A stretch of 64,000 nucleotides of DNA from Candidatus Melainabacteria bacterium. Lineage in GTDB: Bacteria > Cyanobacteriota > Vampirovibrionia > Obscuribacterales > Obscuribacteraceae. This document shows, piece after piece, positions 1 through 64,000 of the stretch. Every line of letters begins with the position of its first letter. Position 1 is the stretch's first letter. The stretch spans positions 110,429 through 174,428 of the forward strand of contig PLXC01000185.1 of assembly GCA_003151275.1 (NCBI GenBank), written 5' to 3'. Under the pieces are notes generated by a model, which did not search any database, was not told the origin of the DNA, and saw only the letters and a program-made list of their open reading frames with translations. The position numbers and the translations under genes are program-made.

Positions 1-1
1 G

Positions 2-553
2 GATTCGACGTTGATTTCGGAGACGACTCTGGATGCAGCACTCAAATTACAATCGATGGTGGAAGAGGGTCTGTGCTCGCCGGATCTGGCTGCAAAAGGA
101 CTCTATCGTTATCACGCCAAAGGGCAAGCGATCGGGGAATATCTTACCGACTTTGATGCGGTGGAATTGCCGGTTGTCCAAAAGAGAGCGCCTGGGAAAC
201 CAGCTGATCCCAATCAAATGCGGTCGCATAGTGGCGCTCAAGCAAAAGCAGCATTTGATTTGTTGATCAAAGCTGGGCTGCTTTCTGAGTCTGACATAAA
301 CGCAGCCGCTTCGGCACGCGCGAAAGTGGGTGGTGATATGGCGCAACTTTTGCAGTCTGCCGGAAAACTGGATAAGGTCACGTTCGACTCGGCGATTATC
401 TGTTTACCGATGCTTCGCGAGGGCTTGATGAAACTGGAACAGTGCATCATCGCGCTTAATTATTGCAATCGAAGCAGAGTTGATTTCGACACAGCGCTTG
501 ATGAAATGGATTGGCCAAATCCGCGCAAATTGCGAAAGGATTTGCCTCTTTAG
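2..553 (+). CDS. Hypothetical protein with duplicated helical module (5' end cut by window)
   Basis: The open frame runs in from the left edge with no stop, so this is the C-terminal part of a longer protein; the in-frame TTG at 11 is probably internal. About 180 residues are visible. Two similar helical stretches can be seen, one near residues 5-45 and one near residues 80-170, each with the pattern of a hydrophobic helix, an acidic turn and a second helix (for example LIKAGLLSESDINAA and LDKVTFDSAI). This looks like an internal duplication. No catalytic motif, signal peptide or membrane segment is visible. I do not recognise the family. The stop is followed by a short gap and a gene on the opposite strand. 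Confidence 0.75.
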   Translation, partial: DSTLISETTLDAALKLQSMVEEGLCSPDLAAKGLYRYHAKGQAIGEYLTDFDAVELPVVQKRAPGKPADPNQMRSHSGAQAKAAFDLLIKAGLLSESDINAAASARAKVGGDMAQLLQSAGKLDKVTFDSAIICLPMLREGLMKLEQCIIALNYCNRSRVDFDTALDEMDWPNPRKLRKDLPL

Positions 554-628
554 GCAGCCTCGACAGCGATGAATTTGTTCGGTCGCGAATGTTTACTAGT
601 AGAGCGGATGGCGAGCATTCCGTAATCG

Positions 629-886
629 CTAATCCAGCGGGTACCAGCGACCATCCTTATCACCGAACCAATAGCTTGAGTTGTTAGAACGAACCATCAC
701 ATAATTGACGTGTCTGCGAACGGTCGCTCCACTGGAGTACTGAATTTGAGTAACTCGGCCATCGCTGTTCAGTAACATTTGCGTTCCATCAGCCAATCGT
801 GTTGATTCTGAACCTTGAAAGTCAGAAATTTCGTATTGGGCAATGGCGGCTTGTTGTCCGAAAAACGTTGGAAGCGCTGCACTCAT
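629..886 (-). CDS. Small hypothetical protein, 85 aa
   Basis: The start is well supported by AAGGTG eight bases upstream of ATG. The protein has no signal peptide or membrane helix. Residues 18-80 alternate polar and aromatic residues (YEISDF, GTQMLLNSDGRVTQIQY, SYWFGDKDGRWYPL) as in a small beta-sheet domain, with a DGRV turn resembling the repeats seen in the protein at 34640. It lies between the partial first gene and ackA, same strand as ackA. Function unknown; it could be a stand-alone copy of a YD/NHL-like beta repeat, which is only a guess. Confidence 0.65.
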   Translation of the reverse strand: MSAALPTFFGQQAAIAQYEISDFQGSESTRLADGTQMLLNSDGRVTQIQYSSGATVRRHVNYVMVRSNNSSYWFGDKDGRWYPLD

Positions 887-965
887 TTAGTTTCACCTTG
901 CTCGTTTGTTGGTCGATAGGTTAACTCTAACTTGCGATTGTGTCTAAACGGTGACTAGATTGTGA

Positions 966-2132
966 TCAACTTGTGGTTGTCACAAGATCGGCGCACTCGG
1001 TCGCTATTTGCCAATCTTCGCGAGCTTTGACGACAAGAATTCTCGTTTGCGATTGCGCTGAGGCGATATCAACATCAACTGGACTTGATGCATTCAATTT
1101 TTCGTCAATAGACAAATTCAGGAAGGCCAGTCTTTGGCAGGTGGCTGCCCGCGCCAATGCACTGTTTTCACCAATTCCACCCGTAAACAGCAAAGCGTCA
1201 ACGCCACCAATAGCGGCTACCATTGCTGCTATTCCGCCTGCGAGCCTGTGTACGAACATGTCAAAAGTAAGCTTGGCGCGCTCGTCACCGCGCTGCATTT
1301 CATTCGTTATGTCACGGAAGTCTGCTGAACGCTCAAAGATGCCTTTCATTCCCGCTTCCTTATTTAGAACATGATCCAGTTCATCCACGGAATATTTCTT
1401 GTTTTTGAGCAGATAAATCAGTATGCCCGGGTCTATGGCACCGCTGCGTGAGCGCATCATCAACCCGTCTAGCGGAGTAAAGCCCATTGTTGTGTCTAAG
1501 CTGACACCATCAGCTATGGCCGCAAGTGAGCAACCTCCGCCGAGATGGCATGACACGATGCGTAACCGCTTCGGGTGCGACAACAGCTCGGCTGCTTTAC
1601 CACTGCAATATTTGTGGCTAATTCCATGAAAACCGTATTTCTTTATCTTCAACTCCGAGTACCAAAAATATGGACCGGGATATACTGCCGCTTCCGGCGG
1701 TAATGTGCAATGGAAGGCTGTATCGAAAACCGCTATGTGTCTAGCTTTGGGAAGCAAATGCTGGGCTAATTTCAGGGCGGTCAAATTAATGGGGTTGTGT
1801 AAGGGAGCAAATTCAGTCAGTTTTTCGAGGTCTTCTCGAATTTGAGCGCTTATTTCGATTGGTTGGGAATAGCTAGGACCGCCATGCACGATGCGATGAC
1901 CAACTATGCCAATTTGGTCGCTGTTTTCAATACGTCTGTGTTCGCCCTCCCACAGCTGCGAGAGGTTTGATTTCATCTTCTGCTCGATGTTTTCTAAACT
2001 TTCTTGTTGCCAGTCCACGTCTTGTTCGAAATCCCATACCGCCTGCGTTGGTACCAGCTGGGGCTGGCCGGTGGTTTGGAACATGGACATCTTTAGACTG
2101 CTTGAGCCGGAGTTGACCACGACTATGTTCAT
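966..2132 (-). CDS. ackA: Acetate kinase
   Basis: Catalyses ATP + acetate to ADP + acetyl phosphate, the substrate-level phosphorylation step of overflow or fermentative metabolism, in the cytoplasm. The 388-residue product has the family's signatures in order: VVNSGSSSLK at the N-terminus, GHRIVHGG, FDTAFH, YGFHGISHKY, the HLGGGCSL phosphate loop, TMGFTPLDGLMMRSRSG and FTGGIGENS. Length matches the usual 390-400. The ATG at 2132 is preferred over a start 14 codons earlier because the family begins at this point and AGGGA lies seven bases upstream. No phosphotransacetylase gene is adjacent, so acetyl-CoA conversion must be encoded elsewhere. Confidence 0.97.
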   Translation of the reverse strand: MNIVVVNSGSSSLKMSMFQTTGQPQLVPTQAVWDFEQDVDWQQESLENIEQKMKSNLSQLWEGEHRRIENSDQIGIVGHRIVHGGPSYSQPIEISAQIREDLEKLTEFAPLHNPINLTALKLAQHLLPKARHIAVFDTAFHCTLPPEAAVYPGPYFWYSELKIKKYGFHGISHKYCSGKAAELLSHPKRLRIVSCHLGGGCSLAAIADGVSLDTTMGFTPLDGLMMRSRSGAIDPGILIYLLKNKKYSVDELDHVLNKEAGMKGIFERSADFRDITNEMQRGDERAKLTFDMFVHRLAGGIAAMVAAIGGVDALLFTGGIGENSALARAATCQRLAFLNLSIDEKLNASSPVDVDIASAQSQTRILVVKAREDWQIATECADLVTTTS

Positions 2133-2217
2133 CAAAAATCCCTGAAAGTCCGTATGGGACTCAAAGGGTATCATGTGAGAGAGACCACGTTTGCTGCCGA
2201 ATTGAACGCACTCTCAC

Positions 2218-2246
2218 TTGACATTTAATGATAATTCCTTCATTAT
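2218..2246 (+). promoter_or_regulatory. Sigma-70-like promoter for the secreted protein at 2381
   Basis: TTGACA (2218-2223) is followed after 17 bases by CATTAT (2241-2246), a perfect -35 and a 4/6 -10 element. Transcription would start near 2253 and leave a leader of about 125 bases before the gene at 2381. The element sits in the divergent gap with ackA. Activity is inferred from sequence only. Confidence 0.5.
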
Positions 2247-2380
2247 ATAAAGCGCTCAACCTTACCAAGCCAGCACTTTTAAATCGTACGTTGAGCTGCA
2301 TTCGCGAACTGATCTTCAGACCGCCGCAATGCATATAACCATATATGGTGTCACTGCAGAATTGTCCCGCGAAGGTGCAA

Positions 2381-3028
2381 ATGAATACTATGCTTTCAGC
2401 CAAATTGCTTTTTTCATTCTGTTTGTGCGTTTCTTTAACGATGCCAGCAATGGCGCAACTCAATAGCAAAGGTTTGCCGCCGACGTCGACGGATAGCTTT
2501 GTTAGACAAGCTGCAGGACAGGCTGAAAATATTTACGGCGACGAAGGGCACGAAGGTCCGCCACCTTTTAGCGAATTTGAATATCAAAATCGCATTAACA
2601 GCGGCATTTTCGACATCCGCGATAAAGGTTTGACCACCGGTCATGGCAGCATGATGCCATCTGCATGGGGACGCGATGAGTTTCTAGGGGCTGAATGGAG
2701 CAGATCCGGTTCCAACGGTGGCAATCCGCAACTAACTGGACCTGGCACCACAATGGATCAGCAAGGCAATCCTCAGAGTCCTGCCAATGCACCACAAGGT
2801 AACCCTCCTTACCAGATCGGACCCGACTGGGTGCAAGTAAGAAATCCCGACACTGCACAAGTAATGGGCTATTTGGCTCCCGGAGAAACATATCAACAGT
2901 TCTTCTCAGGACAATCAGGACACATCCTGCCCCAGTTTCAAGCGGTCGGTCAGGAGCTTATGACCAATCCTGCCTACCAGCAAGGCCAAATCACTCAAGG
3001 TTCTATGACAGGCAGCGCAGGCAAATAA
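2381..3028 (+). CDS. Secreted hypothetical protein, Gly/Pro/Gln-rich
   Basis: A 215-residue protein with a clear Sec signal peptide (hydrophobic core LLFSFCLCVSLTMP, cleavage after AMA before QLNSK). The mature part is rich in Gly, Pro, Gln and Asn and mostly looks disordered, with a short ordered-looking stretch near WVQVRNPDTAQVMGYLAPGE. No enzyme motif is visible. The ATG at 2381 is chosen because GAAGGTG sits five bases upstream and it places the signal peptide at the N-terminus; an upstream in-frame start would precede the signal by 12 residues. It converges with the aspartic-protease gene, whose stop is only 34 bases away. Function unknown. Confidence 0.8.
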   Translation: MNTMLSAKLLFSFCLCVSLTMPAMAQLNSKGLPPTSTDSFVRQAAGQAENIYGDEGHEGPPPFSEFEYQNRINSGIFDIRDKGLTTGHGSMMPSAWGRDEFLGAEWSRSGSNGGNPQLTGPGTTMDQQGNPQSPANAPQGNPPYQIGPDWVQVRNPDTAQVMGYLAPGETYQQFFSGQSGHILPQFQAVGQELMTNPAYQQGQITQGSMTGSAGK

Positions 3029-3062
3029 CTTAGGTAAGGTCTAGGTGCAGTGCGCCTTTTCC

Positions 3063-4343
3063 CTACCTTGCGAACCGAATCACTTTCTTATCGTTGTCGA
3101 TTGTGAAACGACGATCTTTTAAGAACGGCTGCCCAAGCAAGGGCAGTGGTGGACCGCCAGTCGACACAACACATATACTCATGTTGTTTTTTTGTATGGC
3201 GCCGAGTCTTAATTGATTTACGTTAAAAACATAACCTGGCACTGAACCTCCAACGCCACCAACCATCATCATTTGAGCATCAGACGGAATTGATAAACCA
3301 AGTCTTTGAAAAGTTCGCATATCAAACAGATTGATGCCAGCGCCTGTGTCGAAATACATTGGACATTCGTGCCCATTCACTTCGGCCATCACCACTAGAT
3401 TGTTACCAATGGTTTGAAACGGAACTTCGATGGAATCATATCCCTGACTGTTTCTTGACGAGCTTTTCTTAGTGAAGCGGATTACTCCCGACTGATTGTC
3501 GATGTCGTATTGATAACCGTTATAAAATGTTTGTCCCAATAGTGGTGGCATATTAAAGCGCTCTTGCACCATAATCGGCATGTGCCTTTGAATTCCACCT
3601 ACCTGTAAATTCACTATCATCGGCGCTGCTGAATTGACTGTGTTTCCAACCCCACCCATGTGCGTGCTTTGTCCCCTGATGACGCTGTCATTGACGCCAG
3701 CTGCTTCAAGTTGATTCTTGCCGATTAGACAAGTTGAAGCGCCGGTATCAAACATCATCTTTATGGTGCGTCCATTAATCTGCGTGTCAACCATTAAGTG
3801 ACCGTCTGGTCCGTGTGAAAATGGCACACTGGCCTGATCTGGCAATTTGCTCAAATCATCAGATGTGGCATTTGCTGCTTCAAATGTGGTCATATCTCCC
3901 AAGGGCGCGGAGCTAACGGCGGCTGCGGAGCTAACGGATGTTCCAGAGCTAACGGAGGCTCCCGAGGATGCCGTTCTCCCAGGCGGCGCTCCGAAGACGT
4001 TGACGAAGTGCGAGTCTACGCGTTCAAGATACGTGGCAGCGAATTTAGCTTCTTCTGATTTTGGGAAATTGCGGCATACAGTGCTATACAGCTTTTTCGC
4101 TTTCTCAGCGTCACCAAGTTGACCAAAACTTAGTGCTTCATAGTAGAACGGTGTTGCTACCTTGGGATTCGCTGCGATGGATTTATCAAACGATTGAATT
4201 GCTAGCTTGTATTCGCGGTTATTGTAATGGGCGATGCCTGCCGTCAGAAACGAATCCGCATGAGCCGCAGGCATTAGGCACGCGGATGCCTGAATAGAGA
4301 GTAGTAGGTGGAGCAGGCGTTTCTTTGTCATCGCTTTAAGCAT
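3063..4343 (-). CDS. Secreted TPR protein with two retropepsin-like aspartic protease domains
   Basis: The protein of about 426 residues starts with a signal peptide ending at AAHA, followed by TPR-like helices (residues 30-115), a Ser/Ala-rich linker, and two retropepsin-like units. Each unit has its own catalytic Asp motif, FDTGAS near residue 200 and FDTGAG near residue 333, and a partner LLGQ motif (LLGQTFYNG and LLGQPFLKD). In retropepsins two such units form one active site, so this may be a single-chain enzyme. It would act outside the cytoplasm. A paralogue lies at 39344. Neither the ATG at 4343 nor a TTG at 4352 has a good ribosome-binding site, so the start is uncertain. Confidence 0.88.
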   Translation of the reverse strand: MLKAMTKKRLLHLLLSIQASACLMPAAHADSFLTAGIAHYNNREYKLAIQSFDKSIAANPKVATPFYYEALSFGQLGDAEKAKKLYSTVCRNFPKSEEAKFAATYLERVDSHFVNVFGAPPGRTASSGASVSSGTSVSSAAAVSSAPLGDMTTFEAANATSDDLSKLPDQASVPFSHGPDGHLMVDTQINGRTIKMMFDTGASTCLIGKNQLEAAGVNDSVIRGQSTHMGGVGNTVNSAAPMIVNLQVGGIQRHMPIMVQERFNMPPLLGQTFYNGYQYDIDNQSGVIRFTKKSSSRNSQGYDSIEVPFQTIGNNLVVMAEVNGHECPMYFDTGAGINLFDMRTFQRLGLSIPSDAQMMMVGGVGGSVPGYVFNVNQLRLGAIQKNNMSICVVSTGGPPLPLLGQPFLKDRRFTIDNDKKVIRFAR

Positions 4344-4417
4344 ACTTTTCAAATCCGAAGCATTGTTTCAATCCGAAGCATTTTTTTTTCAAATCCGCGG
4401 CTAGCCTTCCCCATCTG

Positions 4418-5194
4418 TTATTCCCGATAAAAACGAATTAGCCATGACTTGTCGAACCGTTCATTGACCAAGTTATCTTGATGAATCATGAGCAGGAAGT
4501 CTGTTCCATCCTCAAGCAATAGTCGCAGTAATAAATGCCACTTTTCCGCTTCCAATACAAGATGAGAGTAGCAATCGTCTTTTGCTCTAGTTTCGTTGTA
4601 TGTGATTCCGTTGCAAGAAAAGGCACTAATTTGTTTAGCTTCCTCCAACCGCGCATGATGTTCGCCCAACAAGTAGCTGCCGTGCAGCAATTTGTCGCCA
4701 ACAAATTTTTCTTCAAGGGATGTTGCCGTTGCCCCCTCGGTTGCATCGCTTTGCGCTTCTGAGATGAGCGTTGATTGCGCCTCCCAATGCGCGTCGTGCT
4801 CCAAAGCGATTGCGACTTCTTCCGATGGCACCATATTTGGTGTACCAATTAAGTTGGGCTGCCAAATAACCTTGAAGCAGTTTCTGTCTTTATCCAGGCA
4901 TGTTTGCATGTCCTCACTGACAAATACGGCGAGCAAACCTTGCTCGGGCAGCCATGATCCAGGTAAAGTGAATTGCTGGAAATTCAATTGCACAAGTAGT
5001 TTCATTGGCTGAGCATTTTTATCTAGCGGTTGTTTGCATTCGTCCGCAAGCAAGGCGGTTCCACCTACCTTGCTCGAACCTATGGAAGTTTGTTTTTCCA
5101 CTAGTTTCAGCGGAATGAATTTGTTACTCATTACTTGTTGGGCCCCGTCAACATCTTTTACTTGAGGAACTTCCATCGCCTCCTCGATTTGCAT
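4418..5194 (-). CDS. DUF1963 (YwqG-like) family protein
   Basis: A cytoplasmic protein of 258 residues with no signal or membrane segment. GGTALLADE, then MKLLVQLNF and the LPEQGLLAVFVS stretch (about residues 44-90) match the DUF1963/YwqG pattern, in which a small-protein-like beta sheet opens the domain. The C-terminal part also carries the usual family elements, HGSYLLGEHH and a closing LLLEDGTDFLLMIHQDNL. The biochemical role of the family is not known; some members are thought to be immunity proteins of polymorphic toxins, but no toxin gene is nearby. ATG at 5194 and ATG at 5176 are both possible; GAGGAG lies just before the latter. Confidence 0.82.
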   Translation of the reverse strand: MQIEEAMEVPQVKDVDGAQQVMSNKFIPLKLVEKQTSIGSSKVGGTALLADECKQPLDKNAQPMKLLVQLNFQQFTLPGSWLPEQGLLAVFVSEDMQTCLDKDRNCFKVIWQPNLIGTPNMVPSEEVAIALEHDAHWEAQSTLISEAQSDATEGATATSLEEKFVGDKLLHGSYLLGEHHARLEEAKQISAFSCNGITYNETRAKDDCYSHLVLEAEKWHLLLRLLLEDGTDFLLMIHQDNLVNERFDKSWLIRFYRE

Positions 5195-5209
5195 AGTTTG
5201 ACTGTTTTG

Positions 5210-5350
5210 CTACATCTCAGCAAGTTTGGCCACAATCTTCTTTCCGGTTGATTGCATCTTGGAGAGCGAATCTGTTAGCTTTTCGTGGATGGGCTCGTCA
5301 GAGAGCCGAAAAATGGTATTGTCGCAACTTGACAGCTGCCTGGCTGTCAT
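5210..5350 (-). CDS. Possible small protein, 46 aa, upstream of the DUF1963 gene
   Basis: An ATG at 5350 opens a 46-codon frame that ends 15 bases before the DUF1963 start, on the same strand. The predicted peptide is amphipathic and basic near its end (MQSTGKKIVAKLAEM), like a short helix. No ribosome-binding site is evident and an in-frame stop lies just upstream. A GACAGC/GCTGTC hairpin (5331-5348) overlaps its start. Either a small leader gene of the same transcript or chance. Confidence 0.3.
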   Translation of the reverse strand: MTARQLSSCDNTIFRLSDEPIHEKLTDSLSKMQSTGKKIVAKLAEM

Positions 5351-5526
5351 ATAAAGTGATGGTGCTCAGGGCTTTTCTTGAGTTTTTGGAATCACTTACT
5401 AAATTTGAAAGTTGACTGTCGAACGTTTCGTTTTGACTTGTCTTTTTCTGTGCTCCAATTGTGGTGCAGCATCGGTAACTAGTTGCTTAGGCGCGGCATA
5501 GCTGCGTCTCTCGTGCAGGGTGGCGT

Positions 5527-6195
5527 ATGATCATTATTGAAATTAAAGACCAACAAACGGCAACTTACGAGAGCGCTCCTTCAAACCTGGCTAACATTCT
5601 AAATTTTGACCACCTTCTTATCGAATCCAAGGGTGCCAGAATTGGTGTTGCTTTCTTAAAAGGATTGGTTGCTTCTGGTGGTTTGTTAGCTGTCAGCGGC
5701 TATGAATGGTGCTTTGAAAATCATTTTGTGATCGGTCTCAGTTTCTTTATCGCTCTCGCTTTCCTCGTCAACGAGTCTGTGGATCAGAGGCTGTCGGGAC
5801 CACGACAAGCAAATGGTGCCTCTACGCTTCGCCAGTCGATGCGACGGCTAAACCCGGCGTTCCTCGCTGTGATACCAGCTGTGTTCTTGCTCTTCACTAT
5901 GAACTTTCAATGCTTGATGATTGCGATTTCCAACACAGTGGAAGTTATCGGCATAGCATGCGGCGTTCCTCTCTTGCTTTTCGGATTGATCAAGACTATC
6001 CAAAAATCTAACATTGGCAAGACTCATTTGTACGTCGGTTCCGCCAGTGCTTTCGGTGGCGTCGCCTTGTCCATAGCTGTTAATCTGGTGTTCTCGAACG
6101 TTTCGGATTTGAGCATATTTTCGGCAACGAATTATTTCAGCAACGCCATAGCGGCCATTTACGCACCGAATGTGGTGCTTCCGATCGATCAATAA
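5527..6195 (+). CDS. Membrane protein of unknown function
   Basis: A 222-residue protein with an approximately 40-residue hydrophilic N-terminus and five or so hydrophobic segments (about residues 43-60, 66-82, 112-135, 138-154 and 165-185), so it is an integral membrane protein. The ATG at 5527 is supported by AGGGTGG a few bases upstream. The N-terminus is acidic/neutral and probably cytoplasmic. No transporter or enzyme motif is recognisable. The MFS gene follows 50 bases downstream on the same strand and may be co-transcribed. Function unknown. Confidence 0.75.
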   Translation: MIIIEIKDQQTATYESAPSNLANILNFDHLLIESKGARIGVAFLKGLVASGGLLAVSGYEWCFENHFVIGLSFFIALAFLVNESVDQRLSGPRQANGASTLRQSMRRLNPAFLAVIPAVFLLFTMNFQCLMIAISNTVEVIGIACGVPLLLFGLIKTIQKSNIGKTHLYVGSASAFGGVALSIAVNLVFSNVSDLSIFSATNYFSNAIAAIYAPNVVLPIDQ

Positions 6196-6245
6196 CTTCA
6201 CAAATGCTGATCTGTTAGAATAGCTTCTTTGGGAAGCATGCTCTT

Positions 6246-7448
6246 TTGTCATCCAAATCCGTAATGATCGAAACAAAGTCGGCCGAGCCGGTCATGGCCC
6301 GATTCGCCATTGGCATGATGTTTTTTATCAACGGCGCCGCTATCGCCACTTGGGCATCACGCATTCCCGCCATTCAGGAAAAACTAGCGCTGAGCACAGG
6401 AAACCTCGGCATCGCACTGCTGAGCATGGCGATAGGGGCGTTGGCTGCAATGTCTTTTGCGGGCGCACTTTCTGCTCGGATCGGCAGCAGACCGGTCATT
6501 GTTTGGACAATGATTCTGACTTGTATATCTCTTGTGTTTCCGGCTTATGCACCGAATCTGCTTCTACTTTCACTAGCTGTAATCTCGCTGGGTCTGTTCG
6601 CCGGTTCATTGGATGTGGCCATGAATGCCCACGCTGTAGCCGTTGAGCGGGCTTATCGGCGATCGATTATGTCATCGTTTCATGCGTTGTTTAGTATTGG
6701 AGGCATTGCCGGTGCCTGTTTTGGCGCTGTCATGGCGTCCATGAAAGTTTCCATCGAAGTGCACTTTCCGATTAGCGCGGCTTTGTTGCTTGTCACAGGA
6801 CTTACTTGCAAGAATTGGCTGCTTCCAGCTAGTGCGGATGCTACAGGAAGGGAGGTGAGCGGTTCCCTTCATTTGAATACCTTGAAATTACTGTTCAACT
6901 CGCAATATTTACTCGCTCTAAGCATAATGATGTTTTGTTGTTTTCTTGTTGAAGGCGCAATGGGTGATTGGAGTGGCGTCTTCTTGCAGCAAACTTTGAA
7001 AACCGAACCAGGCTTCGCTGCTCTTGGCTATGCCTCTTTTTCAGTAGCGATGTCTGTTGGCAGGCTACTTGGCGATAAATTGAACGAGAAATTTGGCTCG
7101 GCAGTTATGGTCCGCGGTGGCTCCCTATTTGCCCTTGCCGGTTTGTGTCTCATAATTTTTCCTTCTAATCCCCTGTTGGCGTTGTTGGGATTTGCGTCAA
7201 TCGGATTGGGCGTTTCCAATATCGTGCCAATTGCCTTCACCGCGGCAGGCAACGCACCAGATATGGAGCCGGGTCCTTCAATTGCCACAGTTGCTCTGGT
7301 TGGATATTTTGGGCTCTTGGCTGGACCACCGGTGATCGGATTTGTCGCTGAGTTTCTTACCTTGAGAAATGCGCTTGCACTTCTTTCGATTCTTTTAATA
7401 GGAATGATGTTTCTGGCTCGTTATGTTCGAACTGAGTCGTCCACATAG
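6246..7448 (+). CDS. MFS transporter, YbjJ-like
   Basis: A 400-residue inner-membrane carrier with about 12 hydrophobic segments, the length usual for the major facilitator superfamily. The opening FFINGAAIATWASRIPAI, followed by LSTGNLGIALL, resembles the YbjJ/fucose-permease-like branch. The motif-A region between segments 2 and 3 reads GALSARIGSRPVI, with the expected Gly and Arg. The substrate cannot be told from sequence; sugars or small drugs are transported by relatives. A TTG at 6246 is taken as the start because GGGAAG lies nine bases upstream, while the ATG at 6264 has no ribosome-binding site. Confidence 0.88.
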   Translation: MSSKSVMIETKSAEPVMARFAIGMMFFINGAAIATWASRIPAIQEKLALSTGNLGIALLSMAIGALAAMSFAGALSARIGSRPVIVWTMILTCISLVFPAYAPNLLLLSLAVISLGLFAGSLDVAMNAHAVAVERAYRRSIMSSFHALFSIGGIAGACFGAVMASMKVSIEVHFPISAALLLVTGLTCKNWLLPASADATGREVSGSLHLNTLKLLFNSQYLLALSIMMFCCFLVEGAMGDWSGVFLQQTLKTEPGFAALGYASFSVAMSVGRLLGDKLNEKFGSAVMVRGGSLFALAGLCLIIFPSNPLLALLGFASIGLGVSNIVPIAFTAAGNAPDMEPGPSIATVALVGYFGLLAGPPVIGFVAEFLTLRNALALLSILLIGMMFLARYVRTESST

Positions 7449-7566
7449 CTTAGCGCTTGAGTCTCAGGGTTTTTAGCGGTGTCGTCGAGTGTGATTTAGC
7501 TTAGAATCATCGAGCTGGTGGTAAGGCTATAATGCAAGCTAGTGCACACATCGGAGCTAAAACGAC

Positions 7567-8232
7567 ATGACCCAAAAGCCGCCAAAAGCATCCATCGCTA
7601 AAGCCGGTGGCGGAATACTGAGAGCGCTTGGAGACCTCTTCCTGTTGCTGCTTTTACTTAGCGCGGCCGGTGCTGGAGGCTACTGGTTTGGCACTATTCA
7701 GAGAATGGCTCCTGTGCAACTCGTAGGTCCCGGTACTCCAGGGGCGGTGAAAAGTGATGCACCAAATGCGGTGCCAAGTACTACGTCCAAGCACACTTCC
7801 GAAAAAGCAGAAAATCCTGCTGAAGAAGAGCAACCTGAAGAAACTGCCACTCCGACGCCGCCACCTGTTGCCACTAAAAAGCATGGCAAGAAATACTGGG
7901 TTGTTTCCAGCGGCTCGGATTACATTGGTTATGCGATCAAGGTCAACGTCAACGATCAAGACGTCGACAACTTTTTTGCTCCAGGCAAGGCTGTCGACAT
8001 AACTAGGATGTTGAAAAAGGGCGATAATTCGGTGACCTTCAATGCTCAGGAACTCGAGGCAAAGTTCAATGCCCATAAGGGCGATGAAAGCAAAAAGCTG
8101 ATACTGACTTTGGTTTCTGGTCCAACGATTCAAGAAAACTTCAAGCCGTCTGATGTTGTGTTGACCTATCAACGCAACGCCGGTCAAACGGAGAATGACA
8201 CCCAGACGCTCCACTTTACGAAGAGTAATTGA
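7567..8232 (+). CDS. Single-pass membrane-anchored protein with C-terminal beta domain
   Basis: The 221-residue product has one transmembrane segment (about residues 22-44, LFLLLLLLSAAGAGGYW), a Pro/Glu/Thr-rich linker (residues 55-105) and a compact C-terminal domain of alternating strands (YWVVSSGSDYIGYAIKVNVN to the end). The C-terminal part looks like a ligand- or carbohydrate-binding beta sandwich, but this is a guess. GGAG lies ten bases upstream of the ATG. The next gene begins two bases after the stop, so the two form a translationally coupled pair. Topology suggests the beta domain is outside the cytoplasm. Confidence 0.8.
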   Translation: MTQKPPKASIAKAGGGILRALGDLFLLLLLLSAAGAGGYWFGTIQRMAPVQLVGPGTPGAVKSDAPNAVPSTTSKHTSEKAENPAEEEQPEETATPTPPPVATKKHGKKYWVVSSGSDYIGYAIKVNVNDQDVDNFFAPGKAVDITRMLKKGDNSVTFNAQELEAKFNAHKGDESKKLILTLVSGPTIQENFKPSDVVLTYQRNAGQTENDTQTLHFTKSN

Positions 8233-8233
8233 T

Positions 8234-8659
8234 GTGAGAGCAAAGTTTTACCTAATCGCATGTTTGGTGGCGCTAAACGGATTGTTCATCGGCTATGCGG
8301 TTGGTCTCAACAGTCGCCATGTGCTAGTTGTTGATCCCAATCTCCCACGTTACGTAAAGCCCGTCGCTGTGCCGAAAGTTAAAATCGATAAACCGACAAC
8401 CACAACGACTGTCAAGAAAACAGTCGTGACAAAAGGTGCCACCACTTCTAAAGGTAAGCCGACAGCAAGCACTGTCACGCCAGCGAGCAAGACCGCGGCG
8501 ACGAACAAGACACCTGCGACAAGCAAGACAACTCCGACTCCAAAATCGACGAGTACTCATCAGGAGAAGTCTGTGCCCAAGAAGCCTGCGAGCGCAGCTT
8601 CAACTGCGCACAAAAGCGATAAACCGGTAACTAAGGCTGTCGATCAGACTAAAGATTAG
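8234..8659 (+). CDS. Membrane-anchored protein with Lys/Thr-rich disordered tail
   Basis: The GTG at 8234 begins right after the stop of the preceding gene and puts a signal-anchor (FYLIACLVALNGLFIGYAV) at residues 5-25. An ATG at 8195 inside the upstream gene would be an unusual start with an arginine-rich extension. The remaining 110 residues are repeats of Thr, Lys, Ala and Pro (for example KTAATNKTPATSKTTPTP) and are surely disordered and strongly basic, perhaps binding an anionic cell-surface polymer. No enzyme motif. The anchor resembles those of the small proteins at 8840 and 18890, each containing an LGI/FIG-xYxxGLN-like end. Confidence 0.72.
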   Translation: MRAKFYLIACLVALNGLFIGYAVGLNSRHVLVVDPNLPRYVKPVAVPKVKIDKPTTTTTVKKTVVTKGATTSKGKPTASTVTPASKTAATNKTPATSKTTPTPKSTSTHQEKSVPKKPASAASTAHKSDKPVTKAVDQTKD

Positions 8660-8839
8660 ATTCGATTTTCGAATGTACAACAAGGGATTTTGAACGCAAA
8701 GCGCTTCTTGCTGCCACAATGTTATCTGGTATGGCTGATGCGTAGGCAAAGATACAACAATCTTGCGTACTTTTTTCTTGTTAGGCTTTACAACTAAGTT
8801 CTTTATGTCAGACTGGAAGTAGTCCAGGAGATGGTATGC

Positions 8840-8989
8840 ATGCAAGAGACAAAAGGACTCTGGTCCACAGTAGCAGCGGTCACAGCATTAGTCTGTTTCT
8901 GTCTTGGTATTTGCTACGGTTCACAGCAGCCTGAGCACAAGCAGCGCTTTCAGAATTATGACAAATACTCACACTGCAACGCAAAGTAG
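8840..8989 (+). CDS. Small membrane-anchored protein, 49 aa
   Basis: AGGAG (8826-8830) lies nine bases upstream of an ATG at 8840, which opens a 49-codon frame. The peptide has a hydrophobic segment at residues 11-26 (VAAVTALVCFCLGICYG) flanked by KGLW and a short polar tail rich in Gln, His and Lys. Four cysteines are present, two in the membrane segment or its end. It resembles the signal-anchors of the genes at 8234 and 18890. It may be secreted or a single-pass protein; the function is unknown. Confidence 0.6.
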   Translation: MQETKGLWSTVAAVTALVCFCLGICYGSQQPEHKQRFQNYDKYSHCNAK

Positions 8990-9081
8990 TGAAATCACTA
9001 CCTGTGGTGTACCCCAAAAGTAGGTAATTCATGGAGTGAATTCTGAAAGTGGCGCCTAGTGCCAGTTTCTGAATATGCGGA

Positions 9082-9660
9082 ATGAAACATAATCAAGCTG
9101 TGCGAGACGCTCGTGATAAAACAATGCCGAGAAAAACACTCAAGGACAAGGACTCTATGACTGTCTACGATGAGTTGTTCGGCATCCGATCAGGCTCTTT
9201 TCACATAAACACCAAACCGTATCGTGTGCATGCCAGTTTTCGGATCTTCCACGACGATTTAGACCCAGTAGAACTGACTGAGTTATTTTGCGTGGAGCCC
9301 ACGAGGACCCATAGAAAAGGTGACCAGCGTGTTGGAAAAAATGGTCGTTTATATTCACCGTTCAAACAGGGCTCTTGGATTCTTGATTCGGAAAAGCATG
9401 TCAATTCTGCAGATGTAAATGAACACATCCATTGGCTGCTTAATGAACTGTCTTCCTGCACTGGAGCTATACACAAGTTGCAGAGTTCAGGTTTTTTAGT
9501 TGACGTTGTGTGTGGTTGGTTTGCGTCTAGCGATAACACATGCCCTACCCTGCAACCGGATACAATCCGGAGGCTATCCAGGTTTAGGATCGGCTGCTGG
9601 TTTGATGTTTACCTGTTTCCGCCGGATGACGATGAAACTAAAGAACCTTATAAACACTGA
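9082..9660 (+). CDS. DUF4279 family protein
   Basis: After a basic N-terminal extension of about 45 residues, the region HASFRIFHDDLDPVELTELF, then PTRTHRKGDQ and GSWILDSE, follows the DUF4279 pattern, and LNELSSCTGAIHKL with the closing CWFDVYLFP completes it. No signal peptide or membrane segment, so cytoplasmic. The family has no established biochemical role and often occurs among immunity-type genes of polymorphic toxin loci, although no toxin is nearby here. The ATG at 9082 has no strong ribosome-binding site and ATGs at codons 15 or 26 are alternatives. The next gene starts 12 bases downstream. Confidence 0.78.
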   Translation: MKHNQAVRDARDKTMPRKTLKDKDSMTVYDELFGIRSGSFHINTKPYRVHASFRIFHDDLDPVELTELFCVEPTRTHRKGDQRVGKNGRLYSPFKQGSWILDSEKHVNSADVNEHIHWLLNELSSCTGAIHKLQSSGFLVDVVCGWFASSDNTCPTLQPDTIRRLSRFRIGCWFDVYLFPPDDDETKEPYKH

Positions 9661-9672
9661 AAAGGCAGGCAC

Positions 9673-10143
9673 ATGCGCGGGATATTCGTTTTAGCTTGGA
9701 TGGTAATCATTGGAATTTTGAGTTTTGGAACGCTCATACAAAACTCCTATGCAAGTTTAGAACCCCCAGTCCAGTTTCAATATCCAGAAGGCGGACCCAA
9801 TGTCTGGGCTAGTGTGGTGATACCTCTCAATTGGCGAGAGGTATCGCATACCAAACAGCCGTCGACACTAATTGGTGCCAAAGAAAACGGACAAGCAGTC
9901 TTGATTGTTGTAAATGTTCAACCATCAGCGCAGAAATTTTTCAACCTAAAAAGTTTGAGTTTGTCTGACGCTCAAAAGCTATGGGGCGAAGCTAGGTATG
10001 ACAGAGGTAAAACAAGAACATTCGATTTGCAAAAGCCTTTTAGCAAATCGGTCGACTATCACGTAGACGCTAAGTTCAAAAATGAGAAGCTGTCAGCGTA
10101 TCGGATATACGCCGCCGATCCCTTTAACCATTTAACAAATTGA
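9673..10143 (+). CDS. Secreted hypothetical protein, 156 aa
   Basis: The start is supported by AGGCAGG five bases upstream. Residues 1-28 form a signal peptide (VLAWMVIIGILSFGTLI, cleavage near SYA). The mature 128 residues contain mixed strands and helices: WASVVIPLNWREV and QAVLIVVNVQP suggest a small alpha/beta fold such as those seen in PsbP-like or DUF1795-like proteins. That relation is tentative. It follows the DUF4279 gene by 12 bases and is likely co-transcribed. Confidence 0.72.
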   Translation: MRGIFVLAWMVIIGILSFGTLIQNSYASLEPPVQFQYPEGGPNVWASVVIPLNWREVSHTKQPSTLIGAKENGQAVLIVVNVQPSAQKFFNLKSLSLSDAQKLWGEARYDRGKTRTFDLQKPFSKSVDYHVDAKFKNEKLSAYRIYAADPFNHLTN

Positions 10144-10269
10144 TTCCATGATGTTCGCTGCTGCAAATCAAGCTTGTCAGCCTGATAATTTTTCCATCGC
10201 TCAGCTAACGGATTCGCTTATGTACGGTCCAACGCTAGGAGTTAACTCTAGTTAGGTTAGGTGCTACGG

Positions 10270-12147
10270 TCATTTATTCAAATGAGAATCTAAGAATCGA
10301 ACCATTTCAGTTGCTGACTTAACTCGGTTTGCATACTTGTGTAGCCAATGTCCTTCGTCTGGAAACTGAATGTATTCAACTGTGGTGCCTTGTTTCCGCA
10401 ACGCTTGGACCAGTTCATCAGATTGCGAAGCTGGGATCTGCGCGTCATTGGCTCCTTGTTGCACCATAACTGGTGCTTTGACTCTGTTTAGATGAAATAT
10501 CGGTGAAAGATTTTCCATCGCTTTTGCTTTGTCTTTTTCGTTCTCGATTTTGAGATCGAAAATGGTTTTCCTTGTAGGATTGCTGTCCTTTATATAGGTT
10601 GCATAGTCGACAACACCTGCGTGAACAACGCCAGCAGCGAAAAGATCCGGACACTCCGTTAAGCCGACTAGCGTAACTCTTGCGCCGTGACTGAAACCCA
10701 TGATGCCGATATGCTGTGGATTTGCGAGTCCATTCGAAGTTAGGTAGGTTGCGCAAGATCTGATGTCGTCTGACTCGGTTCGCAAAGCCGCGCCGCTAAT
10801 CAAATCATTTTGCTTTGAATCGACTCCCGATTCTCTGATCTTAGGTGCGATTACACCGATGCCGAGCGTCAGTAGTGCTTGAAATTCAGGTTCTACATGA
10901 GAAGTGCCACCGGAGCAAGCAATGACAAAAGGTTTTCGAGCATTTTGTATTTTCGGCTTGTACAACCAGGCGCTGATGTCCTTTCCATCGCTACCTTTGT
11001 AGTTAACGATTTCAGCCTTGACCAAACTTTGAAGATTGATTCCCGGATGCTCGCTATGTGTCAGTTTTTGATACGTGCGTTCTTTGATGTGGTAGAGCCA
11101 AATATCTTGGGGCACGTTGCTGTCTATCAACGACAGGGCAAAAGTATTGCCATCTGGAGAAAACTCGAGCTCTGCGCACGATGCAGCAGGAAGTGGTGCC
11201 AAATCGTTAGTCTTGCCAGATCGCAGATCAATCAGCGATATTGAGTCGCCTGAGTCTGCTCTCCAGACCGTTGCTGCAACTGAATGCTGTCGATTGAGAC
11301 AAAACCCGACGCAATTTCCCGGTTGAGCCGCTATGAATTCTACTTTCGATTTCTCTGAATCACGAGGCTTTGTGTTAATCTTCGCGAATGCGTAATTGGT
11401 TCTTTGATAATTTGTCACGCAATAAACTTCGGTAGCATCGCTAGAAAACGCAGGAACAGAGCGGTTTATACCTCCGCCGGAGTACAACGCTTTTTGAGTA
11501 TCGTCCGTCAATAATGTTTTGTTTCGTGTTGCGAGATCGATCAAATACATCTGGCAGTCGCTATTTCCATTCCAAAGTGTTGCCAGCGCCGTCTTGCCGT
11601 CTGCAGTTACATCGTTGACAAAATATAAATCCTCATCTGCCAGTAATGGCTTGGATAAGCCTGTTTCGATGTCTGCGACGCATGGCGCCAAACGTTTTCC
11701 GCCAGGGTTTGAAGAGTAGAAAAGTTTCTTGCCGTTGCTCGACCAATTAGAAATCTGATTGTCACCAGCCGCAATTTGTTTAAGCCCGGTGCCGTCTGCA
11801 TTTACTGTGTACAGCTGTCTGCTGCCTGTGCCTGCCATAAACGCAATCTTGTCGCTAGTTGGACACCAGACGGCTCCAACGAGTGCTTCAGCGGCAGTTA
11901 CTTGGTTTGGCCAACCGCCGGTAACGGGCACCGTCCATATTTGTTCCGTGCCGCTCAGATTGGACACGAACGCTAGCTGGCTTCCATCTGGAGAAAACGT
12001 CGGAAAACTGCACTGACCCATGCTTGAAAGCTGGGAAATTTTTTCCGACAGCGCATCGAATTTGGCTCCAGAGACTTCCGCCGCGAGCACTCTAGAGCCC
12101 AACGTGAGCGCCGCGAAAAACGCTATAGCCTGAATTTTTGATGGCAC
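10270..12147 (-). CDS. Secreted S9-family prolyl oligopeptidase with beta-propeller
   Basis: A 625-residue serine peptidase probably acting in the periplasm on oligopeptides. A signal peptide (AIAFFAALTLGSRVLAAEV) is followed by TolB/WD40-like propeller blades through residue ~370, including SPDGSQLAFVS and SPDGNTFALS. The C-terminal alpha/beta hydrolase domain carries the triad: Ser in GFSHGA (near residue 480), Asp in GANDAQIP and His in DEGHWL. This is the DPP4/acylaminoacyl-peptidase arrangement. Length is typical. It stands alone, facing the DUF5685 gene across a 284-base divergent gap that holds a hairpin. Confidence 0.93.
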   Translation of the reverse strand: MPSKIQAIAFFAALTLGSRVLAAEVSGAKFDALSEKISQLSSMGQCSFPTFSPDGSQLAFVSNLSGTEQIWTVPVTGGWPNQVTAAEALVGAVWCPTSDKIAFMAGTGSRQLYTVNADGTGLKQIAAGDNQISNWSSNGKKLFYSSNPGGKRLAPCVADIETGLSKPLLADEDLYFVNDVTADGKTALATLWNGNSDCQMYLIDLATRNKTLLTDDTQKALYSGGGINRSVPAFSSDATEVYCVTNYQRTNYAFAKINTKPRDSEKSKVEFIAAQPGNCVGFCLNRQHSVAATVWRADSGDSISLIDLRSGKTNDLAPLPAASCAELEFSPDGNTFALSLIDSNVPQDIWLYHIKERTYQKLTHSEHPGINLQSLVKAEIVNYKGSDGKDISAWLYKPKIQNARKPFVIACSGGTSHVEPEFQALLTLGIGVIAPKIRESGVDSKQNDLISGAALRTESDDIRSCATYLTSNGLANPQHIGIMGFSHGARVTLVGLTECPDLFAAGVVHAGVVDYATYIKDSNPTRKTIFDLKIENEKDKAKAMENLSPIFHLNRVKAPVMVQQGANDAQIPASQSDELVQALRKQGTTVEYIQFPDEGHWLHKYANRVKSATEMVRFLDSHLNK

Positions 12148-12297
12148 GCCAATACCTCAACGGCTAGAACAATTATATGACGGACTTTCGCAAACAGCGC
12201 TAATCCGCTAGAGCTGCAAAGTGCAGAATTATGGCAGGTTTTGTGGAATCAAATGGCACGCGCCGCTTGCACGGATGAGCAACGGCCGGAAAAATAA

Positions 12298-12324
12298 CTG
12301 ACATGTGAAGCTTGTGCATGTCAG
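12298..12324. other. Perfect 8-bp inverted repeat between divergent genes
   Basis: CTGACATG and CATGTCAG are separated by 11 bases between the divergent peptidase and DUF5685 genes. No run of T follows, so a terminator is unlikely; an operator or a structured leader of the DUF5685 transcript is possible. Role inferred only from position. Confidence 0.35.
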
Positions 12325-12431
12325 GGTGGGCGAAAACCAGCGCTCGAAAGGCAGCTTATAAATTTGATTTGAAAATGCGCTCATGGTGCAGCGATTGTGC
12401 TACATAGAAGGCACTCCGGCAAAGGTGCGTT

Positions 12432-14204
12432 ATGTTTGGCGTCATGAAAAATCGTTCCTGTTCGCAGACGGATGAACAGAAGTACGAATACCGCCTTCAT
12501 TATTGTGGCACTTGCAAAACAATGGGAACATTGTTCGGTCAATCGTCGCGTTTTTTACTGAACAACGACGCCGTCTTTCTGGCGGAAATTTTATCGGCAA
12601 TCACGCCTAGCCAAACGGTGCTTTCGCAATGGTCGAGAGAGTATCAATCTTTCAACTGCTTGTCTCTTCCTGCAGAACAAGTGGATATGCCACTCTCGTT
12701 GCAGATTGCTGCGAATGTGACGATGGTTCTGACTGAGTTCAAATTTGCCGATCACATTTTAGATTCAGATCGTAAGCACTGGAAAATCGCACGTAAATTT
12801 TTCTCTAAGAGTTTTGAGCAGGCCGCTAATTCTTTGGAAGCGTGGTCTTTTCCAATGTCAGATTTGTGGCACTGGTTCGAGAAGCAGCAAGGACGCGAGC
12901 ACAACGCCGTCGATTACGCGACACATCACCATCCGCGACAGCTGATCAATTATTGCGCTCAACCAACCGCCGAAATGACAGCGCTGGTTTTCGAAAATGG
13001 TGCTCGTGTTGTAGGTTGTGTTGCTGACTCCACGCTTGCCGAGATGCGAAGACTTGGCAGTGCATTCGGAAAGTTGGTCTACGTTCTTGATGCGATTGAA
13101 GACTTCGCAAGAGATGTTATTAAAAACGAGTTTAATCCCTTTGTGGCTGCTTACGGACTAGAGACGACCGTTCTTCCTGAGCACTGCAAACAGGACGTTT
13201 ACCCTTATGTGCAATCTCTTGCTTCTGCAATCGAACGAGCACTTGAGAATCTTGCTATTGATAGTCAGCTTGCTGAAGAATTTCGTAATCGCCTGCGCCA
13301 AAATATTTCAAACAAGCTTGGTGCTGACTGGCAAAATTATGTTCGCGCCGTTTGTACGGCTCATGCGCACAGTTGCTCAAGCGCCGTCAAACAGTCAGCT
13401 AAAGCCTGTGCCAATGCCCGTTTAACGTTTGTGCAAAAGCGAGATCTAGCATTCGGACTCTCTCAAGAATATTGCGCAGAGACTTCTTCAATTCAGGAGT
13501 TGGTTGCAAAGTTTGGGATTTTTGTAATCGCATTTTTGTTTCCCTATCATGCAAGGCAAGCGAAATCGCGCGATCAAATATTGGGACTGCCCTTCAATTT
13601 GATGGCTTGGGGAGCCCTCATCGATGATGCTATGCGGCTGCTGGCACCGAAGCCGAAATTTGCTTTTGCGATGAGTTCCGGCAGTGGTGGAACGGGCGGA
13701 GGTGATGACAACGATCCGCAACCTCAAAAATGGGGCGGACGACGACGCCGGAAATTTGGTGAGCCCGAGCCATCCGAGCCACTTCCTGACTTGGTTGAAA
13801 CTCCGGACCAAGAGCCAGGAGAAGACCCCAATATTCGTCGTGATCCCGACCCAAAGAAAAACGAGCCTCCCCGATCCAACTACCCGCAAGTCGGACCGGG
13901 TCGAGGATCTGGATATCAATATCAATCGTACGGTGGTGGAAATCCTTGCTGCTCCACTTGTTTAATGAATTGTGGTTGCAACCTGTGCGCCAATTGCGGA
14001 TGCAACATCTGCGAGAACATGCTCTGCATGGGAGATTGTTGCGGAGGCGCAGATTGCTGCGCTGGCGGTGGCGCCGGCGCCGATTGCTGTGGCAGTGCAG
14101 ATTGCTGCGGTGGTGCAGATTGCTGCGGCGGTGGTGCTGATTGCTGCGGGGGAGCCGACTGTGCCGGTTGTGATTGTGGAGGCGCGGATTGTGGCGGCTG
14201 TTGA
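12432..14204 (+). CDS. DUF5685 family protein with cysteine-rich repeat tail
   Basis: Residues 1 to about 380 match DUF5685: MFGVMK opening, YRLHYCGTCKTMG with the paired cysteines, a long helical body and FLFPYHARQAKSRDQ. Then comes a Gly/Pro/acidic linker (residues 400-500) and a tail of about 86 residues holding 27 cysteines, organised as repeats of ADCCGG and related units. I know of no catalytic role for the family. The tail could bind metal ions, form disulfides or be a substrate for modification; this is speculation. AAAGGTG precedes the ATG. No signal peptide, so the tail is probably cytoplasmic. Tail codons are dominated by TGC and TGT. Confidence 0.88.
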   Translation: MFGVMKNRSCSQTDEQKYEYRLHYCGTCKTMGTLFGQSSRFLLNNDAVFLAEILSAITPSQTVLSQWSREYQSFNCLSLPAEQVDMPLSLQIAANVTMVLTEFKFADHILDSDRKHWKIARKFFSKSFEQAANSLEAWSFPMSDLWHWFEKQQGREHNAVDYATHHHPRQLINYCAQPTAEMTALVFENGARVVGCVADSTLAEMRRLGSAFGKLVYVLDAIEDFARDVIKNEFNPFVAAYGLETTVLPEHCKQDVYPYVQSLASAIERALENLAIDSQLAEEFRNRLRQNISNKLGADWQNYVRAVCTAHAHSCSSAVKQSAKACANARLTFVQKRDLAFGLSQEYCAETSSIQELVAKFGIFVIAFLFPYHARQAKSRDQILGLPFNLMAWGALIDDAMRLLAPKPKFAFAMSSGSGGTGGGDDNDPQPQKWGGRRRRKFGEPEPSEPLPDLVETPDQEPGEDPNIRRDPDPKKNEPPRSNYPQVGPGRGSGYQYQSYGGGNPCCSTCLMNCGCNLCANCGCNICENMLCMGDCCGGADCCAGGGAGADCCGSADCCGGADCCGGGADCCGGADCAGCDCGGADCGGC

Positions 14205-14256
14205 AACTGCGCTCAATACTTCGTACTATCAGTGATTGAGCTGAAGGAGTCTATCA

Positions 14257-15264
14257 ATGGAAGTCAGTAAGTGGGTCTGCGGCGATCGTCAAGGTACGCT
14301 AAATCCCGCTCCCGAGCTAATACAAGACACTTCCGATACAAAAGTGCAAGACCTCGTGCAGAAGCTGGATCAAGCTTCTATAGATTCAAGCACGCTTGGC
14401 CGGCTCAATTGGCCGCTGATTGATATAGTCTACACGCTTGAGGTTAAAGGCACGGCAGCCGAGCAGCTTTGGAAGCAATTGCGCGCCATTTCGATTGATA
14501 CCGGTTACTGGCCCGTAATTGTCGCTGATGAAGACGAATTGGATGGTTTGGTCGACAACATATCTTGTCATCTGGAATTCGACAGCGAATCAAAAACTTG
14601 GTCTCCCCGCAAAAAAGCTTATTTTAGCGAAGACATTGTTTTTGAAGAAGCCGACACTGTAATACGAGTAGTTAGGGAGCTGAAAGACTTAGAGGGCGAG
14701 TCTGAGCCTCTCGACCTTGACGGAAGCGGCGCTATATCACCGACACCTGAGGATTTCATAGTCGCAGGTGAAAAGTTGAACATGGACAAATGGCTTGACT
14801 TGAAATGCGCTGTTAATCAAGAAATCGACGAAGAGTTTGAAGAGAGTGATTGGCCCTACGATGTCGCACCCGACGACAGTTTGCAAGCTCTGCAAACGTG
14901 GGATCCCGACGTCGGTAGTCGAGAGTTAGACTCCGTTTTTATCCTTTTGGTGCACGCCGATCACTCATGGGAGGTGCCGGCCAAATTGTTGTATGGCGGC
15001 TGGAACGAGTGTCCTGTGCCGCAAGTGCACGTGGGATTTCTGAAAAGATGGTTCGGGTTGCACGATGCAGAAATTATCTCGATTGGCCGAGCGACAATCG
15101 AGATGCGAGTCGGCAAGCCGCCTGTCAGTCGCGACGAAGCCCTTGAGCTGGCACGCGAACAGTTCGTTTACTGCCCTGATTGCGTTGACCAGGGTGCCGG
15201 AAGCGTGCCCAGCTTAGCTGCTGAGCTGCTCAATGGTCGTATCTGGCACTTCTGGTGGGACTGA
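14257..15264 (+). CDS. DUF4253 family protein
   Basis: The C-terminal ~110 residues match DUF4253 closely: AKLLYGGWNECPVPQVHV, the FLKRWFGLHDAEIISI stretch, EALELAREQFVYCPD and the closing WHFWWD. The N-terminal part (residues 40-110) has the usual paired subdomain with WKQLRAISIDTGYWPVIV. An acidic middle section (about 120-200) is longer than I would expect. No signal peptide; cytoplasmic. Family function is not established, with some members placed near toxin-immunity genes. AAGGAG lies seven bases before the ATG. It follows the DUF5685 gene by 52 bases and may be in the same transcript. Confidence 0.85.
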   Translation: MEVSKWVCGDRQGTLNPAPELIQDTSDTKVQDLVQKLDQASIDSSTLGRLNWPLIDIVYTLEVKGTAAEQLWKQLRAISIDTGYWPVIVADEDELDGLVDNISCHLEFDSESKTWSPRKKAYFSEDIVFEEADTVIRVVRELKDLEGESEPLDLDGSGAISPTPEDFIVAGEKLNMDKWLDLKCAVNQEIDEEFEESDWPYDVAPDDSLQALQTWDPDVGSRELDSVFILLVHADHSWEVPAKLLYGGWNECPVPQVHVGFLKRWFGLHDAEIISIGRATIEMRVGKPPVSRDEALELAREQFVYCPDCVDQGAGSVPSLAAELLNGRIWHFWWD

Positions 15265-15370
15265 CAAAAAATTCGTCCGGCACCAAATCTGGTGACGTCC
15301 TTAAACCTTTCATCTGACTTTCAGCGCCTAATCAGACTGCTCAGGAGAGCGGCACTTAAATCAACGGCAC

Positions 15371-15493
15371 TTACATCAAACGCAAACTACCGGCAAGTAG
15401 TCGAGACTTGAGTGTCAGTCCTGTGCCAGCGCCACAATACGAACAGTATTCAGAACCGTCGGCAATTTCCTTGCCACATTGCTTGCAATACAT
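15371..15493 (-). CDS. Zinc-ribbon microprotein, 40 aa
   Basis: An ATG at 15493 is preceded by a perfect AAGGAGG six bases upstream. It opens a 40-codon frame starting MYCKQCGKEI and continuing through CSYCGAG, giving the two CxxC pairs of a zinc ribbon. The last 18 residues are basic and hydrophobic (LTLKSRLLAGSLRLM). Zinc-ribbon domains of this type usually cap larger proteins; as a stand-alone peptide it might act as a small nucleic-acid or protein adaptor. A 36-bp tandem repeat sits directly upstream of its ribosome-binding site. Confidence 0.78.
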   Translation of the reverse strand: MYCKQCGKEIADGSEYCSYCGAGTGLTLKSRLLAGSLRLM

Positions 15494-15511
15494 CTCAGTC
15501 CTCCTTGATTT

Positions 15512-15590
15512 GATAAGTCGGCAGCTTTACTGCATAGACTATCCTCGGATAAGTCGGAAGTTTTGCTGCATAGACTACCCTCGGGTAAAT
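15512..15590. repeat. 36-bp tandem repeat, about 2.2 copies
   Basis: A unit starting at 15512 recurs at 15548 with 5 or so differences in 36 bases, and a third partial copy begins near 15584. Each unit contains ATAAGTCGG, a GCTGCATAGACTA-like core and CCTCG. The array lies just upstream of the zinc-ribbon gene (minus strand), where its promoter would be expected, so it could be repeated operator sites. Confidence 0.65.
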
Positions 15591-15846
15591 CGTAGTTCCA
15601 TTATGAGCGCAATTCAATTATGAAGTAGTTAAGGCGTTCCACTGTGTCAATAAGCATGGCGCAAACCATGCGCTAAAGGCGGAATGACAACGATTTTATG
15701 GAGTGTTCGCTTGACCGAAATGGTGCGGCAAGCCTCGCCGTTTTGGACGAGGAAGGATAGCACCGCCGGCGGAGTCGGCTGGTCATAGCAGACTACTGAA
15801 TTGAGTGTTGCGTTCTTGCTTACAGTGTGCTATGCATATGTATGGT
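15591..15846. other. Gene-free stretch with predicted stem-loops
   Basis: No convincing gene on either strand. It holds a GCATGG/CCATGC hairpin near 15655 and a nested structure near 15732-15771 in which GGTGC pairs with GCACC around an inner CCTCG/CGAGG stem. It could be a small RNA or the left flank of the mobile-element relic that follows; I cannot assign a family. Confidence 0.3.
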
Positions 15847-16018
15847 ATTGGCTAAAACCAAGCCAATAGTCTAGGGCGGGGCGCGCCCGAAGAAGCGTGT
15901 GGAGAGGCAATAAGACCAGAAGCAATTCCGGCAGCCTCGTCGAAACAGGAACCCTCCGTGTCAGCGGTTTCAACCGCTTAGCCGGAATCCTCTTCCTTCA
16001 GGGAGAGGAGGACGTCAA
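15847..16018 (+). mobile_element. IS200/IS605-type element relic with omega-RNA-like right end, no tnpA or tnpB
   Basis: A 7-bp hairpin ATTGGCT/AGCCAAT (15847-15867) resembles a left-end hairpin. At the right end the sequence GAAACAGGAACCCTCCGTG, the pairing of ATTCCGGC (15925-15932) with GCCGGAAT (15981-15988), a nested AGCGGTT/AACCGCT hairpin (15963-15978), and the terminal hairpin CCTCTTCC-TTCA-GGGAGAGG (15989-16008) followed by GACGTCAA match the layout of TnpB omega-RNA and right ends, including a TCAA terminus at 16015-16018 as in ISDra2. No transposase or TnpB frame is intact; the short frame at 15897 covers only this RNA-like stretch. The left boundary is uncertain. Confidence 0.65.
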
Positions 16019-16169
16019 TAGACGTGAATATGTCATTTTCACAGGCCATTTAGGTGACGAAGAACGTCACGTATGTTGAGAGATTCTCGGCAGATCGTGT
16101 ATCTTTAGGTGTTCGGAATGCAAAAGAAATCTGTTAAAGCAACAGAGACAGTGGATTAGGAGCTCATTA

Positions 16170-17162
16170 GTGGCAATACCCAAGATCACCGCGGTTGGAG
16201 GCTGTGTCCCACCCGGGCTTCTCACTAACAAGGATCTCGAAAGCATGGTCGAGACATCTGATCAATGGATTGTCGAACGCACCGGCATTCGCACGCGACA
16301 CATTGCCGAGAAAGGAATCGCGTCATCCGATGTGGCCACTGAAGCCGTCAAAGAACTCATTGCGAAGAGCGGCATCAAACCGACTGACATTGAACTGATC
16401 ATTGTCGCCACAATTACTCCTGATATGCAATTGCCAGCAACTGCTTGTATTGTTCAAAATAATGTAGGAGCGGTCGGAGCATGGGGATTTGATCTTTCCA
16501 TCGCATGCTCAGGGTTCTTGTACGCACTTCAAGTGGGCGCGCAATTTGTCCGCACAGGTGCGCATAAAAACGTCGTCGTCATCGGCGTGGATATCATGTC
16601 TTCGATTATCGATTACACCGATCGTCAAACTTGCATCATATTTGGTGACGGTGGCGGAGCGGCCCTGATTCAACCTTGTGAGGAAGGCGAGCAAAACGGG
16701 TTTATCGATTTTGTTCATGAAATCGATGGCTCAGGAGGCGGTTCACTTTACTTGCCTGGTGGCGGCAGTCGAAATCCGACAAGCCACGAAACGATCGATA
16801 AAAAAATGCACTTTGTTCATCAAGACGGACCCGCTGTTTTTAAATTTGCCACCAGAAAAATGGCTGAAATGTGTACACGAGTTTTAGAGAGAAATGGCAT
16901 GAGCGGTGCCGACGTCGATTTGTTTATCCCGCACCAAGCCAACCTTCGGATCATCACGTCGGCGATGGAACGGCTTGGTATGACTATGGATAGAGTCGTC
17001 GTCAACATTGACGAGTACGGTAATACCACGGCGGGAACGATACCACTGGCGATGCATAGTGCGTTGGAGAGAGGGATGCTCAAGAAGGGCAATCTAGTAT
17101 TGCTCGCGTCGATGGGTGCAGGCTTCAGTGCCGGCGCGACCTTGCTTCGTTGGGCGTATTAA
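16170..17162 (+). CDS. fabH: Beta-ketoacyl-ACP synthase III
   Basis: Condenses acetyl-CoA with malonyl-ACP to start type II fatty-acid synthesis in the cytoplasm. The 330-residue protein has the full Cys-His-Asn triad: Cys113 in DLSIACSGF, His in IPHQANLRII and Asn in NIDEYGNTTAGTIPLA. TSDQWIVERTGIRTRH near the N-terminus and ASMGAGFSAGATLLRW at the end are typical. The GTG at 16170 is supported by AGGAG seven bases upstream. It is a single gene here, without plsX, fabD or fabG alongside, unlike the common fab cluster. The transcript ends in a region containing an inverted pair of hairpins. Confidence 0.96.
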   Translation: MAIPKITAVGGCVPPGLLTNKDLESMVETSDQWIVERTGIRTRHIAEKGIASSDVATEAVKELIAKSGIKPTDIELIIVATITPDMQLPATACIVQNNVGAVGAWGFDLSIACSGFLYALQVGAQFVRTGAHKNVVVIGVDIMSSIIDYTDRQTCIIFGDGGGAALIQPCEEGEQNGFIDFVHEIDGSGGGSLYLPGGGSRNPTSHETIDKKMHFVHQDGPAVFKFATRKMAEMCTRVLERNGMSGADVDLFIPHQANLRIITSAMERLGMTMDRVVVNIDEYGNTTAGTIPLAMHSALERGMLKKGNLVLLASMGAGFSAGATLLRWAY

Positions 17163-17169
17163 ACAACTA

Positions 17170-17288
17170 GAAATGGAGCGCGGCTATTCTAGCCGCCTAT
17201 AATCACACGACGTTCACTAGGGAATCATATCCAGAGCTAGTTTTCCTTGTTATCATTAGGGGCGGTTTGGAAAACCGCGCTCCATTTC
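17170..17288. repeat. Inverted pair of 28-bp REP-like hairpin units
   Basis: Unit A (17170-17197, minus) and unit B (17261-17288, plus) share GGCGG at the start and CCGCGCTCCATTTC at the end, and each folds as a 7-bp stem. The stem differs (GCGGCTA/TAGCCGC against GCGGTTT/AAACCGC), so paired bases change together. They flank 63 bases between the convergent fabH and DUF2252 genes. The arrangement is that of a REP/BIME or of a small MITE with 14-bp ends GAAATGGAGCGCGG; it could also work as a bidirectional terminator. Confidence 0.75.
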
Positions 17289-17307
17289 CCAACTGCGTCT
17301 ATTACTG

Positions 17308-18738
17308 CTAAGTCGTCGATTCCACCAACGCTTTTATTCGGCCCGACGCCACAGCCGCCACTAAAGCGGCGTGATCTTTCACTGTTTGCTCTGCGTAGGC
17401 TAGTGAAAATTCAGCGATTGCTTCATCAAAGCCGCTGTGACTGCCTAAATAGCCACGAATATAAGCAGCGTCTCCAGACCTGGCATGTGCGCGCGCCAGC
17501 ACAGAGCCCATGGTTTCGGCAATTTCAAGCATTTGGGGACCGAGCCACATCTCTGGTTCTGGCTTTACTTTTGTGTCCCTAAGTTGCCGAACATAAAAGT
17601 GTCTGCCGTCCTCAAATTCAGTCCATCCCAAAAAAATGTCGCTTGCAGATTGCACAATGCGTTGACCGGCGACAACACGTTGTCCATGATTTTCAAAAGT
17701 GCTTTTGCCAGCGTAGAGCTCTAGCACTGATTCGCGCGCTTCTTTGATCTGCAAAAGCAAGGGCTGATCATCAGGCGCAAGCATCAAAGCAATTGCACAC
17801 ATTGTGCCGACGCTGCCGATACCAACTACTTTGATTGCAAAATCCGATAGACGATATCGACCGAACAATCTTTGTCGGTCTTCTTGAAGCGTCAATTGAT
17901 ACTTCTGAAACGCCTTCATAATGCGCTCTTGCCACTCTTCCTGATCCGATTCTGGAAGGTGGTACACAACTGGTGGCGTATCTTTGATTTTGTAAGCGCC
18001 GTTCATCTGTTGCGTCATCTTCGGGAAATAATAATCCTGGATTGTCCGCTTCATCGCGCGTTTCAATTGTTCCTTACGATGTTTCTGCAATTCCGCATCA
18101 CTAGTTCGTTCGATCACATTTTGCCAATCGACCCGGGCGTACCAGACGTCTAAGATGCTCATTTTGGCGAATTCGCCCATCCGTTCCCGATATCCCCGAG
18201 CAACTGCTTGGGCAGCCGCTTCGCCAAATTTCGGTTTCAAATTATTGTCTAGAGCAGCCAAAACAAAACTGACGGCAAGTCGCTTCAAATCCCATTCCCA
18301 GGGAGCGGGTAATGTTTCGTCGAAATCGTTGATATCGAAAACGATGTTTCTTTCAGGTGTAGCGAAAGCACCAAAATTCAAGAGATGGCAATCTCCACAG
18401 GCTTGAACGCGAATGCCGACATTAGGTGTGTGAGCAAGGTCGGCGGCCATGATCGAGGCTGCTCCGCGATAAAAAGTGAATGGAGACTGGAGCATCCTTC
18501 CATATCTGACCGGTGCCAACTCTTGAATTCGTCCGTGGTTAGACTCTTCCAGGAGTAAAATTGGATCGCGTCTGTCCTCGGGTGGGTTCCAAGCGGCGTG
18601 CAGCTTATGAGGAAAGGCAGCCTTCAGCGCTTTTCCGCGTTCTTTTCTATTATCTCGAGGAGATATCGTGTTGTCGTGAAGGACGGCTGATCCGTCTTTC
18701 CCTGGCTGTTTGCCGGATTGGTCATTGTGAGCAGCCAT
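17308..18738 (-). CDS. DUF2252 family protein
   Basis: A 476-residue cytoplasmic protein with DUF2252 signatures: RYGRMLQSPFTFYRGAA, CGDCHLLNFGAF and FDINDFDETLPAPWEWDLKRL. The GDxHxxN and DxNDFD motifs are like those of aminoglycoside-phosphotransferase/kinase folds, so a kinase-like activity is often proposed, but no substrate is known. The ATG at 18738 is chosen because GGAGG lies upstream; the frame could extend 65 codons further, but that part is basic and unlike the family. It faces fabH across the inverted hairpins and is divergent from the next gene. Confidence 0.92.
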   Translation of the reverse strand: MAAHNDQSGKQPGKDGSAVLHDNTISPRDNRKERGKALKAAFPHKLHAAWNPPEDRRDPILLLEESNHGRIQELAPVRYGRMLQSPFTFYRGAASIMAADLAHTPNVGIRVQACGDCHLLNFGAFATPERNIVFDINDFDETLPAPWEWDLKRLAVSFVLAALDNNLKPKFGEAAAQAVARGYRERMGEFAKMSILDVWYARVDWQNVIERTSDAELQKHRKEQLKRAMKRTIQDYYFPKMTQQMNGAYKIKDTPPVVYHLPESDQEEWQERIMKAFQKYQLTLQEDRQRLFGRYRLSDFAIKVVGIGSVGTMCAIALMLAPDDQPLLLQIKEARESVLELYAGKSTFENHGQRVVAGQRIVQSASDIFLGWTEFEDGRHFYVRQLRDTKVKPEPEMWLGPQMLEIAETMGSVLARAHARSGDAAYIRGYLGSHSGFDEAIAEFSLAYAEQTVKDHAALVAAVASGRIKALVESTT

Positions 18739-18889
18739 AACGAACGAACCTCCATACTGTCTCTCATTTTCATACCACGCCTGAGTTCGCAAGACCGCTA
18801 TCCGCTCGCTTAAAACTAGGGATATGCCTCTAGCCAAATGTTTATGGCGGCAATTACACTGTACGTCGGGAAAGCGATAGCAGGTTTTT

Positions 18890-19237
18890 ATGAGTATCCA
18901 AAAAAAGGGAAGCTTTACGTTCGTTGCAATCATTTGCTGCGTTATCTGTATAGCCTTGGGAATTTTTTACGGCTTAAATCAGAACAGCAGACCGTTTACG
19001 ATGAAGCCAAGTCCAGTTCCAAGCGGACCAGAGCCTCCGTTTAACAACAGCCAGTACCTGGCTAGACCCGTCTCAGCAAGTGCACAAGCCTCCGCCGTCG
19101 CACGAGCAAACGCTGTGCCAGCTGCCATGGCTATGCAAGCCTCTGCCGCCGCTACTACTGCAGCAACTGCTAACGCCGTTGCCGCTGCCAGAGCTGCCGC
19201 CGGTGGACAACCACAAACACGTACGAATGCCTGGTAA
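18890..19237 (+). CDS. Membrane-anchored alanine-rich protein
   Basis: A 115-residue protein with a signal-anchor at residues 9-28 (FTFVAIICCVICIALGIFYG), a Pro/Ser linker and a 50-residue tail very rich in Ala with Arg, Gln and Thr that would form helix or remain flexible. The anchor end LGIFYGLN recalls those at 8234 and 8840. No enzymatic motif. No strong ribosome-binding site is seen. The last 30 bases of the coding region recur 73 bases downstream. Function unknown. Confidence 0.65.
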   Translation: MSIQKKGSFTFVAIICCVICIALGIFYGLNQNSRPFTMKPSPVPSGPEPPFNNSQYLARPVSASAQASAVARANAVPAAMAMQASAAATTAATANAVAAARAAAGGQPQTRTNAW

Positions 19238-19294
19238 CTAAAAACTCCCAAGGTACCGGCCTGCAGCTGCCGCCGGTGGGCAACCACAAACACG
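19192..19294. repeat. 30-bp direct repeat of a gene 3' end
   Basis: Bases 19192-19221, inside the end of the alanine-rich protein gene, recur at 19265-19294 with one mismatch (29 of 30). The second copy lies outside the gene and out of frame, so it is a leftover of a local duplication or of slipped replication in a GC-rich repeat. Confidence 0.75.
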
Positions 19295-19470
19295 GGGTCG
19301 CGCAGCATCCTGTCAGGCAAGTTGTCAGGGCGCGTTTAATATTTGGCTCAAAGAGACTCTGTTCCTGCTAACCTGTGTTTCCAGCTTTGGGAACTAATAA
19401 GACAACTTTGCGCCTAAACACCTAATGCAGAGCTATAACCAATGGTTTTAACAGTCAGGAGTGAGCGCTA

Positions 19471-20973
19471 ATGCGTGTGCTTGTCGTCGAGGATAATCCG
19501 ACGCAGTCGACTTTTGCACGAATCAGCCTGCAGCGAAGGGGGCTCGATGTGAATTGTGCTGCCACGCTCGATGAAGCGGTGAATTATTTGAAGGCCGATA
19601 ACATCGATGTCGTATTGCTCGATTTATCGCTGCCTGACAGCAACGGCATCGAAACTTTTTACAAAATCCGTTCAGTGGCGGCGGGCGTACCCACTGTAGT
19701 ATTTACCGGTTTAGACGATCAAGACATCGCCATTGAAGCGTTGAAAAACGGCGCCCAGGACTATCTTATAAAAGGATTGGCCGGCGATGACTCTGTTTTT
19801 AGGTGTCTGCAATATGCAATCGAGCGAAACAAAGTTGAAGTCGCTTTGCGAAAGAGCGAACGGCGACTGCGCATCATTTTGGAGCACTCATATGACGCGT
19901 TCGCTTCCATGGACAATCGCTTCAACATAACTGACTGGAACAATCAGGCCGAACGAACATTCGGTATCACGCGATCAGAAGCTCTAGGTCGCAGTCTCGC
20001 CATTATTGCGCCTCATCACTTGCGCAAACAATATGCGCGGGACGTCGATGAATACTTCAAGGACAATGAAGGCAGTGTTCTGCGCATGACCACCGAATTG
20101 ATGGCTGAACATAGGGATGGGCATGAGTTTCCAATCGAAATGGTCGTGTTCAAAATATATGAAGATGATAACTACATGTTCTGCGCGTTCGCGCGCGATA
20201 TCACCGAAAGAAAACATGTCAATGAAGAGCTGGAACGCCGTGTGCAAGAACGAACGGCAGAACTGACTCAATCAAACGAAGAGCTTCGCCAATTCGCTAA
20301 AATTGCATCTCATGATTTGCAGGAGCCACTACGGGCAGTGCAAGGATTTGCCAATCTTCTGCAAGAGAGCACGAAGGAAAAACTAGACAAAGATTCTGAA
20401 GAATTCATTGAATATATTTTGGATGGCACTCAGCGCATGCAGCAATTGATTCAGTCGGTTCTCTTGCATTCAAACATTGCCACGAAAGAAGATACTGAAA
20501 ATATCGCAAGCGAGTGCAATTCAATCATCGAAGAAGTTTTGGAAAATTTGGATGCAACTATCAAGGAGTGCCATGCCAAGCTCGAGGTTGATAATTTGCC
20601 CAGCGTTGCAGTTGAAAGATCCCAAATGGTACAACTCTTTCAAAACTTAATAAGCAACGCTCTTAAGTATCGAGATAAGGAAGCCCCGCAAATTTTTATT
20701 ACTGCCGAGAAGACGGTTAATGAATGGCTGTTTTCAATACGCGACAATGGTATCGGGATTGACCCTAAGTATGCCGACAGGATTTTTGACATGTTTGCCC
20801 GGCTTCATGGTAAGACAAAGTACACGGGGACGGGGATGGGGTTGGCTATTTGCAAAAAGATCGTGACATCGCACGGCGGTAGAATTTGGGTTGAATCGGA
20901 AGTCGGGCAAGGATGCATTTTTCTTTTTACTTTGCCGGCAGGAAAAACTAAGGAGAGCGGTAATGGAAAATAA
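19471..20973 (+). CDS. Sensor histidine kinase with N-terminal receiver and PAS domains
   Basis: A 500-residue cytoplasmic signalling protein with no membrane segment. Receiver domain at residues 1-118 with phospho-acceptor Asp51 and the VVEDN acidic patch; PAS at about 128-245; a coiled linker; HisKA with His281 in ASHDLQEPLRAVQGF; and HATPase_c with NALKYRDK, DNGIGI and GTGMGLAICKKIV. The ASHDLQEP type of H-box is common in phytochrome-like kinases. It overlaps the next gene, a response regulator, by 11 bases, so the two form a two-component pair. The receiver at the N-terminus may itself be an input from another kinase. Confidence 0.95.
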   Translation: MRVLVVEDNPTQSTFARISLQRRGLDVNCAATLDEAVNYLKADNIDVVLLDLSLPDSNGIETFYKIRSVAAGVPTVVFTGLDDQDIAIEALKNGAQDYLIKGLAGDDSVFRCLQYAIERNKVEVALRKSERRLRIILEHSYDAFASMDNRFNITDWNNQAERTFGITRSEALGRSLAIIAPHHLRKQYARDVDEYFKDNEGSVLRMTTELMAEHRDGHEFPIEMVVFKIYEDDNYMFCAFARDITERKHVNEELERRVQERTAELTQSNEELRQFAKIASHDLQEPLRAVQGFANLLQESTKEKLDKDSEEFIEYILDGTQRMQQLIQSVLLHSNIATKEDTENIASECNSIIEEVLENLDATIKECHAKLEVDNLPSVAVERSQMVQLFQNLISNALKYRDKEAPQIFITAEKTVNEWLFSIRDNGIGIDPKYADRIFDMFARLHGKTKYTGTGMGLAICKKIVTSHGGRIWVESEVGQGCIFLFTLPAGKTKESGNGK

Positions 20974-21772
20974 CATCGAAATACTTCTGGTAGAGGACAC
21001 TCCCAGCGATATTCGGCTGACCCAAGAGGCTCTAAAACGTTCTGGTCTGAAGTACACGATGTCGGTTGTCAATGATGGCGTTGAGGCCATGGACTATCTC
21101 CATGAGCGCACGAAAGGTGGGCAGCAAATGCCTGACTTGATTCTCTTAGACTTGAATATGCCCCGCAAGAACGGGCATGAAGTTTTGGCAGAAATAGAGG
21201 CTGACAGCATACTGACAAAAATTCCTGTCGTTCTTATGACCGTGTCTGAAAGAGACGAAGACGTTCTGGAAGCGCTCAAGCTGAAGATGAACTACTATCT
21301 TGCAAAACCTGTAACTGCGCAGAAACTGACTGCTCTCGTTAAGTCGATTTACGAATTGCATACTGAAGGTCAAGTTAAGGATGCGAAGGTGGATCCGACT
21401 GAACAGGCGCACGTGCACTATGTTCTGGCTGGAAACCCCCATACATCACCGATGGTGCTAACCAAATTGGCAGAAGATTCTGAACCTCGCATTCGGGCAA
21501 AAGTTGCTGAGCATCCAGAGACCCCAGGTGAAGTGCTGTTGCGTCTTGCACAAGATGCCAGCGCAGAAGTGCGCTTGGGTGTTTCCGAAAATCAGAACGC
21601 CTCACCAGCTGTGCTTGAGAGATTGGCTAAAGATCCCAGCGAAGATGTGCGTTTAGGCTTAGCTAGCAATCCACACATACCGTCGGATATTTTGGCGATA
21701 TTGATGGAAGACGAAAACATGTTTGTGTCATCCAATGCCAAGAAAACTCTGTCGGAATTATCCGCCCGCTAG
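20963..21772 (+). CDS. Response regulator with C-terminal LRV (leucine-rich-variant) repeats
   Basis: Residues 1-135 form an Rcp1-type receiver with phospho-acceptor Asp63 (LILLDLNMPRKNG), the VEDT acidic pocket and the conserved Lys in YYLAKPVT. From about residue 150 to 265 run four or so LRV-type repeats of about 24 residues (LAGNPHTSPMVLTKLAEDS, VAEHPETPGEVLLRLAQD, VSENQNASPAVLERLAKD, LASNPHIPSDILAILMED). No DNA-binding or enzymatic output domain, so output is probably by protein contact through the repeats. ATG at 20963 has AGGAG upstream and overlaps the kinase stop, giving translational coupling. Confidence 0.93.
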   Translation: MENNIEILLVEDTPSDIRLTQEALKRSGLKYTMSVVNDGVEAMDYLHERTKGGQQMPDLILLDLNMPRKNGHEVLAEIEADSILTKIPVVLMTVSERDEDVLEALKLKMNYYLAKPVTAQKLTALVKSIYELHTEGQVKDAKVDPTEQAHVHYVLAGNPHTSPMVLTKLAEDSEPRIRAKVAEHPETPGEVLLRLAQDASAEVRLGVSENQNASPAVLERLAKDPSEDVRLGLASNPHIPSDILAILMEDENMFVSSNAKKTLSELSAR

Positions 21773-21781
21773 TTCGCCATA

Positions 21782-22219
21782 ATGCCATCAACTAAGCGCG
21801 CCACTATATGTGATACCAACCGAGGTTTTTACAGACATTGGACGTCTGTCAACCTTCGCTATGGTGACACTGATAGGCAAGGACATGTCAACAATGCAGT
21901 ATTCTGCACTCTACTCGAGTCCGGCCGAGTTGACTTCCTGTTTGATAGAGACGTGCCCATCTGCGGAGCCGGCAAGAGTTGGGTAATTGCAAGATTGTCG
22001 CTGGATTATCTAGCTGAGTTGAATTTCCCCGGTCTAGTTGACGTTGGTTCTAAAGTGCTTTCCATGGGAAACAGCTCTTTCACGGTCGGGCAAGCCCTCT
22101 TCGTCAACACGAAGTGTTGCTCGACAGCGGAGTCGATCATTGTTCTCACTGACGAGCAAACAAAGAAGGCTAGTGCGCTGACTCCTGAGATCAAACGGAT
22201 ACTCGAAGGGATTAGTTGA
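21782..22219 (+). CDS. Acyl-CoA thioesterase, hotdog fold (4HBT family)
   Basis: A 145-residue hotdog-fold enzyme, likely to hydrolyse acyl-CoA thioesters in the cytoplasm. RYGDTDRQGHVNNA (about residues 27-40) carries the catalytic Asp and the GHVNN turn typical of 4-hydroxybenzoyl-CoA thioesterase relatives; YLAEL and VGSKVLSMGNSSFTV supply the central strand and helix. The start is 10 bases after the response regulator, with no clear ribosome-binding site, so it may be translated by coupling. It ends two bases before the convergent phosphofructokinase stop. Confidence 0.88.
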   Translation: MPSTKRATICDTNRGFYRHWTSVNLRYGDTDRQGHVNNAVFCTLLESGRVDFLFDRDVPICGAGKSWVIARLSLDYLAELNFPGLVDVGSKVLSMGNSSFTVGQALFVNTKCCSTAESIIVLTDEQTKKASALTPEIKRILEGIS

Positions 22220-22221
22220 AT

Positions 22222-23427
22222 TTAGTAGACGCGAATTGGAGTTCCAGTTACTTTTACGGCTTCAGCTGTAGCTTTCTCCGGTTCCCGTCCAAAACATACA
22301 CCTAGTGTTTCGAAGAGGGCGACATCTGCGTCAGTGACATGACGTTGAATAATTGCATCTTTCACATCCATGTATTCGACTTTACCGGAGCGATAAGAAA
22401 CCACGGTTACTCCGAAGATGCCTTGGGAAATGAGTTCCACAGCGGCTGATCCGACTTCGAGTCCAAAATTTGAGTCCACAGCAGAACTAAATCCACATCG
22501 CACCAGATGACTGGGTCGAATTTCGCGAACTTCTGGAATCTCGTAAAGACCTTCAACAAATTGGCCGGTGCGCTTCATGAATTCTTTGATTTCTGGATCC
22601 GCTTTGATCCGATCTTCGATTTGTTTGACTACGAATCGCCCAGCTCCCATCAGCTTTCTGTGCCCAAACGAGTCTGCTTCCGAAGTCATATCAACGAGTT
22701 CGTTTCCGGATGCATCTCTCAAGCCTTCAGCAACAACTACGATTGCCGTACCGGCATGAACATCACTCGTTTCGATGCGCTTGCAGAATACTTCTTTGAC
22801 GCGTTTGTACAGCACATCAAAGTTTACTGGTATCTCTGGAATTAGGATAGCATCAGCGTCTGCTGCGACACCGCCGCGAAATGCGGTGTGTCCGGCATAA
22901 CGTCCGAACACTTCCATGACGATAATTCTGTTGTGTGTTCTGCCCGTAGTTTTTAGGTCACGAACGAATTCTGCGATTCGATTTATTGTTGAATCACCGC
23001 CGACGCTATAAGGCATCAAGTCCAGGTCCATAGTCTTAGGAGCATGAACACAGGGGATGCCTCGACCCGCCAAGTCAACTACAACGCTTCCCGTGTCGTC
23101 ACCACCGGCGATGACTAGAGCATCCAGATTGAATTTTTTCAACCCTTCCTTGATGCGTTCATATTTTTTTTCATCTTTGATTTTTGAAACTTTTACGCGA
23201 GAGTTGCCGGCTTCACTACCGGCTATGATTACGTCGATTTGTTCGATGCGCTCTTTTGTCAGCTTGGTTAGACTCTTCAGATCTTTGAGGTTGTAAAGCC
23301 CAGCGTATCCGTTTGGAATAATCCACGCGGTAATGCCCTTGCTCAATGCCATCAACGCAGCGCCCTTGATGACTCCATTCAGACCACCGCAATCGCCGCC
23401 GGAGGTAATGATTCCTATGTTTTTCAC
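22222..23427 (-). CDS. Phosphofructokinase, PPi-dependent type
   Basis: Phosphorylates fructose 6-phosphate to fructose 1,6-bisphosphate. IGIITSGGDCGGLN (N-terminus), IAGGDDTGSV near residue 100 and PKTMDLDL are the PFK signatures. In the GGDDT motif the second Asp replaces the Gly seen in ATP-dependent enzymes and usually means pyrophosphate as donor; this is inferred from motif only. Length 401 is in the PPi-PFK or long-form range. The GTG at 23427 is chosen because GGAG lies six bases upstream and the family begins there; another GTG is four codons earlier. Convergent with the thioesterase. Confidence 0.93.
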   Translation of the reverse strand: MKNIGIITSGGDCGGLNGVIKGAALMALSKGITAWIIPNGYAGLYNLKDLKSLTKLTKERIEQIDVIIAGSEAGNSRVKVSKIKDEKKYERIKEGLKKFNLDALVIAGGDDTGSVVVDLAGRGIPCVHAPKTMDLDLMPYSVGGDSTINRIAEFVRDLKTTGRTHNRIIVMEVFGRYAGHTAFRGGVAADADAILIPEIPVNFDVLYKRVKEVFCKRIETSDVHAGTAIVVVAEGLRDASGNELVDMTSEADSFGHRKLMGAGRFVVKQIEDRIKADPEIKEFMKRTGQFVEGLYEIPEVREIRPSHLVRCGFSSAVDSNFGLEVGSAAVELISQGIFGVTVVSYRSGKVEYMDVKDAIIQRHVTDADVALFETLGVCFGREPEKATAEAVKVTGTPIRVY

Positions 23428-23618
23428 AGCTTTCTCCACTCGTACTGATCCAACTAAGGATTTGTATCACGGATGGTCGGAAATGGCATGCAGCGGGGCT
23501 TACTTGCCAATAAATCTTTGTGCTTGAGCCAATGGACTTGATATCAGATCAGAACAAAGTAGATCCATCTGCACTTCGCACTGTTCCACCCAATGTGGCT
23601 GTGTGTAGGCTGGTTCAA

Positions 23619-24215
23619 TTATTTGCCGAGAAATGCGCTTGCTTCGTCAAACGCAAATGGACTAGATATCATACCAATTTCGTACAATATCGAGGCTGCG
23701 CCTTCGATACCACCGTAATAGCGATCGCTTTTCAGAATGCTGACCAGAGCGGCGGGAAAGTCCGTTTGTGAGAGGGCGACTTCGTCAGGACTGTACCAGC
23801 CTACGAACTCTCCGTGCTGAGTCATCGGTTGATAGCCCGGACCTGGGGACGGTGGGTAGTTCTCTTGACCGGTGCCAGAGCCAGGATCGGAGCCGCCGCC
23901 TCCACCGCCACCGCCACCACCGCTAGATGGTCTGGACTTGCCGCCAATGAAATCCATATCGCAAGTGTTCAAATCGACCGAAGATGTTGAAACGTTTGGC
24001 AGCATCGATACGCCTTGAGTGCCACCACTTTGACTGCTTGCACTTTGATTGGCAGTTTGAACTGCACTATTGGTTGCATTGTTGACTGCAGAGCTTGCAA
24101 TTCTGTTGACTGCTTTGCGTGCGCTCTGCGCAGGCGCTGGTCCTGTTGTGATGACGATCATCAAGCTGACTAGAGCAATTCGAGTAAGTGTCGCAATGAT
24201 CACGTTCACGTTCAT
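23619..24215 (-). CDS. Secreted hypothetical protein with glycine tract
   Basis: A 198-residue protein with a signal peptide (IALVSLMIVITTGPAPAQ). The mature part begins with Ala/Asn/Ser-rich helix-like sequence (VNNATNSAVQTANQSA), has a run of ten glycines near residue 100, a Pro/Gly linker and a structured C-terminal part with GWYSPDEVALSQTDFPAA and YGGIEGAASILYEIGM. No family recognised. AGAGG abuts the ATG at 24215, so the GTG two codons later is also possible. It lies downstream of the Ser/Thr kinase on the same strand, 98 bases away. Confidence 0.72.
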   Translation of the reverse strand: MNVNVIIATLTRIALVSLMIVITTGPAPAQSARKAVNRIASSAVNNATNSAVQTANQSASSQSGGTQGVSMLPNVSTSSVDLNTCDMDFIGGKSRPSSGGGGGGGGGGSDPGSGTGQENYPPSPGPGYQPMTQHGEFVGWYSPDEVALSQTDFPAALVSILKSDRYYGGIEGAASILYEIGMISSPFAFDEASAFLGK

Positions 24216-24313
24216 ACCTCTTTGCTATAAACAAACCAGGGCGGTGGTTTGTTCATTCATAATGCGGTATGGTCGTGACCTAGAGATGACAGCAGCGTGA
24301 CTTGCTCGTGACA

Positions 24314-25924
24314 TTAGCGAATGTTCGGTGCCGGCTCAACTGATTCAGTTGGGGTGTATTGCCCGCTCGCGACTAGGGCCGCTTTGATGGCATTGCCCAG
24401 ATGACGCAAGACGTCGGCATAATCCATCCGCGCCTCGGCCTCCATTCCATAGCCTGCTCCGTGGATCAATTTTTGTTCGCCATAGATCTTCAAAGCTTTT
24501 TCATAGTAGTCGACTGCCGTCTGATACTTGCCCAATTCCTTGTAACACTTGCCCACGTGTTGGTAGTTGTCGGCTAGGTAGTATGGGTCATTACCTTTAT
24601 AGGCGCTCAAGCCGAACAGGAGAAGTGGTATCGCTTTCTCGTAATCCTTATTGACGAAATATGTGTAAGATTTATTGTCGAGGTCTCTTGCATCAGCAAG
24701 CGGATTTACTCCGTATGCGCTAGAGCGATGGTGAGCGAATGCAAAAAAAGCCATGGAGGTTACAAAGCCCATCGACACCGCACAGCACAAGGTCAGGACC
24801 AACCTTTTTCTTGATGGTGTAAGCTTCGTTTTTTGCGGAAGCTTCTTTAGCTTGATGGATTTTCCATCTCGAACGGCTTGCAAATCTTTGAGCAAATCTT
24901 CAGCAGTTTGATAGCGATCCTGAGGTTCTTTTGCAAGACACCGCATGATAATCGACTCTAGATTTTTCGGTACTTTGTAGTCCTGCGGCAGCGCCGAGAT
25001 CGCCTTTGGCACGTCGTTGATGTGTTTCAGAATTATCTTGATCGGATTTTCGGCCATGAACGGTGGATGCCCTGTCAGAGTCTCATACATCACACATCCG
25101 AGGGCATAAATATCGGTGCGATTATCAAGTTTATTGCCAAGACATTGTTCTGGTGACATGTATAACGGGCTGCCGAATATGTCACCAGTTTGAGTTAGAT
25201 TGTGTGTTGCTTTTTGTTGGCTCGGCAGAACTTTAGCAATTCCAAAATCGACAAGTTTGACGAAATCACCGCCATCAAGTCCCTTGGTGAGCATGATGTT
25301 GCTTGGTTTTATGTCGCGATGAATCACATTCTTACTATGTGCATGGACGATTGCTTCACAGACTTGAATGAAAATTTCTTCCGCTCTTGGCACATCGAGA
25401 TAGCCATCTTTTTGAAGAACGGCATCGAGGCTGGTGCCATCGAGGTAGTCCATGACGATGTACGGCGATCCCTTTTTCCCCATGCCGTAGTCGTAAACAG
25501 CAACAAGATTTGGGCTAGTCAGGCCGCTTGCTGCCTCAGCTTCTTGTTGAAATCGCTTGAGAGAATTTTTGTCCTCAACGAGGTTTGCATTGAGAACCTT
25601 AATGGCAAATGTCTTTTGCAATTCTTTGTCACGAACTTTGTAGACGGCGCCCATGCCACCGCGACCGAGCAGCGATTGAACTTCGTATCGATCTCCAAGG
25701 TTAGCGATTACAGCTTCAGTGGAAAGCTGATTCTCGGCTTCACTAATCTGCGGATCCGCTTCGGGAGCAGCGTCTTCGGGCTGTGATTCGGGCGCCACAC
25801 AGCTGCATCGACTTTCAACCGACAGAAAACGTGTTACATTGCTCCGCGCTTTATCGCTAATTGGTTTTCCGCAAAGAGAGCAAGTTGTCTTCAGTTCGAC
25901 CTTGGATTTTTCTTTGAAATTCAA
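24314..25924 (-). CDS. Ser/Thr protein kinase (PknB-type) with TPR domain
   Basis: A 536-residue kinase. It begins with a zinc-binding-like CSLCGK and CSC segment, then a complete kinase domain at about residues 80-350: GRGGMGAVYK loop, AIKVL lysine, VIHRDIKPSNIML catalytic loop and DFGIAK. A membrane segment (VLTLCCAVSMGFVTSMAFF) is followed by TPRs outside the membrane at about 420-515 (YYLADNYQHVGKCYKEL). The kinase faces the cytoplasm and the TPRs likely sense or bind partners. A TTG at 25924 is used, with AAGGGG about eight bases upstream. A small secreted protein gene is divergent. Confidence 0.95.
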   Translation of the reverse strand: MNFKEKSKVELKTTCSLCGKPISDKARSNVTRFLSVESRCSCVAPESQPEDAAPEADPQISEAENQLSTEAVIANLGDRYEVQSLLGRGGMGAVYKVRDKELQKTFAIKVLNANLVEDKNSLKRFQQEAEAASGLTSPNLVAVYDYGMGKKGSPYIVMDYLDGTSLDAVLQKDGYLDVPRAEEIFIQVCEAIVHAHSKNVIHRDIKPSNIMLTKGLDGGDFVKLVDFGIAKVLPSQQKATHNLTQTGDIFGSPLYMSPEQCLGNKLDNRTDIYALGCVMYETLTGHPPFMAENPIKIILKHINDVPKAISALPQDYKVPKNLESIIMRCLAKEPQDRYQTAEDLLKDLQAVRDGKSIKLKKLPQKTKLTPSRKRLVLTLCCAVSMGFVTSMAFFAFAHHRSSAYGVNPLADARDLDNKSYTYFVNKDYEKAIPLLLFGLSAYKGNDPYYLADNYQHVGKCYKELGKYQTAVDYYEKALKIYGEQKLIHGAGYGMEAEARMDYADVLRHLGNAIKAALVASGQYTPTESVEPAPNIR

Positions 25925-26064
25925 ACCAGCGCCCCTTTCTCGTCACTTTGATTATTCCCAGGAAGCGAGTGGTCGTGTTAAAACATTTCTTTTTTCTCCT
26001 AATGTGGACCCTTTTCGGGTTGATTCCGTCAGAGACACCAATCGAACAGGCGTGAGGGAAACTC

Positions 26065-26208
26065 ATGAAATCGTTAAAAGTCAGAATTCTAATTGCCAGC
26101 ACGCTGTCGCTGTTGCTGTATGGCGCTGAAGCATTCGCGAGCGCACTTGTTGCAGTGCCAACCTCCACATCCGTGACTGCTGCTTTGATTTCGAACAATC
26201 TTAAATAA
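26065..26208 (+). CDS. Small secreted peptide, 47 aa
   Basis: An ATG at 26065 follows GAGGGAAACTC, a strong ribosome-binding site. The 47-codon frame encodes a signal peptide (RILIASTLSLLLYGAEAFA) and a mature peptide of about 21 residues rich in Ser, Thr, Val and Ala. It lies head to head with the Ser/Thr kinase and probably shares its promoter region. No similarity recognised. It could also be a leader peptide or a remnant of a longer protein. Confidence 0.55.
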   Translation: MKSLKVRILIASTLSLLLYGAEAFASALVAVPTSTSVTAALISNNLK

Positions 26209-26336
26209 AACAATCAACATGCGTGAAGCATCTGCTCCCTCTGTCGGGCGGGTTTATAAACGAGTTCTAATCCAGACGCTCGCTTCGTCGTTTCTTTGCC
26301 CTGTTCCCGATTGGACGCGTAAACAAGAGACAGGGT

Positions 26337-26372
26337 AAAATGGCTCGGCGCTCGCCAAGTGGTAGCCATTTT
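26337..26372. other. Perfect 9-bp hairpin upstream of the SGNH-like gene
   Basis: AAAATGGCT (26337-26345) pairs with AGCCATTTT (26364-26372) around an 18-base loop, 36 bases before the gene at 26408. No T-run of a terminator follows directly. It may be an mRNA leader structure or an operator. Confidence 0.35.
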
Positions 26373-26407
26373 GGCGCAATTGCTGAGCCCTTGCTGGTGG
26401 AAAGTTC

Positions 26408-27589
26408 TTGAGCAGCTCCAAATTTAGAATGACAGCGCCTGTCAGTGCTGCGATTGTGGCAATTGTGCTGCTGCTTGCCGGTAACGTATGGTTGGCCGGG
26501 CAAGAGAATCTGTCGCGAGAGAGTAAGCTGGACCCACATTTGAGCGATGCCCTGGTCGTGTCGCAATTTTGTCGCAGCGAAACCAAGCAACCGGATATCG
26601 CGTTGCTCGGATCTTCGCTTGTTGCCGTAGCCTCAGTTCAAGCGGCGGCAATTGCTGTTAACAAACCGGTGGATCGACTCAGTCATCGGCAGAGTGAGTT
26701 TTTTGATCGAGCCTTGCATACAAATTTGGGGATGAGCGCGAACACTGTTTGTCTGGCGCTGGGAGGCGCGATGGCATCGGATGCTTATCTTCTCACTAAG
26801 CATGTTTTAAATGGTGCTGAACGACCGCGTGCCATTGTATATGGTATCAGTGTGCGCGACTTTCAAGATAATCTGATGTTCGGCGTGGAAACAAGCGAAG
26901 CATTTAAGTTGTTCTACGGACTGGATGACCTGCCCGATATTTGGCAGTTGCCGAGGGTCACAGCCGACACCAAATTGGCTCTGACGTTAGCAGCGTTCTC
27001 ACCGCTGTGGGAGAACCGAGCTATTTTGAGTAAGCAGGTAATGGCGACAGCTTTAAAACCGCTTAGTGATAAGTATCCATTTCTTCTTACGCCAGAAGCC
27101 TCAACGGTCGTTGTGCCGATGAAGATTGATGGACCTTTGGCGCCCGGCGAAGCAGTCTCACATCCCACTGGTGACCGAATGAAAGAGGCTTACCAAATCA
27201 GGTACAGCCCTCTAGCACCGCACCAAATTCGTACCCAGTTAGCTTATTTCAATCGTCTTCTTGAGTTGTGCAACAAGCGCCACGTGCCGATTTTAGTCGT
27301 GAACATGCCGATCAGCACTGACAACGTTGCGATCATGCCGCCAAAACTCTATCAGTATTATTTGACCGAAACACAAAAGCTTTGCAAGCAGAACTCAGTT
27401 GAATTTCAGGATCTAAATAAGCAACCGTTGAATCAGTCGTCAAATTTTCTCGAGACCGTGCACTTGAATCCGCAAGGCAGTACTGCTTTCTTTGATGCTC
27501 TTGCTAAGACTGTGGGTACATCGGCTGTCGCACAGAGTTTGCCTGGCACACCGCACTATGCAGCAGTGAATAAGCCCGGAAGCTTATAG
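26408..27589 (+). CDS. Membrane-anchored SGNH-hydrolase-like protein
   Basis: A 393-residue protein with an N-terminal membrane segment or signal (VSAAIVAIVLLLAGNVWLAG). The body has features of DltD/AlgX-like SGNH folds: DIALLGSSLVAVAS around residue 65 for block I with the nucleophile Ser, a GISVRDFQDN block and ETVHLNPQGSTAFF near residue 365 with the block V His. The usual Asp three residues before this His is replaced (TVH), so activity is uncertain. Proteins of this type act on cell-envelope polysaccharides. GGTGG precedes the TTG start. Confidence 0.7.
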   Translation: MSSSKFRMTAPVSAAIVAIVLLLAGNVWLAGQENLSRESKLDPHLSDALVVSQFCRSETKQPDIALLGSSLVAVASVQAAAIAVNKPVDRLSHRQSEFFDRALHTNLGMSANTVCLALGGAMASDAYLLTKHVLNGAERPRAIVYGISVRDFQDNLMFGVETSEAFKLFYGLDDLPDIWQLPRVTADTKLALTLAAFSPLWENRAILSKQVMATALKPLSDKYPFLLTPEASTVVVPMKIDGPLAPGEAVSHPTGDRMKEAYQIRYSPLAPHQIRTQLAYFNRLLELCNKRHVPILVVNMPISTDNVAIMPPKLYQYYLTETQKLCKQNSVEFQDLNKQPLNQSSNFLETVHLNPQGSTAFFDALAKTVGTSAVAQSLPGTPHYAAVNKPGSL

Positions 27590-27716
27590 TCGTCGTTCGA
27601 CCCTGAATATCAATCCTAGCCAGTTCATTGCTTCAATGTCACGACGCTGTCACAGTTTCGTCACAACTCAGACATAACTCGCAATTATACTTTCTGTATT
27701 ACCCTAGGAGAATGCA

Positions 27717-28898
27717 ATGCCTCCAACAGTGCTTGATAATCTCACACACAATCGGGTCGCAAGGCCAGCGGAAGCACCATCCCAGGCACTTGTTGAAGTT
27801 ACCGACAGTGCGATGAAATCAGCGCGGCGCAACGGCACCGATGTCACCACCGAGTCTCTCTCTGCGCCGGCCGACAAACATCTACCTAATGGTTTTAGCG
27901 TGGGTGGAACATCAGACGCTACGCGACTCTATCCTGGCGATCATCAATTTAGCACCATAGTTGATAAATCAGTGCGGCATTTCGAGCTGCATGTTCCGCC
28001 TAACTATGACGGCAGAAAGCCAATTCCTGTCATGGTTGTGATGCCAGGCATGGGCGGCAGCATCGAGCAGATGAAGCACGAAACCGGAATGAATCGCATG
28101 GCCGACGAAAAGGGTTTCGCTGTCGTCTATACAGAAGCATTGCCGAAGTCTTTCCCGGGATCTTTTGGACTGGCGAAAGCAAATGGGTGGAATTTAGATC
28201 ATGGAGCTCTCACCGATAAGTCGGCCAACTATGACGATCTGAACTATATGAAAGAGGTCGACAAGCAAGTTGCGCAACAACTGAATGTGGATAAGCAGGC
28301 AAAGTACATTGTTGGATTCTCTGAAGGTGGCGGTGCAGCGCAGTATGTTGCAGAAAGCATGCCACATACATTTGCCGGAGTAGGATCTGTTCACGGAACG
28401 CACTTGGATTCAGATCCAAAACCAGCGAAAGGTGATAAGACGGCATTTGTGGCTGTTCTTGGTGATGACGATAACATGTTGCCAATTAATGGTGGCCATG
28501 GATTTGGAGAAGGATGGCGTCCAATCAAAGGAATCGCCACCATCACGATCGGGCGCGTTTCTGAATCTGAGCCGCTCGATCAGAAAAAGGTTTGGGCTCA
28601 AGCAAATGATTGTGCATCGCCTGTAGTGCACGACAATGGCAAAGACAAAACCACTGAATTCTCATGCAAGGGCACTGAAGTCACAGAAATTATTAGGCAT
28701 AACGGCATGCATGCTTGGGATGGTCTGGGACAGAATCCCAACAATCAGAAAACGGGAATTCCCGATTTTGGTTGGCCGGTAATTGGCGTTCCGAATCCAA
28801 AGGAAAACACTTCAAGAGACGTCGTGAATGCGCTCATGCCTTACAGAAAAGATGGCAAACACATTGATATTAACCGCAATCTTTTGGAGCAGGAATAG
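27717..28898 (+). CDS. LpqC/PHB-depolymerase-type esterase
   Basis: A 393-residue alpha/beta hydrolase. The domain runs from about residue 90 to 380: FELHVPPNYDGRKPIPVMVV, the oxyanion MPGMGGS, the nucleophile Ser in VGFSEGGGAAQYVA and a His in HNGMHAWDG near residue 335. It resembles the feruloyl-esterase/PHB depolymerase (LpqC) group. Unlike most members it lacks a signal peptide; the first 80 residues are polar and probably disordered. AGGAG sits six bases before the ATG. A CCACCG/CGGTGG hairpin follows the stop. Confidence 0.88.
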   Translation: MPPTVLDNLTHNRVARPAEAPSQALVEVTDSAMKSARRNGTDVTTESLSAPADKHLPNGFSVGGTSDATRLYPGDHQFSTIVDKSVRHFELHVPPNYDGRKPIPVMVVMPGMGGSIEQMKHETGMNRMADEKGFAVVYTEALPKSFPGSFGLAKANGWNLDHGALTDKSANYDDLNYMKEVDKQVAQQLNVDKQAKYIVGFSEGGGAAQYVAESMPHTFAGVGSVHGTHLDSDPKPAKGDKTAFVAVLGDDDNMLPINGGHGFGEGWRPIKGIATITIGRVSESEPLDQKKVWAQANDCASPVVHDNGKDKTTEFSCKGTEVTEIIRHNGMHAWDGLGQNPNNQKTGIPDFGWPVIGVPNPKENTSRDVVNALMPYRKDGKHIDINRNLLEQE

Positions 28899-28950
28899 TC
28901 CACCGTCTCGGTTACCCGGTGGTGTGACTTCATGGCGCCTATTTGAGCGG

Positions 28951-29640
28951 CTATTGGGCGGCGCTTTTACCCCAGAGCAGCTCGAGATGGGTCATTTGCT
29001 GCTTTAGTACATTTTTGTGGCGACGGTCAACGCATGCGTCGGCCTCATAATGCAGTTGCCACCACTGGCGATGCGCAATTTTCTTCAGCTTGAATGCTTC
29101 CTCGGCGCAAGCTTCATAGAGTTCGTCGAGGAGGTGACGGGCTTGATCACCTTCGTCGCCTTCATTTACATGATTCATAGCTTCTCGGAACGTGCCAAAG
29201 TCTTGCGGAAGGGTGTTCTGCCTTCCTTCAGCGAAACACCATCTGTATCTGACAATCACGTCTGGATGAATCTTTTCCAGCTGGGCCTGATATGCATCCT
29301 CACGACGTTTGACGTTCTCTGGGTAGAATTCGAGCATCCCTGTTTTCGGCCACTCTGAGCCTGCTTCCACAGGGCTGGGATTGGAACCGTCGTAGACGAT
29401 GAAGTGTCCCGGGAACGATGAAATCAGATAGTCGAAGCAATCGTCGCGGATGCGAGACCACCCTTTAGCCGAAAGTCGTCTGCACAGGGCTGGGCTGGTT
29501 TCGGCAAGAGCCATGTCGATAGTGCGAATGGCATTGCAAAGCTTGTGCAGGTCAGCGTGTTCCGCTCCCTGTTTAAGCTTGCGCCAGTACATATTTACTT
29601 CGTCGAGAGTCAGTTTGCGTCGACGTTCCAGACTGCCCAT
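28951..29640 (-). CDS. Hypothetical protein, helical, 229 aa
   Basis: A cytoplasmic protein rich in charged helices (DEVNMYWRKLKQGAEHADL, EEAFKLKKIAHRQWWQL) with no signal peptide. FDYLISSFPGHFIVYDGSNPS in the middle suggests a small sheet. I do not recognise the family. The ATG at 29640 is chosen because GGGGTGG lies five bases upstream; an in-frame TTG at 29694 would add 18 residues of low complexity. The gene ends 50 bases after the convergent esterase. Confidence 0.7.
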   Translation of the reverse strand: MGSLERRRKLTLDEVNMYWRKLKQGAEHADLHKLCNAIRTIDMALAETSPALCRRLSAKGWSRIRDDCFDYLISSFPGHFIVYDGSNPSPVEAGSEWPKTGMLEFYPENVKRREDAYQAQLEKIHPDVIVRYRWCFAEGRQNTLPQDFGTFREAMNHVNEGDEGDQARHLLDELYEACAEEAFKLKKIAHRQWWQLHYEADACVDRRHKNVLKQQMTHLELLWGKSAAQ

Positions 29641-29765
29641 GATACCCACCCCAGAAGGACCTGGAGTTTTTATACCCGTTTTAGTAGGATTCAAAGCGCC
29701 TCAGGCGCATAAGCCCGTAGCCGCTTCCTCTTTTTCTGACCGGGATCGAAGCCCCGCTCCAGCGC

Positions 29766-31373
29766 TTAGATAGCCGGTTTGCTTCCTATAGATACTTTAG
29801 TAGTCGCATCGTCAACAGTTGGATATTGGAGCACAATGAGTTGCACAGATGGACTGCTAGCCACTGGAGTCTGATCTTCAGTACCATAAATCTGCGCCAG
29901 CTCTGTAATAGTAGCTACAGGCTTCTCATTTTTGGCCACATCAATTTTTTCTTTGAAGTTTTTCAGTTTAGGGTTTTCGAAGATGTCTTGTCGGTTTATT
30001 CTTCTTGCGTCAAAGATTAGAGTGGAGTTGGGTTTATCTCCAGGTCCGACTATTACATCGAAAACCCCGGGCAGAGTTTTAAGCAGCGATTTGGCTGAAT
30101 TGACCTTACATCTGCAATTGGCCGCTGGAATCTGAAAGTCAACGGATTGTGCGTAGCTCTTGTAACCTTTGCCATCCGTAGCAAATAAGCTCGCTAGGGC
30201 TTGATCATCGGCTTTGCGCATCTTCTTATAGTATCCCGCTGTGTAAACGTCCGAATCCCGCTCTGTATCAGACGCGGGAGATGGTGTTCTTAGAACCTTA
30301 ATCGCGCCTGAGGTGTCGCCCAATTGTTCATCAATTGATGCCAGCATGATCCTATTTTCGAGCGACTGCGGTTTTTGCGCCCCCGCTTGTGTTAGCGCTT
30401 CCTTGGCCAGCGCCAGCCAGTCGTTCTTTTCAGCTTGCGTGGCAGTTGCATTTTTTTCGAACACTCTTGCATAGTCACGCAGTTCTCGATCAGACAAAGT
30501 TTCGGTTTGGGCAATCTGAAAGGCTAATTTAGCTTCTTTCGGAGAGGCTGCCAATTTGATATTGCCGCTGCGCAACCATGTGCGCTGTCTCGCTTCTAGC
30601 TTACTTCCTACTTTAGACTTCAATTCAAGTATGAGAGGAAGATCGTCGGTCTGCACCGCAATTTCAAACAGCTGCACATTCAGTCTGTCAATTAATTTAG
30701 GCTCCGGATTGGCAGCCAGACCACGTTTCAATACATCTTTCGCTTTTTCTCGTTCGCTAAGTTTGTTATAGCAGTAACCTGCTGCCAAAAGGGCAGCTGG
30801 GTCTTTGAGCTGAGAGGCGCTCAATTCGTCTAGCAAGGCGCTAGCTTCTTTCGTATTACCTTTCATTATGTAGCACTGGGCCAAGCCGATCTTAGCTCGC
30901 CACGATGTAGGATCAGCCGCTAACAACCGCTTATATGCGTCTATCGCTGGTCCGACCATATGGATTGATTGCATCAGCAAGGCATTGTTGGTTTCGGCCA
31001 TCAAAGGATGCTCGCATTTGACTGCCACTGCTGCCTGTTCCAAAGCCGGTCCGCCATTGCCGCAAGAATATAGATAAGCCAGGGCACTATGAGGTAACCA
31101 GTAATGTGGTGCCACTTTCGCTGCTTGTTCGTCCAAAGCGATAGCCTTGTCCAAGTTGTTCAGCTTAAACTGCTCTGCAGCTTGTCGGTGTAACTCGTTG
31201 GCTTGCTTGACTGCTTCTGCGCTCTCTTTAGGAAGAGGCGCCCGGTCATCGTCTGCCTGTTCCGAGGACATCTGCACATTTACCGGCGCCTGATCTTCTG
31301 ATTTCGCTGTCACAGGACAAATCGTCGACACAAGTGCGGTCAAAACCAGTAATTCTTGCCAAAATCCGCGCAT
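29766..31373 (-). CDS. Secreted TPR-repeat protein
   Basis: A 535-residue protein with signal peptide (LLVLTALVSTICPVTA). Residues 50-360 are TPR-like: VKQANELHRQAAEQFKLNN, then ANNALLMQ and KIGLAQCYIMKGNTKEASAL. The last 150 residues differ: NCRCKVNSAKSLLKTLPGVF resembles a small alpha/beta domain. TPRs mediate protein contact, so this may be a scaffold outside the cytoplasm. The ATG at 31373 has GAGG upstream; GTG at 31400 would give nine extra residues. Function unknown. Confidence 0.82.
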   Translation of the reverse strand: MRGFWQELLVLTALVSTICPVTAKSEDQAPVNVQMSSEQADDDRAPLPKESAEAVKQANELHRQAAEQFKLNNLDKAIALDEQAAKVAPHYWLPHSALAYLYSCGNGGPALEQAAVAVKCEHPLMAETNNALLMQSIHMVGPAIDAYKRLLAADPTSWRAKIGLAQCYIMKGNTKEASALLDELSASQLKDPAALLAAGYCYNKLSEREKAKDVLKRGLAANPEPKLIDRLNVQLFEIAVQTDDLPLILELKSKVGSKLEARQRTWLRSGNIKLAASPKEAKLAFQIAQTETLSDRELRDYARVFEKNATATQAEKNDWLALAKEALTQAGAQKPQSLENRIMLASIDEQLGDTSGAIKVLRTPSPASDTERDSDVYTAGYYKKMRKADDQALASLFATDGKGYKSYAQSVDFQIPAANCRCKVNSAKSLLKTLPGVFDVIVGPGDKPNSTLIFDARRINRQDIFENPKLKNFKEKIDVAKNEKPVATITELAQIYGTEDQTPVASSPSVQLIVLQYPTVDDATTKVSIGSKPAI

Positions 31374-31698
31374 CACTAACCTCGCTTGAAAGAAGCTCAC
31401 TGAAAGACGAGCAATGTGTCAGATCATACCGTATCAATTTCCGAAATAATTTAACGCGCGCTAAGACCGTTACCGAAAGCTGCCTTTGTTTACAGGGCGA
31501 CGAACCTTGTAAGAAGGAAAAGGGCGATATAACGAGAGTCCTCACTATCCTCAGTTTGGCGACAAAGAATTTCCCGAAACACCCATTTTCGCTTTCTTAT
31601 GTCCAGATGCAGTTAGTTATTTTCGTTGTGCCAGTGACAGCCAAAATGACTCTATATCGACTTTCCTCAGAACCACTGATACCGCATTTGATGCAGTT

Positions 31699-32115
31699 TT
31701 AAGCAAAAACTGAGCAACAAGCGCGACATTTTTTTGCGGCCGCGGGAACATTTTCTAGACACTCAGGGCATTGTTTGGTGGGATCTGCTGGAGGAGCAGC
31801 TGGTTCCTTCGGTAGAATGGCCTTTGTGATCATGAACACAACGAAAGCGATTATTGTGAAATCAATGACAGAACCGAAGAAGTGGCCATACTTGACGGCG
31901 CTGACAGTTGGTTTTCCGCTCGCATCAACCCCCTTGGAAAGCACGATCTGCTGTTCTCGCCAGTCACCCGCCGGCATTATCAAAGAAATAGGCGGCATCA
32001 GTAGATCGTCCACCACTGCAGAAACAACTTTTCCTGTGGAGGCGCCGATTATCACCCCGACAGCAAGCGCGAGGGCGTTCGTTTTCAAAAGGAAATCTCT
32101 AAACTCTTTGAACAT
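31699..32115 (-). CDS. mscL: Large-conductance mechanosensitive channel with C-terminal zinc ribbon
   Basis: Forms a homopentameric emergency-release channel in the inner membrane that opens under hypo-osmotic stretch. FKEFRDFLLKTNALALAVGV and IIGASTGKVVSAVV are the N-terminal helix and pore-lining M1, and FIIAF-like VIDFTIIAFVVFMITKAI is M2. In place of the usual charged C-terminal bundle, the tail ends in CPECLENVPAAAKKCRACC, a four-cysteine zinc-ribbon-like motif that some MscL proteins also carry. Length 138 is typical. Convergence or operon neighbours are not informative. Confidence 0.95.
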   Translation of the reverse strand: MFKEFRDFLLKTNALALAVGVIIGASTGKVVSAVVDDLLMPPISLIMPAGDWREQQIVLSKGVDASGKPTVSAVKYGHFFGSVIDFTIIAFVVFMITKAILPKEPAAPPADPTKQCPECLENVPAAAKKCRACCSVFA

Positions 32116-32300
32116 CGGTCACCTTCACAGTTAGTCTAAAAAGTATATCCTCTTGAAATTAAGGTGCAGATAGACCAGCTCCGACCAGCTCAGATGTCTG
32201 CAAGATTCCTTAGAGTAAGAATCTTTTTCACTGACTATTGCCTTTTTCATTGAGATCCTGTTTCGGAAAAAAATATTCCGCACCATATACGATGGCGCTG

Positions 32301-33233
32301 TCAGTTTAGATTTTTGACAAACTGATCTAATCCTTGCCTATATTTTTGCGAACTCATCATCACTGGATCGCCATGTCCCGCACCTTCAATGCGAATGTAG
32401 GTTTTGGGCTCTGATGTAACCGCAAAAAGTTCATCGGCTTGTTCGATTGGTGTCAGCCTATCTTTGGTTCCGGAAATTAGCAGCACTGGGGGGTGTTCTT
32501 TCTGTAGTGCTGTTGCATTGTCGAAGTAGATCCCCCTAACTGTCCATGCCCAATCAGGATAAATTTTCAAAAAGGGAAGTATGGCACAACCGCGCCGCTG
32601 CAGCGAATAAAGGGGGCTCTCCAAAACTATGCCTGCGCTTGCTTGCGATCTAGAGAGTTCACCCGTAACCAGGGTTCCTATTGATTCACCGAAAAGAATG
32701 ATTTGATTCGGTTTGTAGTTTTGCTCTATCAAATATTTGTATGCCACGTGAGCATCTTGGCAGATTTCTTCTATGGAGGGTTGCCCTTCACTGCGTCCGT
32801 AGCCCGCGTAATCGTAGTCGAAAACAGAACAGCCACTACGCAACAGCACGTCAGCTATGTTTGCTCGATGAGAAATGTTTCCGCCGTTGCCGTGGTTGAT
32901 CAGAAATATTTTTTGCGATTTGGGTAATTTGTACATGAAGCCATGCAGTTTTGCGCCGCTTTCGGAGCGGAAATAGACATCGGTAGGAACGACGCCGAAT
33001 GCTTCCTGGCTTTCCTCATACCTTCCCAATGGGTACTTCATCGGGTGGAAAAGTAGTTTGTTGTAGAGCGGCTGCCCAACCACTGGCGCTAGTGCAATTA
33101 TTATCAGCACTGGGATGAGAAGCGAAATTACTACGACGCCTTTAAGGACAAACCACCAATTGATCGCTTTCAATTTTCGAACAATGGTGGAGTTAGGCAT
33201 GTAATTTGAGCGGCTTGGTTTTTGGCTACCCAT
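32301..33233 (-). CDS. Membrane-anchored alpha/beta hydrolase, BEM46-like
   Basis: A 310-residue protein with one N-terminal membrane segment (VVVISLLIPVLIIIALAPV). The hydrolase domain has FLINHGNGGN for the oxyanion hole, nucleophile Ser in LFGESIGTLV (near residue 170), Asp in SGTKDRLTP and His in GAGHGD. This is the S33/BEM46-like pattern, and the domain probably faces outside the cytoplasm. Substrate unknown; lipids or peptides are possible. The ATG at 33233 has AGGT just upstream. The next gene on the same strand ends 82 bases before it. Confidence 0.9.
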   Translation of the reverse strand: MGSQKPSRSNYMPNSTIVRKLKAINWWFVLKGVVVISLLIPVLIIIALAPVVGQPLYNKLLFHPMKYPLGRYEESQEAFGVVPTDVYFRSESGAKLHGFMYKLPKSQKIFLINHGNGGNISHRANIADVLLRSGCSVFDYDYAGYGRSEGQPSIEEICQDAHVAYKYLIEQNYKPNQIILFGESIGTLVTGELSRSQASAGIVLESPLYSLQRRGCAILPFLKIYPDWAWTVRGIYFDNATALQKEHPPVLLISGTKDRLTPIEQADELFAVTSEPKTYIRIEGAGHGDPVMMSSQKYRQGLDQFVKNLN

Positions 33234-33315
33234 TCAACCTATCAAATTTTTCAATGCAGCAAAAGGCCTGCTACGTTCGTCCTAACGAATTAAGTACCGA
33301 CGCCGCTATCCTAAA

Positions 33316-34161
33316 TTATACGCGCCAGGACCTTGTGCCGTCTGGGGACGATGCTAGGGTATGTCTCATTCCATCGGCGCAGATCACAATCGTTTCATAT
33401 AGATTGGATGCATAGTCGTACTTGGTTTTAATAGAGCGCACTAGTGAAAGTTCGATTATGCCTGCAATGGTCATAAACTTTAGCGACGTACCGAAGCCGT
33501 CATATTCAATACTGCTGCTTAGGAGCTGTCCCAAGGAATTTCTAGTTTCCGAAGCGATGAAAAATGAGCGGAACAGACCAAGAAAGCTAGAAGACAGCTC
33601 GCCTTGATAGTTGTAAGTAACGGTCGCATTAATTTCGTCGACATCAGGCTGAGAGGACGTTCGGCTTGTAATAATGCTGTCGTCGCCTTTAATACAACTA
33701 CCCGGAGCTGCCGACAACCCTGGAGGAGAGATGACCAGTTGCACGTTGGCAGGTTTTGGGCAATTCGCAATTTCTATGACTCGGCGTGAGACGTCTGCAG
33801 TCGGCCAAGTCTTGCGGACATGGTGACCGAGTGCGTGTTCGTGGTCGATTGGTAGTAAAAAGATGTCCCCTTCTTTCAGGGTCTCGATTTGGTCATGATT
33901 GATTTCTTTGACTTCGAACAAATAGCTTTCGATTTCATTTGCGACGGGGTCCCGTCCCATGCGCCTTTTCAGGGCCATGGTAACGATTGATCGAGCCGTG
34001 TCGCCTAATCTAACTCGGTAGACGCAGGAAAGATCGGGGCTTTCCATCATCGTCATGAATGTTACGTTGATGACCTTTTCCAACTCGAGCTTTTCAGACG
34101 ACTGTGCAACTTTCGCTACAATCGGGCGGAAGGCTACGGGGGGTGGAACCGGTACGTTCAT
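33316..34161 (-). CDS. Hypothetical protein with degenerate LysM-like segment
   Basis: A 281-residue protein without signal peptide. Residues 45-105 read VYRVRLGDTARSIVTMAL, then LKEGDIFLLPID, which matches the beginning and end of a LysM domain with a longer middle. The C-terminal third (GTSLKFMTIAGIIELSLV) is beta-rich. Arrangement suggests peptidoglycan or chitin-like binding, but the cytoplasmic location is odd. GGAGGT lies seven bases before the ATG. I cannot place it in a named family. Confidence 0.7.
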   Translation of the reverse strand: MNVPVPPPVAFRPIVAKVAQSSEKLELEKVINVTFMTMMESPDLSCVYRVRLGDTARSIVTMALKRRMGRDPVANEIESYLFEVKEINHDQIETLKEGDIFLLPIDHEHALGHHVRKTWPTADVSRRVIEIANCPKPANVQLVISPPGLSAAPGSCIKGDDSIITSRTSSQPDVDEINATVTYNYQGELSSSFLGLFRSFFIASETRNSLGQLLSSSIEYDGFGTSLKFMTIAGIIELSLVRSIKTKYDYASNLYETIVICADGMRHTLASSPDGTRSWRV

Positions 34162-34369
34162 GAATTAGACCTCCACAGAAACGAATGGAATGGTTGGCAG
34201 CCAATTCGGATTCGGGCACATGCTGTCCGTTTTCCGCGACTAGTAAGCAAACTGGAGCGGACACTATAAGTTTTAATCAAATAGTGTTACCAGGACGTTA
34301 CCAGCGAGGAATCGCTCATCGTTGCCAAATAACGTGAGTATTCCATCGAGGTCTCGTGCATGAAGCCGT

Positions 34370-34557
34370 TTGAACATAAGGCAGCAATCCGAGCTGTTTC
34401 CTTCCTTTCCGCAGTCACCGCAGTTGGTGCGCAACTGCTTCCATGAAACTCCGCTTCGAAGAAGCATGATGTCAAAGATAAAGATGATGACGATGACGAC
34501 GATGACGACGATAAAAAAGGACAAGGAAAAGAATAAAGACAAAGACAAAGATTAGTT
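34370..34557 (+). pseudogene. Low-complexity Asp/Lys tract, possible degraded gene
   Basis: Around 34474-34555 the plus strand encodes, in two frames, HDVKDKDDDDDDDDDKK and KKDKEKNKDKDKD ending at TAG. Joining them needs one fewer A in the A6 run at 34513-34518. The Asp-run frame has a TGA at about 34444 and no start, so a once-longer acidic-tail protein may have decayed, or the tract is chance low complexity. The remaining 34162-34369 stretch shows no gene. Confidence 0.3.
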
Positions 34558-34639
34558 AGCAAAATCATGTCCAGAAATTCTGGCAGTCGTGTAGATACGG
34601 CTGCCGATTATTTTTTATTGCGCCCTTGGAGGGTTTGAC

Positions 34640-35575
34640 ATGACCTGGAAGTCCAGCGAGCGTAGCTCAGGCGATTTTGCATCGCAACCCGGTTTGCCGA
34701 CCAGCAGTGATAAGTCCGATTTGTCTGCGGCTTTTTGGAAGCGAGACTCAGGCTGCAGCGGGGGCGGCTGTTCCTGCGGATGTTGTAATAGCAAAGACGC
34801 TCCGTCGTCACCCTATCCAGATATGAGTGCTTCAAAGGTGCCGATTGATTCTGGCGTGAATCAACTTTCCAAATGGCTGCTCGATCTCGGCACGAAAATT
34901 GACTTACCCGTATTGTGGCCTAGTTTGACCCCGCGCGGTCCGTATGACTCTGCCAGCACAGATTTGGAAAAAAACAAGACAATTACAGTGAGTAACGGCG
35001 ATCAGTTAACGCTCGGCGGAATGAACGGTTTTACTTTAGTCACGAAGGATGGTGAGCCGGTTCGGAGTGTCGGCACAATCGACTCGGGTGCCTATGACGC
35101 GCCAGTCGAGCATATTTTAAGTAATGGTGCAATTTATCGTAGTCGCGGTGGTTGGAATCACGACGAGTCGATAACCTGGCCAAATGGCGACGTCGTGCGC
35201 TTTACGGATGCCGGAAAGTTTACCGCTTATGAGAGCAAAGACGGCACAACAAATTCGGGAAAAGATCTTCCAAGTTCACCACCTATTATTCAGGAGGGTG
35301 ACCACGCCTCGGAAAGTGGTATCAGTTTCCGAAACGGTGATCGCTTCGTCACTACACCGCATGGTTGGGAGTTGATCACTGCCGATGGTCGCCCGGTCAC
35401 CAAAGGCTCACCAGATCCTAACAGTCCAATGGATGCGACCCGCATCCCGTTGAGCAACGGAGCTACATTGATTTCGGGTGGATGGGGCACAGATACAATC
35501 TCATATCCTGATGGCGAGTACATCTCCTTCGATAAGGGTGGAAAAGTCAAATCGGTCAATGGAGAGCCTGCGTAA
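34640..35575 (+). CDS. Repeat protein with two ~85-residue beta repeats and Cys-rich N-terminus
   Basis: A 311-residue protein. Near residues 38-50 lies CSGGGCSCGCC, perhaps a metal site. Two tandem copies of a domain follow: the first at about 113-200 (NGDQLTLGGMNGFTLVTKDG, SNGAIYRSRGGW, WPNGDVVRFTDAGK) and the second at about 228-308 (NGDRFVTTPHGWELITADG, SNGATLISGGWG, YPDGEYISFDKGGK). Each looks like several short beta hairpins with an NGD turn, similar to antitoxin/YD-like or MORN-like repeats. No signal peptide. GGAGGG precedes the ATG. Function unknown. Confidence 0.78.
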   Translation: MTWKSSERSSGDFASQPGLPTSSDKSDLSAAFWKRDSGCSGGGCSCGCCNSKDAPSSPYPDMSASKVPIDSGVNQLSKWLLDLGTKIDLPVLWPSLTPRGPYDSASTDLEKNKTITVSNGDQLTLGGMNGFTLVTKDGEPVRSVGTIDSGAYDAPVEHILSNGAIYRSRGGWNHDESITWPNGDVVRFTDAGKFTAYESKDGTTNSGKDLPSSPPIIQEGDHASESGISFRNGDRFVTTPHGWELITADGRPVTKGSPDPNSPMDATRIPLSNGATLISGGWGTDTISYPDGEYISFDKGGKVKSVNGEPA

Positions 35576-35686
35576 GGCAATTTGCATATTTGTTCAGCCA
35601 ATCACAATTAAGTAATCAAATAGTTGTTTAGAATCTTCGCTTGTGCGGCAGGATATTGAGGCAATCTATGTGAGGCTGAGACAGCT

Positions 35687-36655
35687 ATGACAATAAACCC
35701 CAATGCAACCCCGGGTTCGGTTAAAGACGCCACCAAATGTCGGCTGGTCACGCGCAGCGACTTCGATGGGCTGGTTTGCGCCGTGCTTTTGAAGCACTTA
35801 AATATGATTGACGATATTCTTTTCGTGCATCCTAAAGACATGCAGGATGGCAAAGTCGATATTACGAACCGGGACATCACGACTAATCTGCCTTATGTCG
35901 AGGGTGTGCATCTTGCTTTTGACCACCATTCGAGTGAAATGATTCGCAATAAGGTGGAGAGGGAAAATTACATCATCGATCCAAAAGCAATGTCCGCAGC
36001 ACGGGTTGTTTACGATCACTTTGGTGGGCTTAAAGTGTTCCCGGATCGTTGGAGCAATATGATGGTGGCTGTGGACAAAGCTGACGCAGCGCAGTTTAGC
36101 AAAGAAGAGATTCTTACTCCAACCGATTGGGTGCTTCTCAATTACCTCATGGATCCGCGCACCGGATTGGGACGGTTCCGCAATTTCCGCATCTCCAATT
36201 ACAACTTGATGATGGAATTGATTGATGCCTGCAAGGAGCATGATATCAACGACATCATGAAAATGCCGGACGTGCAGGAACGAGTAGATTTGTATTTTGA
36301 ACAAGCAGAATTTTTCAAAGATCAGGTAAATCGGTGTTCGAAAATATACAAGAATTTGCTTGTTCTGAACTTGAAGAAGGAAGAAACGATCTACGCTGGC
36401 AACCGCTTTATGATCTACGCCCTGCATCCTGAGACCAACATTTCAATCCATGTGTTGTGGGGATTGAAGCAGCAAAATACGGTGTTTGCGGTTGGCAAAT
36501 CCATCGTCAATCGCAGTTCGAAAACGAACATCGGCGAGCTGTGTCTGAAGTACGACGGCGGCGGTCATGAGAACGCGGGCACCTGTCAGATCGCTAATGA
36601 AAAAGCGGACGAGGTCTTGCAAGAGTTGATTCAACAGATAAACAAGGACGGTTGA
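35687..36655 (+). CDS. DHH-family phosphoesterase (exopolyphosphatase/NrnA-like)
   Basis: A 322-residue cytoplasmic phosphoesterase. LVTRSDFDGLVCA is motif I of the DHH family (SDxDG variant), FDHHSSEM is the DHH motif III, and GGGHENAGTCQIA is the DHHA1 motif. The family splits polyphosphate, oligonucleotides or cyclic dinucleotide products. The proximity of a phosphate carrier in the same window makes a polyphosphate role attractive, but the sequence alone cannot choose. ATG at 35687 lies behind a weak ribosome-binding site. Single gene. Confidence 0.9.
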   Translation: MTINPNATPGSVKDATKCRLVTRSDFDGLVCAVLLKHLNMIDDILFVHPKDMQDGKVDITNRDITTNLPYVEGVHLAFDHHSSEMIRNKVERENYIIDPKAMSAARVVYDHFGGLKVFPDRWSNMMVAVDKADAAQFSKEEILTPTDWVLLNYLMDPRTGLGRFRNFRISNYNLMMELIDACKEHDINDIMKMPDVQERVDLYFEQAEFFKDQVNRCSKIYKNLLVLNLKKEETIYAGNRFMIYALHPETNISIHVLWGLKQQNTVFAVGKSIVNRSSKTNIGELCLKYDGGGHENAGTCQIANEKADEVLQELIQQINKDG

Positions 36656-36905
36656 GTACACGGTAGTGTGCACCGAATCCGATACCACTTTTGTGGGTTG
36701 AATTATTCGACCGTGACACCTGCCTTAGCTCGTGGTTACTTGAAAATAATAAGGAAAATTGTTGCTAGCGGCATGTTCTGTCGCTTTGGGGATTGATTTA
36801 TCGTGCTACACTGCCAGCTGAGGATGCACCGGTTGCGCTTTAGCGCTCAACAGGCGGCAATTGGTACGCTTGGCTAGCAGCCGAGCATAATGAGGAAGAA
36901 AACGC

Positions 36906-37178
36906 ATGGTAGAGCTGGTATCTGTTTCGATTGGTGGACATACTTTGAAGGTTTCGGATGCTAAGCGCGTTGGCTTGCACGGACACCGTTTGACTATTCG
37001 CCCACTGAGCCCTGAGGACGAAGCTGGTTTGCAATCCAAGTTGAAGCAACAGCGCACGGCTGGTCCTAACGTTCCTGTTCAAATGTTCTACTCGAATGAA
37101 AGAGAGAATAAACTTGAAGCGTTCGCCGATTCCTTCAGATTCCACGATGATTTGCTCACTTTTGAAGAAGTGGAGTGA
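36906..37178 (+). CDS. Small hypothetical protein, 90 aa
   Basis: The frame is preceded by GAGGAAG and ends before a strong terminator. The peptide has a short beta-rich opening (LVSVSIGGHTLKVSDAKRV), RLTIRPLSPEDEAGL, and an acidic end. No signal or membrane segment. The opening resembles a small FHA- or SHS2-like strand pattern, too short to assign. Unknown function. Confidence 0.65.
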   Translation: MVELVSVSIGGHTLKVSDAKRVGLHGHRLTIRPLSPEDEAGLQSKLKQQRTAGPNVPVQMFYSNERENKLEAFADSFRFHDDLLTFEEVE

Positions 37179-37236
37179 TCCCCGACAAGCGGACGATCGC
37201 TCCTGATGGCGCCGCTGTTATATTTAGTGCAAAAAA

Positions 37237-37266
37237 AAAGAACCGAGTTTAATAGCTCGGTTCTTT
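37237..37266. terminator. Bidirectional intrinsic terminator
   Basis: AAAGAACCGAG (37237-37247) pairs perfectly with CTCGGTTCTTT (37256-37266) around an eight-base loop, with an A-run before (37231-37239) and T-rich sequence after. It serves the 36906 gene on plus and the 37291 gene on minus, whose ends face each other. Confidence 0.9.
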
Positions 37267-37290
37267 CTTTAGAGTTCTGCAGAGAACGAT

Positions 37291-37908
37291 TTAATTCATG
37301 TTGCAACTTGCCGGTCCACAGAACGTACCATGGCTCACATCAATGGAGAGTCTACTGGGTACATTCTCAGTCAATTGAAAGTTGTTGATAATGTACGAAA
37401 AGCCATTACCGTTATAGTCTTTCACTCGAACAAGGGCAATTCCTGAACTGTTTCCAAAATATGTCGCTATAGCGCTCAAATCCAAACTAAAGTGAACACC
37501 ATCTGTGCTCTTTAAGAAGCAGTTTACGTCACGTTCATAGCACAGGCAATTAGCAAAGGTCACATGTGCATCGATGTCTGTGCAACCACTAATTGTTGCA
37601 TGGGGCGTCTGCACCCATGAAAGCACACCAGGAGTAAACGGTCCAAATGTTCCCAGACCTTGTCCTGGAATGCTGTTGAAGACTTCGAATCCGGCGTGTC
37701 CGGATCCGGCGGACTGGATCAAGAAGCCGGGCGAGCCCGCACCAGCCGTAAGACTCGAGGTGCCGTCTCCACACGCTTCAGGATTCACATAGGGTGAACC
37801 TTTAGCCTTCAAAATACTGTTGCCACCAGCGATCGCACTCGGCATGGACAGAGCAAGCGTAGCCACCGCTACCAATCCAATCGAAAGAATTTTTGATATC
37901 TTGAGCAT
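37291..37908 (-). CDS. Secreted protein, paralogue of the island protein at 50510
   Basis: A 205-residue protein with a signal peptide (VAVATLALSMPSAIA). The mature domain has YVNPEACGDG, GFEVFNSIPG, a cysteine cluster ANCLCYERDVNCF and the ending SIDVSHGTFCGPASC. Similar landmarks occur in the protein at 50510 (GWEVFNSQPA, IDTSHV, WCGDF), so they are likely distant homologues. Seven cysteines suggest disulfides in an extracellular beta-rich domain. Function unknown. It ends in the bidirectional terminator. Confidence 0.78.
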   Translation of the reverse strand: MLKISKILSIGLVAVATLALSMPSAIAGGNSILKAKGSPYVNPEACGDGTSSLTAGAGSPGFLIQSAGSGHAGFEVFNSIPGQGLGTFGPFTPGVLSWVQTPHATISGCTDIDAHVTFANCLCYERDVNCFLKSTDGVHFSLDLSAIATYFGNSSGIALVRVKDYNGNGFSYIINNFQLTENVPSRLSIDVSHGTFCGPASCNMN

Positions 37909-38314
37909 TCAATGACCCTCCCCAAAAAACTGTCGTCAACACAATGACTAGTGGCAAGTGGTATCAAAGTTCGCACCACTTACAATAATGGCTCCACGGG
38001 AAGTATACCCGCTCCACTAAACTGTTCACTTGCTGACAACCATCAAATGCCATATTCCTGACCTGGTTACTGAAATGTTTCGCGCAGTCTGACTGTTATT
38101 CGTTTCAAGTCGCATCAAGACATGGAAATTCGTCGGAATCTACCAGGTCAAAGTTGCCAGGCGGGAGGTTGAGATCTATCATCTCTCGCTATGTTATTGT
38201 CGTTTATAGACGACATACAAACTCGACGGGCCTGCGAGTGTGCCTCAGTAGATGCTGGTAGTTTCAGTGGACAGGGTGGTACAGAAAAAGTAACTCGCCT
38301 TTAAGGACGCCAAA
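37909..38314. other. 405-base intergenic stretch with 18-bp palindrome
   Basis: No gene is evident on either strand. TGTCGT (38198-38203) and ACGACA (38210-38215) form an operator-like palindrome about 100 bases before the zinc-finger gene at 38315. It could control that gene or the divergent secreted-protein gene. The rest shows no recognisable feature. Confidence 0.4.
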
Positions 38315-38737
38315 GTGAACTTGACAAAGGATTTGCTAAGTAACAAATTTAGTTCTGATCAGCACGACGGTTGGTATGCGAGCTTTTATCCCGATGGGCA
38401 GTTGAAAGAGTACGGTAACTACTCAGATGGAGTTTCCGTTGGATGGTCGATCCATCTTGGACACAATGATGGCACTGCCTGGGTTGAATACCATGACCGC
38501 CGATCCTTCCCCGACCCGGCTCGACATTCCACTTTTATGGATGCGACCGAAAAAGAAGAAGCGTTTGAGCTTTGGGTGGCGGCAGAGATGGACGCAATTA
38601 TTGAAAAGGCGGTTGTCTTGAATCGTTGTTCTTTTTGCCATAAGCGTGACAGCGAAGTTCGAACACTGATCACGGGACCTGGCGTGATGATATGCGAACG
38701 GTGTGTGGAGCATTGTTCGGATCTTTGCTCAGAATGA
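38315..38737 (+). CDS. ClpX-type zinc-finger protein, first of a tandem pair
   Basis: A 140-residue protein. The C-terminal 45 residues hold a C4 zinc finger of the ClpX N-domain type (CSFCHKRDSEVRTLITGPG, ICERCVEHCSD). The N-terminal 90 residues are an unknown domain with GWYASFYPDGQLKEYGNYSDG, partly like MORN repeats. ClpX fingers bind adaptor proteins and substrates, so this may be an adaptor without the ATPase. The GTG start at 38315 has AAGGA eight bases upstream. A second similar gene follows after 34 bases. Confidence 0.85.
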   Translation: MNLTKDLLSNKFSSDQHDGWYASFYPDGQLKEYGNYSDGVSVGWSIHLGHNDGTAWVEYHDRRSFPDPARHSTFMDATEKEEAFELWVAAEMDAIIEKAVVLNRCSFCHKRDSEVRTLITGPGVMICERCVEHCSDLCSE

Positions 38738-38771
38738 TTTTCGCGATGATGTTTTCGAGTGAGGTGACACA

Positions 38772-39185
38772 ATGATCAAATTCACAGCCCAGGACGTTCC
38801 CAGAGGCTGGCAGTCAGAAAAGAAAGATAAAGTCTATGCTGAATTTGATGAAGCCGGCACATTGACGCACTATGGAATCTATGATGGAGCGGCGCAGCAC
38901 TTTATTGAGATTGATCATGAGTATCTAACTGCTCAGATTGACGAATTTAAGCGCTCTGATTTCAAGCCCAAAGAGAGTGGAGAAAACAACGAGCAACAGC
39001 TTCTGCGGTGGGTGAAAAAGTGGATCAATAAAATTGAACATCGACCACCGCAGCAATGTTCATTTTGCGGTGGACTACAGGATAAGAATCGGAAGGTGAT
39101 TGCCGGTCCCCGACATTACATTTGCAATGAGTGTCTGGATATCTGCAAAGACACGCTCTCTCAGAAGTATGGATCGAAACCTTGA
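38772..39185 (+). CDS. ClpX-type zinc-finger protein, second of a tandem pair
   Basis: A 137-residue protein, homologous to the preceding gene product: N-terminal VYAEFDEAGTLTHYGIYDG matches the YASFYPDGQLKEYGNY region, and the C-terminal CSFCGGLQDKNRKVIAGP with CNECLDICKDTL is a C4 ClpX-type finger. No AAA domain follows. GAGGTG lies upstream of the ATG. The two genes probably form an operon from an ancient duplication. Role unknown, perhaps as Clp adaptors. Confidence 0.86.
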   Translation: MIKFTAQDVPRGWQSEKKDKVYAEFDEAGTLTHYGIYDGAAQHFIEIDHEYLTAQIDEFKRSDFKPKESGENNEQQLLRWVKKWINKIEHRPPQQCSFCGGLQDKNRKVIAGPRHYICNECLDICKDTLSQKYGSKP

Positions 39186-39197
39186 ATGGACCGGAAG

Positions 39198-39442
39198 TCA
39201 TCGCCGAAGCAAATGGATGACCTTTTGCTTCAGATCGATAGTATATTGCCAGCCTTCAAAAAATTCGTGACCTAAGAGCGGTTCTTCATCGTCATCATGA
39301 TTGATGTCTGTGGTTACTCTGACGTTGGTGCGATCTATTGGACCTACGCGCACCCTATTGACGTGATAGGAATAGGCTTGCCCACTCCCAGAGACTCCGC
39401 CAACAGTTTGCACTCTAGCATCGGCCGGAACAGGCGCACCAT
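39198..39442 (-). pseudogene. Displaced C-terminal part of the TPR/aspartic-protease gene (frameshift)
   Basis: This frame carries GAPVPADARVQTVGGVSGSG, EPLLGHEFFEG and TIDLKQKVIHLLRR, which align with the C-terminal end of the paralogue at 3063 (IPSDAQMMMVGGVGGS, LLGQPFLKD, TIDNDKKVIRFAR). The main frame of the gene at 39344 leaves this alignment near 39439-39443 and continues 30-odd unrelated residues. One missing base, most simply a G in ATGGG, explains it. So the natural gene spans 39198-40417. Confidence 0.8.
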
Positions 39443-40417
39443 ATTGGTGGCCTGTGCTGGATCATTGAAAGAAATTCCTGCGGACGCATTGCCTGTATCG
39501 AGCATAAGTGGACCTTTCTTACCATTTATTTCGCCTTCAACGATGATTCGATTGCCCGATTCACGCAATGTAAATGGAAGCTCGTATCCAGAGCTATGCT
39601 GTTGTTGTATCCCCAGTCCTTTGCGGTGAAATCGAACACAATGTGCCGCTTTATCAACAGAGTATTGAAAGTTTTTCAAAAAACTTTGACCAAGCAAAGG
39701 TTCAGCATCATTTGACGCGGCTACTGTGACAGTTGCATTGGTGTCGGTAAACGGACCAACCTTGACTTGAGCTTTGATTTCCCAAAACGGAATCTGAGTG
39801 TTGTTAGATGCACCCCCGGTTTCACCTTTGGGTGGACCTTCTGGCGGTTTTATCCCTATTTCTGAAAGTTGTTCCTTTCCAAGAAAAATATCTGGAGCAC
39901 CGGTATCCAAAGCCATTTGTATAGAGCGGCCATTAATTTCCACTTGGATCATAATGTCTTGACCGGAGGCTTTGTAATAAACAGCACCTTCATCCGGTCC
40001 TTGAATGGACGACGACACGTTTTGCGTCGGTGACCTTGTTGCTGCACTCGCTGCTCTGTGTGTCGCTGTAAAAGCTGTTAGTGACGATGGACGCTGAAAA
40101 GATGGATCCAGCTTTGTCAAAACCGTTGCCGCGTATCCTGCCATAGCGCTTGTCGGATTTAAGCCTACAACTTGCTTGTAGAGAACGATCGCTCTAGACG
40201 TCTTGCCTAATTGTTGGTTGCATATTGCATCGTAGTAGATGGCGTTAGTGTCTCTCGGATTCGTCTGCAGATGCGCGTCAAACGCGGTAACGGCTTCGTT
40301 GAATTTTCGCTGTTGATAATATTGATAAGCTTCCTGAAGCTTTGTTAGCGCTAAGCTCGGAATAATCGCGGAAGTCAACAAGCTGAGAGCAAGTATTGGA
40401 GCGGCAATAAAGCGCAA
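39344..40417 (-). CDS. Secreted TPR/retropepsin-like protein, C-terminus frameshifted
   Basis: A signal peptide (APILALSLLTSAIIPSLA) is followed by TPR-like helices (residues 25-105), a Ser/Thr-rich linker and two retropepsin-like units with LDTGAPDIFLG (first Asp) and LDTGNASAGI (second). The paired LLGQSFLKN motif is present for the first unit; the second one (LLGHEFFEG) lies in the displaced frame. As read here, the protein ends with unrelated residues after MVRL. It is paralogous to the protein at 3063. The TTG start at 40417 has a poor ribosome-binding site. Confidence 0.8.
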   Translation of the reverse strand: MRFIAAPILALSLLTSAIIPSLALTKLQEAYQYYQQRKFNEAVTAFDAHLQTNPRDTNAIYYDAICNQQLGKTSRAIVLYKQVVGLNPTSAMAGYAATVLTKLDPSFQRPSSLTAFTATHRAASAATRSPTQNVSSSIQGPDEGAVYYKASGQDIMIQVEINGRSIQMALDTGAPDIFLGKEQLSEIGIKPPEGPPKGETGGASNNTQIPFWEIKAQVKVGPFTDTNATVTVAASNDAEPLLGQSFLKNFQYSVDKAAHCVRFHRKGLGIQQQHSSGYELPFTLRESGNRIIVEGEINGKKGPLMLDTGNASAGISFNDPAQATNMVRLFRPMLECKLLAESLGVGKPIPITSIGCA

Positions 40418-40582
40418 CCTGGGCTGGGAAATGTGTTTGATTAGATGACCTGATTATTGATGAGTGAGCTACAAGGATAGCATTGCACCGTCTCTGAATA
40501 ACTTGAAATTTTGATGGAGTCGCAGACTAAAACAATACATTGTGCTACCATTCCCAGCCATATACAGCGAGGCGTGCCTATC

Positions 40583-40792
40583 ATGAAATACGGAACCAGA
40601 AACAAGATCCACGCAAAGGTGATTTCTGTGAAGAGCGATGGCATTATGTCGCTGGCCAAGTTTGAAATAGTGTCTGCGAAAGAGATGTCGTCGGTGCTGA
40701 CGACAGAGTCTGTAGAAGAGATGAATCTCAAACCAGGCGACGAAGTTGAACTGCTTGTGAAAGCAATTCATGTGCTGCCTGTCAAAGAATGA
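40583..40792 (+). CDS. Molbindin-type TOBE-domain protein
   Basis: A 69-residue protein, MKYGTRNKIHAKVISVKSDG to VLPVKE, matching a single TOBE/Mop domain as in molbindins, which bind molybdate or tungstate in the cytoplasm as hexamers. The final VELLVKAIHVLPV is typical of the domain's last strand. The ATG at 40583 fits the usual molbindin start; the open frame goes further upstream but that part is unlike the family. No modABC genes are nearby. Confidence 0.85.
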   Translation: MKYGTRNKIHAKVISVKSDGIMSLAKFEIVSAKEMSSVLTTESVEEMNLKPGDEVELLVKAIHVLPVKE

Positions 40793-40887
40793 TTCAGGAG
40801 CGTTTTTCTGGAAATAGACCTGGCATCCACCGGGAAGCGAGTTGGGCAGGATAAGAGAGGCGCAAGGAACGCGTTGCGTTGCGGCGA

Positions 40888-41430
40888 TCAATGCCTGAAA
40901 CTATTAGCCTGAGCGCGATCTTGTGATGCCTTCTTGTACTCGCCGAGTGCATCATAAGCTAAAGATCTCTTGTTGTAGAACTCGGCGCTTGGTCTTAGCT
41001 CAATTGCGACACTGTAGTCGTTCAGTGCAGCCCTTGAATTTAGGATGGTTTGGTATGCGTCGGCTCGTCTTATGCGCGATTCGACATTGTCTGGATTCTG
41101 ATTTAGAACTGCAGTTTCTTGAGCGATCGTTTGTTGCTCGATTGTGCCACCAGTTTTTACGACCGCAAAGAGAGCATCCCCCAGAACTTGGCCGGGGTTG
41201 TGTTTTGTCACTGCATAATAAATGCCACCAAAAACAACTAACGCAAGTAAAACCTTATATGGATCTCTTAAGAATCCACCGACATCAGCTCCTTGCTTCT
41301 CTCTTTCCCAAGGTTTTAGAGTATATGGACGCCCACAATGTCGACATGTCGAAAATTCAGTAACATCTGTTTTGCCGCAATCGGCAGCAGCGCATCGTTT
41401 CGAAGTTGGTTTTTGTTCGCTTCCGGGCAT
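40888..41430 (-). CDS. Zinc-ribbon / single-pass membrane / TPR protein
   Basis: A 180-residue protein. Residues 10-40 hold CAAADCGK and CRHCGRPY, a degenerate zinc ribbon. A membrane segment (KVLLALVVFGGIYYAV) follows at about 58-74, then a TPR-like region from about 95 (RRADAYQTILNSRAALNDYS, RSLAYDALGEYKKASQD). The zinc part would be cytoplasmic and the TPR outside. The family is not recognised. Start at ATG 41430. Confidence 0.75.
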   Translation of the reverse strand: MPGSEQKPTSKRCAAADCGKTDVTEFSTCRHCGRPYTLKPWEREKQGADVGGFLRDPYKVLLALVVFGGIYYAVTKHNPGQVLGDALFAVVKTGGTIEQQTIAQETAVLNQNPDNVESRIRRADAYQTILNSRAALNDYSVAIELRPSAEFYNKRSLAYDALGEYKKASQDRAQANSFRH

Positions 41431-41541
41431 CTGATGAATGACTCATGCTCTGCTGCATTGGATTTGCCAAAATGAGTGAATCACTTTGACTTATGAACTA
41501 GTTTACTTCCGGAAGCACTGAAGATAACGTTTTCAGTGCGA

Positions 41542-42192
41542 TCACGAAGCGTAGATGAACAAGTCGTCCCCGTTAACTCTGGACATTGTTTCCAACATAT
41601 ATTCCATTGCGATGAGGACCTTGCTTTCAAAATCTACGTCGTTCAAGGCACCAGAATCTACCAGGGCACAGGCATCCTTGTGAGCTTTCGAAAGCAGATC
41701 GTTAAACTCTTTTATTTCTGCATTGGTGAGGTATGCGTACCAGCCGCAGTCATTATCAAATTCTGTACGAAACAACGTTCTGCCAGTAATACAGTAGTCG
41801 AGCAAAGTCTGCGTGCGAGAATCTAAGCGCTTCTTAAATTGCTCGGACAATTCATATAAATCCATCCAGCTCCATTCATCTTCGTCTGCATCGTCCCATG
41901 GTTGTGGTTTGGCTCGAGCCTGGCGGGCCAGCGCATAGGCGGCACAAACATCAGCTGCATTTTCTTTACCTTCAGATCTGACAATACCATCGTTTATTGT
42001 TGTGGTGATTCGATTTACTGCATCACGCAACAGCTCTTCTTGTTCTTCATCATCTTCGTCGTCGGCATCTTCATCTTCTACCAAGTCTTCCAGTTCTTTC
42101 ACAAGCTTCTTTTGGACCACAGCATCCTTGCTGCCAAACCAAGAGTTCATCTTTTTTAAGTCACAGGCAGTTATCCATAGCCGCGTTGACAT
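41542..42192 (-). CDS. Acidic hypothetical protein, 216 aa
   Basis: A cytoplasmic protein with a very acidic stretch (LEDLVEDEDADDEDDEEQEE, residues 33-52) and a helical body (WSWMDLYELSEQFKKRL, RTEFDNDCGWYAYLTNAEI). AAGGAG lies nine bases upstream of the ATG. No signal or membrane segment. The domain is not known to me; single-domain proteins with this sort of layout sometimes serve as immunity or anti-restriction proteins, which here is only a possibility. Confidence 0.7.
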   Translation of the reverse strand: MSTRLWITACDLKKMNSWFGSKDAVVQKKLVKELEDLVEDEDADDEDDEEQEELLRDAVNRITTTINDGIVRSEGKENAADVCAAYALARQARAKPQPWDDADEDEWSWMDLYELSEQFKKRLDSRTQTLLDYCITGRTLFRTEFDNDCGWYAYLTNAEIKEFNDLLSKAHKDACALVDSGALNDVDFESKVLIAMEYMLETMSRVNGDDLFIYAS

Positions 42193-42449
42193 ACTTCAGC
42201 ACTCCTTGTTGTTCAATCGCTTGATTCAACCTATCTCGTATCGATAATACTTCCCGATTTCCTATCTGATGGCTGTTAGTGGATGATGATACCAGTACAT
42301 TTCTAGATTTCTAACCTTGAAGTTTATTGTAATTGAGACTAACAAGTTCTATTAATCTACTAGTGTTTTTCGTTCTCGGACAATGGGACGTTCTTTTTCG
42401 CTACTTGGCGATGCTTTAGTTTCGTTATAGGGCACAAAGAAGAGCACCT

Positions 42450-43304
42450 GTGAGAGGAAAAATTTATAGCATGAAGAAAGAGAAAAAGAAGGGGTTAAAA
42501 GGCGATGTCGGTCATTTTGGCACTGTCACGAAATATCTATGCGAAGTAGGAAACCTCAGCGATAATCTGCACCAAACATGGAGCAGCATTACGGTCTGGT
42601 TAGAATCCGCTGCACCTATAGCCAGCGTACAATTTGATTTTGTTGACGATCCAGATCCAGACAGTTTTTTCCAAGATGGCATTGTCCATCTCCTTTTTCC
42701 CTTGTCTATGTGTGATCCGATTTTGTCTTTGCTTGAAGGGAAAGATCAACTCACCGTCAGCTTCACCATCAATTCTGACACAACTATCAATGATTTTATG
42801 GTGGCTGGAACCGTGATCGATAGGCAATCTTCCGAGTCTGCCAAATCTTTGAAATTGCCGAAATCTGCGAAATCCGTGAAACCTAAGAAACTCGAAAAGT
42901 TGCCGAAATCTTTAAAAGCTGCGAAGGCTATTAAATCAAAGAAAACACCGAAGGCTTCAAAATCGCCTAAAGCACCAAAGGTTACAAAGTCATCGAAAAC
43001 ACCGAAGGTTTCAAAATCGCCGAAAACGCCGAAGGTTTCAAAATCATTGAAAACACCGAAGGTTGCAAAATCGCCGAAAACACCAAAGGTTTCAAAATCA
43101 CTGAAAACACCGAAGGTTGCAAAAACTCAGAAAACAGCAAAGGTTTCAAAATCACCGAAAACCCCGAAGGTTTCAAAATCACTAAAAGCACCGAAGGTTT
43201 TGAAATCGCCGAAAACACCGAAGGGTTACGAAATCGCCGAAATCTCCAAAGGTGTTGAAATCTCCGAGAGCTCCAAAGGCTTTAAAAACTCCGAAAATTT
43301 CTAA
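42450..43304 (+). CDS. Protein with histone-H1-like Lys/Ser/Pro repeat tail, frame broken near the end
   Basis: The first ~110 residues form a mixed domain (TVTKYLCEVGNLSDNL, SFTINSDTTINDFMVAGT). From about residue 130 the sequence repeats KSPKTPKVSKSLKTPKVAKS-like units that are strongly basic and could bind nucleic acid or polyphosphate. After KTPKG the frame changes to GYEIAEISKGVEIS and ends at 43304, whereas the +1 frame continues the repeats to 43374. GTG at 42450 is preceded by AAGAAGAG; the ATG at 42471 is an alternative. Function unknown. Confidence 0.7.
   Translation: MRGKIYSMKKEKKKGLKGDVGHFGTVTKYLCEVGNLSDNLHQTWSSITVWLESAAPIASVQFDFVDDPDPDSFFQDGIVHLLFPLSMCDPILSLLEGKDQLTVSFTINSDTTINDFMVAGTVIDRQSSESAKSLKLPKSAKSVKPKKLEKLPKSLKAAKAIKSKKTPKASKSPKAPKVTKSSKTPKVSKSPKTPKVSKSLKTPKVAKSPKTPKVSKSLKTPKVAKTQKTAKVSKSPKTPKVSKSLKAPKVLKSPKTPKGYEIAEISKGVEISESSKGFKNSENF
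42930..43250 (+). repeat. Tandem nucleotide repeat coding for Lys/Ser/Pro units
   Basis: Units of about 30 bases built from CCGAAGGTTTCAAAATC-type blocks recur ten or so times. They code for KSPKTPKVSK-like decapeptides. Near-identical copies in tandem suggest recent slippage or unequal exchange, and the array is where the frame breaks. Confidence 0.85.
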
Positions 43305-43374
43305 ATCTCCGAAGGCTTCAAAATCTTTAAAAACTTCGGCTTCGAAAAAACCGAAGACGCTTGCGACGATTTAA
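43223..43374 (+). pseudogene. Displaced repeat tail of the Lys-rich protein (frameshift)
   Basis: Removing one G from the GGG at 43223-43225 restores KVTKSPKSPKVLKSPRAP and continues through KTPKISKSPKASKSLKTS to TAA at 43372. This tail obviously belongs to the upstream gene. Either a natural slippage in the repeat or a sequencing error. Confidence 0.75.
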
Positions 43375-43388
43375 ACTAACCGCGATGA

Positions 43389-43580
43389 TTAAGGCGATGG
43401 TGCCTTTTCCCGTAGCATGCGATCCATGATTAAAGCCGCTAAAACACCGTACACTAGTGAATAAACCACGAAGGTCCCCAGTGTCAACTCTCGATGGAAA
43501 ACACTTTCAAAATTAGCCGCCAGTAGTATAAGACCAATTACGTACATTGACATAAAGAAAATTAAAATACGACGCTTCAT
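43389..43580 (-). CDS. Small membrane protein, 63 aa
   Basis: Two hydrophobic segments (LIFFMSMYVIGLILLAA and FVVYSLVYGVLAALIM) are joined by a short polar loop and preceded by KRR. ATG at 43580 is chosen because GGTGG lies upstream; a TTG at 43598 would add six residues. Probably an integral membrane protein, function unknown. It follows the end of the Lys-rich repeat gene with opposite polarity. Confidence 0.6.
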   Translation of the reverse strand: MKRRILIFFMSMYVIGLILLAANFESVFHRELTLGTFVVYSLVYGVLAALIMDRMLREKAPSP

Positions 43581-43721
43581 CGATCGGCCACCGGTCAAAA
43601 CCTAACGGAAATCTTTCAATCAGATTCTACTTCCAAGCGATGCATCTTTGCATTACTGCTTTGAAAACCGAGTTGAATAGACTAAAGTAGCGGAATGTAA
43701 ACCGGACCATTCCTAAAAACG

Positions 43722-45110
43722 TTGATTGCAATCAAAATGTTAGCCGCAGCAATGTCAGTATCGATCGCGACATCAGCCTGTGAGTGTCACCGTATTTGGC
43801 GGCGAGAGATTGCGAGCTTCGCGGTAGGCGCCGTCTTGATGATCGCTCCGTGCTCGGCTGAGCAGATACCATCGACAACGATTTCGACAGCGTCGGCACC
43901 AGCACCAGTAACCAGCGCGACCGCGTCGACTGGAGTGATAGCGAGCTCGTCGGCGCTCAAGCCGATCGACCAAGCTTCATTGCAGTCGATGGTGAGCAAA
44001 ACCGCAAAGGATCTCTTAGTCCCTGGCGCCGTGGTTCTCTTGCGCACACCTCAGGGAGACTTCACGGTCAACTATGGCACCACGCAACCGGGCACGACGG
44101 CGCCGCCCAGCGCCGACACGCACTTCCGGATCGCTTCGAATACGAAGACGATGACAGCCGCCGTCATTATGCAATTGGCTCAAGAAGACAAACTAAGTCT
44201 TGGCGATCCAGTTTCGAAATATGTTTCGGGCGTTCCCAACGGCGACAAGATCACGATCGCCGAATTGCTGGAGATGCGCAGCGGACTCTACAATTACACC
44301 GATGCCCCCGAACTCTCGGCGAGCATCGACCGTGAGCCGACTAAGGTTTGGACTGCGGGTGAATTGCTGGCCGTGGCGTTTAAGCATCCTGTAAGTGCGC
44401 CGCCGGATGCAGAGTTTCAATACGACAATACAAACTACGCGCTGCTTGGTCTCGTGGTCGAGAAAGTGGATGGCAGACCGCTGTCCACGGCGATGCAAGA
44501 TCGTTTGTTCGGACCGTTGGGCATGACCAGCACCATGCTGCCCGTGTCAACCTCGAATGCGATCCCAAAACCGTTTTCACACGGTTATTTGTACGGCAGT
44601 TCCAGCGTTGCCTTGTCGGGCACGCCGCCATATTCCCCCGAGGTCCAGGCTGCGGCCAGGGCCGGGACGCTTCTGCCTAAAGACTACACCGATGTGAACC
44701 ATTCTTTTGCGGCAGCGGCTGGGGGCGTTACTTCGACCGCTCGCGATCTTGCTACTTGGATTCGCGCTCTGAATACCGGTCGTGTATTGAACGAAGAGTA
44801 TCAGCGCCGCTGGCTCAATAGCTTGCAACTGGAGGATCCGAACCACTCAGAAGGAACTCGGTACGGATATGGCATCGCCCAAATGCATTGGGGACCAAAC
44901 TCTTACTACTATCATGGTGGTGAGACGCCCGGCTACAACTCGTTCATCGGCTATGACAGCGTCAACCAAGTGACTCTCGTGGTGTGGACAAATCTCACGG
45001 TATCGCTTGATCAAACGCTAACCGCCAACGCGCTCATGCTTAAGGTGCTCGATCAAATTTATGTCGTCTCACCGATACCAGCTTCCCCAGCGCCGACAGC
45101 CACTCATTAG
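43722..45110 (+). CDS. Beta-lactamase-family serine hydrolase (class C / DD-peptidase-like)
   Basis: A secreted 462-residue protein with a long basic N-terminal signal region (ASFAVGAVLMIAPCSA). The catalytic SxxK is in FRIASNTKTMTAA (Ser near residue 138), a Y-x-N-like motif in FQYDNTNYALLG, and the KTG-equivalent is HGG in YYYHGGETPGY. This is the AmpC/EstB/DD-carboxypeptidase group; esterase or peptidase activity are both possible. Base composition appears markedly more GC-rich than its neighbours, a possible sign of transfer. Start is uncertain: TTG at 43722 or ATG at 43737 or 43752. Confidence 0.9.
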   Translation: MIAIKMLAAAMSVSIATSACECHRIWRREIASFAVGAVLMIAPCSAEQIPSTTISTASAPAPVTSATASTGVIASSSALKPIDQASLQSMVSKTAKDLLVPGAVVLLRTPQGDFTVNYGTTQPGTTAPPSADTHFRIASNTKTMTAAVIMQLAQEDKLSLGDPVSKYVSGVPNGDKITIAELLEMRSGLYNYTDAPELSASIDREPTKVWTAGELLAVAFKHPVSAPPDAEFQYDNTNYALLGLVVEKVDGRPLSTAMQDRLFGPLGMTSTMLPVSTSNAIPKPFSHGYLYGSSSVALSGTPPYSPEVQAAARAGTLLPKDYTDVNHSFAAAAGGVTSTARDLATWIRALNTGRVLNEEYQRRWLNSLQLEDPNHSEGTRYGYGIAQMHWGPNSYYYHGGETPGYNSFIGYDSVNQVTLVVWTNLTVSLDQTLTANALMLKVLDQIYVVSPIPASPAPTATH

Positions 45111-45395
45111 GAGCTCTCCATCAAGAAAAAGAATGAAAACATTTTGGCCCAGAACAGATCTCCAGGCGTGAATCGTTTCACGTTAGCACCAATGACGGTG
45201 ACGTTCCCGTTATATCGCGACCTATGATGAACGGAAAAGTCATTCTTATTGGATAAGCAACGCTGCGTAGAAGACCTTCCAATCTTCGAAATTTGGCAAT
45301 ACCAGATATGGTGGCATGCCTGCGACACTAGAGTGAGACAGTTTGTTCTGAAACGGTTCGTTGCTCGATGCCCAAAAGTGACCACACTATCGCTG

Positions 45396-46313
45396 CTACT
45401 GTTGTTGTTGCTGCGGTTGCCAAGTTTGCTGCGGCGTTGGTGCTTGAGGAGACCGCTGGTTCGAAACAGGCGACCGAGGAATCTGAGGCGGCCAGGGGTT
45501 CAGGTTCACTTGTCCTCCCGCATTCTGCTGAGTGCCCTGATATTGTTGGGGAGGATATTGTGACGGCGTCTGAGTGCCGGGATATTGTTGGGGCGGATAT
45601 TGTGACGGCGTTTGAGTGCCGGGATATTGTTGGGCGGGAATTTGACTTGGTGGCTGGCTGAGCCACGAATTTGGCTGCGTCTGAGTCCATGTAGTCCCGT
45701 TTGATTGTACCGCCGGGAATGGCGCTTGACCGGACGTTTGCGCGGCAGGAAACGGTAAAGCTTGCCTGTTTGACCATGTATTTGATTGCGTAGTTTGCGG
45801 CTGTAGCCATGCCGGTTGGGCCGTCGAAGGCGCTTGCACTCCGACTGCATTATCTTGACGGAACTGATTTCCGTCACTCTTGCTAAATTCAGTCACGTAC
45901 TGGATGAAGCCAGCACTGCTGCTAGGCGCACCATCTAATTTCCCGCGCAATTGTCCAGTGGAATCAAACAGCATTATGCACGGAACGCCTGAAATGCTGT
46001 AGCGACGCTTTAAACTTTGACCGAACTCCGAATCATAATCCAATCGCACAGTGATGTATTGACCAAGGAAGTCGATCACTTGTGGATCATGCAAGACATT
46101 TTTATCCATTTGTCGACAGTAAGGACACCAATCTGCACTCAAATCCACAAACATGAATTTGCTTTCCTGTTGTGCTCGACGCAGCCCAGTTTGGAAATCC
46201 GGAATCCACAATAGTTTTGAAGAAGAATGAGAGCCAAAGACTGCCAAATTCAGGGTCAGCGAAGTCAAAAAAGCCATTGCCAGGACAATGCAAAGTTTGT
46301 TGATCGTATGCAT
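45396..46313 (-). CDS. Secreted thioredoxin-like protein with Gln/Pro repeat tail
   Basis: A signal or membrane anchor (LCIVLAMAFLTSLTLNLAV) is followed by a thioredoxin_7-like fold (residues 45-150) with active site DWCPYCRQMDK and cis-Pro in ISGVPCIMLF. This type of protein can reduce or isomerise disulfides in the periplasm. The last 150 residues are rich in Gln, Pro and Thr, including an imperfect 14-residue repeat of QQYPGTQTPSQYPP. ATG at 46313 is used, as the earlier TTG at 46370 gives an unlikely N-terminus. Neighbours do not suggest a partner. Confidence 0.85.
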   Translation of the reverse strand: MHTINKLCIVLAMAFLTSLTLNLAVFGSHSSSKLLWIPDFQTGLRRAQQESKFMFVDLSADWCPYCRQMDKNVLHDPQVIDFLGQYITVRLDYDSEFGQSLKRRYSISGVPCIMLFDSTGQLRGKLDGAPSSSAGFIQYVTEFSKSDGNQFRQDNAVGVQAPSTAQPAWLQPQTTQSNTWSNRQALPFPAAQTSGQAPFPAVQSNGTTWTQTQPNSWLSQPPSQIPAQQYPGTQTPSQYPPQQYPGTQTPSQYPPQQYQGTQQNAGGQVNLNPWPPQIPRSPVSNQRSPQAPTPQQTWQPQQQQQ

Positions 46314-46317
46314 CGCT

Positions 46318-46497
46318 ATGTTTGACCCACTAACTCTTACTTCTAGTAAGCCCAGCTTTCTAAAAGCCAAACAGCATAAGAAATTGGTTCGTGTGGGTCG
46401 AAAGAATGTGCTGCTAGGTAACGAGGACGAAGTAAAAAAGAGGCCCGCTGAGCTAGCATTTTCGAGGGAGGATTTGCCGGATTTTAACTTGCCTTAA
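46318..46497 (+). CDS. Possible small protein, 59 aa
   Basis: The frame from ATG 46318 reads MFDPLTLTSSKPSFLKAKQH to DLPDFNLP. It lies in a short gap and its stop meets the convergent glycosyltransferase stop. No ribosome-binding site is visible, but basic and acidic blocks look protein-like. It is divergent from the thioredoxin-like gene with only a few bases between starts, which is a reason to doubt it. Confidence 0.3.
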   Translation: MFDPLTLTSSKPSFLKAKQHKKLVRVGRKNVLLGNEDEVKKRPAELAFSREDLPDFNLP

Positions 46498-48221
46498 TTC
46501 CCCGAAATCGCTACGTATGGCGCACCCTGGTCAATTTTTTCGACCTTCACCTGCTTGTAACGCTCGTTGAAAGCATTTTTCATCGCCTTCCAATCGGTTT
46601 CTGTGCACAATAAAACAACGTTTTTGTTCTGAGGTAACTGGTTGACTTCATCAGGCGTTATGCTAAGGCACGTCTGCTTTTCGACTCGATATCCTTCGAT
46701 GTTTTGACGAAACTTTTCTTTGTCTCCGTACCAAAAATACATAGACTTTGGATCGTAACAAACGGCAAATAGATCAGCGTTTGGATGGGCCAGCATATAT
46801 TGAGCTGTTAAATGGAAGCTGTTGAGCGTGGCTGCTTTTTGAAAGTCCTCACTATATGAGCGGTTGATCGAGAAGATGCAAATGAGAAGAAATGCAGGCA
46901 CAAGAAAACCGACTAAAGTCGAAGATTGAGCCGCGACTGCGGTGTTTACAAAGGAGAAATTTTTCAACAACAGTTTTGTGATTTTTGCCGCGGCGCCAGC
47001 AACCATAAACAAACCTGTTGTTGCAAAAAATGCTGCAAATGGCCAGATGACCATGAGACGTGTGTAGTTCGGAGCCTTATTTATACAGACAGCATTAACG
47101 AGGTAAATGCATAAAAAAGTGGTGACGGACACGACACTTCCGAAGTCGTTTTTGAATTTACGAATGTGTAAAAGCATACCGAGCCAGATAGCGATTCCTG
47201 TTAGAGGATCAGCAAACCCGTGGGTTAGGTTTTCGTACAAGCAGCCTCTGTCGTAAATATTGTTATTAAATACCGTCAGACCTTGTTTCACGTTTGTGAG
47301 GAATGCAGCCTGGCGATTGGGCTGATGCTCCCATTGTTTCTCGAAATCTAAGCCTTCATTCGACAGAATCGAACACTGTCGAAGATAGCTAATCGTTTCT
47401 GTGGTGACAGTTGGATTCTCCGCGTAATAGCACAGGAGTGGAAGGCATGTGACTATGTAGGCAATTACCGAAGTCGCAATTATATTTCTGCGGCTTTGAA
47501 CTGATTGCCAATTGAATAATGAATATGCGGTGACGGCTAACAACCAGGTGGGGAGAAAAATTCTCGACGGAAAGAACATGTAGAAGGAACATCCGCCGAT
47601 GATCCCGCCTATAATCGATAACTTCATTGATTTGCGTCTAAAGCCTTCAATGAGTAAAAACCAGGCGGGTATCATGAAAAGCAATGCGGAATTGTTGACG
47701 AACGCCATTCGCTGCAGTGCGAAATAACTGTGGTTCATCGAAAAGATTGCGATTCCGCATAATGCAAATAAACGACTCGATTTGAGACTGCGGAAAAGCA
47801 GATAGACACAAGCAATTTCAACACAAGCTAGCGTTGCGCTGACAGTTCTAAAAGTCTGAATATTGATAGACAAACTGAATAGTTTGATTAGCCAACCGTA
47901 CAGATAAAACTCTAGATTCGGATGTTGAAAATACTCGCAGGTGCCAAATACCGGTACCGCGTTATTTATTGCCCAGCGAACACACATAACGTGAGCGCTT
48001 TCGTCACCACTGCATTTATTTGGGTAGTCCATTACCCCGGTTGCGAATATAGGCAGGCAGAATAAGAAAACAAAAAGGGCGATGAGCAAGTCAGCGCCCC
48101 ATTTTGAAACGTAATCATCGTCTGTAAAAAATCGTTTGATTCTTTGAAGATAAGGGTATTGAAGTTTCTGAGAATTTTGCTCAGACAAGGTTTTTGACCA
48201 GCCTTCCGGGAGTGGATGCAA
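46494..48221 (-). CDS. Membrane glycosyltransferase, GT39/GT83-like
   Basis: A 575-residue protein with a cytoplasmic N-terminal part and about ten membrane segments. SGDESAHVMCVRWAINN just after the first segment has the catalytic acidic residue pair typical of dolichyl/polyprenyl-phosphate-dependent transferases (PMT, ArnT). It would add sugars from polyprenyl-phosphate to a target on the outer face of the inner membrane. C-terminal soluble part from about 470 (NADLFAVCYDPKSMYFWYG). The acceptor is unknown. It starts six bases after the hipA stop on the same strand, so may be expressed with it. Confidence 0.85.
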   Translation of the reverse strand: MHPLPEGWSKTLSEQNSQKLQYPYLQRIKRFFTDDDYVSKWGADLLIALFVFLFCLPIFATGVMDYPNKCSGDESAHVMCVRWAINNAVPVFGTCEYFQHPNLEFYLYGWLIKLFSLSINIQTFRTVSATLACVEIACVYLLFRSLKSSRLFALCGIAIFSMNHSYFALQRMAFVNNSALLFMIPAWFLLIEGFRRKSMKLSIIGGIIGGCSFYMFFPSRIFLPTWLLAVTAYSLFNWQSVQSRRNIIATSVIAYIVTCLPLLCYYAENPTVTTETISYLRQCSILSNEGLDFEKQWEHQPNRQAAFLTNVKQGLTVFNNNIYDRGCLYENLTHGFADPLTGIAIWLGMLLHIRKFKNDFGSVVSVTTFLCIYLVNAVCINKAPNYTRLMVIWPFAAFFATTGLFMVAGAAAKITKLLLKNFSFVNTAVAAQSSTLVGFLVPAFLLICIFSINRSYSEDFQKAATLNSFHLTAQYMLAHPNADLFAVCYDPKSMYFWYGDKEKFRQNIEGYRVEKQTCLSITPDEVNQLPQNKNVVLLCTETDWKAMKNAFNERYKQVKVEKIDQGAPYVAISGN

Positions 48222-48227
48222 GTTTGT

Positions 48228-49490
48228 TCACGTCCAGCCAAATTGATTTCTTACACGATCACAAGATCGACCTAATTCTAGAATCATCATATCCGCAACC
48301 CACGTCTGAAATTCACTGTTAGCCAGCTTGTCCCTTTCGCGTTCTGCAACTCCTTCTACCGAGGAGACCTGTTCCTTCAGAAGGTTTCGAAACGCTGGAA
48401 AGCCAAATCCACTGTTCTTGCAAAGTTTTTTCCAATCCTCAACTGTCACGTCGGCTGCGTTAAAACAGCCTCCTATGCTCATCGCTATGTTCTGAATCAG
48501 GTCGTCATATACGTGAATTATCGAAAGTACATCATAAAGTGGTGCAATTTTTGTTGAAGTTCCAGTGGGATGAAGCAACGAAAAGTTCTTGCCGTGCGCA
48601 TCGGCATTGCCGAGGAGATAATTGAGTATCAAAAACTTTGCGAAAGTTGTTCTGTCTAGCGCTGGTCTATCGGACTGTTTGAGAAGCTCGAAGCATTCCT
48701 TGAAACCCGGACCGTTTTCAGCTTCATATTTATGCGCCGCGACAATCCCGATCGCTTGGCAGAAATCTTCTTGATGGATCCGACGAATAAATGTTCCATC
48801 GATAATTTCACGGTCGTATCTCTCAACTAGAACATAAGCTTGGTCTTCGGCGCGTCTGATTTCAGCCTTAGCTGTTGGTAAGCCAAGACCGCTTGCAATC
48901 GAGAGACACAAGAATTCGTTTTGAACTGTCGCTTCATGTTGTGCCATAGCCGGCTTAAGAATATGTGTTGTAGGTACATCTTTTGCTGGTAAATAGATTC
49001 GTCCATCTATCAAGCACACGCCAGCTTTATTTTGGAAGCCTGCTAGTGAGAGCCGAATCCCTTGCACTCCAGCGAGAAGAGGCGTTCTGGGTAGGTCGCG
49101 AATCAGTTCAGCAAGTCGCTTTTCGGCCAACTCTTCCCCTTCCATTTTTTGTAAGTCATTAGATGGCAGTGGTTCGGTTGGGTCGTGCAAAGATATAGCA
49201 CCTGCGCATTCCTTGCCAATTGCTTTTAAAAGACTAAATGTGTTGTTAGCATTGGCATTCAACCTGCGAGCTATTAACTCTCGTGCCTGCTGGTTCTCGG
49301 GCAAAAGACCGCCAAAAAACGCTTCGCATACAACATCTCCATATGTGGTGCCGTCAAGAGGCATACTTAGGGAGATTGGTGTCTTCGCATCTTTCTCGTA
49401 AGTAAAGGAAAGCCTGCTTGTCTCGTCCCTGTCGAGATGCCCAACGGGTTGATTTTGAAGGCAAACGATCAACCTATCTGCCGACGACAT
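48228..49490 (-). CDS. hipA: HipA-family toxin kinase
   Basis: A 420-residue kinase of the HipA group. In E. coli HipA phosphorylates glutamyl-tRNA synthetase and halts growth. The N-terminal HipA_N region has GHLDRDETSRLSFTYE and SLSMPLDG; the kinase domain shows LSLAGFQNKAGV, the nucleotide pocket FILNYLLGNADAHGKNF with catalytic Asp and Asn, and APLYDVLSI. Length is usual. It overlaps hipB (stop at 49474) by 17 bases. A GTG at 49499 is an alternative start. Neutralised by HipB and repressed with it. Confidence 0.94.
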   Translation of the reverse strand: MSSADRLIVCLQNQPVGHLDRDETSRLSFTYEKDAKTPISLSMPLDGTTYGDVVCEAFFGGLLPENQQARELIARRLNANANNTFSLLKAIGKECAGAISLHDPTEPLPSNDLQKMEGEELAEKRLAELIRDLPRTPLLAGVQGIRLSLAGFQNKAGVCLIDGRIYLPAKDVPTTHILKPAMAQHEATVQNEFLCLSIASGLGLPTAKAEIRRAEDQAYVLVERYDREIIDGTFIRRIHQEDFCQAIGIVAAHKYEAENGPGFKECFELLKQSDRPALDRTTFAKFLILNYLLGNADAHGKNFSLLHPTGTSTKIAPLYDVLSIIHVYDDLIQNIAMSIGGCFNAADVTVEDWKKLCKNSGFGFPAFRNLLKEQVSSVEGVAERERDKLANSEFQTWVADMMILELGRSCDRVRNQFGWT

Positions 49491-49728
49491 GTTCACCACT
49501 TCCGTCTTGTCCTACGTCCAGTGGTGCCAAAGCGTTGATTTTTATTCCGAGCATTGCAGCAACAGTAAGCGCTTTCTCAATTTCACAAGTTGGCTTGCCG
49601 TTCTCTAGGTCAACGATAAATCTTGTGCCTGTACCTGTTGCACCAGCGAGTTCCGGCTGCGTCATGTGCTGGCTTTTCCGAACCTTGCGAATAAGGTTTC
49701 CTAAGTCGGAGGCTGATTTTATGTGCAT
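49474..49728 (-). CDS. hipB: HipB-family antitoxin, HTH repressor
   Basis: An 84-residue helix-turn-helix protein (residues 5-68, LGNLIRKVRKSQHMTQPELA with SRxxI-like TRFIVDLENGKP). It binds HipA and represses the operon through upstream palindromes. The ATG at 49728 is preferred because GAGGGG lies six bases before it; the frame is open 13 codons further but that overlaps operator 1. The coding order antitoxin-toxin and the 17-base overlap are characteristic. Confidence 0.94.
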   Translation of the reverse strand: MHIKSASDLGNLIRKVRKSQHMTQPELAGATGTGTRFIVDLENGKPTCEIEKALTVAAMLGIKINALAPLDVGQDGSGEHVVGR

Positions 49729-49743
49729 AAGAGCCCCTCTTTT

Positions 49744-49858
49744 ATTCCCGTACGGTAAATTTAGCACAAAAAAGGCGATTTTGACATTTTATTTACCATA
49801 CGGTAAATGTTAGACAAAATTGGTCCTCGCTACCCTGAAATGTACCGTACGGTACATT
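49744..49858. promoter_or_regulatory. Three palindromic HipB operators
   Basis: Operator 1 (49744-49759) is TTCCCGTACGGTAA with one mismatch; operator 2 (49791-49808) is ATTTACCATACGGTAAAT, imperfect in the centre; operator 3 (49839-49858) is a perfect 20-base palindrome with core GTACCGTACGGTAC. They share the TACCGTACGGTA core and are 47 or 48 bases apart centre to centre. They overlap the hipB promoter region, consistent with cooperative autorepression as in E. coli hipBA. Confidence 0.85.
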
Positions 49859-50059
49859 TTTCAGCTTGGTGCTAGTTCTATTCGCGTCTCCGCAAAAATA
49901 CGTAGTGTGGGGTCAAATTTTTGAACTTGTTTGAAACTGAGTGAATCCTTTTTGAGGTGCCACCATCTATGATGCACATAGTTGTCTCATTTCCAATTTG
50001 ATCTTCACCCGTTGAGAGTGAGACGCTGTACGCGGGCGGGATTTAGAGACTAAGAATTG

Positions 50060-50080
50060 AATATGAGGCAGACGAGGGGA
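50060..50080 (-). repeat. Left attachment-site copy (tRNA-His 3' end)
   Basis: This 21-base stretch includes GGCAGACGAGGGGA, identical to the T-arm and acceptor strand of the tRNA-His gene at the other end. The only difference is A at 50066 in place of G. The homology stops abruptly at both ends, so it is a detached tRNA fragment and not another tRNA. Confidence 0.75.
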
Positions 50081-50206
50081 GCGGTAAAATGCTGTTCTTG
50101 GATAATATATATCGTGCCTCAGCACCTTTGAATGCTCAACCGTCGCTGTTTTGCGATCTATCAATCAATGTGGACTGCATTTTCAATTTTTCCATTCTAA
50201 CCAAGT

Positions 50207-50404
50207 TCAAAAACTACTGTGACGCAGATAATATTTCGACGGTCGGTCATATGCGAAATGTGACCAATTAGGCAGCTTAGAGTCGTCATCGAATTCAAAT
50301 ATCGGTTCGAGAATTTCATTTGATTCGTAGTCTGCGAAAGTCTCCACATTCACCACTTGCTTCAGTTGGCCTAGTAACCACGAGTGTGGGTAATTTGCCC
50401 TCAT
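50207..50404 (-). CDS. Possible small protein, 65 aa, inside the element
   Basis: The frame from an ATG at 50404 has protein-like composition with aromatic and acidic residues (FADYESNEILEPIFEFDDD and PNWSHFAYDRP). GAGGGGG lies 11 bases upstream, a little far. No homologue recognised. It may be a cargo gene, or chance. The plus-strand frames here look worse. Confidence 0.35.
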   Translation of the reverse strand: MRANYPHSWLLGQLKQVVNVETFADYESNEILEPIFEFDDDSKLPNWSHFAYDRPSKYYLRHSSF

Positions 50405-50509
50405 CTGAGTGCTGCCCCCTCGTTCCCATTGGCGATTATAGTCGAAGGGAAAGTTGTCTTCCTCTCGGACCCATCCGCTCCACCCTCCGCTCCAACCTTC
50501 TTGAGAGGG

Positions 50510-51145
50510 TTAGAAATCTCCGCACCAGTCAAAGACACCAGTGCCGTCGTGGTTGTCGACGTGGGAAGTGTCAATACCGATTGCAATCCCGTTAACCGCA
50601 AAATGGCTGACCATATATCTAGTGATTGGAGTTGCGTTGTTGTAGATCCAGAAGATGACATTTACTGGCGAACCGAGGCTGGCACTACTTCCTGGAATTA
50701 TAGAAACTTGTCCGTTACCCACTGAGGACAAGACGTTGGCAAATGCTCCGTTTGAATATACTGTAGTAACGATCATAAAATTGTTGGTGGCAGGCAGCCC
50801 ACTTAAGTTGAAAGTGTAAGTACCTGTAGGTGCCACATTCGTGGCTGATGGAGAAATATTGCCGGGATTAATCGCAGGCTGGCTGTTGAACACCTCCCAA
50901 CCAGAATAACTAGCGGCGGGATTGTTACCCGACTGCTGGTTGACACCATTTACTTGCAGCACCAACTGTCCATTTTGTGACAAATAATTGATACTGTTGT
51001 TTGTGCCACCGTAACCAGTGCATAGACCGCCGATCACAAACGGGCCAAGTCGCCGATTATGACTCAACGCTTGTGCACTCTGACATGAGCCAACGTGCAA
51101 GGCTATCATCAACACCGCTATCACAACTTGGCTCGCGTTACGCAT
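50510..51145 (-). CDS. Secreted protein carried by the element
   Basis: A 211-residue protein with a signal peptide (VVIAVLMIALHVGSC, cleavage near AQA). The mature domain has GPFVIGGLCTGYGG, SGWEVFNSQPA, GTYTFNLSGLPATNNF and the end IDTSHVDNHDG with FDWCG. Landmarks correspond to those of the secreted protein at 37291, suggesting distant paralogy. Predicted beta-rich. ATG at 51145 is behind GAGAGG; function unknown. It is transcribed toward the left attachment site. Confidence 0.78.
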   Translation of the reverse strand: MRNASQVVIAVLMIALHVGSCQSAQALSHNRRLGPFVIGGLCTGYGGTNNSINYLSQNGQLVLQVNGVNQQSGNNPAASYSGWEVFNSQPAINPGNISPSATNVAPTGTYTFNLSGLPATNNFMIVTTVYSNGAFANVLSSVGNGQVSIIPGSSASLGSPVNVIFWIYNNATPITRYMVSHFAVNGIAIGIDTSHVDNHDGTGVFDWCGDF

Positions 51146-51430
51146 ATTCACCTCTCAGAGTTCAGGTCATTATAAAGCCCCACTAAATATTAATCCAGCC
51201 ATGTGACAAACATTCGCGGGCAATCGATCCAACTGAGCTGGCAATTAGCGGGGTCAAATTTGACAGTGCCAATGCCGCATATGGACTCGTCGCAAGGGCG
51301 CCACAATGGCAACCGCATTTGACCAATTCAAAATGACCCGCCAGCTCTACAACCTGGTATCCGATGCACTCCGGCCTAATTCGGCGCCTTCACCTTAGGC
51401 TCACGACTCCACAAGCGCAACTTCCTGCAA

Positions 51431-52381
51431 TTGTTGACCAACTTGGCTCGAAATATGAGGTGCAGTTGGGATGTAATCCGGTCTTTTCCCGGATTTACAG
51501 TATCTTCCATAGCAGCTTACAATTCGATTTTGAAAAAGTATTTGCTTCCCGAATTTGCTTCTATACCCATAAAGGAAGTTAGTGATTCAGAACTACGAAA
51601 GTTTCAAGTCCGCATTTCCAAGACTGTGTCACCGTCTCGTGTGAACACTGTGATGCAATTACTCCGTAGCATCATGGGACAAGAATACAAAGAAGGAAAC
51701 ATTCGACGCGATCCATCTTTAGCAGTAAGACGAATGCAGGAACCAAAAGTTCATATCGATCCCCTTTCCGAAGACGAGTTAGAAATCGCGATGGAAATGA
51801 TCGATGATCACTACAAACCGTTGTTTTTGACGCTTGCCTATACCGGTGCTCGACCCAATGAGTTATGTGCCCTACGTTGGAGTGATATTGATTGGAACGG
51901 CGAATACATCAGCATTACAAAGGGAAGGGTTAGAGGTAAGGAAGGGTTGCCGAAAACGAAATCGGGTGAACGACAAATACCCATGATGCCTCGTGTTGCG
52001 GAAGCACTGAAAGCCCTAAAAGAAAGAAGCATCGATTCGATTCATGGGTATGTGTTCACAACTCCAAAAGGAAACTCCATCGAAAAACATTTGGACAGAA
52101 TTTGGTCACGAGCACTCAAACGTGGTGGACTGAGTCATCGGCCTTCATATCAACTGCGACACACCTTTGCCACTATGTGCATAATTCACCAAATGCCTTT
52201 GCTGTATATCGCTAAGGTTTTGGGACACTCAACGATTGATTCTTTGGTAAGGAATTATGCTGGCTGGATTAACAATGAGACCAAGGAATATGACGCCAAG
52301 CTGAAACAGGCATTTTCCAAAAATCAGGCTGGAGAATCCAGTCACCTGCGTCAAAAGTCGGGAGTTTTTCCGGGAGTTTGA
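51431..52381 (+). CDS. int: Tyrosine recombinase / integrase of the element
   Basis: A 316-residue site-specific recombinase. Residues 27-100 are the SAM-like core-binding domain (SSIAAYNSILKKYLLPEFA). The catalytic domain contains TGARPNELCALRW (Arg), YQLRHTFATM (second Arg, with Tyr in the usual His position), LGHSTIDSLVRNYAGW (His and nucleophile Tyr). It lacks the arm-binding N-terminal domain of lambda-type integrases. A TTG at 51431 is the assumed start and no clear ribosome-binding site is visible; the true N-terminus may differ. It ends 44 bases before the tRNA repeat. Confidence 0.9.
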   Translation: MLTNLARNMRCSWDVIRSFPGFTVSSIAAYNSILKKYLLPEFASIPIKEVSDSELRKFQVRISKTVSPSRVNTVMQLLRSIMGQEYKEGNIRRDPSLAVRRMQEPKVHIDPLSEDELEIAMEMIDDHYKPLFLTLAYTGARPNELCALRWSDIDWNGEYISITKGRVRGKEGLPKTKSGERQIPMMPRVAEALKALKERSIDSIHGYVFTTPKGNSIEKHLDRIWSRALKRGGLSHRPSYQLRHTFATMCIIHQMPLLYIAKVLGHSTIDSLVRNYAGWINNETKEYDAKLKQAFSKNQAGESSHLRQKSGVFPGV

Positions 52382-52430
52382 TTTCGCTCCCTTCTGAAAC
52401 CCTTGTGTCGCAATCGTTCAGAGAAATATG

Positions 52431-52505
52431 GGGCAGACGAGGGGACTTGAACCCCCGAATACCGATACCACAAACCGGTGCCTTAACCACTTGGCGACGC
52501 CTGCC
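52431..52505 (-). tRNA. tRNA-His (GTG)
   Basis: Folds as a cloverleaf: acceptor stem with G at position -1 opposite C73, D arm GCCAAGTGGTTAAGGC, anticodon stem CCGGT with loop TTGTGGT giving anticodon GTG, and T arm GGGGGTTCAAGTCCCC. The extra 5' G and C73 are the tRNA-His identity elements. CCA is not encoded (CAT follows). It is the integration site of the element on its left. Confidence 0.95.
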
Positions 52506-52649
52506 ATATTCTGAGATTTCTCCCAGCAGAATCTATATTAGCACGGCTTTTTAGGCAGTGGATGCTTCGGATTTGCATCCGTTAACAGTCCGCAAAGGCA
52601 CCACCAGGGCGGTTTGCTCGTCATTCCCGACAGCCACTTGACACTAAAA

Positions 52650-54686
52650 TTAGAGACCGACCAGCTTAAATACTGGCGGTAACAGCCGGGCTAGGGCTCC
52701 GCCGATAACGAAGGCGCACACCCAGGAGCCGAACCAGATTGTGAAAGCTGCTTTCGGTCCCCGCTCTTTGCACATGACACCGACCGTTGCGATGCAAGGA
52801 ACAAACAATGTGATTACAATCATCGCTGTAACTGCTTGCACCGCAGTTAGTGGCACCTCGGTCAATCCGAATGAAGCGAAATCTCGTCTGACAATACCCA
52901 GGATAAAAGTGGTGGCAATGCGAGGGTCGTCGGGTAGATTGAGCAGAGTCACGGTGATAGGCTGCAAGACCTTGATGAAGGCGTCAAGGAGCCCTGTCAT
53001 TTGGGCAATGGTGACGAGGAATCCTGCTATGAAGAATGCTGGAGTTGCGTCCTGTAGAAAGTTCCAAGATTTGGTCCAGGTCTTTTTCAAGACATTGTCG
53101 GCTCGGGGCATGCGCATAGGCGGCAGGTCTAGAATCAGTCCGCCGGATTTTCCAGGCAGAACCATATTGAGAAGCAATCCAGTTAATGCCAGGATGCCAC
53201 CTACGACAATGCCGTATACAGCCCAAGCATAACCGCCACCTACGCGAGCCAGTGTCCCGGAAACAACTCCTAGTTGTGCCGAACACGGGATTGCAATACC
53301 AAGCAAAGCCGTAGCAATCATTTTTTCGCGCTTCGTCGAAAGTAAACGCGTGGTGATTGTTGCCATAGTGACGCATCCTAAGCCGAGGATGAGAGGAATG
53401 ATTGCGCGTCCATTCAACCCGATCATGTTCATCATTCGATCGACGAGCACCGCTAGTCTGGGCAGATATCCCGAGTCTTCGAGGATGGACAGACCAAGAT
53501 AAAATCCGAGCACCAACGGAAACAACAATCCAAGCAAGTACGTTACCGTCAACGTAACCAGTCCATATTCTCCAACCAAAATATTTCCGATCACACTTAG
53601 TACGGATTTACTTGGCCAAAAATTGAACTTTAAGTCCTGAACTTGCGTCTTCTTTATTGTGGAGTCTAATTGAGCTGCTTCATTTGGATTAGCCAACGTT
53701 CCGTTGGGAAAATCGAATGTTGTTCCGTTCGCCGTGATGGTTGATGGAAAAACACTCGCTGCAAGACGACGTACCACCGGCTCATAGTAGACCTTCATGA
53801 TTTTCTTTTCTGTTATGTCAACGAGATTGCCGGCAATGAGGACGCCGAGCAGTTGATAAAAAATCAGATAGCAAACTGCAAAGGAGATAATTGATCCGTA
53901 AATTGGGTGGAGAAGAAATCGACCCAACTTAATCGAGAAGTTAACAGACTTTTGCTCTTGCACAACACACTGTTGAACATACTCGTTCGCGAGTAACCGT
54001 CGCGTACCGTAAATGGCTGCGCGATCAGTCAGTGGTTGAACACCGCATTTGGTGGCGGAGACTTCGTCGCCCTCTGCGATCAGTAATGCGTATGGTTGAT
54101 CAATGCCTTTATCCAACAGTGGTTGAATTGCAAGTAAAACATCTTCGCTGATTTTGCCAACGCAGGCGTTGTCGATGTTTTGACGAATTTCGTCAATGCC
54201 TTCTTTGCGAACAGCGACGCACTTGAGCACGGGCACGCCGAGAAGGCTGGAAAGAAGGGAGGTGTCAATCTCCATCCCTCGGCGTAATGCCTCGTCCCAT
54301 TGATTTATGACGAGCAAAAGAGGTTTGCCCATTTCAATCAACTGGAGGGAAAGAAAAAGATCCCGATCAAGGCTCAATGCTGAGACAACATTCACGATGA
54401 TATCGGCTTCGAGGATCATCAGACGCGCTGCTCGCTCTTCGTCGTTGAAGCTAGAAACACCGTATACGCCGGGCGTGTCGGCGATGTCAGAGTCGCCTAA
54501 CTTGCCGCGCGAAACATCAATTGTTGTGCCTGGATAGTTGGAAACATCGGCGCTCATGCCAGTGAGAGCGTTGAAAATTACAGATTTGCCAACATTAGGA
54601 TTTCCAGCCAGCGCAATTTTCTTTGTGCTGGACGCCGGGAAGCTGTATCGGCTTTGTTGAGTCATTTCCTTGGAAGAAACGCTCAT
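52650..54686 (-). CDS. feoB: Ferrous iron transporter B
   Basis: Imports Fe(II) across the inner membrane. The N-terminal G domain has GNPNVGKS (residues 28-35), the switch Thr in NYPGTT, ADTPGVYG and NQWD; then a helical spacer and about eight membrane segments with two Gate motifs (LGLSILEDSGYLPRLAVLVD and VPCIATVGVMCKERG). Length 678 is slightly short of E. coli FeoB. No feoA or feoC is adjacent, so FeoA must be elsewhere or absent. It starts from a gene-free 250-base gap. Confidence 0.97.
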   Translation of the reverse strand: MSVSSKEMTQQSRYSFPASSTKKIALAGNPNVGKSVIFNALTGMSADVSNYPGTTIDVSRGKLGDSDIADTPGVYGVSSFNDEERAARLMILEADIIVNVVSALSLDRDLFLSLQLIEMGKPLLLVINQWDEALRRGMEIDTSLLSSLLGVPVLKCVAVRKEGIDEIRQNIDNACVGKISEDVLLAIQPLLDKGIDQPYALLIAEGDEVSATKCGVQPLTDRAAIYGTRRLLANEYVQQCVVQEQKSVNFSIKLGRFLLHPIYGSIISFAVCYLIFYQLLGVLIAGNLVDITEKKIMKVYYEPVVRRLAASVFPSTITANGTTFDFPNGTLANPNEAAQLDSTIKKTQVQDLKFNFWPSKSVLSVIGNILVGEYGLVTLTVTYLLGLLFPLVLGFYLGLSILEDSGYLPRLAVLVDRMMNMIGLNGRAIIPLILGLGCVTMATITTRLLSTKREKMIATALLGIAIPCSAQLGVVSGTLARVGGGYAWAVYGIVVGGILALTGLLLNMVLPGKSGGLILDLPPMRMPRADNVLKKTWTKSWNFLQDATPAFFIAGFLVTIAQMTGLLDAFIKVLQPITVTLLNLPDDPRIATTFILGIVRRDFASFGLTEVPLTAVQAVTAMIVITLFVPCIATVGVMCKERGPKAAFTIWFGSWVCAFVIGGALARLLPPVFKLVGL

Positions 54687-54939
54687 GCTTGTACCTCTGG
54701 GTTATTGAGAAGTTAGCCTATTGAGAAAGTTTATCAATAAAACAACTCTAAGTTCAACAAAACTAACTAATTGCGAAGCCTTTTTGGGTTAGACGATGCG
54801 CATCTTCGCGATACGTTAGCAAAGTCTTGTGAGATCGGCGTGTTGTTTGCTGGCAAAGAGTCGAGAGGGGCTGAAGTTCGGATTCTAAGAGTTGTAGCTC
54901 TGTGAGTAGGCAACCCTTTCTTGTCCTAGATGGCGTCCG

Positions 54940-55566
54940 CTAGTGCTTGGCGAGAATTGAGGCTATCTTCTCTTTCAGGCTGACGAATGGAGCACTGTCT
55001 GGTCCGGACATGCGAAGCGTGCCGCCATCGTGTAACCAACAGATTTTTCCGTTCTTATCGATGAGGAATGTGGCGGAAGTGTATGTTCGCTTCACTTTTC
55101 CTAACCAAAAGGAATTGATCGTTTTCCACTCTAAGTCTTGGGCGACCGGAAAAGTGAATCCTAATTTGTTGGCTGCGTCGTGGACGACCTTATTGTCTTG
55201 GGTTGATTCTGATTTTGGATGGTGAATACCAATTACGCTCAAGCCCTGGTTTCCATACTTCTCATAAAGATAGTTCAAGGCGTCAGCTGAGTTTTCGCAG
55301 CGAGGGCAGCCTGAGAGCCAGAAGCGGATCAAGACAGCTTTGCCTCGCTGTCCATGCATCGTGATTGGCGCTGAGTTTATCCACTGGAGTCCCTGAAATT
55401 CAGGTGCTTCAGTGCCAATAAGGTCTTCACCTTCATTTGGATGCCATTCTGCTGCGGTCATTAATAGAGAGCCTAGCAGCAAAAGAACCACAGAAGCGAG
55501 AGAAGTTGCCCATTTCGAGCGACTGGGCAAACTTTTTCTTTTAGTTGCGGAAAACTTTGGGCTCAT
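54940..55566 (-). CDS. TlpA/AhpC-like thioredoxin-fold protein, membrane-anchored
   Basis: A protein of about 208 residues with an N-terminal membrane segment (LASVVLLLLGSLLMTAA). The thioredoxin fold has IRFWLSGCPRCENSADAL with the CxxC (CPRC) motif, IGIHHPKSE, and the RTYTSATFLIDKNGKI strand with conserved Thr in place of the usual cis-Pro neighbourhood. It is probably a periplasmic thiol-disulfide enzyme resembling NHL-repeat-associated redoxins. ATG at 55566 is chosen; a GTG lies eight codons upstream. The M16 peptidase is divergent. Confidence 0.85.
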   Translation of the reverse strand: MSPKFSATKRKSLPSRSKWATSLASVVLLLLGSLLMTAAEWHPNEGEDLIGTEAPEFQGLQWINSAPITMHGQRGKAVLIRFWLSGCPRCENSADALNYLYEKYGNQGLSVIGIHHPKSESTQDNKVVHDAANKLGFTFPVAQDLEWKTINSFWLGKVKRTYTSATFLIDKNGKICWLHDGGTLRMSGPDSAPFVSLKEKIASILAKH

Positions 55567-55671
55567 GATTTTAGCGTGCCCAAAAATCACGTCTAAACCG
55601 CAGTGGCTTACATTTGAAAGGCAGATTGAGCCCTACTGCGTGTTTAGCACTTTTTACACGAAAGTAAGGAA

Positions 55672-58600
55672 ATGCTCCAAAAAATCGGTGGCGTCCAACT
55701 TAAGCAAGGGACCATGGTAAAGTCAAAGTCGCCCTTAGTTAACGTGACGTTGCTAGCTTTCCCGGAGACCACTCTGTTGGCGAAGAAACCGCGCAAACAT
55801 TTAGTAGTCCTTCTCGCTTTAGTCTTGTTCACGGCGATGTGCAGACAGTCTATCGCTCAGGCGCCTGCGCACTCAGTAGTTCAGCAGCAAATTTTGTCAA
55901 ATGGTTTGCGCGTTCTGCTCGTCGAAGACCATTCTTTTCCTGTTGTGTCATGTTTCGTCTGGTATAAAGTTGGTTCTCGAAACGAATCACCAGGAATGAC
56001 TGGGATTAGCCATTTGATAGAGCATATGCTTTTCCAAAGTGTCGGCAATTATCGCAAAGGCGAACTCGGCGCCACTATCGTTAGAAACGGTGGTCAGTTT
56101 AATGGTTTTACTAGCGATGATTTCACAGCTTTTTTCGAAACGGTGCACCCTTCTAAATTAGATCTGATGTTACACATAGAATCAGAGCGAATGCGCAAAG
56201 CTAATTTTGCTTCGCAGGAATTAAAAGATGAGCTTGTTCGGATCAATCAAGATATAGAAGAACAGGCTAGAGATCCGCAAGCAACACTTGCCCGCGAAGT
56301 GCGTTCGACTGCATTTGCTCAACATCCTTATAGAAATCCGGCGATAGGCTATAAGACTGATTTGGACAGCCTTACGGTGCAGGATGTGCGCAGTTTCTAT
56401 GATCGGTACTACTATCCTGATAATGCCACTTTAGTGGTTGTAGGTGACATTAACACACCTGCGGTTTCTGCCGCGATCGCCAAATATTTCGCTAATTTAC
56501 CTAAGTCACCAAATCCGATACCAGTTGTTCGTGCTGTGGAACCGCCGCAGAAGGCGGAGCGCCGCGTTATTATGCATCAGCCCGGTAAGCGCGACGTAGT
56601 AGAGGTCGCCTATCACGCCCCAGCCTTTGCCGATGCCGATGCACCAGCTGTGGTGGTCATGGAAAAGATGCTGAATGCTCAATACTCAGGTCGTCTAAAA
56701 AAGTTGGTCGAGAGCAAAGCGGCGGTCTCTGCCAAATCTGTCTACGAATTGAAAAAGGATCCTGGTTTGTTCACGCTCAGTTTTAGCATAGCACCGGGTT
56801 CACTGCAGAAGCTTTTAGAAGTTTGGGACGGAACAATCAATCAGATCAAGACTCAAGGAGCTGCGGAACCAGAACTAAGAAGAGCAAAAAATTTGGCAGA
56901 GTACGCTTATGATTCAGAGAATGATGGACCTTATCATGCCGCTTTCAATCTGGGTTTTTGTGACTCATTGCACTCATGGCAGTTAGCAGAGACGTGGCCT
57001 GATAAATTGAAAGCCGTCACAAATGCGGATATTCAAAGAGTCGCGAAACGCTATTTCACTCACGAAAACAGAGTCGTTGGACTATTGGCTACTCCAATTC
57101 CTCCACCAAAACCCACTGCTCCCTCCACAAATCCACCTGCTAAGCCGCCTGCCAAACCTGCGCCGTCAGCAGATTCTGAGCCCGATCAGCAGCAACGCAA
57201 GCCTCATACTAAGCCATTTGATCATGTCCGTCTTACTGGTTATAAGCAAGATGATGCGAGTCTGCCACGGTCCGTTGCTCAGGGAAGTGCGAATCAGGTA
57301 AGTGCGCCAAGGTCCGTTGCTCAGGGAACTGCGAACTACTCAACTACGCCAAGGGCGCTGGCTCAAAGAGCCACCAACGCGACAAGCACGCCTCTCAATG
57401 GAGCGTTGCAAGGACCCGCGCCTCCCCATGCTCCAACATCTTCTGCCACCGGTCATAGTGTCTCCCAAACGAGCGGCTCGTCTCCTGCCGCCGAGCCCCC
57501 TAAGCCTGGCGGAGAACCACCAAAGCCTGTGGCCAAACCGCTTGTGCTAGAAGCCACACCAAGCCATGTTCAAGAACGAGTTTTGAAAAATGGCTTGACT
57601 GTCCTTGTTCTGGAAAGCCATCTCACTCCAATAGTTCAAATAGTTGGGGTGGTGCGGGCCGGTACAGCGTTTGAGCCCCCCAACAAGAAGGGAATTTCGG
57701 ACGTGATTGCCGCCTGCATGAACAACGGTTCCACGAAATATACGCATGCCCTCTTGCAACAGGCTCAAGAAGATTTGGGCATGCCACCAGCCGCGATGCT
57801 ACATTTCGAGTCAGGATTGCAGACGATCAATTTCAAGACCAGATGTCTGCCAAGAGACCTTTCCTCAGTTTTGAATTTCATTGGCACTTCGCTGCGTGAT
57901 CCTCTGGTTCAAGCGCCTGAATTAGATCGAGCTAAACAAGATGTTTTAGCCCAGTTTAAACAAATCGAAGAATTCTCAATCGTGAAGACCGAACGCGCTT
58001 TGCTTAGAAGTTTGATTGCACCAAACTCGCCCTATTATCCACATGATCTGAATCAAAAGGCGACGTCGATAGCAACATTTAAGCCCGCTGAACTTGATGA
58101 CTATCACGGTCAAAATGTTTTGCCCGAATCTACCACTATCGTAATAGTCGGTGATGTCAATGCTGAAGTTGCCTTTAGATTGGCAGAACAGGCGTTTGGC
58201 AGCTGGGAGCAGAACACGTCTACAGCGAAAAATTTTCCGCCAGTGGAATCCAATCCCAGAAGAGTTGTGAAAACGTCTATCCCTATAAAGGATAAGGCGA
58301 AGACTTTTGTTTCAATTGGTCGACTCGTCAGCGCACCAGGTGAGACTTCGAATTATGCCTACTTGATGTTGGCGGACTGCATCCTCACCAACCATCCTAT
58401 TTTCTCCAGGCTGGCTCAGCGCTTTGGTGCTGAGCCAACTCTGGCTGATAACCTGTCGCCTGACGCTATTGATTCCAGATTTGTACCGTTAGGAAATACG
58501 GTTGCATGGGCTCTGAATATACCGGTGGAACCAAATATAGTGTCAACTATGGCCACAACCGTGCAATCTGAGTTGAAAAAATTTGCCCGCACAGGCGTTA

Positions 58601-58968
58601 CACCTGAGGAATTCGCCGAAGTGAAAAGATTTCTTGTAAACGCAGTTCCAGTGCGTCAATTCAGCTCGACAACAGATGCGGCAAAGACGATTTTGGAATG
58701 TTTTGTGCAGAGCAACGGTCATAATGGCTTCAATGAAGAGGTCTCAAATATGCGTGCTGCCAAGCTCGAAAATTTGAATAAGTTCGTGCGCAACGATCTT
58801 AAACCTGATCAATCTTCGCTTGTAATAGCCGGAACGACATCGACTATGAAACTAGTGCACGGAGGCAAAGCACATGGACCGTCTGAGCCTCGAGACGTAA
58901 CCCCGGTAAGGGAAACTCGTAGTTCTGCTCCTGAATCCGCCAACCCTCAAAATAAGAAATTTGATTGA
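55672..58968 (+). CDS. M16-family zinc metallopeptidase, two fused units
   Basis: A 1098-residue, probably periplasmic peptidase. After a membrane segment (VVLLALVLFTAM) comes an M16 unit with the inverted zinc motif ISHLIEHMLFQS (HxxEH) and downstream NQDIEEQARDPQATLA. A 160-residue Pro/Ser/Ala-rich linker (about 470-630) leads to a second unit (VQERVLKNGLTVLVLESH) in which HxxEH is replaced by DVIAAC, so it is likely a non-catalytic partner. In other bacteria the two units are separate genes (PqqL/YmxG pairs). The start is uncertain; ATG at 55714 is an alternative. Confidence 0.93.
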   Translation: MLQKIGGVQLKQGTMVKSKSPLVNVTLLAFPETTLLAKKPRKHLVVLLALVLFTAMCRQSIAQAPAHSVVQQQILSNGLRVLLVEDHSFPVVSCFVWYKVGSRNESPGMTGISHLIEHMLFQSVGNYRKGELGATIVRNGGQFNGFTSDDFTAFFETVHPSKLDLMLHIESERMRKANFASQELKDELVRINQDIEEQARDPQATLAREVRSTAFAQHPYRNPAIGYKTDLDSLTVQDVRSFYDRYYYPDNATLVVVGDINTPAVSAAIAKYFANLPKSPNPIPVVRAVEPPQKAERRVIMHQPGKRDVVEVAYHAPAFADADAPAVVVMEKMLNAQYSGRLKKLVESKAAVSAKSVYELKKDPGLFTLSFSIAPGSLQKLLEVWDGTINQIKTQGAAEPELRRAKNLAEYAYDSENDGPYHAAFNLGFCDSLHSWQLAETWPDKLKAVTNADIQRVAKRYFTHENRVVGLLATPIPPPKPTAPSTNPPAKPPAKPAPSADSEPDQQQRKPHTKPFDHVRLTGYKQDDASLPRSVAQGSANQVSAPRSVAQGTANYSTTPRALAQRATNATSTPLNGALQGPAPPHAPTSSATGHSVSQTSGSSPAAEPPKPGGEPPKPVAKPLVLEATPSHVQERVLKNGLTVLVLESHLTPIVQIVGVVRAGTAFEPPNKKGISDVIAACMNNGSTKYTHALLQQAQEDLGMPPAAMLHFESGLQTINFKTRCLPRDLSSVLNFIGTSLRDPLVQAPELDRAKQDVLAQFKQIEEFSIVKTERALLRSLIAPNSPYYPHDLNQKATSIATFKPAELDDYHGQNVLPESTTIVIVGDVNAEVAFRLAEQAFGSWEQNTSTAKNFPPVESNPRRVVKTSIPIKDKAKTFVSIGRLVSAPGETSNYAYLMLADCILTNHPIFSRLAQRFGAEPTLADNLSPDAIDSRFVPLGNTVAWALNIPVEPNIVSTMATTVQSELKKFARTGVTPEEFAEVKRFLVNAVPVRQFSSTTDAAKTILECFVQSNGHNGFNEEVSNMRAAKLENLNKFVRNDLKPDQSSLVIAGTTSTMKLVHGGKAHGPSEPRDVTPVRETRSSAPESANPQNKKFD

Positions 58969-59461
58969 TTACTTGTGCATGACAAGCCTGGTTAGATGAG
59001 AATTTTCGCGAAGTCAAGAATCGAAAATTGTAAACATGAGCAATTGTTCACTCACGTTGGATATGCGGGCAGGATAACAACGTTATCTAGCGCCTGGCTT
59101 GCAAAGTGAATGTCCGAGCAAACGGGCACTTGCAAATGGAGTTAGCAACCGTAGGCGGTGCATTCCTCGAGCCAAGCAGCAGTACTGTTTAAACGGCGAT
59201 TGTAAATAGTCGACAGGTTGTCATTTAATTAATCTGATCGGCACAGAAACCCAGTCCTCATTGTTTTGCAATTACATTGACACTTTCAAAAAGACCGTCG
59301 CAGTCCGTCAGCACAGGCTTTTGAGCGTAGTACGCCAAGTTTGACTTTATAGTGACAAGTTGGCTAATATGCAGCGTTGACTGCCATATTTGGCGGAGCA
59401 GCAATAAGTGGACATTGAACACATATTCTTCGTGGCAAACCCCAACCAATGTAGGTAAACC
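58969..59461. other. 493-base intergenic stretch
   Basis: No gene is seen on either strand. A 15-base hairpin GATAACAACGTTATC (59073-59087) and an imperfect palindrome around GAGCAATTGTTC (59038-59049) are present; no T-run suggests a terminator. It may hold the promoter of the LysM-helicase operon. Confidence 0.4.
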
Positions 59462-60148
59462 GTGGCGTTAAAAGAGATGACTACAGTAATTAACTGTGAG
59501 CGAGAAGCGCTAGAATTTGATTCGGTTCCTGAGTTTTTAAGGGACGCTCAACTTCCGACGCGAGAGGCCGCAGTATCTATGTCCTCACAGATTTTTAACG
59601 AGCGCGAATTGAGTCGCGACGTTCTATTGGTAGATAACGACGCTCCTAAATCAGATGAACTAGAAGCCCTCTGGCCTGGTGTTCATCATGATTTTGAGCA
59701 TGCTCCACGCAAAACCGGCAGTTTCTATGCGACTGTCGGATTCATGGCCGGCTCCGCTCTTTCGCTCTTGTGTGTTTTTGGTTATTCAGCGGTATCATCA
59801 CATGTGGTGGCCAGCAAGCCCTTTGACAGTAAGCAAGCGATTGCTTCGAACCTTAGCGGCAGGGCATCAAATATGGTGCCTGGCATGGCTCAGTCATTAA
59901 CCGGACAAGATGGATCCGAGACCCTAGTGCCTGCTTCAAACAGCTATCAAGTCCAACCCGGTGACACCCTTGCCAGCATCGCGCAGCGAAACTATAAGCG
60001 TGTCAGTCCTAGACTGCTCGATCAAATCTGTCGCGCCAACAACATGCGTAACGCAAACGTCCTGAGCCTGGGACAAAAACTGATGCTGCCTGAGTATCAT
60101 GCTCAAGCAAATCAGGTAGCCGCCACAAGCGCTGCACAAGTGCAGTGA
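59462..60148 (+). CDS. LysM-domain protein with single membrane segment
   Basis: A 228-residue protein. A hydrophilic N-terminal 85 residues is followed by one membrane segment (YATVGFMAGSALSLLCVFGY) and a C-terminal LysM domain (residues 160-212: YQVQPGDTLASIAQRNYK to LGQKLMLP) that would bind peptidoglycan outside. The orientation is N-in. GTG at 59462 is used without a strong ribosome-binding site. It is followed after six bases by the DinG helicase, so both may be co-transcribed although the link is unclear. Confidence 0.88.
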   Translation: MALKEMTTVINCEREALEFDSVPEFLRDAQLPTREAAVSMSSQIFNERELSRDVLLVDNDAPKSDELEALWPGVHHDFEHAPRKTGSFYATVGFMAGSALSLLCVFGYSAVSSHVVASKPFDSKQAIASNLSGRASNMVPGMAQSLTGQDGSETLVPASNSYQVQPGDTLASIAQRNYKRVSPRLLDQICRANNMRNANVLSLGQKLMLPEYHAQANQVAATSAAQVQ

Positions 60149-60153
60149 CCTGA

Positions 60154-62151
60154 GTGGACGGAGACCGTGGGCAACTTACAGTCGAAGATATTTTTGCTCG
60201 CCTGGCGGAACGTCTCCCTGGCTATGAAGCTCGTCCTCAACAACTCGAGCTCTCTCAGCTAATCGAGCGCGCTTTTGCCACACAAAACGTAGGTATATTC
60301 GAAGCCGGTACTGGCACAGGCAAAAGCCTGGCTGCACTGATTCCAGCATTGTTGTCCGGAAAGAAAGTGGTCGTTTCAACAAACACCATTTCTTTGCAGG
60401 AACAGTACATCAACAAAGACATTCCTGCCCTCAAGGAAATACTGCCGTTCGATTTCGAAGCGGCGCTGATGAAAGGTCGAGGCAACTATCTCGGGCTGCG
60501 CAGATGGCAGGACCATTTGCTCGAGCAAGAGATGGACGACCGCCTGGTTGATTGGGTTCATACAACTGAATATGGTGACATCTCTGAATTAGAGTTCGTT
60601 CCTCATTGGGAAAGTTGGAATGAAATCAACTCAGATTCAGATGATTGCTTGCGCAATAAATGCCCTCAATTCAACGACTGCTTCTATTTTGAGGCTCGCA
60701 AACGCGCCGAGAACGCCGATTTACTTGTCGTTAATCATGCGCTTTTGTTAGCTGACGCGGCGTCTTACGGAAATATTTTACCGGCATATGATTTGCTGAT
60801 CGTTGACGAGGCGCACCATCTTCCGGAAGTTGCGACTGACGCATTTGGATTGTCGATCAGCAATCGTGGATTGCGGGCACTGGCGAGCAAAGCCACCAAA
60901 AGAGTGCAGGCACCATTGAGTATCGTGCGCGAATTGGAGTATGAGGCAGAACAATTTTTTCATAAATTGTCGATGGATTGCACCGCTCAAAAGACGCGAA
61001 TTCGGTACGCAGTTGACGGAGCGAGCGACCTGGCTCTGTCACTAGAAAACTTGAAAATCTGGCTTGAAGAGCAAGAATTCGAAACTCTTCTCGATGTAGG
61101 ACAGGCAAGAGAGCGCGCCAAACTGAAAGCAAAAGCTCTGATATCGACTACTAATGCATATATCAACTGCCTAAATCTGCTGGCAAATCCCAACCCGAAT
61201 TGGGTCGTCTGGGTCGAAAGAGGCGATATCAGCGCCACTCGCATTCAAGTTCTAGCTGCGCCACTTGATGTCGCACCATTCATTCAAGAGTTTATTTTTG
61301 AAAAGACTCACTTGCAGTCATCGGTGTGGATGTCCGCAACTCTTGCCACCGTAGGTGATGACCCCTTCGGTTTCTTCAAAAAGACGTGTGGCGTCGAAGG
61401 GCACGTGATCCAAAACAAAGTTGCCAGCCCGTTTGACTATGCCAGACAATCTCTTCTCTATCTACCTAGAAATCTGCCTGAGCCTAATCATCAAGATTTC
61501 GTTGTTCAGTCTGCCGATGAAATCGAGCGCATACTGGATATAAGTGATGGTCGCGCCTTCGTGCTCTTCACGAGCCGCTATGCATTAACCACAGTCTTCC
61601 ATATGCTTGAAGAACGCCTTGCATTTCCTTCTAAAAAACAAGGAGACATGCCCCGCAAGAAGCTAATTGAATGGTTTGTGGCGACACCAAATGCGGTTCT
61701 ATTTGGCACCTCCAGTTTCTGGGAAGGTGTTTCGATCGACGGAGATAAGCTCAGCTGCGTGATCATAGATCGTATTCCCTTCCAGGTTCCCGATGACCCT
61801 GTGCACGAGGCTCGCTGCGACGTGCTCAAGGCTAAACCAGACGCTAGTTGGTTCAACGACCTTTCCTTGCCACACGCCACGATGCGGTTGAAGCAAGGCG
61901 TTGGTCGCCTGATCAGAACGCATACAGACAAAGGTATAGTGGCGATTTTGGATTCGCGCCTAACGTCCAAGCGTTACGGCAGGCAAATTTTGGAATGTTT
62001 GCCGCCAATGACAATCATTCGCAGTTTAAGCGGCATGACCTCATTCGAAGAGAAGTTGCGTCAGCTCGATTCCGATCCGCTTTTCGATTCTTCGGAAGGA
62101 AAGTCCCTTCTCACAAGACAGAGCGATATCGAGCAATGGTCCACTAGGTAG
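60154..62151 (+). CDS. dinG: DinG-type ATP-dependent helicase, one Fe-S cysteine missing
   Basis: A 665-residue superfamily 2 helicase. Walker A AGTGTGKS (51-58), DEAHHL, SATLATVGDDPFGFF, GTSSFWEGVSIDGDKL and QGVGRLIRTHTDKG are all present. The Fe-S domain has Cys165, Cys170 and Cys176 with the same spacing as in DinG, but the fourth ligand, expected in GRGNYLC, is Gly114. DinG unwinds R-loops and D-loops. The GTG at 60154 lacks a strong ribosome-binding site. It overlaps the convergent stress-protein gene by 91 bases. Confidence 0.93.
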   Translation: MDGDRGQLTVEDIFARLAERLPGYEARPQQLELSQLIERAFATQNVGIFEAGTGTGKSLAALIPALLSGKKVVVSTNTISLQEQYINKDIPALKEILPFDFEAALMKGRGNYLGLRRWQDHLLEQEMDDRLVDWVHTTEYGDISELEFVPHWESWNEINSDSDDCLRNKCPQFNDCFYFEARKRAENADLLVVNHALLLADAASYGNILPAYDLLIVDEAHHLPEVATDAFGLSISNRGLRALASKATKRVQAPLSIVRELEYEAEQFFHKLSMDCTAQKTRIRYAVDGASDLALSLENLKIWLEEQEFETLLDVGQARERAKLKAKALISTTNAYINCLNLLANPNPNWVVWVERGDISATRIQVLAAPLDVAPFIQEFIFEKTHLQSSVWMSATLATVGDDPFGFFKKTCGVEGHVIQNKVASPFDYARQSLLYLPRNLPEPNHQDFVVQSADEIERILDISDGRAFVLFTSRYALTTVFHMLEERLAFPSKKQGDMPRKKLIEWFVATPNAVLFGTSSFWEGVSIDGDKLSCVIIDRIPFQVPDDPVHEARCDVLKAKPDASWFNDLSLPHATMRLKQGVGRLIRTHTDKGIVAILDSRLTSKRYGRQILECLPPMTIIRSLSGMTSFEEKLRQLDSDPLFDSSEGKSLLTRQSDIEQWSTR

Positions 62152-62522
62152 CGCACAATTGGATCTCTCTTCATCAAAAACATTGGTCTTTTGGCGATGT
62201 TAGTTGTGCCGACATAGAGCAGATCCGCTTTCAATTCTTCCGCACCCGTCATAATTCCTTTGGCCACTTCGCCAAGCTTGACGAGCCCTGAAGCATTGAG
62301 TCCTTGCTCTTTTAGACGAGCTACAACTTCGTCGATTTGCTTTTGGGCGGTGTCGACGGGTCTTTCAGTTGAGATCAACTGTGCGACTACACCAACTTTT
62401 TCAGGGTCTGGAATGATGCGAAGCAACACCAACTCGGCATTCATTGCCTTCGCATGCTTAGCTGCGAGTTCAACGGTATTAAAGCTCCTTTTGGGGCTGC
62501 TAAAAGCGACTACGATCTTCAA
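62061..62522 (-). CDS. Universal stress protein, UspA-like
   Basis: A 153-residue UspA domain: KIVVAFSSPKRSFNTVELAA at the N-terminus and a terminal ADLLYVGTTNIAKRPMFLMK region. The second half would normally contain a GxxGxxxxxxxGS(ST) ATP-loop; here GTTNIAKRPMFLMKRDPIVRYL departs from it, so it may be the non-ATP-binding class. Role in stress survival. It overlaps dinG at the 3' ends by 91 bases. The phosphate carrier is 29 bases upstream and likely in the same transcript. Confidence 0.85.
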   Translation of the reverse strand: MKIVVAFSSPKRSFNTVELAAKHAKAMNAELVLLRIIPDPEKVGVVAQLISTERPVDTAQKQIDEVVARLKEQGLNASGLVKLGEVAKGIMTGAEELKADLLYVGTTNIAKRPMFLMKRDPIVRYLVDHCSISLCLVRRDFPSEESKSGSESS

Positions 62523-62551
62523 TGGCTATCCCCTTCGTTTTCTCTATTGTA

Positions 62552-63577
62552 TTAGCGATGCCATACTATGCGCAAAATGGAATAGCAAATTGCGGCTAGA
62601 CCTGCAGCAACCGGGATTGTTAGAACCCAAGCGCTCATCAAAAGTTTCATTGTCTTCGGATTCAGCTTCTCTTTACCATGTGCCGGTATTGTTCCACCAG
62701 CGACTGCCGAACTCAAGGTGTGTGTTGTGCTTATTGGCGCACCGATGTGCGATGCCGCCAATATGATAAGCGCCGTACTCATGGATGCGCCGAATCCTTG
62801 CGAGTGGCTCAATCGTTCCCTACTGATCTTTGTACCGACAGTGCGAATAACACGCCAGCCCCCGATAATTGTGCCCAAAGCCATGGCTGTAGCAGCAGCG
62901 CCCATGACCCAGAAGGGAACGACGTTGGTGGTGTATCCACTGAAATGGGTTCCCAAAATTAGCGTGATAATTCCCATTGTTTTTTGTCCATCGTTGCTTC
63001 CGTGACTGAAGCTCACTGAGGCGCTTGCGATCACGTGAAGAAAGCGCATCAGTTTGGAGTGGACGTGTTTTGTGCCAGGAGGATTATCTTTCTCATGGGA
63101 TATCTTCAATGTAATCCAGGTGAGAAACCAGCCAGCAAAAAATCCGATCAATGGTGACAGGAAGAGTGCCGCTATTACCTTGTAAAGTTCAGGCCAGGCC
63201 ACACCTGTGAGCCCAGCAGCTGTTATTCCTGCGCCAAACAAACTGGCGATCAAGCAGTGCGATGAACTGACAGGAATTCCGTACCACCAAGTAATCAAGT
63301 TCCAAATCATAGCGGCCAGCAAGACTGCCACCACAATCGGAAGCGTGACAATTTCTGCGGGAATGATTCTAGTGATCACTTGCGCAACCGCTGTGCCAAC
63401 TAGAAGTGCACCAAGAAAGTTGAGAATGCCGCTCATAACGATGGCGACACCAGGCTTTAGTGCCTTTGTATATATAACTGTTGCAACAGCGTTGGCTGTG
63501 TCGTGAAAGCCGTTTACGAAATCGAAGGCCAGCGCTAAAACAATTGCAAAAACTGCGACGATTGTTTCAGCACCCAT
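62552..63577 (-). CDS. pit: PiT-family inorganic phosphate transporter
   Basis: A 341-residue carrier that moves phosphate with H+ or metal-phosphate across the inner membrane. GFHDTANAVAT and SHGSNDGQKTMGII are the two PiT signature repeats (FDxxNG...DxAN). About nine membrane segments, two duplicated halves. The ATG at 63577 has GAGG ten bases upstream; a GTG nine bases earlier is the alternative. A Pho-box-like repeat lies about 160 bases upstream, suggesting phosphate control. Confidence 0.95.
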   Translation of the reverse strand: MGAETIVAVFAIVLALAFDFVNGFHDTANAVATVIYTKALKPGVAIVMSGILNFLGALLVGTAVAQVITRIIPAEIVTLPIVVAVLLAAMIWNLITWWYGIPVSSSHCLIASLFGAGITAAGLTGVAWPELYKVIAALFLSPLIGFFAGWFLTWITLKISHEKDNPPGTKHVHSKLMRFLHVIASASVSFSHGSNDGQKTMGIITLILGTHFSGYTTNVVPFWVMGAAATAMALGTIIGGWRVIRTVGTKISRERLSHSQGFGASMSTALIILAASHIGAPISTTHTLSSAVAGGTIPAHGKEKLNPKTMKLLMSAWVLTIPVAAGLAAICYSILRIVWHR

Positions 63578-63651
63578 CTGGATCACGCCTCTTGAAAAAG
63601 AAAGATCTTAGTTTCCCGTTATCCGAGGATAGTCTGTAGGCACCCTTGGGG

Positions 63652-63673
63652 AACTGGCGGCAAGCTGCCAGTT
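63652..63673. other. Strong hairpin upstream of the phosphate carrier
   Basis: AACTGGC (63652-63658) pairs with GCCAGTT (63667-63673). It lies between the partial gene on the right and the phosphate carrier, both on the minus strand. No T-run follows, so an mRNA leader or an attenuator without poly-U are equally possible. Confidence 0.4.
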
Positions 63674-63737
63674 CTGGAGCGGCTCGACTTATCTTATTCT
63701 TGGCTGTTCGCCTATCATCTAAATAGCAGAATTTCGG

Positions 63738-63754
63738 TTAAGGTCGCTTTAAGG
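63738..63754 (-). promoter_or_regulatory. Pho-box-like direct repeat upstream of pit
   Basis: On the minus strand CCTTAA recurs with an 11-base period (63749-63754 and 63738-63743), giving CTTAAAGC-GAC-CTTAACCG. The cyanobacterial Pho box is a tandem of 8-base PyTTAAPyPyT repeats spaced by three, i.e. the same period. Only two repeats are seen and the first is imperfect; the link to PhoB is inferred. Confidence 0.45.
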
Positions 63755-63839
63755 GCATGCCACCATGTGTAATATAAATTGCCACCATACGCGAGGCACG
63801 CCATGGCGACGACCACATGAGGTTAATAAGTTTTATGTA

Positions 63840-63998
63840 TCAAACTGCGCGTAAGGCTTCAACAGCTTCAAGGTAGCCTGGATCGAGATAAACCCAAAGC
63901 TCGCCTGGGCGCCAGCTAACTGGTTGTCGCAGAAGATACTTGTAAATCAAAAGTTGTCGTATGATTCTACGCGCTGACGGGTTCTCTTCACCGCGTCT
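63840..63998 (-). CDS. C-terminal end of a hypothetical protein (cut by window)
   Basis: The frame entering from the right edge reads ENPSARRIIRQLLIYKYLL then PGELWVYLDPGYLEAVEAL and stops at TGA (63842-63840). The composition is protein-like; helical, then a short sheet. The start lies outside the window, and the family cannot be judged from 52 residues. Confidence 0.7.
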   Translation of the reverse strand, partial: RRGEENPSARRIIRQLLIYKYLLRQPVSWRPGELWVYLDPGYLEAVEALRAV

Positions 63999-64000
63999 AT

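What the first reader, a model, noticed from the sequence alone, without database searches (positions are those of the whole stretch)
50060..52445. Minimal 2.4-kb integrative element in tRNA-His carrying a secreted protein
A 21-base direct repeat (one mismatch) of the tRNA-His 3' end bounds a stretch with one tyrosine recombinase reading toward the tRNA and one secreted cargo protein whose distant relative is on the chromosome at 37291. There is no replication, transfer or excisionase gene. Such a compact integrase-plus-secreted-protein unit is unusual and could be a satellite or cassette-like element.
Basis: partly seen in the sequence, partly recalled or inferred. Interest (0 to 1): 0.75.

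Follow-up and report, generated by a model that had tools for sequence, protein, structure and literature searches.

The report
Decayed mobile island in tRNA-His
A 2.4-kb stretch beside a histidine tRNA gene of an uncultured Melainabacteria-type bacterium is bounded by genuine integration scars, but its integrase gene has lost its front end, so it looks like the leftover of a larger mobile element rather than a new minimal one.

Summary
The att-bounded stretch is real. A 21-nt repeat of the tRNA-His 3' end (50060-50080 and 52425-52445, one mismatch) occurs twice in the window. Sister genome palsa_1080 (G001) carries the same 21 nt, perfect, at both ends of a different 9.3-kb element in the same tRNA-His, with orthologous flanks: one attachment site, two occupants. 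'Minimal satellite or cassette' is not supported. The integrase is 5'-truncated: homology starts near 51494, while 107 of the 120 listed protein relatives have 49-131 residues before that point, as do 19 of 19 genome relatives, and no trace of that part was found in the interval. Two tRNA-His relatives with both ends seen span 9.3 and 11.4 kb and carry primase-type genes. The secreted protein belongs to a rare, predicted all-beta family; its one relative with readable context has no integrase nearby. Best reading: deletion remnant of a tRNA-His integrative element, CIME-like except for the integrase fragment. The kept catalytic core is well conserved, so recent truncation, or function without the N-terminus, is not excluded. 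Mobility is untested.

The parts
52429..52504 (-). tRNA-His (GTG), the integration target
   Evidence: ARAGORN; Rfam RF00005 55 bits; tRNA-His also 0.12-4.8 kb downstream of the FeoB-like gene in 16 of 19 related loci scanned
52425..52445 (.). attR: 21-nt repeat, 17 nt of it the tRNA 3' end
   Evidence: identical 21 nt at the same tRNA-His of sister genome G001
50060..50080 (.). attL: 21-nt repeat, one mismatch to attR
   Evidence: the sister genome has a perfect second copy (L027:11764-11784) before the same chromosomal genes
51431..52381 (+). 5'-truncated tyrosine recombinase (integrase) gene; homologous part starts near 51494
   Evidence: PF00589 1.2e-21, PF14659 only from profile position 19; 59% to G016 and G050 integrases, both beside tRNA-His; N-terminal part absent; no evident ribosome-binding site before either candidate start (by eye)
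51152..51493 (.). sequence of unknown origin where the integrase 5' end would be
   Evidence: no match at E 0.05 to ORFs of 80 aa or more of four related elements or contigs; no nucleotide match of this part in 53 genomes, not all candidates scored
50510..51151 (-). secreted, predicted all-beta protein gene (213 aa; likely ATG start at 51145, 211 aa as in P0121)
48228..49767 (-). hipBA-like toxin-antitoxin pair in the flank, outside the att-bounded stretch
   Evidence: PF07804 1e-46, PF13657, HTH_3; hipA 3' end shared with G001 at 96%
52650..54686 (-). FeoB-like gene, conserved chromosomal neighbour of tRNA-His
   Evidence: the name FeoB is recalled from the sequence type, no family search was run on it

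Best explanation
A tyrosine-integrase element once inserted into the 3' end of tRNA-His, leaving the att duplication that keeps the tRNA whole. It then lost most of its body by internal deletion, including the 5' end of its own integrase gene and any replication genes. What remains is attL, a secreted-protein gene of a rare family, a piece of unknown origin, the integrase core-binding and catalytic part, and attR. SHOWN: att repeats, target, alternative occupant in the sister genome, truncation, larger relatives. INFERRED: that the ancestor was of the 9-11-kb type, that the secreted gene was cargo rather than a later insertion, and that the fragment cannot move by itself. It could in principle be excised by a complete tRNA-His integrase acting in trans.
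For: Two att copies only, matching the tRNA end. Sister genome: same 21 nt at both ends of a 9.3-kb element, FeoB side 92%, hipA end and next gene 96 and 92% identical. Truncation: 107 of the best 120 listed protein relatives (of 212 hits) have 49-131 residues before the point where the window's homology starts; 19 of 19 genome relatives have that part. The 4 best of 19 genome relatives are beside tRNA-His; the other 15 have no tRNA-His in the fetched 1.5-kb flanks; the window groups with two of the four at 100/98 support. Relatives carry HTH_17, AEP-TOTE, DUF927/Toprim, DUF3987 and DnaG-zinc-ribbon/Toprim proteins.
Against: The kept integrase core is well conserved: it deviates at 1 of 46 columns invariant in the others, and has no stop, so the truncation is recent or tolerated. 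Of the 120 listed relatives 13 are under 330 aa (one is the window's own P0001); of the other 12, ten have at most 11 residues before the window's homology start, among them P0069 on a 994,663-bp contig and P0103 on a 264,037-bp one, which are unlikely to be contig edges. P0002, P0047 and P0069 even start within 9-11 residues of the same place. This fits repeated decay, or a recurring short form. No empty site was found: only one close genome is held. The flank just outside attL (50059 to 48600) does not align with G001, so the outer junction is not matched base for base.
Confidence: 0.8

Rival explanations
1. A functional minimal integrative element: an integrase without its N-terminal (arm-binding) domain, like simple tyrosine recombinases, still moves a single secreted cargo gene, alone or with host factors.
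For: Core-binding and catalytic parts are conserved; P0001, the same protein, is reported from 3 contigs; ten other short relatives lack the same part, three of them starting near the same place; recombinases without an arm-binding domain do occur on MGEs, though as a minority (27 phages against 410, 12 ICEs against 211; PMC8138268 passages).
Against: 19 of 19 genome relatives, including the two sister tRNA-His integrases, have the N-terminal part; the truncation enters the core-binding domain (PF14659 from position 19); no second unit of this kind seen in 53 genomes; the window integrase found no relative in viral contigs and the family alignment one weak locus; no plausible ribosome-binding site (by eye).
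Confidence: 0.07
2. A larger integrative island (including hipBA and more) whose true left end lies beyond 50060; the 50060 repeat is an internal scar of serial insertions.
For: hipBA can be mobile (general knowledge); the sister genome shows another toxin-antitoxin-like pair (Gp49/HTH_37) in the same flank.
Against: No further att copy in the 64-kb window or in the 19.9 kb of G001 read as L027; the hipA 3' end and the genes beyond it are shared by both genomes at 90-96%, as expected of chromosome.
Confidence: 0.07
3. Chance repeat or assembly artefact.
For: One mismatch between repeats; the source of the window is unknown and may be a metagenome assembly.
Against: Chance expectation about 2e-6; the same 21 nt bounds another element in the same tRNA of another genome; the integrase fragment is reported from 3 contigs.
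Confidence: 0.02

Closest known systems
CIME (cis-mobilizable element)
   Same: Retains attL and attR at a target gene, no transfer gene, arises by decay (definition seen in passages of PMC5704250).
   Different: Still holds a truncated integrase gene; the CIME definition starts from ICEs or IMEs, whereas the relatives here show primase-type and no conjugation genes among the ORFs scanned.
tRNA-His elements of related genomes (G001 9.3 kb, G014 11.4 kb; G016 and G050, second end not seen)
   Same: Same tRNA, same integrase family, integrase next to and reading toward the tRNA; in G001 the same 21-nt att.
   Different: Full-length integrase plus primase/helicase-type genes; about 4-5 times larger where both ends are seen.
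Phage satellites / tycheposons
   Same: tRNA target and tyrosine recombinase; PMC10872708 describes tycheposons as 4-200 kbp with tRNA and recombinase (passages).
   Different: No recognised replication or packaging gene here; smaller than that range; integrase incomplete.

Membership tests
tRNA-integrated element of the tyrosine-integrase type | direct repeat of the tRNA 3' end at the far boundary | tested here: met
tRNA-integrated element of the tyrosine-integrase type | complete cognate integrase | tested here: not met
   N-terminal part missing
tRNA-integrated element of the tyrosine-integrase type | empty site in a related genome | tested here: inconclusive
   the one close genome is occupied by another element; the distant loci share the FeoB side only
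CIME | attL and attR retained | tested here: met
CIME | integration and transfer genes lost | tested here: inconclusive
   no transfer family found, integrase reduced to a fragment but not gone
CIME | can be excised or moved with a helper integrase | not testable with these tools
   needs cells or reads
Phage satellite (P4/PICI/PLE kind) | recognisable replication or packaging genes in the element | tested here: not met
   two main ORFs scanned, nine smaller ones: none
Carbohydrate-binding module (secreted protein) | significant fold match to a CBM | tested here: inconclusive

The most novel reading that the evidence does not exclude
The truncated integrase, without its N-terminal domain, is a working simple recombinase, so that attL, one secreted gene, integrase core and attR form a self-moving or trans-moved mini-cassette that spreads single secreted proteins at tRNA-His; the other short relatives of this integrase would then be a recurring short form, not debris.
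Probability: 0.06. Interest if true: 0.6.

Novelty: new member of a known kind. Interest (0 to 1): 0.2.

Why it matters
It documents a FeoB/tRNA-His integration hotspot in Melainabacteria-type genomes with unrelated occupants, and warns that very small att-bounded units found by reading sequence may be decay products. If the mini-unit did move, it would show how little a tRNA-targeting element needs.

Tried and rejected
Viral contigs: the window integrase gave no relative; a 14-row integrase alignment gave one locus at 37% over residues 152-342, not followed up. Plasmid and phage DNA: no match to 50060-52445. Origin of 50081-51493 by nucleotide search in 53 genomes: one 51-nt match, inside the G037 secreted gene; in many genomes only 7 of up to 22 candidates were scored. 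Secreted protein: besides G037 a weak G013 match with stops inside (E 0.0012) was not counted. Relatives of the 37291 protein in 53 genomes: none (the tool says an empty answer shows nothing). The gene next to hipA (46494-48221) was found at E 1e-40 only in G001, so no other genome could show the empty site. HipA genes at the hotspot: HipA is common (39 of 53 genomes), so not pursued. A 12-nt repeat GGGGTCAAATTT at 49909 and 51250: 2 of 100 shuffles have as many matches; left as probably chance. Tree: tRNA-His as a label is not more clustered than shuffles (107 of 500 as low); a tRNA-Ser integrase is sister to the group of window, G050 and G016, and the other two tRNA-His integrases lie elsewhere, so only that three-row group is firm. 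Literature: a search for Obscuribacterales with integrase found one paper, seen as listing only, on resistance in manured soil; no other search for a prior report of this element was made.

Full report
What is there. No whole genome is held for the window. Its FeoB-like protein is 98% identical to that of MAG palsa_1080 (Candidatus Melainabacteria); the other 19 loci of that scan match at 47-69% and are titled Obscuribacterales, Obscuribacter, Melainabacteria, Cyanobacteriota or only 'bacterium', with one weak Bacillales hit. So the window is Melainabacteria-type, probably Obscuribacterales. tRNA-His(GTG) stands at 52429-52504 minus. A 21-nt repeat of its 3' end lies at 50060-50080, one mismatch, with no other copy. 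Between are an integrase ORF (51431-52381 +) and a secreted-type ORF (50510-51151 -). Nine further ORFs of 50-113 aa gave no Pfam family.

The att site is real. tRNA-His lies 0.12-4.8 kb downstream of the FeoB-like gene in 16 of 19 related loci scanned (L020, the weak Bacillales hit, was left out). In the closest genome, G001, the flanks match the window: 92% on the FeoB side and 90-96% over five blocks from the hipA 3' end outward. Between them lies a different element, with the 21-nt sequence perfect at the tRNA and again 9338 bp further on. The 1.2-1.5 kb between attL and the shared hipA end does not align between the two genomes. G014 has a 20-nt repeat with one mismatch 11,404 bp apart at its tRNA-His; for G016 and G050 no second copy was found in the 8.5 and 6.9 kb available. 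Of the 16 loci with tRNA-His, 2 had an integrase of this family beside it.

The integrase is a fragment. In tblastn of 59 relatives against 50000-52450, the strong alignment begins at 51461-51503 in the rows that I could see, 51578 in one short relative (the output was cut), and the earlier residues of the complete relatives found no convincing counterpart. Among the 120 listed relatives (of 212 hits), 107 are at least 330 aa long and all of these have 49-131 residues (median 87) before the window's homology start; 13 are shorter, one being the window's own, and of the other 12 ten have 0-11 residues there, P0007 46 and P0120 86. Some short ones sit on long contigs (P0069, 994,663 bp; P0103, 264,037 bp), so truncation in this family is not unique to the window. 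All 19 genome relatives have the N-terminal stretch, and a search of 382 genomes of the class gave 19 matches in 17 genomes, all starting at model position 1-8 of 377. Pfam sees the core-binding domain in the window only from position 19, against 1-2 in three of four complete tRNA-His integrases and 17 in the fourth. Pfam does not name the missing part; that it is the arm-binding domain is inferred from position and from PMC8138268 and PMC4880445 (passages), which describe this domain as N-terminal and as directing recombination. The remaining core is not visibly decayed: 1 deviation in 46 invariant columns, against 0-7 in 17 other rows.

Relatives of the element. At E up to 1e-60, 19 integrases occur in 17 of 53 genomes of the order. 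In the fetched 1.5-kb flanks 4 have tRNA-His, 1 tRNA-Ser, 2 tRNA-Thr, 3 tmRNA, 9 none. The four tRNA-His ones are the four best matches (59, 59, 50, 47%). In the tree the window joins G050 and G016 (100/98), with the tRNA-Ser integrase next and the other two tRNA-His integrases elsewhere. Pfam scans covered 20 ORFs: 16 from the four elements or contigs, 2 from the G014 flank and 2 from the G001 flank. They show HTH_17, AEP-TOTE primase, DUF927/Toprim, DUF3987 and DnaG-zinc-ribbon/Toprim proteins, i.e. replication-type modules; no conjugation or capsid family appeared, and several ORFs had no family.

The secreted protein. It found only itself in the first protein search, one clear relative in 53 genomes (G037, 39%), and eight proteins including itself by profile. 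The G037 gene stands beside TPR, exonuclease III-like and MsrA-like genes (by eye), with no integrase among the ORFs listed and no tRNA in the 3.6-kb locus. The model (pLDDT 74.7) is a signal helix and a beta sandwich; many of the fold matches are carbohydrate-binding modules, but all Z are below 8, so the CBM link is a lead only. The relation to the 37291 protein is open.

Verdict. A real tRNA-His att-bounded island, best read as the deletion remnant of a larger element. The compactness is more likely decay than design, unless an excision test shows otherwise.

Noticed in passing
window 48228-49767; L027:12100-12830 and 12949-13326; L028:6382-7915: In the sister genome the flanking hipA is reduced to its 3' end and a Gp49/HTH_37 toxin-antitoxin-like pair stands before it, while a second, complete hipBA copy (85%) lies on another contig between other genes.
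   Followed up: partly
L005:8877-10004: Another genome has a hipA homologue (44%) between the FeoB-like gene and tRNA-His; HipA is common in the order (39 of 53 genomes), so this may be chance.
   Followed up: partly
P0001 and P0121: The integrase fragment and the secreted protein are reported from different numbers of contigs (3, longest 43,434; 6, longest 539,524), so some strains may hold one without the other; contexts could not be read.
   Followed up: no
P0002, P0047, P0069: Three short integrase relatives begin within 9-11 residues of the same place, at an M..ERANYK-like start; complete relatives often have a methionine there, so this may be an internal start chosen by gene callers.
   Followed up: partly
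window 42450-43304: A lysine-rich ORF made of many copies of a short KTPKVSKS-like repeat.
   Followed up: no
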